47,648 bases of DNA from an uncultured Nitrospira sp. (GTDB taxonomy: Bacteria > Nitrospirota > Nitrospiria > Nitrospirales > Nitrospiraceae), in contig CABVRW010000021.1 of NCBI GenBank assembly GCA_902500785.1, forward strand, positions 9,869-57,516, written 5' to 3'. Both the position numbers and the translations under genes were made by a program. Position 1 is the first letter of the stretch. The number at the start of each line of letters is the position of its first letter. The notes below the pieces were generated by a model. The model was not told the DNA's origin and ran no database searches. It worked only from the letters and a program-made list of their open reading frames with translations. This document shows, piece by piece, positions 1-47,648 of this stretch.

Positions 1-502
1 GAAGCGTCTCTTCCTGGTTCCCGACCCGTCGCAGAATATGGAGCGCCCCCCGCTCCGCCTTCTCCGTCAGTCCACCCGCCATGGCAATGGCTCGATGCAC
101 CGTGAGATTCTCCTGGTAGGGATAGCCGCCCGGGGTCTTCACCTCACCGCTCGCGTAAAACTTGTGATGCTCTGGCTCCACCACGAGAATGTCGTCCGGC
201 AACACCTCCCCCTCAGGCGGCAGGGTGAAGGTTTCGGCGAGGCCACTCGTCAGCCGCGTCACCTTCACCATATTCTTGTCCGCTTTGTCCGTCCCCACCA
301 CCGCGAGGCAGAGGGCATTGTTGATGCGTATGCCAGTTTCGTAGAGATAGCGGCCCGGCGTCTTGACCTCCCCACTCACATAAAATCGCCGCGCCTCCGC
401 CACCACGATAATGTCGTCCGGGAGCACCAGTGTATCCAGCTGCACCGGAAGCGTCTCTTCCTGGTTCCCGACCCGTCGCAGAATATGGAGCGCCCCCCGC
501 TC
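1..502. repeat. Internal duplication in the SLBB gene (55-bp identical copies 447 bp apart)
   Basis: Positions 1-55 and 448-502 are identical over 55 bp, exactly 149 codons apart in the same frame. They encode the conserved end of an SLBB unit (GGLTEKAERGALHILRRVGN at protein level in both). This shows recent unit duplication or gene conversion within the export protein. Confidence 0.9.
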
Positions 503-958
503 GGCTTTTTCTGTGAGCCCTCCTGCGAGACTAATGGCCTTCTGTACACTCAGTCCCTCCTCATAGGCATATCCCCCAGGCGTTCTTACTCCACCACTCA
601 GATAAAAATTACGGTGTTTAACGATGTGGATCGTCACCTGCGGGTTACGGACATACCCGGCAGCCAGCCGCTCAGTCAGAGCCCCCTGCACCTCAGAAAT
701 ACTCTGACCTCCGACCTTCACGGTACCAAGCAATGGGAGACGGATGTTCCCGTCCCCATCAATTTTGCTCTCCCCTGACAGGTCCTCTTCGCCAAAGACC
801 TGAATGTTGATCACATCGTTCGGGCCAAGGTGATATCCGGTCGCGCCCACAGATTGGCTGCTACTCTCCGCCACGAGCGGAATTAGCAGAAACACGGTCA
901 CGAATATACGCAGGCTGCTTACGAGGACGTGCCCAATTAAGGTTGATCGGGGATCCAT
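1..958 (-). CDS. SLBB-repeat polysaccharide export protein (partial, C-terminus off the window)
   Basis: Outer-membrane/periplasmic polysaccharide export protein of the Wza/SLBB class, expected to form or gate the exit channel for the locus A polymer. The reading frame is open from an ATG at 958 to the window edge (319 residues visible). An N-terminal hydrophobic segment (about residues 12-30) looks like a signal peptide without a clear lipobox. A poly-export domain follows (about 41-114, with GYHLGPNDVINI), then at least three SLBB units beginning near residues 115, 190 and 265, each with FYxSGxVxTPGxY. Units one and three are nearly identical. The start codon lies 2 nt after the stop of the upstream dehydratase gene, with GGAGGA inside that gene as ribosome-binding site, so translation is coupled. 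Seen: domains and repeats. Inferred: it is the terminal exporter of locus A. It is much larger than the 200-residue exporter of locus B. Confidence 0.85.
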   Translation of the reverse strand, partial: MDPRSTLIGHVLVSSLRIFVTVFLLIPLVAESSSQSVGATGYHLGPNDVINIQVFGEEDLSGESKIDGDGNIRLPLLGTVKVGGQSISEVQGALTERLAAGYVRNPQVTIHIVKHRNFYLSGGVRTPGGYAYEEGLSVQKAISLAGGLTEKAERGALHILRRVGNQEETLPVQLDTLVLPDDIIVVAEARRFYVSGEVKTPGRYLYETGIRINNALCLAVVGTDKADKNMVKVTRLTSGLAETFTLPPEGEVLPDDILVVEPEHHKFYASGEVKTPGGYPYQENLTVHRAIAMAGGLTEKAERGALHILRRVGNQEETL

Positions 959-960
959 GG

Positions 961-2853
961 CTATTCCTCCACTATCGCTCCAGATTCACTGTTTGCCCAT
1001 CCCATGCCAACTGTGGCAACCACTTGATCCGGACGAAAGGTCGGGACCAAACGGCAGATGGCCTCCATGACGGATTTGGTGTCGTGCAGCTGAGCTACAT
1101 ATTCGAGATTTTCGATCTGAAGAGCGAAGGCTGCGCTCATCGGAAATTGACACGGAGTCACACGTTGGATTTTTCTCACTGAAGATGGCTGGACGGTTTC
1201 TTCTGTATCCACGAGTTCTTCATAGAGTTTTTCTCCAGGCCGTAACCCGACAAAGGTAATGGGAATCTCGTCATCCGGGATATAGCCGGACAGGCGAATC
1301 ATGTTGCGAGCCAATTCCACGACCTTGATTTGTTCTCCCATGTCCAAGACGTAGGTGGCACCGGAGGTATCGAGAGCGGCCGCCTGCAAGACCAGTTGAA
1401 CCGCCTCCGGAATCAACATGAAATATCGCTGCACGTCCGGATGTGTGACGGTCACAGGTCCGCCCGCCTTAATTTGCTCAAGAAATAGCGGAACGACGCT
1501 GCCATTGCTGCCCAGGACGTTCCCGAATCGGACCGTGGCAAAACACGTTCGACTGGTTCGTGCAGTATTCTGGACGATGAGCTCCGCAATCCGCTTGGTA
1601 GCTCCCATCACGCTGGTCGGATTCACCGCCTTATCCGTCGAAATCATGATGAACCGCTCAACCTGGTGACGAGCCGCAACCTTCGCCACCAGCCTGGTCC
1701 CGCCGACATTGTTCTTGACCGCTTCGCACGGACTGGCCTCCATGAGGGGGACATGCTTGTGGGCCGCCGCATGGAGGACGATCTGTGGGCGATACAGACT
1801 CATGACCGCCGACAATCTGGCTTCGTCTGTGATGTCTCCGATGGTCGCAACGATCCGCTCGCGATGACCCTGCCGAACCAGTTCATTCTGTATGGCATAC
1901 AAACTATTTTCGTACCGTTCATAGAGCACGAGAACGGATGGTTGACAGACTGCTACCTGCCGACATAACTCCGACCCGATCGACCCTCCCGCACCAGTGA
2001 CCAGAACCCGCTTTCCAGCAAACAGGTTCCGAGTGGCAGCGCCTCCCAGCTCTACCGGATCTCGCATGAGCAGGTCTTCGACCGCGAGGTTGCGGATCTG
2101 GCTCAGCTCGATCTTGCCGTCTAACAGACGGCGAAGATGGGGAATAATCTTAATAACCCCTCGGTAGGGAGCCATCGTCCGTACTAGAGAGCGGAGCACG
2201 GTCGGCGCCACATTAGGAACGGCGACAAGGACGACATGAGGCGACAACCTCTCCATGATCTGCGGCAAATGATCGAGCGTCCCAAGAACGCGGACTCCGT
2301 GAATGCGCTGACCGATCTTCCTCGAATCGTCATCCAAGAACCCGATGGGTTGGTACCCTTCAAACGGATTGCTCTTCAGCGAACGGACAATCGCCTCGCC
2401 CGCATCTTCAGCCCCGTAGACCAACACATGTCGATCCCCCTGCGAGCGCACGAGCTCTCGCTGAAGCCGTGGAGCGAGTCGAGTTCCTCCAACGAATAGG
2501 ATCATGAGGATTGCATCGATGATATAGACCGACCGAGGATAGTTAGCAGCTCCCAAACCCCACCGCACGATGAGATAGAACCCCGCGCTGCTGGTGAGCG
2601 TCGCAAACGCAAGTTTGCGAAGGTCCCACATACTCGTATAGCGCCACATGCTCTCGTACGCCTGAAAGTAAATCAAAAAGGCCGTACGAAGAGCGAGCAG
2701 GACCGGCAAGGTTTGGAGTTGGAGGGCTAAGGCCCATTCCGGAACGACGCCGTCAAATCGGAGCCAAAAGGCACTCCAGTTGGCAAGTCCTGCCAGCAAC
2801 AGGTGGATCGCGACAATCAAGGGACGGCGGCATGGTTGTAGCATTGTCAGCAT
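961..2853 (-). CDS. Membrane-bound NDP-sugar 4,6-dehydratase (CapD/WbpM/PglF family)
   Basis: Predicted to convert UDP-GlcNAc to the UDP-4-keto-6-deoxy sugar, the first step towards bacillosamine-type sugars, at the inner face of the cytoplasmic membrane. The 630 residues have the usual family layout: about four N-terminal membrane helices (roughly 10-125), a Rossmann-like middle domain (about 140-245), then an extended SDR domain with TGAGGSIG at 286-293. The active-site stretch STDKAVNPTSVMGATK (405-420) has Met in place of the usual SDR tyrosine with Lys420 retained, as is typical of this family. With the DegT aminotransferase, PglD-like acetyltransferase and PglC-like transferase nearby it completes a bacillosamine-type route. 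The next gene starts 2 nt after its stop. Family assignment is firm; the exact substrate is inferred. Confidence 0.92.
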   Translation of the reverse strand: MLTMLQPCRRPLIVAIHLLLAGLANWSAFWLRFDGVVPEWALALQLQTLPVLLALRTAFLIYFQAYESMWRYTSMWDLRKLAFATLTSSAGFYLIVRWGLGAANYPRSVYIIDAILMILFVGGTRLAPRLQRELVRSQGDRHVLVYGAEDAGEAIVRSLKSNPFEGYQPIGFLDDDSRKIGQRIHGVRVLGTLDHLPQIMERLSPHVVLVAVPNVAPTVLRSLVRTMAPYRGVIKIIPHLRRLLDGKIELSQIRNLAVEDLLMRDPVELGGAATRNLFAGKRVLVTGAGGSIGSELCRQVAVCQPSVLVLYERYENSLYAIQNELVRQGHRERIVATIGDITDEARLSAVMSLYRPQIVLHAAAHKHVPLMEASPCEAVKNNVGGTRLVAKVAARHQVERFIMISTDKAVNPTSVMGATKRIAELIVQNTARTSRTCFATVRFGNVLGSNGSVVPLFLEQIKAGGPVTVTHPDVQRYFMLIPEAVQLVLQAAALDTSGATYVLDMGEQIKVVELARNMIRLSGYIPDDEIPITFVGLRPGEKLYEELVDTEETVQPSSVRKIQRVTPCQFPMSAAFALQIENLEYVAQLHDTKSVMEAICRLVPTFRPDQVVATVGMGWANSESGAIVEE

Positions 2854-2918
2854 GGGCCTCGTGGGTGGCAGGTGAGGATGTCAGGGTCGAGCAGAAAGAC
2901 GGGTGACGTCGGTTCGAT

Positions 2919-3548
2919 CTAGTCGTAGCGATGCCGCATCAGGAATTCGTACAGGTCTGGAGCACACCGCGCGACAACGGCTCCCACGACGCTGGGGCCA
3001 AGCGTCACCAATTCGTGCCACAATTGTGACAGTCGTGGCGCCGGCAAACCGGTCGCCGGCATGACATGCACGTCGATACCGCTCCCGGCGAATACGATAG
3101 CAAAGACGGCGCCGCTGCGGAGTGCATGGTAGTCTGAGGTTACGATTGCGACGCGGTGTAGATGTTCTTGTTCGAGAATGCGCCGCATTGTAATGGCCTC
3201 ATCCACCGTGTTCCGCACACCTGTACGGCAGGCCTCCGTGGGATGTCCTTGCTGCAGGCAGCCGGGATTCGACAGCGTCGAGATCAGCCGCGGAGCATAG
3301 CCCCGCTCGATCAACAATCGACCAAAGGCCCAGCGGCCGTCCTCTCCGGCGAGCGGGACGACCGCCTCTGCCTGGGCGACGTCATACAGCCTCAAATCAA
3401 TGGGTGACCGGTGTGACGCGGTGAGGATGGCTACTCCCCAGAAGGTAGCCGTGATCGCCAGACAGATCACCAATGACACGACAAGATCAGACCTGAGGAG
3501 TCCCCCCTGATGCACAGCAGGGAAGCGCGGTGTTTGGTGTGGATGCAT
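2919..3548 (-). CDS. YdcF-like DUF218 membrane-anchored protein
   Basis: About 209 residues with one N-terminal membrane segment (about 20-43) and a DUF218/YdcF-type domain. Visible signatures are the VVPLAGED strand near the start of the domain, the NTVDEAITMRRIL helix and IVTSDYHALRS, the characteristic SDxHxxR element. The biochemical role of these proteins is poorly defined; some act in envelope or cyclic-polysaccharide metabolism. The start at 3548 is chosen because its ATG overlaps the aminotransferase stop as TGATG. An upstream in-frame ATG would run deep into the aminotransferase gene. Its place between the aminotransferase and the dehydratase suggests a role in EPS assembly or export, which is inference only. 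Confidence 0.8.
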   Translation of the reverse strand: MHPHQTPRFPAVHQGGLLRSDLVVSLVICLAITATFWGVAILTASHRSPIDLRLYDVAQAEAVVPLAGEDGRWAFGRLLIERGYAPRLISTLSNPGCLQQGHPTEACRTGVRNTVDEAITMRRILEQEHLHRVAIVTSDYHALRSGAVFAIVFAGSGIDVHVMPATGLPAPRLSQLWHELVTLGPSVVGAVVARCAPDLYEFLMRHRYD

Positions 3549-4666
3549 CACTGGAGAATGTCCTCCACCGCGCGACACACCGTATCCAGCTGATCCAAGG
3601 TCATATGGGAATAGAGCGGTAACGCCAGGCCCTCCCGGCCGGCCAGTTCCGTGTGGGCCAAGTCGCTGCTGACCCTTGTCGTCCACTGCTTGAACAACGT
3701 CTGCTCATGAACCGGCGGATGAAAGTAACGTTTCGTTTGGATGCCCGCTTGGTGCAATTTCTGATAGACAGTATCCCGATTCGTTTTGGCACGGTCTGTA
3801 ATGAACAAGACGAAGTAGTTGCCGCTCGTCGTTCGGTCTTCCGGCAGTTCTTGAACCCAACAGCCGGGTAACGCACCAAGACGGTCGCGGTAGACATCGA
3901 TACGAGTCAGCCGAGCCTTTCCCCACTCATGGACACGGCGAAGCGACCAGAGTCCAACCGCTGCGTGGAGTTCACTCATCCGGGCGGAGAGTCCCAGATC
4001 CACCATGTCCTCGCCATGAACAGGATCGCGGCCATAGTCGCGCATGGACCGGAGTCGATCTGCAAGAGCGATATCGTTGGTGGTAACGAGCCCACCTTCG
4101 ACGGCGGTGACGACCTTCGTCGGACTCAGGGAAAACACCTCGCACGCACCAAACTGACCGAGCGACTGCCCATGGTAGGTGGCGCCCAATCCCTGCGCAC
4201 TGTCGAAATACACGGGGATCCCCTTCCGACGGCCGATCTCCAGCAGTGGATGAATGTCCGGAGGCAGCCCATAGATCGACACCGCACAGATGGCCACCGT
4301 CCGTTCCGACACATTCCGCTCGACGTCACTGGGATCAAGCGTGCATGTTCCAGGTAGACAGTCGCAGAATACCGGCACCAGACCATTCCAGAGCAGGGCT
4401 TGCGCCGTGGCGGTAAACGTAAAGGAGGGCACGATCACCTCTCCGCCAGGCGGAAGATTCAAGGCGCGAGGGACCAGAATCAGGCCGCTCGTACAGGAAG
4501 ACATCGCCACCGCGTATCGTGCGCCAGTTTGCCGGCAGGCTTCAGCTTCCAAGGCCCGAACCATGACACCGTTGGTCACAGCGCCTGATTCCCAGGAGGG
4601 GCGAATCAGGTCGATCAATTCATCCAGGGGCGGGAGTGTGGGGCGAATAATCGGCAACGTCATCAT
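3548..4666 (-). CDS. DegT/DnrJ/EryC1 PLP-dependent sugar aminotransferase (PglE-like)
   Basis: Transfers an amino group to the 4-keto sugar made by the CapD-like dehydratase, giving a 4-amino-4,6-dideoxy sugar nucleotide. It has 372 residues, usual for the family. Key features are the substrate/PLP loop SSCTSG (56-61), Asp155 in YFDSAQG, and the PLP-binding Lys184 in SLSPTKVV. The C-terminal domain carries the family hallmark NYFVLFI near residue 290. The start is supported by GAGGAGG just upstream of two consecutive ATG codons; the first is used. Its stop overlaps the next start (TGATG). The C4 specificity is inferred from the neighbouring pathway genes. Confidence 0.92.
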   Translation of the reverse strand: MMTLPIIRPTLPPLDELIDLIRPSWESGAVTNGVMVRALEAEACRQTGARYAVAMSSCTSGLILVPRALNLPPGGEVIVPSFTFTATAQALLWNGLVPVFCDCLPGTCTLDPSDVERNVSERTVAICAVSIYGLPPDIHPLLEIGRRKGIPVYFDSAQGLGATYHGQSLGQFGACEVFSLSPTKVVTAVEGGLVTTNDIALADRLRSMRDYGRDPVHGEDMVDLGLSARMSELHAAVGLWSLRRVHEWGKARLTRIDVYRDRLGALPGCWVQELPEDRTTSGNYFVLFITDRAKTNRDTVYQKLHQAGIQTKRYFHPPVHEQTLFKQWTTRVSSDLAHTELAGREGLALPLYSHMTLDQLDTVCRAVEDILQ

Positions 4667-4733
4667 GGTGCGGCTCCTCCTCTAAGGTGCGAAACAAACG
4701 ACTGGAAAGGATAGCGATGCTGGGCACAGCCGG

Positions 4734-4755
4734 TGCCGGCGCGGGACTGCCGGCA
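4734..4755. other. Intergenic inverted repeat (7-bp arms, 8-nt loop)
   Basis: TGCCGGC (4734-4740) and GCCGGCA (4749-4755) form a perfect GC-rich hairpin in the 137-bp gap between the GNAT stop and the aminotransferase start. No T-run follows on either strand, so it is not a classical Rho-independent terminator. It may be a processing or stabilising hairpin. Confidence 0.45.
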
Positions 4756-4803
4756 TCGGAGGCACGAGAGATCGTCATGCGTTGGTTCTAGTGTCGTGGT
4801 CAG

Positions 4804-5649
4804 CTAGAGGCTGACCACAGAGGCTGGGAGAACTAAGCGCCGTCGAAGCAACGACGCTTCAAGGTACTCGATCACATCTGCGCAAGGAGCCACGAGTCGC
4901 GCGCTCTCAGCTACCAGCGTCGCGGTTCCAGAGGCGAGCTCAGCGCAGTCTCCTGCCGAATGCAGGCACAAGAGCTGTCGTTCTCCATCGAGGCGCCTCA
5001 GGCCCTGAAGAGCGGCAGCATCCTGAAGAATTGCGCACGTTCCGGCTCGAAACAGGCCAGGATCCAATCGGCCGATCTGATACCTTGCCAAGGAGGTCTC
5101 CAGAATGATCTGAGAAAATCCGTATCGTTGGTGTCGGCGATCGGCCGCAGAAAGCCCCGCAATGGTGCAATGGAAATTCGCATGATCTAACGGCGGGAGC
5201 GACTGCTGAATCCACTGCACCTCTCTTTCGGACCTCATATTCCACGACTCATACCAAGCCCGCGCATGGGGATTGTCGGAAAAATTGTCTAGGCTCAATT
5301 GTTGCTCCCGAGTCTGTCGGACCCTGTGGAGCCCGTCCAGGACAAGCGCGGTACCCATGCCATGTCCCCGAACATCCGTTGCCAGGTAGAGATGATTAAG
5401 TTGCAAGGTTGTGCCTGTATGCCGCCACGAAGACATTCCCACGACGCGCTCCTGCACCGTTCCCACGACATACTCGTCGCCTCCATTCGTACCAATCTCG
5501 TCCGCGATGAAGTGTGCCAGTTGCGGACTGCCCATGATGGTGATACGACGGACCACGTCGCTGACGCCGGTCGCCATGAGGCGGGCGATGGCCTCGCTAT
5601 CATTGGATATCGCGGGTCGAATGAGAGTTTCGGAAAACACGGGATTCAC
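4804..5649 (-). CDS. GNAT-family N-acetyltransferase with C-terminal extension
   Basis: Predicted acyl-CoA-dependent N-acyltransferase. The N-terminal 150 residues form a GNAT domain beginning LIRPAISNDSEA, with the acetyl-CoA pyrophosphate-binding motif VRGHGMGTA at about 93-101 and the late-domain NPHARAWYES at about 127-136. The remaining 130 residues are not recognised; they could be a second degenerate GNAT fold or a substrate lid. GTG start at 5649, 21 nt after the stop of the FemAB-like gene. It sits with a dioxygenase, a FemAB-like enzyme and a NeuD-like acetyltransferase, so a role in acylating the amino sugar is plausible. The substrate cannot be read from the sequence. Confidence 0.82.
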   Translation of the reverse strand: MNPVFSETLIRPAISNDSEAIARLMATGVSDVVRRITIMGSPQLAHFIADEIGTNGGDEYVVGTVQERVVGMSSWRHTGTTLQLNHLYLATDVRGHGMGTALVLDGLHRVRQTREQQLSLDNFSDNPHARAWYESWNMRSEREVQWIQQSLPPLDHANFHCTIAGLSAADRRHQRYGFSQIILETSLARYQIGRLDPGLFRAGTCAILQDAAALQGLRRLDGERQLLCLHSAGDCAELASGTATLVAESARLVAPCADVIEYLEASLLRRRLVLPASVVSL

Positions 5650-5670
5650 ACTCGAGAAAGGACAAGGAGC

Positions 5671-6732
5671 CTATGCGCGATAAGCGGGAAAGAATCCGCA
5701 GGCAGCGGACCACTGTTGACCCCGTTCACGTTCCCAGCGTGCGCGTTTATCGACCAAGGCTTGATAGGCATGAGGGTCCATAATTTGAGTCCCGACTCGG
5801 AACGAGACAAGTCCACCGGGGGCAAACCGCTGCTTGTAGCGCAGGAGACTATCCTCTCCGGAATAGCCACCACCCAGCACGATCTGCTTCATGCCTTGTG
5901 CTTTGCCCCAAAGGTTGACCCCGTGGCGCAACAACTGATTGGCGCGGAGAGGCAGCCCCTCTTCGAGCGTCCCGCCCAAAAAGGCATAAAGGTAATTTTC
6001 GGAGGTCAACAGCAATTCCGTCGAGAGGACGCGTTGGTTATGGAGTACATGAACGAGCGCGACCTGACCGTGAAGTTGGGCGACCAGTGTCTCAAAAAAC
6101 GACCTCGGAAAGTAATACTGCGGTAAGGCGCCGACACGATTCATGGTCGAATAATACACAGCGAGGAACTCATCCAGGCGCCGACATTCCGGATCCAGCT
6201 CGATAGTCAGCCCCGCCCGTTCCGCCTGGCGCACATTTTCGCGAGCGGACTTATCGTAGCTCCGGAGAAGCAGGTCTACAGGCGGTTCAAGCGAAACCAT
6301 TACACAGGAGGCCTTCACCAGCGTGTCCCCATAAAAAGGAATCAGTTGATCTTTAAACAGTGAGAATCGAATGAACAGGGAAACCGCCCGGATGGTTCTG
6401 GCCCAGTTGTCGAAATCTGTCCAGAACGTTTCGACCTTGCATGAACCCCATCCAAACGGTCCGCCGTATCCGTACGGAGAGACCAAATCGCAGATTTCCC
6501 CCTCATCGTGGCCCCAGGGTTCGATCCGAATCGGCCGCACGATCAAGGGGAAGAGAATCCCTCCCTCGGCGCTCATCTGGCTGACACACACCACTCGATC
6601 CTCGGTTCGGGCAAAGAGTTGGGCATAGGCCGGATGAGCCACCACATCTCGATGCGGCCACGCCTGCCATAAATTGAGCCACTGAGCCCGCTGTTCGGGA
6701 ACGGCCGCGTCAAGAAGGAGGAAGGTATGCAT
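5671..6732 (-). CDS. FemAB/BioF2-like acyltransferase (GNAT fold)
   Basis: 353 residues resembling the BioF2/FemAB-related acyltransferases found in many EPS loci, two tandem GNAT-like lobes. Characteristic elements are the SPYGYGGPFG segment (85-94), the basic helix SARENVRQAERAGL (162-175) and the late ENYLYAFLGGT...PLRANQLL stretch (about 245-268). FemAB relatives move an aminoacyl or acyl group onto an amino group; here the acceptor is probably an amino sugar of the locus A repeat unit, which is inference from context. ATG start at 6732, 21 nt after the dioxygenase stop. No signal peptide is seen, so it acts in the cytoplasm before flipping. Confidence 0.78.
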   Translation of the reverse strand: MHTFLLLDAAVPEQRAQWLNLWQAWPHRDVVAHPAYAQLFARTEDRVVCVSQMSAEGGILFPLIVRPIRIEPWGHDEGEICDLVSPYGYGGPFGWGSCKVETFWTDFDNWARTIRAVSLFIRFSLFKDQLIPFYGDTLVKASCVMVSLEPPVDLLLRSYDKSARENVRQAERAGLTIELDPECRRLDEFLAVYYSTMNRVGALPQYYFPRSFFETLVAQLHGQVALVHVLHNQRVLSTELLLTSENYLYAFLGGTLEEGLPLRANQLLRHGVNLWGKAQGMKQIVLGGGYSGEDSLLRYKQRFAPGGLVSFRVGTQIMDPHAYQALVDKRARWERERGQQWSAACGFFPAYRA

Positions 6733-6753
6733 GACGTGTGGTGTCCCGATCCA

Positions 6754-7626
6754 CTAGCGCATGGAGGGTTGATCCCAGAGGGCAGGAAATACGATCGGAT
6801 CGGTATAGTCCGGGGTTCCGTCTGCACATGTAGGAGCGAGATCGTCGAGAAAGATATGCCAGGGCACGCCCTGGTCGTTGAGATGACGCCGGTATCGATT
6901 GCTGACATCCTGTAAATGCACCGCAAGGGCGAGGCGTGGCGCTCCACTCGTATTCGGCCCGCTCCCGTGAATCAACCGACAGTGATGCACACTGAGTTCC
7001 CCCCGGCGAAGGGTCATGGGAACCCTGACGATAGAACCGCGATCGGGGAATTTTCGCTCCAGTTCCTGGAGCTCCCTGCACCGGAAGGTCCGCATGTCTT
7101 CGGTCCCCGACCACAGATGGCTGCCGTCGATATACAACAGCGGTCCCATCTCGACCGTACAGTCCTGGAAAGGAATCCACATGGTGAGCAGGCTGTCTGA
7201 CGTGCAGGTGCCCCAATACGATCGGTCGGTATGCCACCCGACGACGGATTCCTTCTCGGGCAATTGGGCGGGTTTGTCCACCACGGTATCGGCAAAGTAC
7301 CGGATCGTAGGGCTTCCAGTCAGACGGGCGGCGATGGCGCCCAGGATCGGGTGCAGTGCCAAGGCTCTCACCTCCGCGTTCTGAAGCGCCACCACCTCAG
7401 CATTACGCAGGCTATCGCCATCCCCGGGCTTCCACGTGGAAAATCCACTGGTAGGCGGCAGGATCCAATCGCGTTCTCCCGCGAAGTGCCGTGCGATGCC
7501 GATCGCGGCCGCATCCAGCATGACGTTCGATAGGATTGGGGGCGATCGATACCACCCATGCTCGCGATAGAACGCAATGTCCTCCTCCGAGGGAAGCAAT
7601 GCTTCTTGTTCTCGTGTTAAGCCCAT
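6754..7626 (-). CDS. Phytanoyl-CoA dioxygenase (PhyH)-family Fe(II)/2-oxoglutarate oxygenase
   Basis: 290 residues, non-haem iron oxygenase fold. Metal ligands are visible as WHTDRSYW (His132, Asp134) and the distal His in HHCRLIHGSGPN (His220), with Arg231 placed to bind 2-oxoglutarate. PhyH enzymes hydroxylate small molecules or acyl groups. The start is placed at ATG 7626, preceded by GAGGAAAT at good spacing and giving the usual family N-terminus. A longer reading to 7749 would overlap the upstream gene and add an uncharacteristic tail. The position between acyltransferases suggests hydroxylation of a sugar N-acyl group or the sugar itself; the substrate is unknown. Confidence 0.85.
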   Translation of the reverse strand: MGLTREQEALLPSEEDIAFYREHGWYRSPPILSNVMLDAAAIGIARHFAGERDWILPPTSGFSTWKPGDGDSLRNAEVVALQNAEVRALALHPILGAIAARLTGSPTIRYFADTVVDKPAQLPEKESVVGWHTDRSYWGTCTSDSLLTMWIPFQDCTVEMGPLLYIDGSHLWSGTEDMRTFRCRELQELERKFPDRGSIVRVPMTLRRGELSVHHCRLIHGSGPNTSGAPRLALAVHLQDVSNRYRRHLNDQGVPWHIFLDDLAPTCADGTPDYTDPIVFPALWDQPSMR

Positions 7627-7705
7627 GGATATTTCCTCAGGAATGGAAACGGAGTTCGTCAGGTGACTCGGCAGACGCAGGCCGGACGAACAACTGTCGG
7701 CTTGC

Positions 7706-8335
7706 TCAGAGCGGTTGACGTTTGAGAAATGATCGTGGCTTGAGGTCATGGAGGACCGTCACGCCCGCCCCCACAATCGACTGCTCTCCTATCGTCACCG
7801 CCTCCCGCAAGACGGCATTACTGCCGATGAACGAACAGGATTGGACGGTGGTGGCGCCGTTGACGATGGCCGCCGTGGAGATATGGCAATGTTCTTCGAT
7901 GATGGCATCGTGTTCGATCAGAGCCTTGGTATTGATGATGCAATTGTGGTCGACATTCGCGCCCGCATTGACCATGGCGAAATGCATCACGATCGTGCCC
8001 TCACCCAGCGTCGCCCGCGCGGAAACGTATGCGAGAGGCGACACAATCGTAGGAAGGTTCACACCCAGATCCTTCAGCATTTCATAAAAGCGCTTCCGGG
8101 GCTCCCACACTTTGATCTGTCCGATCGTGATCAAGAAGTTAGAACAGCCTCGGGCTAGCTCTGGCAGGTCCTGTTCGTGCCCAAGTAATGGATACGGAGC
8201 CAGCAGCGGGTGAACCGCAGCCTTCTGATCGACGATGCCACGGACAGTGTACCGACCGTCCATTTCGATCACGTCGAGACAGGAGAGGCAATGCCCTCCT
8301 CCACCAATCAGAATGAGATCTTCTTTCGTGCTCAT
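7706..8335 (-). CDS. NeuD/PglD-family sugar O/N-acetyltransferase
   Basis: Acetyl-CoA-dependent acetyltransferase that would acetylate the 4-amino sugar nucleotide. 209 residues with the two-part family layout: an N-terminal sugar-nucleotide-binding Rossmann-like part (LILIGGGGHCLSC, 7-19) and a C-terminal left-handed beta helix (about 100-195) with the catalytic-type His142 in IEHDAIIEEHCHIS. ATG 8335 is preferred over a TTG at 8368 because it begins just before the GGGGH element as in relatives. It lies directly after the PglC-like transferase gene. PglD-like specificity fits the pathway, but O-acetylation cannot be excluded. Confidence 0.88.
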   Translation of the reverse strand: MSTKEDLILIGGGGHCLSCLDVIEMDGRYTVRGIVDQKAAVHPLLAPYPLLGHEQDLPELARGCSNFLITIGQIKVWEPRKRFYEMLKDLGVNLPTIVSPLAYVSARATLGEGTIVMHFAMVNAGANVDHNCIINTKALIEHDAIIEEHCHISTAAIVNGATTVQSCSFIGSNAVLREAVTIGEQSIVGAGVTVLHDLKPRSFLKRQPL

Positions 8336-8373
8336 GAGTGGTGTCAGTGACGGCGACCGAACAAACAACTAGG

Positions 8374-9036
8374 CTATTGCGGGGTATGGTCCGATGGGGC
8401 GCCCTTGAAATTGCCTTCCCAGGACGGATCATCGGGATGCATGATGCCTTCTCGTTTCAGGACCTTCCACGGCGTCATTAGCAGGATCCTGCAATCCAGC
8501 CAAAGCGAACAGTGCTCGACGTACCAGAGATCGAGGAGGAAACGGTGATGCCAGGAAGCGGAGTTTCGCCCATTGACCTGCGCCCACCCCGTCAGGCCTG
8601 GAGGAACGAGATGACGACGCTGCTGCTCCGGGCTGTAATGCGCGAGGTATTCCATCAGGAGGGGGCGCGGGCCGACAAGACTCATATCCCCCTTGAGCAC
8701 ATTCAAGAGTTCAGGCAACTCGTCGAGACTGGTGCTGCGCATAAATTTGCCGAATCGTGTGAGACGCTGAGTATCGGGCAACAACTGTCCTTCTGCGTCG
8801 CAGACATTGGTCATGGTACGGAACTTATACAAGGTAAAGGGTCGACCATCGAGCCCCGGACGTTGTTGAGTGAATAGGATCGGTCGCCCATGAAGAACCG
8901 AGAGCGCCAGTGCGACAAGTGCGACCACCGGAAGAATGATCGGCAAGCAGGTGATCGTCAGCATCAAGTCGAATCCACGCTTCAGCGGAAACCGCTCCCA
9001 GATCGTCTCCTCGTCTCTATCACGACGCTGATTCAT
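8374..9036 (-). CDS. Phosphoglycosyl transferase, PglC/WcaJ-type (bacterial sugar transferase)
   Basis: Starts repeat-unit assembly by transferring sugar-1-phosphate from a nucleotide sugar to undecaprenyl phosphate. At 220 residues it is a minimal PglC-like form with one N-terminal re-entrant hydrophobic helix (about 22-48). It carries YKFRTM (70-75), the catalytic Asp-Glu pair in [20 protein letters not shown] (Asp104, Glu105), GPRPLL, and [13 protein letters not shown] (146-158). With the neighbouring dehydratase, aminotransferase and acetyltransferase it probably primes the unit with a diacetamido-trideoxyhexose. This last step is inferred. Confidence 0.93.
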
Positions 9037-9113
9037 ATCTCGATCAACTCTCGTTCCCGGGGATTACAAGCGTGCGGAAGGCTCTTCGAACCCTATCGGC
9101 TGACAGAGATCCA

Positions 9114-10385
9114 CTAGGAACCGTTCGTGGGCGAGTGGACACGACCTGGGCGAACGGCCTGCGCATCGGTCTCCTCAGGGAGAAGATCATCGCCTCGCTC
9201 GAACAGCGAATGATCGGAGTGTGGCGCCTTCAATCCTTCCACGGCAAGGCACCGCACATACTCCTGGTAAAGGGCGGCGTGCATGTCCCGATCGGAGAAG
9301 TCTCTGAGAACTCTGGCTCGGGCGGCGGCGCCATGGCGTCGCCGGAGATCCGGGTCTTGAAGGTATGGCCGCAGACCTGCCGCCAGAGCCTCACCATTGT
9401 ATCCTTCCACCAACGTTCCAGTTACGCCATCCACCACCGCATCCAGACACCCTGTCACCCGCGTGGCGACGATCGCCAACGCCATGGCTGCCGCCTCCAA
9501 TAACACGACGGGAAATCCCTCACGGTGGGTCGGGAGTACGAGCACGTCCATGGCCAGGTAGAGGGGCGGCGTGTCCCAATTCTCTCCTCCCATATGGACT
9601 CGCGGATCCTGCCGAAACTGCCGGAGCACCTCGGCAGGCGGAGGATCGCCTGGTTCTTCGGGGCCGATGAACAGCAAATGGAGAGCAGGAAATTCACACC
9701 GCAACCGGTCCCAGGCTTCGGCCAATTCCACCAGGCCCTTTGCCAAGGCAAGCCGCCCCACAAATCCGATCACCGTCGCGTCGGCCGAAATGCCATACCG
9801 ATCTCGGACCTGTTGGCGCAGGCGAGGATCCGTCAGCAGTGGATTGAACTCTGTTCTGGCATCCACTCCATTGCAACTGCCCTGTAAGAGTACTCGAATG
9901 TTGCCCGATGCGCACAATCCGAGTTCCACTGCCATGGCACGGACAGAACGGCTCACACACAGGACTTGTGACGCCAGTCGGCACGACACCATTTCAGTCG
10001 ACGTGAGGAGTGTCCGGCGAAGACCTGTCGCCGTCACCAACGGCAAACCATGCATATGATAAATTCGGACAGGAACGCCGGCGAATCGTGCCGCCAGCAT
10101 TCCCAACAAACCGCCTTTCGGGGTATGGGCATGAACGATCTGGGGGCGAATGGCACGCAGAAACCGCCACAGCCGCCACAAGGCAACACAATCCTGGAGC
10201 GGAGTAATCCGGCGCGGCATCTCCACCGCATGCACCCGGCACCCCTCCTCTTCGGCGAATGCGGCAAGAGCCTGGCCTGGCGAAGAAATTGCGGAGGTCT
10301 CCACTCCACGCATCCGCATATAGCCAGGCTGACCCGACACAAATCGAAGCGATTGGGGGACCGTTGTGATGTGGACAAGCTTCAC
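9114..10385 (-). CDS. GT4 glycosyltransferase, PglA-like
   Basis: Retaining GT-B glycosyltransferase of family 4. The N-terminal IVHAHTPKGGLLGMLAARFA is the hallmark of transferases adding the second sugar to a lipid-linked bacillosamine-type primer. The C-terminal domain has GFVGRLALAKG and the nucleotide-sugar EX7E element in HREGFPVVLLEAAAM. The start is placed at GTG 10385 because AGGAG lies five bases upstream and the protein then begins at the first beta strand (VKLVHITTVPQ). An upstream GTG at 10445 would add 20 residues. Length 423 residues. Acceptor specificity is inferred from context. Confidence 0.88.
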   Translation of the reverse strand: MKLVHITTVPQSLRFVSGQPGYMRMRGVETSAISSPGQALAAFAEEEGCRVHAVEMPRRITPLQDCVALWRLWRFLRAIRPQIVHAHTPKGGLLGMLAARFAGVPVRIYHMHGLPLVTATGLRRTLLTSTEMVSCRLASQVLCVSRSVRAMAVELGLCASGNIRVLLQGSCNGVDARTEFNPLLTDPRLRQQVRDRYGISADATVIGFVGRLALAKGLVELAEAWDRLRCEFPALHLLFIGPEEPGDPPPAEVLRQFRQDPRVHMGGENWDTPPLYLAMDVLVLPTHREGFPVVLLEAAAMALAIVATRVTGCLDAVVDGVTGTLVEGYNGEALAAGLRPYLQDPDLRRRHGAAARARVLRDFSDRDMHAALYQEYVRCLAVEGLKAPHSDHSLFERGDDLLPEETDAQAVRPGRVHSPTNGS

Positions 10386-10460
10386 TGTCTCTCCTGCCAA
10401 ACCTGTGCCTGTATCAGATTCGATTGCGTTCCGACTGCCGGACACAGATTCCCCACTGTT

Positions 10461-11657
10461 TCAGTGCGAACGTTTTCTCGCACGCTCGGTTTCTTCTCGA
10501 ATGAACCGGTAAAATGCCTCCCGAGATCTTCTTAGGGCATCTTCGTGATACTGCCAGGCTCGTTCGAGGTTCCGTACTCCCATCCGCACCATCCGCTCCG
10601 GATCGACCACCACCTCAGCGATCAGATTTGCCAAAGAGTGAACGTCGTTCGGTGGCACGAGATCCTGCGGACTCAGCAATTCGGGTATGCCTCCGACTGT
10701 GGATCCGATGCAGGGTAATCCGCGAGCCATCGCCTCGATCATCGCGCGCGGCAATCCCTCTGAGCGGGAGGGTAAGAGAAACAGATGCGCCTGATCCAGC
10801 TCCGCACGGACAGACGCACCGGATGGAACTTCGCCTGCGAATCGCACACGGCCACTCAGTCCCAAACCCCTGGCCTGCGCCTCCAACTGTGCGCGGAATT
10901 GTCCGTCCCCGATCAGTACTAGTCTCAAGTCCAGCCCCTTGGCGACACAATGGGCAACCGCACTGATGAGAATGTCCTGCGCTTTGTACAGTTGCGCGAG
11001 GGTCCCTACTGAAATGAGAGTCCTGGGGCCCGCTACCTTGCCTCGTTCAGGAGAATGGGATGCAAATGCTTCATTGGGCAATTCAACATCAGAATAACTC
11101 GCCGAAACCGCTCCACGGCTTGCAGGATACCGACGCTGCAGGGCTTCTCTGGTCACGTAGGCCACTCCGGAAGCTCGTGAACATAACGTTGCCAGCTGGC
11201 GGGAGAACAAGATTCGGAAGAAGGGCCGCAAGGGATGAGATACCGATCCGGGAGTAAAGAACTCCCAGGGATCCCCGATCACCTCAACGCCGAACGGATA
11301 AACGCGTGAGTAGAGGCACTGTCCCAGACGATTGCTCAACGGTGATGCCGCGCGAAGGATCACTGCTTCAGTCGTCTGCGCCGTTCGCTTCAACACTCGG
11401 GCGATTTCATGACGCCGCTGCACATACTCGAACGGACCGAGGTAGTACGGCACAGGGGCGAAGGATACTGATGGCCCATCGGCCCGTTTCCAATTTGAGG
11501 GAACGGACGACACCTCCTGGACACGAGACACAACTTCAACTTGTTCGAACATGTCCAGATATCGATGAAAGAAGGAGTACGCATATTGAGCGCAGGTCCA
11601 GACTTGCCCATCCGGGGTCCGCTGAAAACGATTTTCCGTAGTAACGGTGACTTTCAT
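10461..11657 (-). CDS. GT4 glycosyltransferase
   Basis: 398-residue cytoplasmic GT-B enzyme. The N-terminal half is divergent. The C-terminal half has LISVGTLAQLYKAQDILISA, RFAGEVPSG and the donor-binding SRSEGLPRAMIEAMARGLPC with both EX7E glutamates. Start ATG 11657 (MKVTVTTENRF) is the natural N-terminus; a GTG at 11708 is possible. It is the second of three consecutive GT4 genes and presumably adds one sugar to the locus A repeat unit. Donor and linkage cannot be read. Confidence 0.87.
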   Translation of the reverse strand: MKVTVTTENRFQRTPDGQVWTCAQYAYSFFHRYLDMFEQVEVVSRVQEVSSVPSNWKRADGPSVSFAPVPYYLGPFEYVQRRHEIARVLKRTAQTTEAVILRAASPLSNRLGQCLYSRVYPFGVEVIGDPWEFFTPGSVSHPLRPFFRILFSRQLATLCSRASGVAYVTREALQRRYPASRGAVSASYSDVELPNEAFASHSPERGKVAGPRTLISVGTLAQLYKAQDILISAVAHCVAKGLDLRLVLIGDGQFRAQLEAQARGLGLSGRVRFAGEVPSGASVRAELDQAHLFLLPSRSEGLPRAMIEAMARGLPCIGSTVGGIPELLSPQDLVPPNDVHSLANLIAEVVVDPERMVRMGVRNLERAWQYHEDALRRSREAFYRFIREETERARKRSH

Positions 11658-11732
11658 CGCGTTTCCCGAAACACAACCACTGGCATCGTGAAGCTCCTTC
11701 TCGCACACATGAGTATGCTGGATCGGACCGGT

Positions 11733-12881
11733 TTACCCTGCGGCAGCCGTGGAGACCGGTGTATAGAGACGTTCAAGATCAGGGAGGGCGTGCCGAAGGT
11801 CGTATGGACTCCGGCACACGTCGTCCAGCGCTTGCCGCTGCGGAACCCTGCCACGCTGGTGGTATGCCGCAAGGAGCATGTCGGCCCATCGTGAAGGCGG
11901 ATCCGACAATGATAGTCGGCGCATGAGTAAGGGAACGATGTCGGCTTCCGGAGTCACCACATCCGAAATGACGCACGGAAGTCCAGCTGCCTGAGCCTCA
12001 ATGAGCACGACGGGAAGTCCTTCATAGAGGGACGGCAGCAGAAATACATCCATCACGTTCATCATCAACTGTGACACATCGGAGCGGGCCCCCAGCAGAC
12101 GGACGGCGGGTGCAAGACCCTTGATGCGCACGGTCTCCTCGACTCCGGCCTGCAGCGGTCCCTCGCCGATAAGCAGAAACAGGGCGTCGGGGTTGCGCCT
12201 GGCCAATTCCGCGGCCACTTCGATCACGAACAGATGGTTCTTCTGTTCGACAAAACGTCCGACGTGCCCGATCACAAGAGCCTGCGGCGGGATGCCAAGC
12301 AGCTGGCGCGCCTGCCCTCCATCTCCCTGACGGTGGAAGGGCATGAGATCAATGCTGCACGGGGTTGTCTGCCAAGACGATCGGCAGTGACGGCCGTTTC
12401 CATAGAGAGCCTTACCGGCAGTATCCGAGCAAGCCAGCCGATGGGTGGCATAGCGTACGATCCATTGGCTGGTCAGAGCCAAGTACCGGCGACGAACAAA
12501 CCCGGCGGCTTGATCCACATGGGACGTGTCATTGTGGCTATGTGCGACGCGGACCGAGACACCTTGCCGCTGCGCCAAACGAAGGACGAACCCACTGTAA
12601 TGATGCACATGACTGTGCACCACATCGTACGGCGCCCTATTCCTCAGAATGCTTCGAAACCGGCGTGCATAGGTCCACGGCCGAGATGGATCAAGGCACG
12701 GGATGACTTCGGAACCCAGCGCGATAATTTCACGATCATAGGCGCCTGGCTCGTGGGTATGGACAAGAAAGTCCATGTGGAATTTGGTGCGGTCGATATT
12801 CCGCAACACGTTCATGAGCCAGGTTTCGGCTCCTCCGCGATTCATGGCGCCGACGACGTGAAGAATACGAATTGGATTCAT
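11733..12881 (-). CDS. GT4/GT1 glycosyltransferase (EpsF-like)
   Basis: 382 residues. The N-terminal RILHVVGAMNRGGAETWLMN is the typical EpsF-like acceptor-domain opening. HSHVHHYSGFVLRLA, HVGRFVEQKNHLF and the EX7E element SLYEGLPVVLIEAQAAGLPC follow. A good ribosome-binding site (GGAGAAAGGG) precedes ATG 12881. It starts 11 nt after the polymerase stop, consistent with one transcript. It probably adds a sugar to the lipid-linked locus A unit; the donor is unknown. Confidence 0.88.
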   Translation of the reverse strand: MNPIRILHVVGAMNRGGAETWLMNVLRNIDRTKFHMDFLVHTHEPGAYDREIIALGSEVIPCLDPSRPWTYARRFRSILRNRAPYDVVHSHVHHYSGFVLRLAQRQGVSVRVAHSHNDTSHVDQAAGFVRRRYLALTSQWIVRYATHRLACSDTAGKALYGNGRHCRSSWQTTPCSIDLMPFHRQGDGGQARQLLGIPPQALVIGHVGRFVEQKNHLFVIEVAAELARRNPDALFLLIGEGPLQAGVEETVRIKGLAPAVRLLGARSDVSQLMMNVMDVFLLPSLYEGLPVVLIEAQAAGLPCVISDVVTPEADIVPLLMRRLSLSDPPSRWADMLLAAYHQRGRVPQRQALDDVCRSPYDLRHALPDLERLYTPVSTAAAG

Positions 12882-12891
12882 CCCTTTCTCC

Positions 12892-14409
12892 TCATAGGGG
12901 CGCCGCCGTCCGTGATGCGGCTGGTTTCGAAGTCGGCGGCAAGGAGATCACCGCCCACGAGGATGAACGGGTACGTCGATGGACAAGGTAGAGGACGAAC
13001 ACGTAGGGCACGAGACATTCCCAAAACATGGGCCTGACGACGAGATGACTTTCAGCGCGCGCGACGAACAGCACAAACGACATGAGAATCGCTTGCGTGG
13101 CCAGTCGCAGCGCATCCGGAGACTCAAATACCCAACAGACGAATCCGGCCAGGAGATAGCCCATCCCAGCCATCGCAATCGGAGCGCCGATCCATGAAAA
13201 ATTCAGATACGCTTCTGCAACCATGGAATATCCGAAGGTAAAGCCGGCGTTCGCCGCAATGGGATCGACTTCCTTCATCAACCAATAGGAAGGAAGACCG
13301 GCCTGAATGGCCGGGTGCAGGTCCCAGAACAAGTTCGGAAACACGGTGGTGAGGGCGACCCCATAACTCATCCCCCACTCATGGGGTTTGAGAGCCGGAA
13401 CTATATCGATGGTATGGATCACGGTGAGTATCGTCCCGCCCATCTCGGTCAATGCCAGAACGATTGGATTATCCATTGCGAAGTACGCCTGTTGAAGAGC
13501 GGTCACGGTATCTCCCAGCGCAATGGCTTTCCCACGTACCACCGCAAGACCTGGGATCAGGAACAGGGCGATCAGAGTGGAGCCCACAAGAACCGATTTA
13601 CGGATTGGACGAATCGCGACAGAATGAAGCCAGAGCAAGGCCACCAACCCTCGAATACCTACGTTTCGTATGCCCAATAGAAAGTACGTCACAGCCGGCA
13701 CCGTGATCACCACCCAGGCGAGCGCGATATTCGCTGGTTTTCCTTTGCTGCCGACCAGAAATAGGAGCGCTCCCGGAATCAAAAACATCGTCAGAATCTG
13801 TGTCCACGCATCCACCCCGGTCGACGATTTAGCCAGATAAAACTGTCCCCCGTAGCCAAGACTCTCGATGACCGAGGCATCCCGATACAAATCGTACATC
13901 GCGGGGCCCACGCTCAGGAGAATCAAGGCCAATCCAACCTGTCTCGTCGCATCCGCCGTATCGAGGGCGCGATGAGGGTCGAGCCGCGACGGGGCATAAC
14001 GCACGGCTCGTAGGAGCGCGCCACTGTGGAACGCCAGCAGACTGGCAATGACCAGGATCAGCGCGTATTTGATCTGCGAGGAGGAAAACTGTCCGTTCAA
14101 AATGCCCCGCGGCAGCAGACCCAGCATGTTGAGAAGGGCTTGTCCCCCAGAAAAGAGCAACAACGAGGTGAAGAAGAAACTATAGAGATCAACCCAATGG
14201 CCCATGGCGAGACGCCAGGACAGGAATGCCCAGACTGCAAATGCGCCAAGAAACCATGACAATCCGTCGATGTAGTGATCCTCCGACAAGTCATAGAGGG
14301 CCATCATCCCCAGCAGTAGCGCAAACATAACCAGCCATCCGCACTGCCCGAGGACTGTGGCTGTCCTGGTGCGTGCGCTCACATGTTCCACATCATGCGC
14401 GACCATCAT
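12892..14409 (-). CDS. Wzy-type oligosaccharide repeat-unit polymerase
   Basis: 505-residue polytopic inner-membrane protein with about a dozen hydrophobic segments and a long hydrophilic loop around residues 300-375. The stretch GFTFGYSMVAEAYLNFSWIG near residue 390 matches the conserved C-terminal G..Y....EAYxNFxxxG pattern of O-antigen/EPS polymerases of the Wzy class. It would join undecaprenyl-linked repeat units in the periplasm. It lies next to the Wzx flippase and the chain-length kinase, the classic Wzx/Wzy set. These proteins diverge greatly, so the assignment depends on both topology and context. Confidence 0.82.
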   Translation of the reverse strand: MMVAHDVEHVSARTRTATVLGQCGWLVMFALLLGMMALYDLSEDHYIDGLSWFLGAFAVWAFLSWRLAMGHWVDLYSFFFTSLLLFSGGQALLNMLGLLPRGILNGQFSSSQIKYALILVIASLLAFHSGALLRAVRYAPSRLDPHRALDTADATRQVGLALILLSVGPAMYDLYRDASVIESLGYGGQFYLAKSSTGVDAWTQILTMFLIPGALLFLVGSKGKPANIALAWVVITVPAVTYFLLGIRNVGIRGLVALLWLHSVAIRPIRKSVLVGSTLIALFLIPGLAVVRGKAIALGDTVTALQQAYFAMDNPIVLALTEMGGTILTVIHTIDIVPALKPHEWGMSYGVALTTVFPNLFWDLHPAIQAGLPSYWLMKEVDPIAANAGFTFGYSMVAEAYLNFSWIGAPIAMAGMGYLLAGFVCWVFESPDALRLATQAILMSFVLFVARAESHLVVRPMFWECLVPYVFVLYLVHRRTRSSSWAVISLPPTSKPAASRTAAPL

Positions 14410-14468
14410 GCGAATCCTACTGGTGATGCCTGAAAGAAAGAGGTGGCATTGGGGAGACGGTTGAAGAT

Positions 14469-15815
14469 CTATGCCTTCTCAACGGCGGGAATAAAACCCG
14501 CGCCATCCACGGACTGCTTCTCGCGGCGAGCGAACACGATGGAAAGACAGGCGCAGGCCAGCAGCAGTTGAGTGAGCAGTGACGCGCCGAATGCCCACAC
14601 GGCACCGTTGATGCCAAACCGAGGAACCAGCACCAGACTGCCGACGAGTCCCACAAGCGCGACAGCCGCGAACTGAACAGACTGGCTGCGGATGATTCGT
14701 GCGGCTGTCATGCCAAATCCACACACTGAACTCAGGTGTGAGATCGCACCGACGGCCATGAGCCACGCGAAGGAGTGCGAATGAGCAGCAAAGTCAGGTC
14801 CATAGAGCAATCGTAAAATTGCAGCCCCGCCTATCATACTGACAGTCACCCCAAGCAACCCCCAGAGCACGGCGAAGAGCGCAAACTTCGCGAGAAGAAG
14901 CTTAAATGCCTGCACAGATCCGGCGGTCCAGTATTGCGACAGACGCGGACTCAGTGACTGACCGACCGAATTCACAAGCATCCCCATTGCCACAACGACG
15001 TACGCCAAGCCGGCAAAAATACCCAGTGCGCGCTCGCCCCAATAGAACTCAACGAAGTAGCGCGGCACGCTCGAATTGAGAGAGAGAAGCATCGCCCCAA
15101 TCCCAAGGGGCAAGGCCAGCATCAATAACGTTCGTATCTGGATCAGGCTCGACATTTTCAACGCATGGCCTGCTTGCCTCAGAACGATATGACCGTTCCG
15201 AACATCATATGCGGCCAGCAGCATGCTCCACACCAACAACAAGCCGAGTGACGCGCCGAAGACCGTCCCGGCCACGAGGAACCCTGCGGTAAATGCCGCC
15301 ACCGAAAGAACCCCCTTCAAGCAGAGAGAAATGGCAATTAGATCCATCCGCTCATGCTTCTGGAGCAAACCGAAATACACATCGCTGACTGATTCCACGC
15401 ACTTGGCGGCAGCGATCGCCAGAATGGTGGCTGCCGTGTCCAGCCGATACTTCATGGCGAGGACCGTGATCACGCCGAGTGCGACGACGTTCGTCGACAG
15501 GCGCAGCGTCAGGTAATCTCCAAATGCGAACTGATGGCAGGCATCGGTGGACTGCAACGGTCGGAGGCCCAGGTTCGAAAAAATGATGACCGGCGCCGTA
15601 ACGGCAAGGGCCAGCGCAAACTGCCCCACCATTTCCGGGGTCCCCAATCTCGCCAGCACCATCAAGAGTCCCCACTGACAGGCGGCATACACCGCATCCC
15701 CGATTCCGGTCCAGGTGACTGATCGTCTGATAGGAACAGCCGGCATCGAAGGATGGACGTGTGACTTCTGCGCACGAGGAAATGGGATATGCCCCTCAGG
15801 CCTGCTCACTGGCAT
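14469..15815 (-). CDS. Wzx-type lipid-linked oligosaccharide flippase
   Basis: About 448 residues with a regular succession of roughly 12-14 membrane helices and the MOP-superfamily polysaccharide transporter pattern (GDAVYAACQWGLLMVLARLGTP near the start; LYGPDFAAHSHSFAWLM in the second half). It flips undecaprenyl-linked repeat units across the inner membrane. The start is uncertain: ATG 15815 overlaps the end of the kinase gene by 20 nt, while ATG 15746 would give a more typical short N-terminus. No clear ribosome-binding site favours either. Confidence 0.85.
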   Translation of the reverse strand: MPVSRPEGHIPFPRAQKSHVHPSMPAVPIRRSVTWTGIGDAVYAACQWGLLMVLARLGTPEMVGQFALALAVTAPVIIFSNLGLRPLQSTDACHQFAFGDYLTLRLSTNVVALGVITVLAMKYRLDTAATILAIAAAKCVESVSDVYFGLLQKHERMDLIAISLCLKGVLSVAAFTAGFLVAGTVFGASLGLLLVWSMLLAAYDVRNGHIVLRQAGHALKMSSLIQIRTLLMLALPLGIGAMLLSLNSSVPRYFVEFYWGERALGIFAGLAYVVVAMGMLVNSVGQSLSPRLSQYWTAGSVQAFKLLLAKFALFAVLWGLLGVTVSMIGGAAILRLLYGPDFAAHSHSFAWLMAVGAISHLSSVCGFGMTAARIIRSQSVQFAAVALVGLVGSLVLVPRFGINGAVWAFGASLLTQLLLACACLSIVFARREKQSVDGAGFIPAVEKA

Positions 15816-18030
15816 GTCCGTTGGTTCCGATGTTGCTCATTTGAGCATATCGATAGTACTGCGACAACTGCGGCGTGGCCGACTTCTGCAACACGATGCC
15901 AATGAGTGTGCCTCCCGCTTTGGTGATCTTCTGTGCGGCCAGTTGGCACATGATTCGGTCGGCCTGACCCGCCCCTACCACCATGACCACACCATCGACC
16001 TGGCTGCCGAGAATGGCCGCATCGCTAAATAACCCGACCGGCGGAGTATCCACGATCACAAAAAATCCCTCGCTGCGACAGCGGACCAGCAATGTTCGCA
16101 TGCGATTCGTAGAGAGCAGTTCCGAGGGGTTTCCTGGAAATTTTCCGGGGGGAATGGTCCATAAATTAAGCTCTGCATTCTGGTGGAGAATGTCCTCAAA
16201 CTCTGCCTCCCTTTTCAGGAAATGGACCAGCCCTTTCGGTTGTACGTCGGTCAGGGGGATTAAATTCGACCGGTTAGGATGCCGCAAGTCTGCGTCAATC
16301 AGAAGCACGCGGCCGCCCTCTAGTTGCGCCATGGCAAGAGCCAGGTTTACGGCGACCGTGCTCTTGCCTTCACTGGGACCGGAGCTGGTGATCACCACTG
16401 CTCCATCGCGCGGGATCAGACCGGAAAGCAGCAGACTCGCACGAATGGAACGAAAGGCTTCGAGAGCCGGCAGTGCCTGCTGCCCTCGAATGATCAAGGA
16501 CGACTGAGAGGAGAACTGGGGAACGAACGGCACTGCATCAAAGAATGCGATACTGGGCATATGAGCGCCAAAATCTCCCGGCACCCTGACACTTTGATCC
16601 CAATGATCCAAGGTCAGGACCAACCCGATACCAAAGGCGAGCCCGACCAACAGTCCTAACATCGTGTTGGCCATGATGCGTGGCTTGCTGGGCGTCGTCA
16701 CTGGGGTCGCCGCGTCGGCCAGCACGACATTGCTGGCGACGAACTCGGATGCCAGGGACGTTTCCTTCACTCCGTTTAAAAATACTTCGTAGACCTGTTG
16801 CGCACTCTTTACCTCCCGCTCGAGGATCGCTTGTTCTGATTGGTACGACTCGAGCTGGACCACATCGGCTTTTTGCTGATTGATCGCTGCACGGATGGAT
16901 ACTTCTCGGGACACCAGCAGATCACGTTCGTGCTTCAGAGATCGGTAAATCTTACCGACTTCGGCTATGAGCCGATCACGAAGTTGTTGTAACTCGGTCT
17001 TGGCACGAAGCATCTTCGGATGCAGCGGGCCGTATTTTTCCGTCAACTCGGCGACTTCACCGGACAGGTTGATCTCTTGAGTTCGAAGCGTCTGGATCAG
17101 CGGCGACGAGAGGACTTCAGAATGATCATCCCATTTCGACCAGTCGATGCCCTCGGAAATAGTCTTATCCGTCAGGAGGGTGGCGATCTGACGATACCGC
17201 GACTCGGCTTCGCCGTGGCGAATCTCCAGCTTGACGAGTTCTGACGTCAACTCACGCAGACGCTGGCCGGAAAGGGTCTGACGATCTCCGACTTCCACGA
17301 CTCCGTGGGCGGCTCGATAGGCATGTACCGCCTCTTGAGCCTGCTCAACCTTTTTCCTCAAATCCGCCACGTGGGAAGAGAACCACTCCAAGGCGTTGCT
17401 CTTGCTCTTGACATGCACCTCTTCATTCAATTGCACGTAGGCAGAGGCAAGGGCATTGGCAGCCTCCGCAGCAAACACCGGATCATGAGACGAGACAAGA
17501 ATTCGAGCCAGTCGAGTTCCACGCACGGGCTTGATAGTGATATGGCGCTCAAATCGAATCAGCGCCCGTTCCCATGCGTGACGAGCCAGCCCCACGGCCG
17601 GGATTGGGAGCGCCTCAGATCCCGCTGAGGCACCCGCTTGTTTCGTCTCCTTGCTGGGTGTCGCCCGAGTGAGGACAAATAGCTGTTCCGCTATGCCTGG
17701 AGGCCCCGTATATTCAGCCCTATCCCAAATATGTAACTGATGGGCAGCCCGTTCCAGAACGCGATGGGTCTTGAGCAACTCGAAATGCGTTTCAAAGTAG
17801 TCAGGGGACAGGTCAGGGATCGACGAACCTGCATTGTGAATGGGCGCCTGGTGCTCCCGCTCAATCAGCACCGTCGCTGTGGACTCGAACATCGGGGTCT
17901 GCAACACCGACCACCCCACGGCCAGTGCACCCGTGGCGAGGGAACAGAGGAGAATCAGTTTCCAACGCGCTTTGAGCGTCCTGAAAAATTCGACCCAGTA
18001 GGATTCGGGCTCTGCCCGATGCATCGTCAT
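15796..18030 (-). CDS. Chain-length determinant / BY-type tyrosine autokinase fusion (Wzc-like)
   Basis: 744-residue inner-membrane protein. An N-terminal Wzz domain has a first membrane helix near 25-43, a long periplasmic coiled coil (about 200-430) and a second helix near 465-485 after the Pro-rich TPSKPR. The cytoplasmic BY-kinase follows, with intact Walker A GPSEGKST (551-558), Walker A' VLLIDADLRHP (575-585) and Walker B FVIVDTPPVG (657-666). A small Tyr cluster, QYYRYAQ (724-730), precedes the end. It controls polymer length by cycles of autophosphorylation. Start ATG 18030 has AAGGA upstream; a longer start at 18123 is less likely. Confidence 0.92.
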   Translation of the reverse strand: MTMHRAEPESYWVEFFRTLKARWKLILLCSLATGALAVGWSVLQTPMFESTATVLIEREHQAPIHNAGSSIPDLSPDYFETHFELLKTHRVLERAAHQLHIWDRAEYTGPPGIAEQLFVLTRATPSKETKQAGASAGSEALPIPAVGLARHAWERALIRFERHITIKPVRGTRLARILVSSHDPVFAAEAANALASAYVQLNEEVHVKSKSNALEWFSSHVADLRKKVEQAQEAVHAYRAAHGVVEVGDRQTLSGQRLRELTSELVKLEIRHGEAESRYRQIATLLTDKTISEGIDWSKWDDHSEVLSSPLIQTLRTQEINLSGEVAELTEKYGPLHPKMLRAKTELQQLRDRLIAEVGKIYRSLKHERDLLVSREVSIRAAINQQKADVVQLESYQSEQAILEREVKSAQQVYEVFLNGVKETSLASEFVASNVVLADAATPVTTPSKPRIMANTMLGLLVGLAFGIGLVLTLDHWDQSVRVPGDFGAHMPSIAFFDAVPFVPQFSSQSSLIIRGQQALPALEAFRSIRASLLLSGLIPRDGAVVITSSGPSEGKSTVAVNLALAMAQLEGGRVLLIDADLRHPNRSNLIPLTDVQPKGLVHFLKREAEFEDILHQNAELNLWTIPPGKFPGNPSELLSTNRMRTLLVRCRSEGFFVIVDTPPVGLFSDAAILGSQVDGVVMVVGAGQADRIMCQLAAQKITKAGGTLIGIVLQKSATPQLSQYYRYAQMSNIGTNGHASEQA

Positions 18031-18078
18031 ATTCAATTCCTTGTCGTACTGTGGCTGGCAGAATGCTCGCTGAATATA

Positions 18079-18094
18079 TGCAATGCCTGCCCCG
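18079..18094 (-). promoter_or_regulatory. Possible sigma-54 promoter for locus A (weak)
   Basis: On the minus strand the sequence reads CGGGGCAGGCATTGCA: GG at the -24 position and TTGC at the -12 position with exactly ten bases between GG and GC. Flanking -24 bases deviate from TGGCAC. The predicted start (about 18068) lies 38 nt before ATG 18030 of the kinase gene, a sensible leader. Spacing supports it; the weak -24 box lowers confidence. Confidence 0.35.
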
Positions 18095-18335
18095 TCATCG
18101 CAACGTGGAAGGGCAAGAGACATCCATGAAAGTTTGCAGGCATGAACCTTCGTGAAGGATCGACATCGTGGGGAAAGTTGGATAAGTTTGGGCCCCAGAG
18201 GGTATTGGGCCTACCTCGAACGCCGGTCTCCGAAAGTCAGGCACCACAGACATTCCTGGCATCTCGTCGTATGGTTCTCCCTGCAGTCTTTTTATCGTTC
18301 GGGGCAATAACCGGCCTTTTCTCAGGAAAATTTGG

Positions 18336-18350
18336 TGGCACAACCTATGC
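18336..18350 (+). promoter_or_regulatory. Sigma-54-type promoter of the secreted glycosidase-like gene
   Basis: TGGCACAACCTATGC matches the -24/-12 consensus TGGCAC-N5-TTGC with one deviation (ATGC for TTGC) and correct GG-N10-GC spacing. It points to a transcript start near 18362, about 64 nt before the ATG at 18426. Sigma-54 promoters need an AAA+ activator; none is encoded in the window. Confidence 0.6.
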
Positions 18351-18425
18351 TGGATCCTACCGTACGACCCCCTAGTGCCCTCATGTGCCGATGTGCGATA
18401 GGTACGCGACCCCTTTCGATCAACC

Positions 18426-19991
18426 ATGGATATGAGTACCTCAATGCGAAAAACATCATCTCTGTCGTGTCTGTCGTGCATGCACCGTGTACCCCTGCTT
18501 ATCGCGCTCTTGGCGACAATCCTTCTGATCCAGACGCCTCCCCCTATCCTGGCACAAAGCCTCGCGCAGGCCCCGGCTCCGCAGAGCCCACACTGGTCCC
18601 ATATCAATGTATTCGCCTATGCTCGATCGTTGTTTCTTGCGAATGTTTCCCCCGATGCCTACCAGTGGTACCTGTCCCATTTAGACGCGGTCGAGGTCCA
18701 TGGAAATGGACCGGCCATTCGCGCGAAAAATCCGACAGCCGAACTCTTCAGCTACCAGATGGACCTCACCGCGTTCACCAAGGATACCCTCGTGGGGGTT
18801 GCCGAAGAGGCCTTTCTCCACTTTTCTGAACCGACCACACTGACCTTCTATACGTTAGACCGCACGCAGGCCATTGGATCGGTGTCACTGCCCGGCTGTC
18901 CGAACGGAACACCGATCGTCCCCGCATGCCGTGTGCAAACCCACCTGTGGAACGACCGTCGTTTCGTGCTCAATCCACAATCTACGGCCTTCCAGACATG
19001 GAAAACAGGCGCGCTACTGGGAACGCTGAATGTGTATGGCTTTCCTATCGACACGAGCCGATTTCTCTGGATTGATGAACATGCGCCAGGATTCTCCTGG
19101 CCGCTCAGTTTCGGGTATCAAACGGTCGTGCAAACCGGCAGTGGTATCCGTGAATTTTCCGGTCGGCGCCCGGGGAATGTGGAGTTTGAAGCGGCTTACG
19201 CTGATGCGGTCGCCAACTGGTTAACGATTTTTTCCTCTCGAGCCATTCAAGCCGGGAAAAAGGTTCTGATCAATGCAAATGAAAACGCCTTGCATCCCTG
19301 GCTGCTGCCGCAGGTCAACGCCGTCCATGGGATGAGCACCGAAAGCAAACATCGCCCGGATGGATTTGCAGGACCTGCCGATTACGGAAACTATCTGAAT
19401 CTGGTCAGCGGATTGACGTCTGCCGGGGGGCTCGTGGACCTGCATGGGGTCTGGTGCTACACCGGACCGGCCGGATTCTCGGCGGGGAATTACGCCACGG
19501 CCGCCGGACGATACCGCATGTGGCGATTGGCCAGTTATTATCAGTTCAAGGAGCCTACGGGCAGTGCCGGGATGGTGTATTTCAATCCCGGATTCTGTTC
19601 GGACGAGACCCCGTCCACCGATCAGTGGACAAAGGACCAGAGTGAGTGGCTGCCGGCCTATCAAGTCGATGTGGGGACCCCGACCGGAACAACGACTCTC
19701 TATCAACAAGGCACAGCTGGATGCCCATATGAAATTTTTGGCCGAACCTATTCAAAAGCCCTCATACTGGTCCGCCCACAAGACTCTCCCACCTGCAAAG
19801 ATTACGGCGATGCATCAGCGGCCACGGTGACACTCCCGACCCCGGTCCAACTCTTGAGGGAAGACGGAACTCTTTCTCCACCCGTCACCACGGTGTCTGT
19901 GCGTAACGCGGAAGCCGTGATTGCCTACTATCCCCTCAATGTCGCGGATACAAGTGCCCCGGACGCGCCCAGAGGAGTGATCGTGCGGTAG
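18426..19991 (+). CDS. Secreted protein, putative TIM-barrel glycoside hydrolase-like
   Basis: 521 residues with an N-terminal signal peptide (hydrophobic stretch about 22-40, cleavage likely near ILAQS). The rest resembles hypothetical glycosyl-hydrolase-like TIM barrels (GHL15-type): HINVFAYARSLF early, FLWIDEHAPGF near 215, KKVLINANEN near 285, and VVAY-like strands. I cannot assign catalytic residues with confidence. It is an isolated plus-strand gene between minus-strand EPS operons, with a sigma-54-type element upstream. It may trim or release EPS outside the cytoplasm. The start could also be the in-frame ATGs at 18432 or 18447; no strong ribosome-binding site decides. Confidence 0.65.
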   Translation: MDMSTSMRKTSSLSCLSCMHRVPLLIALLATILLIQTPPPILAQSLAQAPAPQSPHWSHINVFAYARSLFLANVSPDAYQWYLSHLDAVEVHGNGPAIRAKNPTAELFSYQMDLTAFTKDTLVGVAEEAFLHFSEPTTLTFYTLDRTQAIGSVSLPGCPNGTPIVPACRVQTHLWNDRRFVLNPQSTAFQTWKTGALLGTLNVYGFPIDTSRFLWIDEHAPGFSWPLSFGYQTVVQTGSGIREFSGRRPGNVEFEAAYADAVANWLTIFSSRAIQAGKKVLINANENALHPWLLPQVNAVHGMSTESKHRPDGFAGPADYGNYLNLVSGLTSAGGLVDLHGVWCYTGPAGFSAGNYATAAGRYRMWRLASYYQFKEPTGSAGMVYFNPGFCSDETPSTDQWTKDQSEWLPAYQVDVGTPTGTTTLYQQGTAGCPYEIFGRTYSKALILVRPQDSPTCKDYGDASAATVTLPTPVQLLREDGTLSPPVTTVSVRNAEAVIAYYPLNVADTSAPDAPRGVIVR

Positions 19992-20041
19992 ATGCCCTTG
20001 GGCGTCCTGCATGTGCTTAGACCTGAGCGAGTTTCAATCGT

Positions 20042-20067
20042 CACAAAACCAGGGCTCACGCCGCCCT
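20042..20067 (-). terminator. Possible Rho-independent terminator after the beta-barrel gene
   Basis: Six nt after the stop at 20073 the minus strand carries AGGGC-GGCGTGA-GCCCT followed by GGTTTTG. The stem is five GC-rich pairs and the T-run is short, so termination may be modest. It lies in the convergent gap with the plus-strand gene. Confidence 0.45.
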
Positions 20068-20072
20068 CATGA

Positions 20073-21503
20073 TCAAAACATACCCTGTGCGGAGAGCATG
20101 GCCGTATTGGCCTGATACCTGAATTCGCGTGCGTTTGAACTTCGATCCTCAAACACATACTGCAGACCGATCCCCAGCCATTGAACGGCACGGTAGTTCA
20201 ACCCCACGGCGGCATTTTTTAGAGTATCGGTGCGCGCAGTAGTGGCCGCGGTGGTCCCGGACTGGCTGGAGAAGGCATCCTTCTCATACCCAAGGTTAGT
20301 CGTTAACTCCATACGCATTCCAAGCGGATACGCGGTCGAAAGATTGACTCCTGTGGCCGTAAAATAGGCCGTCCCAGCTACCACGGTCTGCTGGATGGTG
20401 CGGTAGGGCTGCACGGTGATGTGAAGATTGGCCACCGGGCTCCACCGGAGCTTCCCCATCATGAATAGGTTGTCGTACGAGTCCTGATCTCGCCGGAACA
20501 GGCTCAGAACCGGGCCTTGCTGATCAACGGCGGCGCGGGTAAAGCGCAAGTGCTGATAGCCCACCAGAAATTCTCCGCTGGCATTGCCGGTCATCTCCCA
20601 CCTCGCGCCGGTGCTGGCGGTGTAGATGGTGTTGTCCAAATTTTTATTGTCGTCATAACTTTCTTGTCGCACACTGAAATCGAGCAGGAACGAGGTGTTG
20701 GGGAGCGCCTTAGCCGCCAACGTCAACCCGAGGTAGTTACTCAGCCGGTCACGAATCGGCGCCTGGCCGTTGTTCAGATAATGCCACCGCACCGACTGCA
20801 CATTTACTGTTGTCCCCATCACGCCCCCTTCATACTGGGCTCGACCAATGAAGCTGGTGGCGGACCATTTGTTTAGCTCAGGCGTTTGGAGGTCGAGCGC
20901 CGATCCACGAGGGTCGTGGCCCATTTTCTGTTCGCCCTGGAGGTCGATCTTGAGTCCACTCGCCAAATCCAGCCTCGTCGCCCCCGTGATAGTTTGATCC
21001 TGAACGTTGTTGGACGGTGTGCGGTGAAAAAACTGCAAATTGCTGGTGTAGTCCATGACAAAGAGATGGCGAGCTCCAAACGGCAATTGCGCCTGGAGTC
21101 CGGGTGCAAGGGTGGTGAAAAAATCGCTCCGTTTGTTCGTGGTACGTAACACATTGTCCGTATACATCTCCGCGACACCGACATGCGGATGAAGAGAGAA
21201 CGGCCCCGCCTTGACGCCAGCCTCCTCCACGACACGCATAAAATTTCCGGGATAGAGCTGATACATTCCTGTATAGGGGAAGGTCGGTGTCTGGTACAGC
21301 GCACCGAGGATGCCGGGGTTGGCAAACTGAGACAGCCACAGATACCCTTGGCCGCCGAAGGTGGCCGTGCCGGTTCCCGGTGCGATGACGACATTCGTCT
21401 GCTGTGACAGAGCGGCAGGTGGAAGAATCCACATCAGACCTAAGAGCACCCAGAGAAGCACGGGCATTCGACAAGCGGAATGATGGACATCGCATCCTGG
21501 CAT
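20073..21503 (-). CDS. Outer-membrane beta-barrel protein of the EPS export type
   Basis: About 476 residues with a signal peptide (LLWVLLGLMWILPPAALSQQ) and a C-terminal half made of alternating amphipathic strands, ending in Phe (SAQGMF) as outer-membrane barrels do. The element YTDNVLRTTNKRSDFFTTLAPGL closely parallels YTDNVFFTPQNRGSDYITKISPGL of the barrel encoded at 31247-32620, so both belong to the same PEP-CTERM/EPS-associated barrel family. It presumably helps EPS cross or anchor to the outer membrane. The start is uncertain (ATG 21503 or 21467; a TTG at 21569 lies 7 nt after the upstream stop). It follows the OrfA-like gene directly. Confidence 0.82.
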   Translation of the reverse strand: MPGCDVHHSACRMPVLLWVLLGLMWILPPAALSQQTNVVIAPGTGTATFGGQGYLWLSQFANPGILGALYQTPTFPYTGMYQLYPGNFMRVVEEAGVKAGPFSLHPHVGVAEMYTDNVLRTTNKRSDFFTTLAPGLQAQLPFGARHLFVMDYTSNLQFFHRTPSNNVQDQTITGATRLDLASGLKIDLQGEQKMGHDPRGSALDLQTPELNKWSATSFIGRAQYEGGVMGTTVNVQSVRWHYLNNGQAPIRDRLSNYLGLTLAAKALPNTSFLLDFSVRQESYDDNKNLDNTIYTASTGARWEMTGNASGEFLVGYQHLRFTRAAVDQQGPVLSLFRRDQDSYDNLFMMGKLRWSPVANLHITVQPYRTIQQTVVAGTAYFTATGVNLSTAYPLGMRMELTTNLGYEKDAFSSQSGTTAATTARTDTLKNAAVGLNYRAVQWLGIGLQYVFEDRSSNAREFRYQANTAMLSAQGMF

Positions 21504-21576
21504 AGTGGCGCTGTTCACGAATTGCGTCCATTGGGCTTCATCTCGGACACAATCTGATCGAATCCTCAAAAATCAT

Positions 21577-21873
21577 CTAGCAGGCTGAACTGACTTCCTT
21601 CACAAGCGCCACTCTCAACGCATTGAAATCGAGGAGGAGCTCCGATACTTGCCGTTTCAGTTGCCCATTCTCCATCTCGAGTTCTCGTAACCGCTTGCCC
21701 TGTAGAGCGTGCTCATGCGCTCGAGCCTTGGCACGCCATCGGTAAAATGTCGATCGTGAGATGCCCTGCTGACGACAGACCGTCTGGATCGTATTCTGAC
21801 CACGCACTGCTCTCAGAATCTCCTTGATTTGCTCGTCTGTAAACGAGGATTTAGTCACGGACAGTCCTTGCAT
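21577..21873 (-). CDS. Stand-alone IS3 OrfA-like helix-turn-helix protein
   Basis: 98 residues with the HTH_Tnp_1/OrfA layout: a helix-turn-helix (about 10-48, containing VCRQQGISRSTFYRWRAKAR) and a leucine-zipper-like coil (LRELEMENGQLKRQVSELLLD, about 62-82). No OrfB transposase, terminal inverted repeats or A6G slippery sequence is present, and the next gene follows within a few tens of bases. It therefore looks like a domesticated DNA-binding protein or a lone relic, not a working insertion sequence. A paralogue with a matching C-terminus (ALVxxxxSxC) lies at 46969-47244 at the head of the other EPS operon. A regulatory role is my inference. Confidence 0.75.
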   Translation of the reverse strand: MQGLSVTKSSFTDEQIKEILRAVRGQNTIQTVCRQQGISRSTFYRWRAKARAHEHALQGKRLRELEMENGQLKRQVSELLLDFNALRVALVKEVSSAC

Positions 21874-21938
21874 CTCGTTTGATGAACATCTAGACGGCGT
21901 GGCGGCCCAGGAGGAGGGCGAGAGTCGAAAACGATGCT

Positions 21939-22487
21939 CTATTTAAGGGGAACTACCTCGTCGGCTCGTATGTGGATTGCGGCGGCTTGCTGAATCAGGT
22001 TCACACGTACCACGATCATGTGATGTCCGTCTCGACGCACAAACTGTCCCCGCAGCCCGATCAAGGGACCCTTCACGACTTCCACCCAGGTCCCTTCGGC
22101 ATAGTAATCATGATGCTCCACGAGACGTTCGCTCGCAGAGAGTGCTCTGATCGCGTCTAACTCAGCGAGAGGAATAGCCTCAGGAGCCCTGGCGCCCACA
22201 ATCCCCGCGACACCAGGGAGTTGCAGGATCATCCGACGGTTGTTCAGGGAGAAATGTGCGAAACAGTAGCCGACAAAGAGCGGCAGTTCCGTCAGGACTT
22301 TGCGGTCCGACCACTGGCGCAGCTCTCTGGTCAATGGAAGAACAGGCTCGATGCCGATACCGAACAGGCGCTCGTACACCTTTTTTTCCTGACGCGACCT
22401 GGTTCTGATGGCGTACCACTGCAGGTCGGTCTCAAGAGCGAGAGGACGCGAGGGAGCGGAAGAGTCTGAATGAACATCCATTGACAT
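21939..22487 (-). CDS. NusG/RfaH-like transcription antiterminator (specialised NusG paralogue)
   Basis: 182 residues. An N-terminal NGN domain (about 23-105) has WYAIRTRSRQEKKVYERL and LPLFVGYCFAHF. The C-terminal KOW domain follows (about 132-180, VEVVKGPLIGLRGQFVRRDG). Specialised NusG paralogues (RfaH, LoaP, UpxY) bind elongating RNA polymerase and keep it transcribing through long polysaccharide operons. Gene position upstream of the EPS genes fits that role. Start ATG 22487 gives about 22 residues before the NGN fold; an ATG at 22544 is possible but lacks a ribosome-binding site. The target operon cannot be read from the sequence. Confidence 0.9.
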   Translation of the reverse strand: MSMDVHSDSSAPSRPLALETDLQWYAIRTRSRQEKKVYERLFGIGIEPVLPLTRELRQWSDRKVLTELPLFVGYCFAHFSLNNRRMILQLPGVAGIVGARAPEAIPLAELDAIRALSASERLVEHHDYYAEGTWVEVVKGPLIGLRGQFVRRDGHHMIVVRVNLIQQAAAIHIRADEVVPLK

Positions 22488-22554
22488 AGCTTCGCCCCGT
22501 GAGTCCCACTGAGTAAGCGCCGGTTCTACAAGAATCCGTGCCATACAACATCGG

Positions 22555-22570
22555 ACAATGGTGCCATTGT
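22555..22570. promoter_or_regulatory. Perfect inverted repeat, possible operator for the NusG-like gene
   Basis: ACAATGG-TG-CCATTGT: 7-bp arms with a 2-bp centre, 68 bp upstream of ATG 22487. The short centre suits a dimeric DNA-binding protein better than an RNA hairpin. The binding protein is unknown. Confidence 0.45.
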
Positions 22571-22896
22571 TCTGCGTCCCGTATTAATTCGTATAGTACA
22601 TTTGTGCTGGGCAGGGTGCCCGACAGATGAGAGTGGCTGTGGAAACGCTCGATCACGGCTCAACCGCACGTTCAGGCAAGAAAGACGGACCTGCAGGAAA
22701 GACGAAAAAAGGAGAACCTGCACGGCGTGATATGACCTCCAGAACGGCAGTCCTGGAATAGGATGATCCTCCGTTACTGTTATGTATCGGATGGTCTCAC
22801 CGGCATTCTGTTCAAGAATGTGCCTCGACCTACCATCCTCTCACGGCATAAGACGCCGTTTCCCTCGATTTCCGAGCTGCAACTCAGTTCCCTACA

Positions 22897-22911
22897 TGGT
22901 ACGGTCCTTGC
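22897..22911 (+). promoter_or_regulatory. Sigma-54-type promoter of the GH26-like gene
   Basis: TGGTACGGTCCTTGC matches TGGCACG-N4-TTGC with a single change (C to T) and correct GG-N10-GC spacing. The predicted transcript start is near 22923, 23 nt before ATG 22946, with CGGAGG as ribosome-binding site in between. Arrangement and match make this a good candidate. Confidence 0.68.
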
Positions 22912-22945
22912 CTAATACCGGGAGCTGATACTCGGAGGCTCCATC

Positions 22946-24346
22946 ATGACAACACTCTGTATGAAACATCTGGCCGTTGTCCTCACACTCAGTTTCGTGA
23001 CTGGAATCTGGTTGTCGGTCAGCTTACCCACGCCGGTGGAAGCGCAATCATGGAACAATCGGAAACGGCAGCAGCAAATACAGAAAGTTCCTGTCCCTTC
23101 AACTCAGACCACGCCAGTGAGAGATTATTCGCTGCTGAAGATTGTCCCGCCTCCCACAGGAGGGCTGTACCTAGGACAATACGAGTGGGTTCAGAACGAC
23201 ATCACGACCTTCGAATCGGCAAGCGGGCGCAAAACCGCCCTCTGGTCAAAGTATCGAGGATCGTGGGCCAACGGATACGACGCGGCGGGACAGCCACATT
23301 TCGATGTGCAGGCGGGCAACCTGGCGTGGCAGGAAGGGAAAGTGATTGTTGTTCAGGCCTACAACACACACCCCGCTCCCGGCGAATCGGAAGCGCCGCA
23401 GGGATTCACGGTCGATAAACTGCTCAACGGAGTGTACGACACGGAACTTCGCCGATTCGCCGCTGAGCTCAGGCAGTATGGAAAGCCGGTGTTTTTCATA
23501 GCGGGACGGGAACCCAACGGGGTCGGAGCGGACTACTTCGGCGGCTTCGGACCGAGTGGAGACAAATCATTACAATGGGCCATTGAAAACAAACGTGGCT
23601 TTGCGGAGTTCCATCCTTCCACGCTTCCCTACAGCTCGCTCTACAGCGACATGGGAACTCCTTACATCTGCGACGGGGTGGAACGCCTCAAAGCGGCACA
23701 GCGTTATTACTATGATTTCTTTGTCCGACGAGAAGGTCTCAAATTCCTCACGTTTGACACCATGGGATGGTCCGTGAACCAAGTGAATCAGATCGAATAC
23801 GATGTCAACGACCTTCCCTCGTCGATCGATAAGACCTACGCCCGGCAACTCCTCCAGAGTTGCCACTCATTCGCCAACTTTTATCCTGGCGATCAATATG
23901 TGGACTGGGTCAGCCTCAATTTTTATATGATCGACTACTATGCGAAGGACTGGCCCGGGCTGACCCAGGACCATGTCATCCCCATCGACGATCACTTTGC
24001 CGCCCTGGATGCAGTAATGCGCGAAGTGTACACAGCGGCACCGACCAAACCGGTGTTCTTCATGGAATTGGGCTTTGCAGATGGAATGCTGAAGAATTCG
24101 AGCTGGGCGGCGCAGAAAATCGCCGCAGGCCTGCCGCGCATCATCTCAGGATATCCGCAAGTCCATGGCTTTGCCATGTGGTCGGCACATCCGTCCTGGA
24201 TGATTCCCGGAATCTTCCCCTATGACTGCTTGATCCGTCCCGGAACACAACAGGGCGCGGCCCTGAAAAACGCCGTCATGACGAACACCTCCGCGCTCCT
24301 CTCGTGCGTATATCTGTCCGATGGAAAGCTACATCCGAACTGCTGA
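22946..24346 (+). CDS. Secreted GH26-like glycosidase
   Basis: 466 residues with a signal peptide (VVLTLSFVTGIWLSVSLP, cleavage near VEAQS) and a GH26-like TIM barrel. GGLYLGQYEW (72-81) opens the barrel. Candidate acid/base Glu189 lies in FFIAGREPNG and candidate nucleophile Glu374 in VFFMELGFADG; YPGDQYVDWVSLNFYMID (313-330) is a typical GH26 strand region. GH26 enzymes cleave beta-mannans and related polymers. Here it may process the EPS made by the flanking loci. Isolated plus-strand gene, strong ribosome-binding site, sigma-54-type promoter. A relative lies at 40780-42054. Exact substrate unknown. Confidence 0.75.
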   Translation: MTTLCMKHLAVVLTLSFVTGIWLSVSLPTPVEAQSWNNRKRQQQIQKVPVPSTQTTPVRDYSLLKIVPPPTGGLYLGQYEWVQNDITTFESASGRKTALWSKYRGSWANGYDAAGQPHFDVQAGNLAWQEGKVIVVQAYNTHPAPGESEAPQGFTVDKLLNGVYDTELRRFAAELRQYGKPVFFIAGREPNGVGADYFGGFGPSGDKSLQWAIENKRGFAEFHPSTLPYSSLYSDMGTPYICDGVERLKAAQRYYYDFFVRREGLKFLTFDTMGWSVNQVNQIEYDVNDLPSSIDKTYARQLLQSCHSFANFYPGDQYVDWVSLNFYMIDYYAKDWPGLTQDHVIPIDDHFAALDAVMREVYTAAPTKPVFFMELGFADGMLKNSSWAAQKIAAGLPRIISGYPQVHGFAMWSAHPSWMIPGIFPYDCLIRPGTQQGAALKNAVMTNTSALLSCVYLSDGKLHPNC

Positions 24347-24407
24347 ACTGGGAGAGGTTCCGCGCATGGCGCCGTGACATCGGCAGGACAGGACATCGCA
24401 CCGGCGA

Positions 24408-25367
24408 TCAAAACGCGACTTCCCGGACGGTCTTCCGATTCGCTCGAAACCAGGAGACGGTCTTTTGAATGCCCTCGACACATACCGTCGCGGCTTCAAA
24501 CCCGAACAATTGTGTGGCTCGACTCACTTCCAGGCAGCGGCGCGGCTGCCCATTCGGCTTCGCCGTATCCCAGACGATCTCGCCGGTGAACCCTACGGCA
24601 GCGGCGATCATATGAGCCAGCGCCTGAATCGTAATCTCCTGCCCGGTCCCGATATTAACCGGCTCATTCCCATTGTAATGCTCGGCGGCAAGCAGAATGG
24701 CTCGAGCCGCATCATCCACGTAGAGGAACTCTCGAGACGGTGTGCCGTCTCCCCACAACACCACTCGACTGTCGCCTCGGTCCGTCGCTTCCACGCATTT
24801 TCTGATCAAGGCCGGAATCACATGGGACGTCCGCATGTCGAAGTTGTCTCCAGGACCATACAAGTTCACCGGAAATAGGACGACGGCGTTGAATCCATAC
24901 TGTTGCCGATAGGCCTGCGCTTGGACCAGCATCATCTTCTTGGCCAAACCATAGGGGGCGTTGGTCTCTTCCGGATACCCCGTCCAGAGATCCTCCTCAC
25001 GAAAAGGCACCGGCGTGTACTTGGGATAGGCGCAGATCGTGGCCAACGCGACAAACTTCTCCAGACCTCTTTGGCGACCGACCTCCATCAGCTGAGTTCC
25101 CATCATGAGATTGTCGTAAAAAAACTGCCCCGCATGGGTTTGATTCGCCCCGATCCCACCCACACGGGCGGCCAAATGCAGCACCAAATCTGGGTTTGCG
25201 TCCGCATACAGTCGCTTGACGGCACCCATGTCCACAAGATCATAGTCGCGGCTCCGCGGGACCACGATGTCACGACAGCCCTGCTTCCGAAGCTGCGTCA
25301 CCACCACTGACCCTAAAAACCCTGCCCCACCCGTCACCACAACTCGCTTGTCCGTCCAATACGACAT
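24408..25367 (-). CDS. fcl: GDP-L-fucose synthase
   Basis: Epimerises and reduces GDP-4-keto-6-deoxymannose (made by the adjacent gmd product) to GDP-L-fucose, using NADPH. 319 residues, extended SDR fold: GGAGFLGS (13-20), catalytic Tyr139-x3-Lys143 in PYGLAKK, Cys112 in ICAYPK, and NLYGPGDNF plus [10 protein letters not shown], all typical of the family. The residue matching the E. coli catalytic Ser107 is Thr110, a common variant. ATG 25367 begins 2 nt after the gmd stop. It is the last gene of locus B. Confidence 0.93.
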
Positions 25368-25369
25368 GA

Positions 25370-26377
25370 TCAGCATGCCCCCCTGGTGCCGTTCAGAATG
25401 CCTCGTTCGGCGCGTAGATCGCCCTCGACCATCATCACGATGAGCTCCTGAAACGACACCTTCGGCTCCCAGCCCAAGACCCGTTTCGCCTTCGTGGCAT
25501 CCCCGATCAGCAGCTCGACCTCCGTGGGTCGATAATAACGCGGGTCGATCTTCACGTATTGCTTCCAATCCAAGTCGAGGTAACTGAAGGTACGGTCGAG
25601 AAACTCCCGCACCGTATGTGTTTCGCCTGTCGCGATCACATAATCATCCGGTTGATCCGCTTGCAACATCATCCACATCGCCTGCACGTAATCTCCGGCA
25701 AATCCCCAATCGCGCTTGGCGTCGAGGTTTCCAAGATATAGCTCCTGCTGCACCCCCAGCTTGATTCGTGCCGCCGCGCGCGTAATTTTCCGGGTGACAA
25801 AGGTCTCACCTCGCCGAGGTGATTCATGGTTGAAGAGAATACCGCTGCAGGCGAACAGATTGTACGCCTCGCGATAGTTGACCGTAATCCAGTGCGCATA
25901 GACCTTGGCGGCGCCATAGGGGCTGCGCGGATAAAACGGTGTGCTCTCCCGTTGTGGAATCTCCTGCACCTTACCGAACATCTCGCTGGAGGAAGCCTGA
26001 TAAAACTTGGGCTGAATGTCGGATTCCCGAATCGCTTCCAACAGGCGGACGGTCCCCAGTGCCGTCACCTCCGCGGTATATTCGGGCACATCGAAACTCA
26101 CACGTACATGGCTCTGAGCCCCCAGGTTGTAGATCTCATCCGGCTGAATCGTACGCAAAATCTTATTGAGCGAACTGGCGTCGTTGAGGTCCCCATACAC
26201 CAGCCGCAGTCTCGGTTCGGCAACATGCGGATCTTGATAGATCGCATCGATACGGCCGGTATTGAACGAGCTGGACCGACGGATAATGCCATGAACCTCA
26301 TACCCCTTCGCCAACAATAACTCTGCGAGATACGACCCATCCTGCCCGCTGATGCCGGTAATCAATGCCTTTTTCAC
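25370..26377 (-). CDS. gmd: GDP-mannose 4,6-dehydratase
   Basis: Converts GDP-D-mannose to GDP-4-keto-6-deoxy-D-mannose, first committed step to GDP-L-fucose or GDP-rhamnose. 335 residues with the Gmd N-terminus [26 protein letters not shown], the active-site ASSSEMFGK (128-136) and Tyr154-x3-Lys158 in SPYGAAK, and [17 protein letters not shown]. All diagnostic Gmd blocks are intact. Followed directly by fcl, so locus B polymer probably contains fucose or a derivative. About 110 bp separate it from the upstream epimerase gene. Confidence 0.96.
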
Positions 26378-26485
26378 GATGTTGCCTCACTTCGTTGTTA
26401 CAACTGGGATACTCGGACCCATCCGGCCCGGCTCATCACACATTCATCTGCGCGCGCGGGATCGACTGAGCAAAAACCAGCTGCC

Positions 26486-27499
26486 TCATCCTCGCCCGAT
26501 GGCTTGCAACACCTGCCGTTCGCACCAGGCATAGGTTCGTTCAAGCCCTTCCTGAATACTGGTCTCGGGCGACCAATCGAGGATGTCGCGCGCCCTGCTC
26601 CAATCGGCGGCCCGGTCGACATCGCCTTCGGGCTTACTGGTGTCGAACCGAATCTTGATCTGCTTTCCTGAAATTGCACAGACCCGCTCCGCGATCTCCT
26701 TGATCGAGGTGCTGTAATCTGGTCCGATCTGAATGACACCCTGATTCATACCCTTCGTAGCCACCGTCACCAACGCGTCGACGATATCACTCACGAACAC
26801 GAAGGCCCGACGTTGCTTTCCGGACCCCCACACCACAAATTCCTCGTCCGGATGCCGCACCGCCTTGCGGATCAGCGACGGAATGACCTGTGATTTCTCG
26901 GGGGACATTTCACAATGCGGCCCATAGACGTTGTGGAACCGGAGAATCCCGATATCCAACAACTTCTCTTTACGGGCCAAATCACATCCCATCTCCCCCA
27001 TCAGCTTGCTCCACCCATAGGATGATTCAGGTGACGCCGGATACACATCGTCTTCCTTGAACGGGGGCGGGTTCAATTTGCTTTGGCGTTCGGCCGGGTA
27101 ACTGCAGGCGGTCCCCACATACACGTAGGAGGACACCTTGCTGGCAATGGCCGCCCGCAGCATATTGGAATCGATGATCAGGTTCGTGTTGAAGAGCGAG
27201 AATTGGTTCCCAAACACATAGTTGATGCCGGCGACCACGTCGGCCAGGTGATAGACGATGTCCTGCCCCTCCGTCGCACGCTCGCAGTTCCGATAGTCGC
27301 ACAGATCCAGCTCCAGAAACCGGCGATCCAAGTCGATCACCGGCGCCCCATTTTCACCGAGCAGATTCGACTTCTTCCCGCGCCACAGATTGTCCGCCAC
27401 GGTCACCTGCGCGCCCGCGGCGGCGAGACGCGCCACGAGATGGGAGCCGATCTGACCGGCGCCTCCGGTGACGAGCACACGTTTGTTCTTCCAATACAT
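26486..27499 (-). CDS. NDP-sugar epimerase/dehydratase (extended SDR, possibly GDP-mannose 3,5-epimerase-like)
   Basis: 337 residues with NAD-binding TGGAGQIGS (11-19), active-site TACSYPAE (130-137) and Tyr161-x3-Lys165 in SSYGWSKLMGE. The Cys-containing ACSYP and the PASPESSYG context resemble GDP-mannose 3,5-epimerases, which would fit next to gmd-fcl, but UDP-sugar epimerase is also possible. Start ATG 27499 is favoured by AAGGGGAT at good spacing; an ATG six codons upstream lacks one. Confidence 0.85.
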   Translation of the reverse strand: MYWKNKRVLVTGGAGQIGSHLVARLAAAGAQVTVADNLWRGKKSNLLGENGAPVIDLDRRFLELDLCDYRNCERATEGQDIVYHLADVVAGINYVFGNQFSLFNTNLIIDSNMLRAAIASKVSSYVYVGTACSYPAERQSKLNPPPFKEDDVYPASPESSYGWSKLMGEMGCDLARKEKLLDIGILRFHNVYGPHCEMSPEKSQVIPSLIRKAVRHPDEEFVVWGSGKQRRAFVFVSDIVDALVTVATKGMNQGVIQIGPDYSTSIKEIAERVCAISGKQIKIRFDTSKPEGDVDRAADWSRARDILDWSPETSIQEGLERTYAWCERQVLQAIGRG

Positions 27500-27529
27500 A
27501 GTGATCCCCTTTCCCACAGAAATAACTAC

Positions 27530-29188
27530 TCAGACTCGCGCCCTACCAAGATGAGCCGCCTTGAGATGATCGGCGAGGCGCAAGGCCATGGCGACGATCG
27601 TCAACGTCGGATTGGCGTGGCTGGACGTCGGAAACACCGAACTGCTGGCGACAAACAGATTGGCTACTCCATGCACTCGACACTGCTCGTCCACCACGCC
27701 TTGCGAAGGATCGGCGGACATCCGCGTGGTTCCGATGTGATGGCCCAGCACCGCCTTCACGTCGTCCATCAATTGCGACACATCGTCACCCAAATAGGTC
27801 AGGTAGCCGCAGTTCTGTCGGCGCAACTCCTGATCGATGAGCTCATGCGCCCGTTGCACGCTTTTCCGGTCCTGCTCCGTGACTTGAAAATGAAGCCGCA
27901 GCCGCGGCATGCCGAGTTCGTCACACGCATCATCCAACGTCACGCGGTTGTCTCGATGGGGCACCTGTTCGCTCTGAAAATAGAGGTAATACGTATTTGA
28001 ACGTGACCGCATCAGCAAGGAAGGTATCCGCCGCCGTTGAAGCAGCCGCTTTCGACCGAACTTCGGGAGCACCGACAACGCCTGGGGCGATCCCGCCAGA
28101 ATATTCTTGATATGCCGCCAATAGAGGGCATACTTCCCCTTCCCTAATTGCTCCTGCTGCCTCCCCCCCAGCAAGCGTTTGAGCAAGAACGCCGCGGAAA
28201 GGACCGCATTGCCGTGGTCCGGATCTCCCACCAAGGGCCGATCCAACAACATGTACAGGTTCAAGAGGCGGTGCCGGCGCTGAGCCTGTTCCGAGAAGCC
28301 GATGCGCCGCCGGCAAAACACCCCCTGCGGATCGGCTTCATACCCGAACATGACGTCCTGTCCCGCCGTCAGGGTGGCGCTCGCAATCACGCCGTGAATA
28401 TGCGACATGTAGCCGCGCCCCAACCAATCTGAATGGTTACCGATCCCCTCTGGATGTACACGCCGCGATGCCAGCAGCAATCGCGTTGTTTCCAACCCGC
28501 CGCCGGCCAACACGATAGTGCGGGCGCGAACGGTGAAGCGACGACCGCTGAAGGTCGCCACGTCGACCGAGTCGATCCGCGTGCCGTCCGGTGAGGCGTG
28601 CAATTCAACCGCCAGGGCATGCAGCAGGACGCGCAGGTTCGGTGCACGCGTGAGGATCGGCCGATACACCGTTCCGAACTGCGTCGGTGGGCTCCAACGT
28701 TCAATGCAGGACGTATTCACATCCCCGTCCTCGAATCCTGGCAACATCGAAGATGGGGCACCGGGAAGGGCGGTCGACACACGGTAGTCGTACTCGCCGC
28801 ATTCACAATAGGTATGGGCACGTCGGTAATAGCCGTCCATCTCTTTCTGTGAGATCGGCCAACCGCTATATGCGACCCACTCGCGCCGATCGAAGTCTAG
28901 GGAATCGAACGGAATGCAGCGGCCGCCCCACAGAGATGTGGTGCCTCCGAGTTGCCGGTAACGAGCTTGATCCAGCGGCAGGTGACGGACCGGATCGTTC
29001 AGCGCGCCCTGATAGAGGCTCTGACTTGGTCCGGCTTTCGACTTACCGCCGGCTTCCAGTACAATCACGTCCAGGCCGGTCGCCAGCAATTCCATCGCCA
29101 ATGTGATCCCGGCGGCGCCCGCGCCGACAATGCACAGGTCGGCCGTTAGGGTCTCTCCGTCAGAGATCGATCGTGCATCAAGCAACAT
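27530..29188 (-). CDS. GMC-family FAD-dependent oxidoreductase
   Basis: 552-residue flavoprotein of the glucose-methanol-choline family. ADP-binding LCIVGAGAAGITLA (19-32), the LGGTTSLWGGRCIP element near residues 80-93, an internal FAD-domain AGGGLETTRLLLASRR, and the GMC C-terminal block IGTTRMSAD...NLFVASSSVFPTSSHANPT with candidate catalytic His residues. GMC enzymes oxidise alcohols, including sugars. No signal peptide, so probably cytoplasmic. It overlaps the aldo-keto reductase gene by 11 nt. A role in making an oxidised sugar for locus B is plausible but unproven; GMC enzymes are uncommon in EPS operons. Confidence 0.88.
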   Translation of the reverse strand: MLLDARSISDGETLTADLCIVGAGAAGITLAMELLATGLDVIVLEAGGKSKAGPSQSLYQGALNDPVRHLPLDQARYRQLGGTTSLWGGRCIPFDSLDFDRREWVAYSGWPISQKEMDGYYRRAHTYCECGEYDYRVSTALPGAPSSMLPGFEDGDVNTSCIERWSPPTQFGTVYRPILTRAPNLRVLLHALAVELHASPDGTRIDSVDVATFSGRRFTVRARTIVLAGGGLETTRLLLASRRVHPEGIGNHSDWLGRGYMSHIHGVIASATLTAGQDVMFGYEADPQGVFCRRRIGFSEQAQRRHRLLNLYMLLDRPLVGDPDHGNAVLSAAFLLKRLLGGRQQEQLGKGKYALYWRHIKNILAGSPQALSVLPKFGRKRLLQRRRIPSLLMRSRSNTYYLYFQSEQVPHRDNRVTLDDACDELGMPRLRLHFQVTEQDRKSVQRAHELIDQELRRQNCGYLTYLGDDVSQLMDDVKAVLGHHIGTTRMSADPSQGVVDEQCRVHGVANLFVASSSVFPTSSHANPTLTIVAMALRLADHLKAAHLGRARV

Positions 29189-30044
29189 GGCTAGACCTCA
29201 TTGCGACGTCCATCGCGCGCACATTCTCCCCCACATGCCGACGGCAACTCATTCCCGCCAGCACGACGCCGATCTCGGCACGCTGCACGAGAGGATACAA
29301 GGCATCGGAAACGGATCCTTTGGCGAGCGCATCATGGGCAAGCACCTCCCGTGCGATCACGCCCACCTGCTGGGCGCGTGCGCGCTCCAGCACCGGGATG
29401 GCCGCCTCCATACGGCTCCGGTCGAGAGGGATCTGCACACACGCGACATCCGGCTGTCCGAGCCAGTGGGCGGCATCCTCCAAAGATCGGCAGGACACGC
29501 CAAAGTGCCGCAACTTGCCTTGCGTCCTGAAACGTGTCAGCAACTCGAACACCGCATCGCGTTGCGGCATATCAACCGGAGGGTTGTGCAATAAAAAAAG
29601 ATCGATCCGATTCACGTTGAGACGACGCAAGCTTCCTTCGATTCTTCCGGAAAGATAGTCCGGGTGAAAACACTGCCGCTCCTGTCGGCGTCGTGCCCGT
29701 GTGGTGGCGACTCGTGCGCCGTGCCAGCGCCGCAGGAGTAGATTGGCGGCCGGCTTGATGAGTCGAACCACGCCTTCCATCGGTCCGACCGTTAACCCTG
29801 ACTTGGTGCAGAGAATCATTCCTTCGCCTCGGCTTCGAAGCAGCTTCCCCAGCAGCCGTTCACTATCGCCCTGACCATAGACGTCGGCCGTATCGAAAAA
29901 CGTAATACCCGCCTCCCTGGCATCGCAAAGACTCGCCTCCACCTCGGCTCGTGAGTACCGTGTCGCCAACGACGCGATCATCGAGCACCCGAAGCCAAGT
30001 ACGGATGGGATGAGGTCAGTGCTGCCGAGCCTGCGATACTGCAC
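29178..30044 (-). CDS. Aldo-keto reductase
   Basis: 288-residue NADPH-dependent oxidoreductase of the AKR superfamily. RRLGSTDLIPSVLGFGCSMI opens the barrel, catalytic Asp51 and Tyr56 lie in FFDTADVYGQGDSE, Lys81 in LCTKSG, and the active-site His in LFLLHNPP. GTG start at 30044 is preceded by AGGAG and lies inside the end of the GT4 gene (29-nt overlap); the end overlaps the GMC gene by 11 nt. Such nesting suggests the GT4, reductase and GMC oxidase are made together and act on a linked sugar-modification step. Confidence 0.9.
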   Translation of the reverse strand: MQYRRLGSTDLIPSVLGFGCSMIASLATRYSRAEVEASLCDAREAGITFFDTADVYGQGDSERLLGKLLRSRGEGMILCTKSGLTVGPMEGVVRLIKPAANLLLRRWHGARVATTRARRRQERQCFHPDYLSGRIEGSLRRLNVNRIDLFLLHNPPVDMPQRDAVFELLTRFRTQGKLRHFGVSCRSLEDAAHWLGQPDVACVQIPLDRSRMEAAIPVLERARAQQVGVIAREVLAHDALAKGSVSDALYPLVQRAEIGVVLAGMSCRRHVGENVRAMDVAMRSSHVA

Positions 30045-31200
30045 AGTTCGCTCCTATTCCCAGCACATCTTCATAGCGTGCCTCAGTGGTCCGCGCGATC
30101 GCTTCCCATGAGATGTTTCGAGCCGCCACTTGCACATTCTCCGCCATGCGCGCATATAGCTCCTCATCAATCAGAAGCCGCGCAATTGCCTGCGCCAGCG
30201 CGGCCGGATCCTTCGCAGGCACCAGCAAGCCGGTCACCTCGTCTTGAACGACTTCATCGAATCCGCCCACTCGCGTGGCAATGACGGGCTTGCCGAATCC
30301 GAACGCCGAAGCCAGGACTCCACTGTTCCAGCCATTCTCATACGGCAGAACCAACAGCTGTGCCGCGCTGAAGTAGCCGGCCATCTGCGCAAAACTCACA
30401 TACTGCGGCACTAAGCGCACTCGTTCCAGCAAACCCAGATCGGTCAGCTGGCGCTGCAACGGCGCGATGTCCATCAGCGGCTTCCCGACAATCAGCAGCA
30501 AGGCCTCCGGCACCTGCCGAAGAACCTCCGGTGCGGCGGATAGCAGCGTATGAATCCCTTTCCTCGGCTCAATCAGCCCGAAACAGAGCACGACTTTCTT
30601 CCCGGGCGGGATGTCCGGCGGTTCGGGGATGACATGCTTCCGCACGAAGGCCGTCAGATCAGCGATGGGAAGAACCGTTATCCGATCGGGTAACACGCCG
30701 AAATTGTCGATGACCAATGCCTCATTCTGTTTCGCGTTCAAGAAGACATGCCGCATGCGTGCATAGAGATAACGAAATGCTCGAATGTGATAGGGTCGAA
30801 GCGAGTTCGGCAGCACGTCCTGTGGGGTATAGACGAAGCACGTACTCCCCAGCATGCGGAGCATGGCCCACAACAGGATATACAGGGCCGGGTGCTGCGC
30901 CCCTTGGAGATGGACGACCTGTGGACGGAAGGTCAGACACGTCCACAGAAATCGAAGCAGTCGAAGCGGCCGTGGTCGATACCGGTCGAAGACCTCGATC
31001 GCCTCATAGCTCCTCGGATAATCCGCCAGTTCAAATCCCACACCGGTGGCAAGCACCACCCGGTGGCCACGCTGCGCAAGTGCATCGGCCAGGTTGTGCG
31101 TATACTGCACCGTCCCGGCACGCGGAGCCGGCGCGATAAACAGGATACGAAGTCCGTCGGCCGCTGTCTTCAGAGCGTCCGTCGCGTTACTGCTCTCCAT
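30016..31200 (-). CDS. GT4 glycosyltransferase
   Basis: 394-residue GT-B enzyme: RILFIAPAPRAGTVQYTHNLADAL at the start, then VLCFGLIEPRKGIHTLL and the donor-binding region YENGWNSGVLASAFGFGKPVIATRVGG. Only the first glutamate of the usual EX7E pair is retained; the second position is not Glu, unusual for GT4. Start ATG 31200 with GGTGAGG upstream. Adds a sugar to the locus B unit; donor unknown. Confidence 0.86.
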   Translation of the reverse strand: MESSNATDALKTAADGLRILFIAPAPRAGTVQYTHNLADALAQRGHRVVLATGVGFELADYPRSYEAIEVFDRYRPRPLRLLRFLWTCLTFRPQVVHLQGAQHPALYILLWAMLRMLGSTCFVYTPQDVLPNSLRPYHIRAFRYLYARMRHVFLNAKQNEALVIDNFGVLPDRITVLPIADLTAFVRKHVIPEPPDIPPGKKVVLCFGLIEPRKGIHTLLSAAPEVLRQVPEALLLIVGKPLMDIAPLQRQLTDLGLLERVRLVPQYVSFAQMAGYFSAAQLLVLPYENGWNSGVLASAFGFGKPVIATRVGGFDEVVQDEVTGLLVPAKDPAALAQAIARLLIDEELYARMAENVQVAARNISWEAIARTTEARYEDVLGIGANCAVSQARQH

Positions 31201-31246
31201 GCGGTGCCTCACCAGGTTTCATCGGAATATACGCTCGTACACCACG

Positions 31247-32620
31247 TCAGAATGTCGCGATCATTCGCAGGCTGACCTTGTTCGCCAGACGATTCGCGGA
31301 CGTGCCCAGAATGTCTTCCCGCTGATCAAACATGTCGTACCCCAGCCGAGCCACAAGCCACGACGCGGGCGTGTAGGACATGCCGACATTCCATTTCAAC
31401 GTGTGCACCGTCAAATCGTCTGAGCTGGTACTGGTAAGAATCCACGTCAGCCCGGCATCAAAAAGAACATTGTTCGCCAGACGGATCTTGGCCGACGCGC
31501 GCACAAAATCTCCAACGAGTGGTTGACTGAGCCCTCCCGACGGAGGAAACACGTCACGCATATAACTCAGCTCATACAACGCGTCTCCGATCGACTTTTT
31601 AATGGACGCCTGTGCGAGAACCTCGACTGTCGAAGGGTTCGGCTCCACACGAACCGCACCGATCGTTCCGCTGACCACCAGCGTCTCTGACAAATCCATT
31701 TCCTGGGTGATCAGCGCAGAATGCGATTGAAAATCACGCCCCTGCTGAAAATCAAAGAATCGAAATCGGTACTTCACCGTGGTACGCCCCCACTGCGTCT
31801 CGCGCACTCTCGCCCCTACCTCGCCTTCATGGGTCATACTGTCGATGGCACCCGGCGCATCGACAGACCAGCGAAAATTGCCATAGTTCGCCAGGAGATC
31901 CACGGACGGGGTGAGGCGGTGCTTAACCATCAAGGCAGCGATGTTGATGGAGGTGCGTCCGAATGCGCCAAGGATGCCGGGCACCTGCTGCTCCGTTGGG
32001 TCTTGAAATGATTCGAAGCGGTCAAACAGGGTCAGAGACGTCCGATCGGACAGGTTCCAGATTCCAAACAGCTCCCCATTCTGCCGCGACACCGCTCTGT
32101 TCTGATTGGTATTGTTCGCGTAAACTCTGGACTCCACCGCGTAATCAACGGAGAGCTGTCCATCCCGCCCGGACGTCCGATAACCCAGCCCCGGCGAAAT
32201 CTTGGTGATGTAATCGGACCCACGATTCTGCGGGGTAAAAAAGACGTTGTCCGTATATTCTTCGGTGAGCGTGAGTCGAGGCGTCAATCCCTCGCGGCGA
32301 ATCGGAGCGCCTAACAGCAATTTTTCCGACGCAGGCATCCGGTCATATCCCATTTGATTCTGCCAGGACGGTAATTCACCGAACTCACGCTGCGGCCGAA
32401 CAAACTCCGTGTTCTCCGACTCCTGTGCAAAGAGTATCGGCGGACACAGCCATGCACCGAAGGCTAATGCCATCCCGGCCAGCGGAAGACGCAACCAGTG
32501 GAAGGCCGACTCAGCCACCACCGCTGCCCCATTCCAAACGGTTCCTCGCCCGCTTACGCGGCCCGCAGGTGCGGCCGGACACTCATTTTTCTGTGACACT
32601 CGACTTCGCTTTCGTCCCAA
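31247..32620 (-). CDS. Outer-membrane beta-barrel protein of the EPS export type
   Basis: About 457 residues as a long reading; the N-terminal 30-50 residues may not be translated because the first start is a TTG and the signal peptide core (PLAGMALAFGAWLCPPILFA) begins near residue 46. The mature part is rich in alternating amphipathic strands and ends in ATF, as outer-membrane barrels do. It shares YTDNVFFTPQNRGSDYITKI with the barrel at 20073. It lies 21 nt after the short export protein, forming a periplasm-to-outer-membrane export pair for locus B. Confidence 0.82.
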   Translation of the reverse strand: MGRKRSRVSQKNECPAAPAGRVSGRGTVWNGAAVVAESAFHWLRLPLAGMALAFGAWLCPPILFAQESENTEFVRPQREFGELPSWQNQMGYDRMPASEKLLLGAPIRREGLTPRLTLTEEYTDNVFFTPQNRGSDYITKISPGLGYRTSGRDGQLSVDYAVESRVYANNTNQNRAVSRQNGELFGIWNLSDRTSLTLFDRFESFQDPTEQQVPGILGAFGRTSINIAALMVKHRLTPSVDLLANYGNFRWSVDAPGAIDSMTHEGEVGARVRETQWGRTTVKYRFRFFDFQQGRDFQSHSALITQEMDLSETLVVSGTIGAVRVEPNPSTVEVLAQASIKKSIGDALYELSYMRDVFPPSGGLSQPLVGDFVRASAKIRLANNVLFDAGLTWILTSTSSDDLTVHTLKWNVGMSYTPASWLVARLGYDMFDQREDILGTSANRLANKVSLRMIATF

Positions 32621-32641
32621 ACAGTTCCGCGATCACACGCA

Positions 32642-33244
32642 CTAGGGGACGATCACCGTGTCCCCGGGGCGAAGCATCACATTTTGATTCGTGTCTTCTC
32701 CCTGAACAAACTTGCTGTAGCTGAACGGAATGCGCTGTTCGTTGCCGCGCGCGGGGTTGACGATGAAGATCTTGTTCCGCGAGGCAAACGTGGTCAGCCC
32801 TCTGGCCATCGCCAGCGCCTGAATGACGGTCACCGGTCCTTTAAGATCAAAGACGCCCGGCTGCATCACTTCCCCCAGAACGAAGATACGAAAACTATGC
32901 GTCGCCTCTAGGATTACCGTGACCTGCGGATCTTGGATATGCTGCTTGAGCTGCTTATTGATCCGTTCCTCGATCTCTCCCAGCGTGAGCCCCTTGGCTT
33001 CAATTTCGCCGATCAACGGATAATTAAATTTTCCATCGGGACGAACGGTGACAATGGTCGACAACTCTTTGTGCTTCCAGATGAAGACGTTGAGCACATC
33101 GCCCGCGCCTAATCGAAACGGGCCGCTCCAGCCCGCTTCCGGAGACGCAACAACAACCGGCTCGTTCTCGGATGCCTGCACGACGGCCGCCAAACTCAGG
33201 ACCATGAAACACGCCGCCCAACTAGCGTGAAAAATACCTCGCAT
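32642..33244 (-). CDS. Wza-like polysaccharide export protein (short, poly-export plus SLBB)
   Basis: 200 residues with a signal peptide (about 1-24, ending VVQAS; no lipobox). A poly-export domain runs from about 40 to 115 (PFRLGAGDVLNVFIWKHKELS, VRPDGKFNYPLIGEI) and one SLBB domain follows (FRIFVLGEVMQPGVFDLKG). The short form is common in PEP-CTERM/EPS clusters. Strong ribosome-binding site GGAGGCGAG before ATG 33244. Works with the barrel encoded next to it. Confidence 0.92.
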   Translation of the reverse strand: MRGIFHASWAACFMVLSLAAVVQASENEPVVVASPEAGWSGPFRLGAGDVLNVFIWKHKELSTIVTVRPDGKFNYPLIGEIEAKGLTLGEIEERINKQLKQHIQDPQVTVILEATHSFRIFVLGEVMQPGVFDLKGPVTVIQALAMARGLTTFASRNKIFIVNPARGNEQRIPFSYSKFVQGEDTNQNVMLRPGDTVIVP

Positions 33245-33274
33245 GACTCGCCTCCCTCCACGTAACAGAAAATC

Positions 33275-34282
33275 TTAGTTCGTCTTGCTCATCAATAACG
33301 GCACGGTTCGCATCAACCCGGACGCCATGACAACGGCTCGGCACATCAGCAAAAATGGCGCGGCAATTCGTAATCCTGGATCCTCGCGAGGCAGTTGCCA
33401 CAGAAACGGCACCGCCGTGGCCGTGAAGAGGACGCCGGACAATGCCGCGACATAGATGGCATGAGGCACAAGAGGTATCAACGCGATCGCTCCCGCAGCC
33501 AGCACCACCGAACCGATCTGAAGCTTGAGCGTTTGCGGGGTATAGGAATCTCGGATAGCCTTCCCGGGAAACCGCTTGTACACCATGACCCGCCAGTAGG
33601 CCCGGCTATGTTTCTTCCGGAGATACTGTTTCAGTGTCGCCGGATGTTGGTGATAGACAATGGCCGATGGATTAAACTTGATCTTGTAGCCAGCCGTCGC
33701 GACCCGATAGGAGAGGTCCGTGTCTTCGTTGTCGGCAACGGGAAAACTGGTGTCGAAACCACCGATCGTACGAAACACCTCGCGGCGGAAACCCGCCGAG
33801 TAGGAGAACACCACGTCCACATATTCGGCAGCTGCCAGCTGACGATACCGGGCCTCAAACTCGGCCTGCGCGAAGCGAGCCACAAGACTGGTTTGCTGAG
33901 TTTTGTACGCACCCTTGACAGCCGCGATACCGGCCGAGCTGATCGGCGCCACCATTTCCTTGATCCAGTCGATGTGCGGCACGCAATCGGCATCGGTGAA
34001 CAAAAGGAACTCTCCGTGAGCGGCCTCTGCGCCGAGATTCCTGGCTGCCGCAGGCCCCTGATGGGCCTGGCGTATCACGCGGACACGTGGCTGCTCGTGT
34101 CCCCAATTCTTGACGCATCGTTCGATATACTCGGGCGTGCCATCCGTCGATCCATCATCGACGATGATGAGCTCGACCTCCCCAGCCGGAAATGATTGCC
34201 GGGCGAACGATTCCAGGCCGTCATGAATCGTCTTTGTGGCGTTGTATGCTGGAATGACGACCGTCACTCGAATTCCCATCAT
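33275..34282 (-). CDS. GT2 glycosyltransferase with C-terminal membrane helices
   Basis: 335 residues. GT-A family 2 domain: VVIPAYNATKTIHDGL, nucleotide-binding VDDGSTDGTPE (41-51), metal-binding TDADC (96-100), and an acceptor-side NEDTDLSYR near residue 185. Two or more hydrophobic helices follow (about 255-325), anchoring it to the inner membrane. Its ATG overlaps the polymerase stop (ATGA). Adds a sugar to the locus B lipid-linked unit. Confidence 0.92.
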   Translation of the reverse strand: MMGIRVTVVIPAYNATKTIHDGLESFARQSFPAGEVELIIVDDGSTDGTPEYIERCVKNWGHEQPRVRVIRQAHQGPAAARNLGAEAAHGEFLLFTDADCVPHIDWIKEMVAPISSAGIAAVKGAYKTQQTSLVARFAQAEFEARYRQLAAAEYVDVVFSYSAGFRREVFRTIGGFDTSFPVADNEDTDLSYRVATAGYKIKFNPSAIVYHQHPATLKQYLRKKHSRAYWRVMVYKRFPGKAIRDSYTPQTLKLQIGSVVLAAGAIALIPLVPHAIYVAALSGVLFTATAVPFLWQLPREDPGLRIAAPFLLMCRAVVMASGLMRTVPLLMSKTN

Positions 34283-35790
34283 GTCCTCATTTCTGCCCTG
34301 GCGGCAGGCAGGCGTTTCGCACGCTCATCTCTCCAGATTTGCTGCGGCTGTCCCTCATCGACTCGCGCGGAAAAGAATTCGCCCTCCTGTGATGCATTCG
34401 ACCGAGCCATATGTCCGATCGCCATGGCCATGGGCAACGTCAGCCAAATCTCGCGCACCATCGGTGTGATCATTAAAAACGCGATTTGCCCGATAAGAAG
34501 ACTCGTCAACAAGACCGCGTAGGAACGCAGGGCAGGAATACTAAGCCCGCGTTTGAGACACACGAAGGCCCATGCCCACATGCCGATAAATGCCGAAAGA
34601 GCGAAGACTCCCAGCTCACTCGCCACTTCGAGAAACATATTGTGGATCACCGCGGGGTGATAATAATGGTCGGCCCACGAGGGCAAATATTTGACATAGT
34701 GGTTGATAGCCTCTCCGAATCCGACACCAAACCACGGGTGCGCCCAAAAAAGATTCCAGCCGCCGACGATCGACTCCCGTCGAAAAGCGAGGCTCCCGCT
34801 GCTTTCGTTCAGATCAGCCTTGCCGAAGAGGCTCTGACTCTCCACGGTATGGATCCCGGCCTGAAACCATTCCGAGACAACCTGGTAGCTGAGACCTCCG
34901 GCCAGAGCCAGCACGAGCGCGATCACCGACAGCTTCCGCACGAGCTTGGATTGAAACCACAGGGCAACCACAATGAGAAGTGCGAAACCGACGACCGAAC
35001 TTCTCGCAAAGGTGTAGAACCAGGCATAGCCCATAAGGCCGAGCATAGCCCCAAGCGAGGCCTTCACCCATGGATGCTTCTCATGGAGAAGCAGGAATGT
35101 GGTGCAGGGCATGGCCATCAAAAAGAAACTTGCGAGAAAAATCGGATGGGCGGTGGTACCCTCGGCTCGAACCTTTCCCTCCGATATGGACATAAATGCC
35201 CCGTCTACTCCCCCTTCGCCGGGAAGACCGACGTTTCTTCGCCAATCTCCGGGCATCACAAAACCGTAGTGGACCTGGGCCGCCGTAATGAGCGCCTCAC
35301 CGACACCGGTAATCGTGATCACCCACAAGAGGCGACGGAGATCATCGGCCGTGCGATTGAAGGTCAGGGTCAAAAAGAAGAGCGTCCCATAAACCGGAAT
35401 CTTCGCCGCCTCGCCGGGAAATCCACGCAAGCCCTCCGCGAGGACGAGCGACAACAGCGAGGTCAGAAAGAACGTGCCGGCAAGGTAGCCTGCAGGCCAT
35501 CGCAAAAGAACCGGCCAAGGTCCGCGACGGATGAGCGCATTGATGGTCACCATGCCTATGGCCAACGGCGTGATCAGCTTGGTGACCGTCACGCCCCCCA
35601 ACAAATCAACCTGCACGGGAATGGTGGCGACAAGGATGAAATAGGGGAACGCTGCCGAGGCCATCATCCCGACACATGCACTGCCGGCAATCACCAAGGC
35701 CAAGGCTTTGGTTGAGAGCGCCAAGACGGAGGCGCCCAAAGTCGCGCCCACCAGAGTCGGAACAGTATATGTCGTTGCTCCCAGTTTCAT
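34279..35790 (-). CDS. O-antigen ligase/polymerase (Wzy_C domain)
   Basis: 503-residue polytopic membrane protein with about 10-12 helices. The Wzy_C signature is clear: FARSSVVGFALLIV, then WNLFWAHPWFGVGFGEAINH and the large periplasmic loop to HNMFLEVASELGVFAL. These proteins polymerise or ligate lipid-linked glycans in the periplasm; here it is most likely the locus B polymerase. ATG 35790 overlaps the flippase stop (ATGA), and the stop overlaps the next start. A longer in-frame reading to 36222 is spurious, lying inside the flippase gene. Confidence 0.9.
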   Translation of the reverse strand: MKLGATTYTVPTLVGATLGASVLALSTKALALVIAGSACVGMMASAAFPYFILVATIPVQVDLLGGVTVTKLITPLAIGMVTINALIRRGPWPVLLRWPAGYLAGTFFLTSLLSLVLAEGLRGFPGEAAKIPVYGTLFFLTLTFNRTADDLRRLLWVITITGVGEALITAAQVHYGFVMPGDWRRNVGLPGEGGVDGAFMSISEGKVRAEGTTAHPIFLASFFLMAMPCTTFLLLHEKHPWVKASLGAMLGLMGYAWFYTFARSSVVGFALLIVVALWFQSKLVRKLSVIALVLALAGGLSYQVVSEWFQAGIHTVESQSLFGKADLNESSGSLAFRRESIVGGWNLFWAHPWFGVGFGEAINHYVKYLPSWADHYYHPAVIHNMFLEVASELGVFALSAFIGMWAWAFVCLKRGLSIPALRSYAVLLTSLLIGQIAFLMITPMVREIWLTLPMAMAIGHMARSNASQEGEFFSARVDEGQPQQIWRDERAKRLPAARAEMRT

Positions 35791-37097
35791 GATCTTCTTA
35801 CATCCGGCATGACCGAGCGCGCTGCCAACCCAGACGATCTTCCGAGCTCCAACACATGCCAGAGGATGCCAACGATCATCAGCGACTGGACGAGACGAGA
35901 ACACAGCGTGGTCCATGCGGCTCCGACGGCCCCGAATTGCGGAATGAGCCAGACGGCGGTCAGCACCCAGGCGACTAAGCCTACGATTCCGGATAGCGTG
36001 TGCAGATGCGGCCGATTCATCGTATAGAGAACCAGATAGAGGGGATGCGTCACCAGGGTCCCCAATGTGCCGACAAACAACACCTGAAAGACGTCGACGG
36101 TGCCCTCGTAGGCTGAACCGAACAACCCAAGGACGAGCGGCCGCGCGAAAAATAGAAGGGGAAGCAATACGACCGCAATGAGTGCATATGCGGGAAAGGA
36201 GCGTTGCACATAGGATCGGCACTGTTCGATCCCGCTCAATCGGCTGACCTTCGGAAGTAACGCCGTCAACAAGCTAAGCGTCAAAAAATCCACTCCCATC
36301 AACAAGGAGGACCCGGCGCCATAAAGCCCGGCTTCGCGGGCATCCGCGAAATAGCTGAGCACCGGAACGCCCAGGTTGACTTGAAGCAGGAAGCAGAGAC
36401 TAGCCATCGCCGGCCACTTACTGAATCGAAAGAGTTCCCGTAACAATACGCCGTCGATACGAACCTGTGCCAAATGTCCGCGTAGCGCCCACATACCCGA
36501 TAGCGCACAGAGGAAATAGACGACAACGTGAGACCCCATGACCCCGCCCAGCGTGAGATATCCTCCTAGGGACAACACCGGCAGACTGAGAACCCTCAGA
36601 ATATTGATCAGCGGCACCATCACCCCATAGGTCCCGAATTCTTCACGGGCCTGCCACACCGAGAGGTTAAAACTCCACAACGCCGCGCCAAAGGAGCCGA
36701 CCAGCCCCAACACCACCGGGACCACATACGATTGGCTATGAAACACGCGCTCCGCACATTGCGCTCCCACGGTCACCCCGACCACGACAACCGGAATACC
36801 GAGCAGAATTCTCAGCGCGAGAGCATTGGTGAGCACTTCAGCCGCCTTGGAGGGATCTGCACGGCGATACATGGCATAAAACCGCACCACCCCTGGACTC
36901 AACCCGTCTCCTAGGAGGTCATTGCCGAAAATCAGAATCACGATGAACAGGGAAAACAATCCGAACTCTTCCGGCCCCATCCAGCGCGCGACGAGCAGGC
37001 TCATCACAAACCCCAGGCAAGCCCCGGTCATTTTTCCTGCAAACACCAGGGCGGCCTGCTGAGACAACACTTTTATGCCAGACCATTGAATCCACAT
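35787..37097 (-). CDS. Wzx-type flippase
   Basis: 436 residues with about 12-14 membrane helices and a MOP-superfamily flippase start (GKMTGACLGFVMSLLVARWMGPEEFGLFSLF), the LLPKVSRL element mid-protein and a late IVGLVAWVLTAVWLIPQFGAVGAAW block, typical of polysaccharide transporters. Flips the locus B lipid-linked unit. Translationally coupled to the following polymerase by an ATGA overlap. Confidence 0.9.
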   Translation of the reverse strand: MWIQWSGIKVLSQQAALVFAGKMTGACLGFVMSLLVARWMGPEEFGLFSLFIVILIFGNDLLGDGLSPGVVRFYAMYRRADPSKAAEVLTNALALRILLGIPVVVVGVTVGAQCAERVFHSQSYVVPVVLGLVGSFGAALWSFNLSVWQAREEFGTYGVMVPLINILRVLSLPVLSLGGYLTLGGVMGSHVVVYFLCALSGMWALRGHLAQVRIDGVLLRELFRFSKWPAMASLCFLLQVNLGVPVLSYFADAREAGLYGAGSSLLMGVDFLTLSLLTALLPKVSRLSGIEQCRSYVQRSFPAYALIAVVLLPLLFFARPLVLGLFGSAYEGTVDVFQVLFVGTLGTLVTHPLYLVLYTMNRPHLHTLSGIVGLVAWVLTAVWLIPQFGAVGAAWTTLCSRLVQSLMIVGILWHVLELGRSSGLAARSVMPDVRRS

Positions 37098-37118
37098 GTC
37101 TGCGTTACACCAGCCCCT

Positions 37119-38075
37119 TCACGACAGGCGCTCCAACCCACCACGTAGCGCCTTCTCAGCGAACAACGGGAGGTTAGCCGACCACTGTCGCACACAACGC
37201 TCCAGGCCTTCTGTGATGTCGCTCGGCTGATACGGCACTAGATCGAGCAGCAACGATGTATCGGCCTGCCACTGTTTGGGATCGCCGGGCAACTCCTTAT
37301 TCAACGTAACAATCGCTTTCTGGCTTCCAACCAGATGCGTCACGATCTCTGCCATGGTTCTCACGGATGTCGAGACACCCGAGGCCACATTCACCGCCCA
37401 AAAACCTTTCGGCTCCCGTCCGACCATACCCAGGAAATAGCGACAGATATCGTCGATATGCAGAAAATCACGAGTTTCAGTCCCTGTGCCTTGAATGGTC
37501 AGATATGGGTTGTCGTCGATCGCCTGTCGAAACAGTTCCCACACCAGCAAGCGCTGCTGATACGGACCGATGGTCGAGAACAGCCTGGCGACCACCACGT
37601 TCAGGCCGAAGCACTGCGCATACTCTTGTGCCAGTTGCTCACACACAACCTTATGAAACCCATAGGGAGAAATCGGACGGAGGCTCGCCCCTTCGGGTAC
37701 CGGCAAACGGGTCGGATTCCCGTATACGGATGCACTGGATGGGAAAATGACCAATGGATTGGCATCTGCCTTCCGAACCGCATCCAGCACGGACACCCAC
37801 GTCTCGACGGCCATCAGAAAATCCTCTCGCGGCTGTTGAAACGAATAGCCCACCGATGCAGAACCGGCCGCATGCACCACCACATCCGGAGCAAAGCCGT
37901 TGAGCACGTCGAGAAAATCCGCCTGGTCCAAAGCACAACGTCTGAATCCCATTCCGGCAATCCGGTCGTTGGATTCCGAACGCGCGACACCGAACACCTG
38001 GTGGCCGTTCTTGGCGGCAAAATGGGTCAGACTCTTGCCGAGAAACCCTTGCGAACCGGTAATCAGAATTTTCAT
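37119..38075 (-). CDS. NAD-dependent sugar epimerase/reductase (extended SDR)
   Basis: 318 residues with NAD-binding ITGSQGFLG (5-13), active-site PSSASVYG (112-119) and Tyr138-x3-Lys142 in SPYGFHK. The late GTGTETRDFLHIDDICRYF is typical of UDP-glucose 4-epimerase-like enzymes. It makes a sugar nucleotide for locus B; the exact reaction is not decided by sequence alone. Start ATG 38075; a TTG four codons upstream is less likely. Confidence 0.87.
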   Translation of the reverse strand: MKILITGSQGFLGKSLTHFAAKNGHQVFGVARSESNDRIAGMGFRRCALDQADFLDVLNGFAPDVVVHAAGSASVGYSFQQPREDFLMAVETWVSVLDAVRKADANPLVIFPSSASVYGNPTRLPVPEGASLRPISPYGFHKVVCEQLAQEYAQCFGLNVVVARLFSTIGPYQQRLLVWELFRQAIDDNPYLTIQGTGTETRDFLHIDDICRYFLGMVGREPKGFWAVNVASGVSTSVRTMAEIVTHLVGSQKAIVTLNKELPGDPKQWQADTSLLLDLVPYQPSDITEGLERCVRQWSANLPLFAEKALRGGLERLS

Positions 38076-38110
38076 CGCCACAACCAATCCAGTTGAATAC
38101 CCACGACGAC

Positions 38111-39340
38111 TTACTTGGCGCTGATCATGTCCAGCTGCTCCCGCAACCGGTACTGCTGTGCGGAGCGGCTCGTCTTCTGATGCTTGAACTCGATCAATCT
38201 GAGATAGACCTCAGAGGTTCGCGCCGCCATCGCTTCGATTCCCAAGTCATCGATAATTTTTCGGCGCGCACGCAGGCCGACTTCGCGCACCTTCTCCGGT
38301 GCGCTTCTCAGCATCAGCATGGTCTCGGCCAGCCGGGGCACATCGTCGACCGGTATCAGATACCCTGTTTCGCCGTGGGTGATCATTTCCCCCGCCCCTC
38401 CGACCGCTGAACTCACCACCGCTTTTTCCATCGCCATGCCTTCAAGCAATGTGAAACTGAAGCTCTCGGCGAAGGACGGCGCCACCAATACATCCAGACA
38501 GGCAAACACGGTGGGGATTTCAGCCAACGAGACATGCGCCATGAGCACGGCCGATCCCAGATCATGCTCCGCTATCCAATCGACCAGCGTCTGGCGATAC
38601 GACTCAAATCCCGGAAGCACGGTGCCCACAATGACGAATCGAGTGCCAGGGTGGCGGTCCAGGATCGTGCGCGCCGCCTTCAAGAAATTCAGATGCCCCT
38701 TCACCGGATGGATGCGTCCCACCATGCCGAACACAAAATCGCCACCGTTGGCAAAATCGGTAATGGAAGAGGGCGTGAGCATGCGCGTGGGATCGAACCA
38801 TTTGGTATCGATGCCGTTTCGGATCGCGACGACAGGCGGGTCCTGCTCTCGCATCCTTAATTCGGTACCGATCGCCACCGAATCGGTAATCACCGCATCC
38901 AGCCGTTTGAGAATCATCCGATCGATGGCGGGATACACGGTCGCTCGCCAGGACCCTTTCTCGAAGTTCACCCAGCCCAGAAACGAGGCGACGACCGGCC
39001 GGCCGGTCACTTTCGCGCTGAGAACCCCGACCAAATCGGAACGGTGATCCAACGCGTGGACCACGTCGGCTTGAAACGACCTGATCAACGAGGCAACGGT
39101 GTAGACATCACTCAAGTTGAAGGGATTCCCGATCGGAATCGTGACGTACTCGAACCCGGTTTGCTTCAATTCTTTCAACCAGGATGTTTCGCCCAGCGCG
39201 GGATTCACGATGCATACCAATAGACAGCGAACGTGTTTCGGATCGAATCCTTTCAACAACGAGAGAAGATAGGTCTCTCCTCCGGTCATGCCGGTGATTC
39301 CTCGACAATTGCGGATAATCAGCACTCGAATCTGTTTCAT
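38111..39340 (-). CDS. GT4 glycosyltransferase
   Basis: 409-residue GT-B enzyme. ITGMTGGETYLLSLLKGF at the N-terminus, VVHALDHRSDLVGVLSAKVTG in the acceptor domain, FGMVGRIHPVKGHLNFLKAA and the EX7E element FAESFSFTLLEGMAMEKAVV in the donor domain. GGAG precedes ATG 39340. It presumably adds a sugar to the locus B unit. Confidence 0.9.
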   Translation of the reverse strand: MKQIRVLIIRNCRGITGMTGGETYLLSLLKGFDPKHVRCLLVCIVNPALGETSWLKELKQTGFEYVTIPIGNPFNLSDVYTVASLIRSFQADVVHALDHRSDLVGVLSAKVTGRPVVASFLGWVNFEKGSWRATVYPAIDRMILKRLDAVITDSVAIGTELRMREQDPPVVAIRNGIDTKWFDPTRMLTPSSITDFANGGDFVFGMVGRIHPVKGHLNFLKAARTILDRHPGTRFVIVGTVLPGFESYRQTLVDWIAEHDLGSAVLMAHVSLAEIPTVFACLDVLVAPSFAESFSFTLLEGMAMEKAVVSSAVGGAGEMITHGETGYLIPVDDVPRLAETMLMLRSAPEKVREVGLRARRKIIDDLGIEAMAARTSEVYLRLIEFKHQKTSRSAQQYRLREQLDMISAK

Positions 39341-39386
39341 AAACAGCTCCGGCTTCCGTCAGAATCTTTCATCCACGCAGGCGTCA

Positions 39387-40775
39387 TCATGAACGAGTCT
39401 CTCGATACGACGACGTCGGTGCACCAATCGGCGCAGACCGCAGCCACCGAACCCTTGACAGGCCGAGCGACCATCCCCATCGCTCGCTCAGTCCATGCAC
39501 GACTTCGCGCAGGCCGACTGTCATCAGAAGGGTCATGACAGGAAGCGCGGGGATACTGTATCGAATCGTGGCAAATGTCAGCGCATGAGCGGCGGTCAGG
39601 AAGATGATCGGTACCATGAGTGGGAGCAAGATTCCTCCCTGCCGTTTGGCCTCCAGCATGCCCATCGCCGCCAGGGCCAGAAATACCGTTTGGAACAGCA
39701 CGAGGAAGGATTGCGCCCAGCGATTGTCCGGAAAAAATATTCTGAACCAGAATCGAAACACTTTCCGAACCGTCAGCAACGCACTCTCGAACGGATGAGA
39801 GACAAGCTCCCGCCAGGCGGCCAGAAAGAATGCATGATCTTCTGCCACCGTAATGTGGACCGGCTGAGTCGCCGAGCGGATCGTGGCTCGATCCGAGACG
39901 GAGACAAACGATCGATCGGAAGCCCCTGCCGACGCGATCACCGCACCGCGCCGTTCGATCAGATGTGCCCGGGTCGGCTCATCGACTTCCCAATCTTCCA
40001 GCCCTTCGCTCACCATCTGATTGCCCAGCCAGAGGGCATATCCCCCTCCGGTCGCCACAACCACCAACTCGCCCGTCACCCGATAGTTCCGAATCGCCCA
40101 GGGGGCCAGGACTATCAGACACGCGATGGTAAGCGTGGTCGCGGCGGACAGCGCACGACGAAAGTCGCTGCGCAGCTGATAACAGGCGCAGGCCATGAGA
40201 AGCGGCCACAACCCCAACGCCACCGGCTTGACCAAGGCCGCGAGCGCCACCAATGCCCCGACCGCTGCATAGGCGATGGGACGCCGATTCTCCACTGCCC
40301 ACACCCAGGCAGCGACGACGGCCGTGAATGCCAAGGTAAAGAGCGGTTCCGACAGGAATCGGAGCGAGTAATACGCCGACAGTGGATGCAGCGCGAAGAT
40401 CACGGCAGAGACGAGTCCAACAGACTCGCTGAACAGCCGTGTCCCCATAGACAAGATCAGCACGACGGTGATCGCGTCCAAGGCTGATTGCGCCACAAAC
40501 ACGGCCGTTTCGTTATGCTCTCCGAACAGCGCATAGAGCAGCGCCAGGAAGGCCGGGTACAGCGGCGCGCGCCACATAAGCGGCGCGCCGCCCGGTTCAG
40601 CCACGAAACCATGCCCTCGCGTGAGATTCGCGGCAATGTCTGAATAGACATCCGCCCGTTTGATGACCGGCACTGCCGCATCGACGACCACTCCGACCCC
40701 GACGCGCAACGCAAAACAGAGCGCGAAGATCATACAGAGATAGAGCCGTTTCGAAGAGTGGTTCGGCGCCGGCAT
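39387..40775 (-). CDS. GT39/ArnT-like membrane glycosyltransferase
   Basis: 462-residue polytopic inner-membrane protein related to the dolichyl-phosphate-mannose mannosyltransferase/ArnT superfamily (GT-C fold). The first periplasmic loop has the expected acidic residues in KRADVYSDIA followed by APLMWRAPLYPAFLALLYALFG. About ten helices and a soluble loop near residues 275-335. It would transfer a sugar from a polyprenyl-phosphate donor on the periplasmic side. ATG 40775, with GGAGAAT upstream and 4 nt after the GH26-like stop, is preferred over the longer reading to 40904. Confidence 0.85.
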   Translation of the reverse strand: MPAPNHSSKRLYLCMIFALCFALRVGVGVVVDAAVPVIKRADVYSDIAANLTRGHGFVAEPGGAPLMWRAPLYPAFLALLYALFGEHNETAVFVAQSALDAITVVLILSMGTRLFSESVGLVSAVIFALHPLSAYYSLRFLSEPLFTLAFTAVVAAWVWAVENRRPIAYAAVGALVALAALVKPVALGLWPLLMACACYQLRSDFRRALSAATTLTIACLIVLAPWAIRNYRVTGELVVVATGGGYALWLGNQMVSEGLEDWEVDEPTRAHLIERRGAVIASAGASDRSFVSVSDRATIRSATQPVHITVAEDHAFFLAAWRELVSHPFESALLTVRKVFRFWFRIFFPDNRWAQSFLVLFQTVFLALAAMGMLEAKRQGGILLPLMVPIIFLTAAHALTFATIRYSIPALPVMTLLMTVGLREVVHGLSERWGWSLGLSRVRWLRSAPIGAPTSSYRETRS

Positions 40776-40779
40776 CGGA

Positions 40780-42054
40780 TTATTCTCCGCTTGTGAAAGA
40801 GGCCTGTTTGAGGTACTGCGGATTCTCACGAACCGCCCGTTTCCATGCGCCCGTTTCATCGTCGAACGTCCCCAGCCGAGGCACCTCGTAGAAATCTTCT
40901 GCAATCTTGAAATCAGCGAGCGTGACGGCTTTCACCCGATCGAATCGTGGCAAGACTTCGTGGAAGACCTCTTCAATCACGCGCGCTCGACTGGCAGACC
41001 CATCTCCGAGCACGCCGAACTCGGGAAGGAAGAGCGGCCGCTGAGTCACCGTCCCCCAGGCGGCATAGCCCGACGCCAAGGCGTCCGTGATGGACGTGCC
41101 GAGTTCTTGCTGTCGAAGTTTGGGGACGACACGTGGATCGATGAAATACGCGCTTTGCCCGACCCAATCGATATAGTCGTCGCCGGGGTAAAAATACTTC
41201 GGGTGCAACCACGGGTTATAGTCGTCATGCTGCGGGTTCATGTAATGAGAGCCGGCGTACATGAACCACGTCACGTTCCGCACATCTTCCTTCCGGAAGA
41301 TGTCGATCACGTGAATGAAGGCGTCTCTGATGCGTTCCGGCCCATCCGGCCAGGTGGGATCGCCGTACAGCCGACAGAGATGATCGGCGTCCTCCGGCCG
41401 GTCTCCGCCCGCCGTGCCGAACCCCATCAATCCCTGATAGTTAAACTCACTGAACAGGGTCAACATAATCGGATGTCCGTAGGCTTTGATCTGGCGGGCG
41501 ACGGTTACGATGTACGCATCAAAATCGCCCCGCAAGAGACGAGGAACCGTCACCGTCGGCTTGCGGAACCCGTACCAGAATAATCTGGACTCCCAATCAC
41601 AGCATTGGATGGCCCAGGCCACGGCGAGCACTCCACCCTCCGTTCGGACCCGCTCGGCAAGCTGGAGCGGACTGACGACAGACGCTTCCAACGAATCCGT
41701 GAAGGTACGGAAATGCGGTGAGGACGAGGCCCAGTCGTCGTCGGAGACCCAGTCATGAAACGTAAAGACCACGGCAGGCGTATGACGATTCTTCGTGACG
41801 AATCGTTCGTGGTCCTCCTCGATCGAGCCGATACTATAGAGCCCGATGTAGGCGCCGTTCAGTGGCGGGGTCAGCGTGACCCGCCCCCCAGGAGACGGGC
41901 GATGTCCGTTCGGCATAGGCACATCGTGTCGACAGCCTGCCGCACTCTCCGTTGCAGGCGACGACCAGGCATTCGTCGCACACAGAACTACTCCGCACAT
42001 GAGCAGTACTCTCCTCCACCAGCCCGTTCCGGATTCGGAAGCATCGTTACGCAC
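40780..42054 (-). CDS. Secreted GH26-like glycosidase
   Basis: 424 residues with an N-terminal hydrophobic segment (about 13-31, likely signal peptide) and a GH26-like TIM barrel. LNGAYIGLYS (65-74) parallels the barrel start of the plus-strand GH26-like protein. Candidate acid/base Glu203 lies in LFSEFNYQG and candidate nucleophile Glu345 in LFLPEFGVLGDG; YFYPGDDYIDWVGQSAYFID lies between. It may trim or edit the locus B polymer in the periplasm, as glycosidases in EPS operons often do. Overlaps the methyltransferase gene end by 8 nt. Confidence 0.78.
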   Translation of the reverse strand: MRNDASESGTGWWRRVLLMCGVVLCATNAWSSPATESAAGCRHDVPMPNGHRPSPGGRVTLTPPLNGAYIGLYSIGSIEEDHERFVTKNRHTPAVVFTFHDWVSDDDWASSSPHFRTFTDSLEASVVSPLQLAERVRTEGGVLAVAWAIQCCDWESRLFWYGFRKPTVTVPRLLRGDFDAYIVTVARQIKAYGHPIMLTLFSEFNYQGLMGFGTAGGDRPEDADHLCRLYGDPTWPDGPERIRDAFIHVIDIFRKEDVRNVTWFMYAGSHYMNPQHDDYNPWLHPKYFYPGDDYIDWVGQSAYFIDPRVVPKLRQQELGTSITDALASGYAAWGTVTQRPLFLPEFGVLGDGSASRARVIEEVFHEVLPRFDRVKAVTLADFKIAEDFYEVPRLGTFDDETGAWKRAVRENPQYLKQASFTSGE

Positions 42055-42841
42055 GACTCGTTCCCTTCCTCAGCTCGACGATCTGCAAATAGCCGTATCG
42101 ACGCACGAACGGAATCGATCCGGCGGCCTGATCACAACGCTGGAGCAGCGCGGTCATCCATGCCCATCGCTTCTTGAACACGTAGAAATCGAGGAGACGA
42201 AAGAACAGAAAGCTCGGAAAATGGATGGTACATGCGCCGGGGAAGGCGCTCTGCAAGGTCGCGATATCGCGACGAGTCAGTGGATGCTCGTGGTCGTCGC
42301 TGTACTGCGGAACCCCAAATTTTCCGCACACCTTGCTGCGGGCCGCCATGAGCAGCGGATTGAGCGCGGAGTTTTCGATAAAGACCGCTTTTCCTCCGGG
42401 CTTCAAGACCCGCACCAATTGACGACTGGCTTTAAGAAGATCGACGTGGTGCAAGACAAACGTGCCGAACACGACATCGAAGCTCTCATCCGGAAAATCC
42501 AGTTCCTCGAAGGGTTGGCAGAGAAAGACCACGTCGACTCCGTTCGCCTTCGCCAACCTGCGTGCCGTGTCCAATTGACCGGCTGCCGTGTCGAAGGCGG
42601 TGACGGTCGCGCCACGTTTGGCCAACATCACCGACGTGTGACCGGGACCGCAGCCACAATCCAACAGGACTTTGTCCTTCACATTACCGAGTAACGCCAG
42701 CGCATAGGCGTAGAGATCATAGAGGCCCCACAGGGTGAGCCAATAGTCATAGGGCGCATACCACCCGTCTTCTCGAACGAACCCCTCCGCCGTGGCTCTT
42801 TCCTCGTCTACCTGCATGACTCCTGCTCCTGATTCGCTCAT
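42047..42841 (-). CDS. SAM-dependent methyltransferase (class I)
   Basis: 264 residues. Rossmann motif I VLLDCGCGPGHTS (58-70), an acidic motif near AFDTAAG, FDVVFGTFVLHHVD and VLKPGGKAVFIEN. The C-terminal third, with aromatic FPSFLFFRLLDFYVFKKRW, may contact a lipid-linked substrate or membrane. Likely methylates a sugar or caps the chain. ATG 42841 overlaps the stop of the kinase-like gene (ATGA), with GGGAGGG upstream. Confidence 0.88.
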   Translation of the reverse strand: MSESGAGVMQVDEERATAEGFVREDGWYAPYDYWLTLWGLYDLYAYALALLGNVKDKVLLDCGCGPGHTSVMLAKRGATVTAFDTAAGQLDTARRLAKANGVDVVFLCQPFEELDFPDESFDVVFGTFVLHHVDLLKASRQLVRVLKPGGKAVFIENSALNPLLMAARSKVCGKFGVPQYSDDHEHPLTRRDIATLQSAFPGACTIHFPSFLFFRLLDFYVFKKRWAWMTALLQRCDQAAGSIPFVRRYGYLQIVELRKGTSRA

Positions 42842-45072
42842 ACGCCCTCCCTCCCGCCGGCCGCCACCCATCGCCCGTAAATCCACTCCGGAATGATATA
42901 CCGCCGCTTGTTCAGCACGAGTCCCAGCAAGTGCCCGCCGGCGGTCTCAATCGCCGCTATCGTCCTGCCCGCCGCCACCGCCACCGTCCGCTCCGCTTCA
43001 ATGATCAGAATGGTGCCGTCGATACCGGCAATGGCCACGCGCATTTCCGGGAACAAGGTCAGCGCCGGACCGTCGATCACAATCAGATCGAAACGATCGC
43101 GCATCGTCTTGGCGACCTCGGCCAGATGTTCGGCAAACTCCAGCGCCGTGCCGTCCCTGTTGCGGACTCGCAATCGATGGAGATACGGGCGATCCGTCGG
43201 CTCGGGAACATCCTGGAGCAGACGATCGGCGTCTCGTCCTGACGTCACAACGTTGTCGGCATGAACCGCCGCTGGTTGTTCAGGCCCGGCTCCCTCGAAG
43301 GTAATGAGCAACATGCGAAACTTTTGTTCGCTGAGCACCCGTGCGAGCGCGCCGGCGACATGTGATCGCCCCTCCCCGCGAAGGGCGCTGGTGATGAGCA
43401 GCGTTCTCAGGCCATGTTCATGGTAGGAACGAATGACGTGCTGGGCAGCTTGGCGCAGCTCAAGCTCAAAGTTCCCGGCGTCGGACGTGTCGGGACGGAC
43501 GAGCGGTAACGCGGCAAGCACCGGTCGCCCAAGAGTCTCCTCGATCTCCTCGCGGGTGACGAATGTCCGGCGCATATACTCGGACACATAGGCCGATCCG
43601 AATCCTCCGACCAATCCGATCATCAGTCCGATCACTAAATTGAGAAACTTGCGGGGATGGACCGGTTTCTGAGGAGCCATGGCATGCTCGATGGCATTGA
43701 CGTTGGAAATCCCCTTGCGGTCCAGCACTTCGTTGATACGCGACTCTTCTTCCTTTTTGAGGTAGACATCGAACGCTTCTTGCTTCACCTTGACTTCGCG
43801 CATCAATCCCTTCAGTTCCATCTCGCGTTGATCCAACGTATTGAGAGAATCTCGGTAGGATTTGAATTGCTTGGTGAGCTCCGAGAGGCGAGGTCGCAAG
43901 CTTTCTCGCCGCCCTTCCTCCGTAACCAAATTGCGCTTTAGCTCCTGGTAATTTTGGTTGAGACCGGAGGTGGCTGCGCCGGTCACCTTCGTACTCTCCG
44001 CCTGCAGACGCGCACGTACGGCGGCAATTTCCCGCACAAGTTCTGCGGCAGCCGGACTGTCCGGCACATACTGGGCATACTCCAACTCCATCTGCATCAA
44101 CCGGTTTTTGAGTTGATCCAGCATCGGATTTCGCTCCGAGACGTTTGTGAGTGGAATCGCTTCTTGTTGCCCCGCCAACCGTTCCTTCAACTTGGTGATG
44201 CGCACTTCCGTTTCAGCGACCTGCACTTGACTCTCACGGAGCGCCGCTTCAGTGTGGGTCACTTGTTGCAATAAATGCCGCTTCTGATCCTCGATGGAGA
44301 CGATGTTCCATTTGTCTTTAAACGCCTGTAACCGGAGCTCGGCCTGCTGCAATTCGCCGCGCATCTGCTTCGTCTGCTCGTCGAAGAATTCACGCGCCCC
44401 CTTGCCTTTTCGAATCGACAGCTGATGATCCATATAGATGCCCACCAAGGCATTGAGCGCATCGGCGGAGAACTCCGGATCGGGTGAATCGAGGCTGGCC
44501 ACAAACACGTGGGTTTGCCGCACGCCTTCCACATTCAGATGGGCTCTGATTTTCTGCACGGCGTGATAGTGCAGATCCTCTGGCTTCGGAACATATCCCA
44601 CCATCGTCAGTACCTGGGCAACGGGCGGCAGCACGGCCAGCTGTTTAAAGACGGTTTTCGGCATGTCAGCCACCCAATCCCAGCGCCCTCGCATAGACGT
44701 CAGCACTCGTTCGTTTCCAAAGTAGTCGACCAATTTGTCCAACAGGATCGGGCTGGTAAATATTTGCACCTCCGTCGCCACATCGTCCTTTTGGGTAATG
44801 TCGGAGGGAGTGAACACTTGCCCCGTCAACGGCGTGCTCATGCTGAACGGTGTCCGCGCATTCTGGATGAGCAAGCGAACTTCGGCACTATAGATATTCG
44901 TCATCAAGAGTGAGCCCGGACCCGCCACGATAGTCGCCACTCCTAAAATTGTGAGCAGCTTCTTCTTTTGGCGGAAGATGGTAATCAGGTGCTCTCGCAG
45001 GCCGAACGGTGATCGAGCGCCAGTGGGGGCAGATTGTGTTTCGGGTAGCCCAGCAGTGTTCGACACCTTCAT
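42838..45072 (-). CDS. Wzz/BY-kinase-like chain-length protein with degenerate P-loop
   Basis: 744 residues: first membrane helix near 38-58, long periplasmic coiled coil (about 220-470), second helix near 500-520 after QKPVHPRKF, then a BY-kinase-like cytoplasmic domain. The P-loop reads SALRGEGRSH, with Arg569 in place of the catalytic Lys. The Walker A' acidic residues are lost (MLLITFEG) while Walker B LIVIDGP (663-669) remains. There is no C-terminal Tyr-rich tail. It is probably a polysaccharide co-polymerase with a non-kinase cytoplasmic domain. Start ATG 45072 overlaps the preceding stop (TGATG), with AAAGGAG upstream; a longer reading to 45255 is spurious. Confidence 0.88.
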   Translation of the reverse strand: MKVSNTAGLPETQSAPTGARSPFGLREHLITIFRQKKKLLTILGVATIVAGPGSLLMTNIYSAEVRLLIQNARTPFSMSTPLTGQVFTPSDITQKDDVATEVQIFTSPILLDKLVDYFGNERVLTSMRGRWDWVADMPKTVFKQLAVLPPVAQVLTMVGYVPKPEDLHYHAVQKIRAHLNVEGVRQTHVFVASLDSPDPEFSADALNALVGIYMDHQLSIRKGKGAREFFDEQTKQMRGELQQAELRLQAFKDKWNIVSIEDQKRHLLQQVTHTEAALRESQVQVAETEVRITKLKERLAGQQEAIPLTNVSERNPMLDQLKNRLMQMELEYAQYVPDSPAAAELVREIAAVRARLQAESTKVTGAATSGLNQNYQELKRNLVTEEGRRESLRPRLSELTKQFKSYRDSLNTLDQREMELKGLMREVKVKQEAFDVYLKKEEESRINEVLDRKGISNVNAIEHAMAPQKPVHPRKFLNLVIGLMIGLVGGFGSAYVSEYMRRTFVTREEIEETLGRPVLAALPLVRPDTSDAGNFELELRQAAQHVIRSYHEHGLRTLLITSALRGEGRSHVAGALARVLSEQKFRMLLITFEGAGPEQPAAVHADNVVTSGRDADRLLQDVPEPTDRPYLHRLRVRNRDGTALEFAEHLAEVAKTMRDRFDLIVIDGPALTLFPEMRVAIAGIDGTILIIEAERTVAVAAGRTIAAIETAGGHLLGLVLNKRRYIIPEWIYGRWVAAGGREGV

Positions 45073-46805
45073 CACACTCCTTTCAGCAACACGCGAACGG
45101 TCCGGATGAGAATCTGCAGGTCCAACAGCAGCGAATGCCGGCGGACGTACTCGAGGTCGTATCGGATCCACTCCGAGAAGCGGTTGCGATTGCGCGCCTT
45201 CACCTGCCACAGACCCGTCAGCCCAGGAGACACGCTCAACCGCGCATCGCGCCACGTCGGGCAGAACTTCATTTCGTCATAGGCCAGCGGTCGAGGCCCG
45301 ACCAGACTCATCTCTCCGCGCAAGACGTTCAACAACTGCGGCAGCTCATCGAGACTTGTCCTGCGGAGAAGTTTCCCCATGCGGGTGATGCGCGGATCTT
45401 CTTCCAGCTTGAACATCGGTCCATCGACACTATTGCGCGCCAGCAGCTCCTTCTGACGTTGCTCGGCATCCGGCACCATAGTCCTGAACTTGTGCATCCA
45501 GAATTCCGTCCCGTTCTTTCCGCACCGTTTTTGAGAGAAGAACACCGGACCCGGTGAATCCAATTTGACCGCCAGGGCGATGAACAACATGAGCGGACCC
45601 ACGAAGATCATCCCGACGGCCGCTCCCGCAAGATCAACGACAGGTTTGATCAGGCCATATATCGATTGTTGACCGCCCCCCCTCTGCGTGGTTCCGGACG
45701 ATCGTTGAGTCCGCTTCGCCCGTTGCAGCAGCTTGTTCGGTGCCGCCTGGTTCGACGATCCATGCGGCCCATACCGAGCCGGCTTTGCCGAGGTCCAGAA
45801 CGTGCTTCGGAGGCGCATGCCCTCGGGCACCGTCTCGTCTCCGGCTACCACGGAGTATTCCACCCTGGCATTGCCCTGCACGCGCGTACCGGACCGGAGA
45901 ACGCTCTCCCGCACGAGACTTCCCTTCTCCAGATACGAAGTCGGACCGATCACCGCGGGCCCGATCAGGTGCACATAGTCTTCGACCACGCAATTGGGGC
46001 CGATTACCAACGGCCCCAATAGGAATGAACGCGGAGAAATGTCCGAGTTTTCGCCGATGACGATGTCGTCCATGCCACCGTGAGGGCCGGGACCGCGCCC
46101 GCCGTTCAGGATGTCCTTCAGCAGAATCTCTCGGTTCAACCAGATGAAATCCTCCGGTCCCGAGATCGTATATACCCCTCCCTCGATCTGGTGCGCGCGA
46201 ATCGAGCCTCCCCGGCTTCGCACCAAGGGCACCAATTGCTCGTTCACGTCAAAATATTCGTCACGAGGGACGAGTGACAGAACCTCACGGCTGAAAACAT
46301 AGACCCCGCAAGGCGCGAGCCGACTGCGACGATTTTTCGACCAATGCAGAATATTGACCCGGGAGACAAGCCCGGCCTGGTCCACTTCGACACTTTCCAA
46401 ATCGTGATCGTTTCCCACCATGCTCTGGGCGACCAGCGTGATGCCCGCGCGATGTGCCTCGTGCGCATGGAGCACGGCAGCCAGGTCCATATCGCGCAAA
46501 TAGACATTGGCATGGATGCAAAGAAAGGTCGGTGTGTCGAGAAAGTCTTCCAGTGTCTGCAAGCCACCGGCGGTTCCGCGGTACACGGACTCTGTCCGCC
46601 ATAACACGAGCATGCCGCAAGTGCGGCCGGCCAAACACACCAGCTCGCGAATATATGGGTCTTCCTCACCGGACACGATGGCAACCTCTCGGATGCCTTG
46701 CTGTTTGAGCGCCGAGAGAAGATGGTCGATCAATAACTCGTTTCCGACAGGAAACGTCAGCATCGTGCCCACCGATGGAGCGCTTTCTATGATCACGGCT
46801 TTCAT
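45072..46805 (-). CDS. Fused nucleotidyltransferase-like / left-handed beta-helix / phosphoglycosyl transferase
   Basis: 577-residue three-part protein. Residues 1-230 resemble sugar-nucleotide pyrophosphorylases ([10 protein letters not shown], then [15 protein letters not shown]), but the GxGTRL signature is missing, so this part may bind rather than activate nucleotides. Residues 245-335 are left-handed beta-helix repeats ([19 protein letters not shown]). Residues 380-577 form a phosphoglycosyl transferase with one hydrophobic helix, MHKFRTM, the catalytic Asp486-Glu487 in [20 protein letters not shown] and [15 protein letters not shown]. It would prime the locus B repeat unit on undecaprenyl phosphate. 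ATG 46805 has GGGGGAGG upstream; a longer reading to 46991 would overlap the OrfA-like gene. Confidence 0.88.
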
Positions 46806-46968
46806 ACGATGGCCTCCCCCATGAAGAGAGACACGCTTGAACCGGCCGCCCACTGCGAGGAGGGCCGAATCGATGCGAAGGGAACGAGGTGAGTCATTCT
46901 GAACACACTGTTCGCTATCCGTCGTGTGACGGGCGTCAGCAGCACTGCAGCGGATTGTTGAGACACCT

Positions 46969-47244
46969 CTAACATTCGCTGCCTCGATCATTGACCAGTG
47001 CAGATCGGAGAATGGTGTAGTCCAAAGACAGCTCGGCGACGCGATGTTTCAGTCGCCGGTTCTCTAGTTGCAAAGACCGTAAGTGGAGAACAGGGTCCAG
47101 GGTGGTGGAGAGGTGCTTCGCCCGCCAACGATAATAGGTGCTGGCAGAAATCCGATACTTCTTGCATACGCGCTTGATCCCACCCTTGATCCGTCCCTCT
47201 TTTAGGATCTGCAACTTCTTTTCTTGAGTGAATCGAGACAGCAT
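46969..47244 (-). CDS. Stand-alone IS3 OrfA-like helix-turn-helix protein (paralogue)
   Basis: 91 residues. Helix-turn-helix with VCKKYRISASTYYRWRAKHL (about 26-45) and a zipper-like tail (LRSLQLENRRLKHRVAELSLD). No OrfB, terminal inverted repeats or slippery A6G site is near. The gene sits directly upstream of the first EPS gene of locus B, 163 bp before the fused transferase. It matches the 98-residue protein at 21577-21873 in domain layout and in the C-terminal ALV...S-C pattern. Whether it is a regulator or a relic is not settled. Confidence 0.75.
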   Translation of the reverse strand: MLSRFTQEKKLQILKEGRIKGGIKRVCKKYRISASTYYRWRAKHLSTTLDPVLHLRSLQLENRRLKHRVAELSLDYTILRSALVNDRGSEC

Positions 47245-47648
47245 CAGTCGATAGTTTCTGAATACACCCTACGGTATGAACGTGCGCAGCAACATGAGGG
47301 CAAGAATGTCTGTGAACGCATCCCTCTCACTTGCAATGTGAGTCGCTGACGGGGGGCACTTATACAGAGGAGAACTGCCGGGCGCATCGGATAGAGGTGC
47401 CGTTCATTAAGGAGAACCCAGCACAAACGTACGGGTATGGTTGTGCTGGTTCGGATGCGAACAAATGGTTGCTAGTCTGGGACGAGAAAATGTCAGCAAT
47501 AATTCTGCTGTGATTCTGCGACCCTGCAATTCACGGTTGCGACAACGACCTAGTAATCACACTAGTGACCCATCCACATGAATGCCAGTGCACAATAATG
47601 CACATCTATTTATTTTCATATTAACCGAGCAGCTTATCGGCTAGAAAT
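47245..47648. other. Intergenic region upstream of locus B
   Basis: About 404 bp without a convincing gene. It contains the large inverted repeat at 47418-47449 and smaller dyads: CTCAC/GTGAG (47326-47342), CTAGT/ACTAG (47550-47565) and GTGCA/TGCAC (47588-47603). The last 60 bp are clearly more AT-rich than the rest, as for a promoter or region boundary. On the minus strand TATAAG near 47350 is a possible -10 box, without a convincing -35. Confidence 0.5.
47418..47449. promoter_or_regulatory. Large inverted repeat upstream of locus B
   Basis: CCAGCACAA (47418-47426) and TTGTGCTGG (47441-47449) are perfect 9-bp arms around a 14-nt loop. With one bulged base the arms extend to 12 bp (GAACC...GGTTC). 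It lies about 175 bp before the OrfA-like start, where it could act as an operator or as an RNA hairpin in the leader. No T-run follows on either strand, so it is not a simple terminator. Confidence 0.5.

Follow-up and report, generated by a model that had tools for sequence, protein, structure and literature searches.

A predicted catalytically dead nucleotidyltransferase–β-helix module fused to the initiating phosphoglycosyl transferase of a Nitrospira exopolysaccharide operon

Phosphoglycosyl transferases (PGTs) are the gatekeepers of undecaprenyl-phosphate pathways, and the control of entry into these pathways is poorly understood (PMC10942596). The large PGTs (WbaP, WcaJ, EpsZ; PF13727 + PF02397) act as first enzymes of Wzx/Wzy pathways and carry an N-terminal accessory half in front of the catalytic domain; in WbaP, an enzyme that UMP inhibits, PF13727 acts as a sensor of uridine nucleotides (PMC10942596), while for EpsZ a response regulator acts as the switch (PMC12802240). 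Fusions of PGTs with sugar-modifying and regulatory domains have been reported. Bifunctional monotopic PGTs, reportedly set apart as the Bi-PGT class by O'Toole in 2021, bear an extra domain on the PGT core. A nucleotidyltransferase (NTase) domain followed by a left-handed β-helix (LbH) is found in the translation factors eIF2B γ and ε, where both parts are used for assembly and the active site is unused for pyrophosphorylase chemistry. Dead NTase-LbH proteins that regulate a pyrophosphorylase are GMPPA in animals, with the LbH as main contact in GMPPA–GMPPB (PMC11228364), and KONJAC in plants (PMC9168903).

The gene described here was found in a window of 47,648 nucleotides from an uncultured Nitrospira sp.; all features given below lie on its minus strand. 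An open reading frame of 577 amino acids at 45072..46805 (start ATG at 46805, stop at 45072–45074) was delimited by Pfam matches and full-length relatives, and both the frame and the three-part layout proposed in the first-pass annotation were upheld. It comprises a degenerate NTase domain (PF00483; residues 1–238, 46092..46805; NTP_transferase match at residues 18–178, 33.9 bits vs a cut-off of 21.2), an LbH resembling that of eIF2B ε (PF25084; residues 247–335, 45801..46067; hexapeptide repeats at residues 267–298), a fast-evolving linker (residues 340–382, 45660..45788) and a monotopic PGT domain (PF02397; residues 383–577, 45075..45659; Bac_transf match at residues 387–575, 220 bits vs a cut-off of 27). 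PF25084 itself scored above cut-off in three relatives (L025, L027, L029). The start at 46805 is backed by the sequence MKAVI, kept in the Nitrospira copies, and by the Shine–Dalgarno-like GGGGGAGG upstream (46813..46820); a longer start at 46991 was dropped, as it is not conserved. An assembly artefact as source of the fusion was likewise dropped, since many independent genomes carry it. Directly upstream lies a transposase-type helix-turn-helix ORF (PF01527; 46969–47244), which may mark a boundary of the locus.

The transferase domain was found intact, as had been claimed from the letters alone: the catalytic dyad D486–E487 (45345..45350) is invariant in the family, and the re-entrant helix (about 386–418) is broken by the invariant P404, with K387 also invariant. 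The only hydrophobic stretch of the protein is located at about 384–418; neither PF13727 nor an N-terminal hydrophobic segment, as expected of large PGTs of the WbaP/WcaJ type, was detected in the fusion protein. Bac_transf score, Asp–Glu dyad and Pro-broken helix place it among the monotopic PGTs, and it is predicted to be the initiating PGT of a Wzx/Wzy exopolysaccharide operon, transferring a sugar phosphate to polyprenyl phosphate. The window also encodes, at 8374–9036, a second PGT that is small and stands alone (220 aa, PF02397 212 bits).

In Nitrospira, the fusion is the first gene of this operon, followed by genes for a Wzc-like protein, a methyltransferase, glycosyltransferases, Wzx, Wzy, Wza and sugar-nucleotide dehydratases or epimerases; GDP-mannose dehydratase-like genes are part of the locus. 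The start ATG of the next gene, which encodes the Wzc-like co-polymerase (42838..45072), shares bases with the stop codon of the PGT (TGATG). Nitrospira and two members of its sister genus g2 have the same order of genes downstream of the PGT, and in distant members the fusion gene adjoins Wza or lies within a few kilobases of it. In the aligned Nitrospira and g2 orthologues of the Wzc-like protein (42838–45072), Walker A reads GEGRS instead of GEGKS/T, and neither a Walker A' Asp nor a C-terminal Tyr cluster was seen; by these motifs it looks like a pseudokinase, so that two presumably dead enzyme domains would adjoin in the operon. Another operon protein of 424 amino acids (40780–42054), kept in the Nitrospira operons compared, has no Pfam match and by eye resembles a secreted glycoside hydrolase.

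Compared with the systems above, the fusion shares the C-terminal catalytic domain and the pathway position of the large PGTs but has an NTase-LbH module in place of the accessory half that senses nucleotides in WbaP (PMC10942596). It shares an added domain with the bifunctional PGTs, although its added enzyme domain is predicted to be dead. With GMPPA and KONJAC it has the NTase-LbH fold in common, and like GMPPA it joins a dead NTase to an LbH; these proteins, however, act in trans on a partner pyrophosphorylase, whereas the module described here lies in cis with a transferase and has lost more of its active site. The eIF2B subunits have no link to glycan synthesis, in contrast to a fusion encoded in a glycan operon. 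Unlike the fusion, the UTP-glucose-1-phosphate uridylyltransferase tlr0611 (8x7s) keeps GKGTR, PK, GD, EKP and WIDIG, and its solved chain is without a PGT domain.

Active-site residues were mapped by placing the contacts of Arabidopsis VTC1 (PMC9168903) on an alignment of 14 members (the window protein and 13 relatives). The positions of VTC1 K23, D111, E195–K196, D219 and the sugar-binding N173 are replaced in all 14, while the equivalent of the base-loop Gly85 is kept in all 14. Parts of the pyrophosphate loop (VTC1 G9, T12, R13) survive only in three distant members (L025–L027), whose partly kept loop may represent the ancestral state. In Nitrospira members, GxGTRL is gone and the region is shortened rather than merely mutated, the remnant of the GxGTRL...PK region spanning residues 6–20 (46746..46790); the absence of this loop, noted in the first-pass annotation, thus holds, and the loss extends further than stated there, to the catalytic Lys, both metal Asp, the second catalytic pair and the sugar-binding Asn, in the window protein and in 13/13 relatives. 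The first metal-binding Asp is replaced by N100 (46506..46508; N or S in 14/14), the second by T213 (46167..46169; T, P, A, S, C, Q or V in the family). Among the stand-alone NTases of the phylum, most keep LAAGxGTR, PK, [GS]D and WxDIG where these regions aligned.

What remains is constrained. The GTAG base-binding loop (residues 77–80, 46566..46577) is kept in the family, one member having GSAG. HWSKNRR (residues 154–160, 46326..46346) corresponds to a family motif HxSxx[RK][RK] (TK in one member) that is absent from the stand-alone NTases of the phylum compared; H154 and S156 take the place of the EKP segment of active enzymes, with the register differing by 1–2 residues between alignments. 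In residues 184–193 (46227..46256), E189 replaces a catalytic Lys; this stretch was dropped as a wholly new motif because D, Q, L and P are common to 8x7s. Invariant in 14/14 are G77, A79, G80, H154, S156, Y184, D186, E189, Q190 and D219 (window-protein numbering). Since all mapped catalytic positions are lost, the NTase domain is, by every sequence criterion available, almost certainly catalytically dead; a degenerate nucleotidyltransferase fused to an intact PGT, as first described, is well supported by Pfam and alignments. The core catalytic residues were lost before the Nitrospira clade arose.

An AlphaFold2 model of the full protein built with five close rows was set aside (mean pLDDT 35). 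The second one, confined to residues 1–340, reached a mean pLDDT of 69.9, with most of the NTase core at 80–95; the LbH and the loop 153–159 were weak, leaving the NTase core as the confident part, and the pocket was judged by alignment. As the alignment contained added viral-contig NTase rows, the model tests compatibility with an NTase fold, not independence. In this sense the expected fold was recovered: VIA-align gave NTases at Z of about 22–23 (e.g. HddC 5xhw, 208 residues, 2.4 Å), and Foldseek matched 8x7s, GMPPA/GMPPB and VTC1, including VTC1–KJC2 hetero-complexes. 8x7s was the best match by both sequence and Foldseek, and the NTase-LbH half is related to cyanobacterial tlr0611 and to the GDP-mannose pyrophosphorylases.

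Full-length relatives occur in other Nitrospira (74–95% identity). The architecture was found in 11 of 29 Nitrospira genomes (a twelfth match comprised the PGT domain only) and, in a survey covering the phylum Nitrospirota, in 17 of 395 sampled genomes from five families. Across these 395 genomes, the profile separated fusions (418–521 bits) sharply from stand-alone NTases (at most 113 bits). Viral contigs scanned for the fusion family yielded one distant PGT only, and none for NTase-LbH proteins; the plasmid search returned NTases of other kinds only. In one metagenome-assembled copy (L009 2120–3850 / L065, genome G395; 88% identity), an in-frame stop codon interrupts the NTase-like domain near its beginning, either a sequencing error or a recent loss; the remaining 10 Nitrospira copies and every one of the 17 phylum matches have an open frame.

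In the PGT-domain tree, all 17 fusion rows cluster as a single clade (99/97; recovered in 100% of 200 bootstrap trees). Its nearest outside PGTs are L143, L074 (= L159) and L147/L151, of which L143 and L159 belong to the large PGTs and carry PF13727, and L147 shows a PGT domain only; L159 has N-terminal hydrophobic segments, whereas in the fusion the re-entrant helix is the sole hydrophobic segment. Most simply, the NTase-LbH module would have replaced the N-terminal half of a large PGT, a direction that we infer.

Pairwise dN/dS was mostly 0.08–0.14 for the NTase-like domain (0.22 in the closest pair), 0.05–0.12 for the PGT, mostly 0.01–0.05 for the LbH and mostly 0.2–0.6 for the linker, where it rose as high as 3; pairs with dS above 1 give rough values. 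A dN/dS of about 0.1 indicates that the NTase-like domain is maintained by selection. Conservation among the closest Nitrospira copies peaks in the LbH (about 98% identity vs 88–98% for the PGT), an imbalance not seen in GlgC, an active NTase-LbH enzyme. In distant members the order changes (PGT 57–64%, LbH 30–38%, NTase 25–28%), so the constraint on the LbH is strongest inside Nitrospira.

Taken together, the dead NTase-LbH part is probably a cytosolic module that regulates or assembles the PGT, the LbH oligomerising the protein and the rebuilt pocket binding a nucleotide or related metabolite. The module would have taken the place of the membrane bundle and PF13727 of large PGTs; the LbH would most likely hold several protein copies together, and binding in the rebuilt pocket would most likely change transferase activity, so that scarce undecaprenyl phosphate would be committed only under the right conditions. 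This reading draws on the new invariant residues at former active-site positions, on purifying selection acting on a dead domain, most strongly on the LbH and weakly on the linker, and on a single fusion clade that has PF13727-bearing large PGTs among its nearest neighbours outside. Against it, binding of a nucleotide sugar is in doubt given the loss of the sugar-binding Asn and of the pyrophosphate loop, and a conserved LbH can mean assembly alone. With the sugar contacts gone, the ligand could be a sugar-free nucleotide or something new. The nucleotide-sugar sensor suggested in the first-pass annotation is plausible by analogy with GMPPA, KONJAC and the PF13727 domain of WbaP, and it is our inference that a domain both dead and conserved senses a ligand.

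A serious rival to the sensor is a ligand-free scaffold, rather unlikely in our estimate, in which the NTase-LbH part only oligomerises the protein or docks onto Wzc or other operon proteins. The strong conservation of an eIF2B ε-like LbH within Nitrospira, the translational coupling to Wzc and the use of dead NTase-LbH domains for assembly in eIF2B γ/ε are consistent with it; yet the invariant H154, S156, E189 and GTAG loop sit at former active-site positions and are not spread over the surface. Recruitment appears improbable: here the dead module would pair with an active soluble pyrophosphorylase, possibly regulating it, and bring donor synthesis to the membrane, a thought prompted by the hetero-complexes among the nearest folds (GMPPA/GMPPB, VTC1–KJC2), the GDP-mannose dehydratase-like genes and the other NTases of the genome. 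The window's contig, however, bears no second NTP_transferase match, and the earlier proposal of a channelling scaffold is likewise without direct support, as the domain is unable to form the donor through the usual chemistry. That the N-terminal domain is still an active NTase with a rearranged active site is very improbable: the fold, the GTAG loop and new invariant polar residues are kept, but the domain has lost its catalytic Lys, its two metal Asp residues and the pyrophosphate loop, and the second metal position varies freely. A functionless decaying relic, to which the lost catalytic residues and the one early stop codon might point, is scarcely credible; the constraint data, namely a dN/dS of about 0.1, open frames in the other copies and invariant residues common to members with 25–28% NTase-domain identity, refute it at the level of the whole family.

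The evidence for a pseudoenzyme fusion is good, and the fusion does not amount to a novel type of system. Regulation or assembly of the PGT by the dead module remains the preferred reading, and it is possible, though short of probable, that a sugar-nucleotide-synthesising enzyme became a metabolite receptor fused to the transferase that uses the donor, a built-in gate distinct from PF13727. As a natural swap of the accessory half, the fusion offers a clean system for studying whether nucleotide or nucleotide-sugar sensing controls PGTs and, if sensing is true, would bring the GMPPA theme into bacteria.
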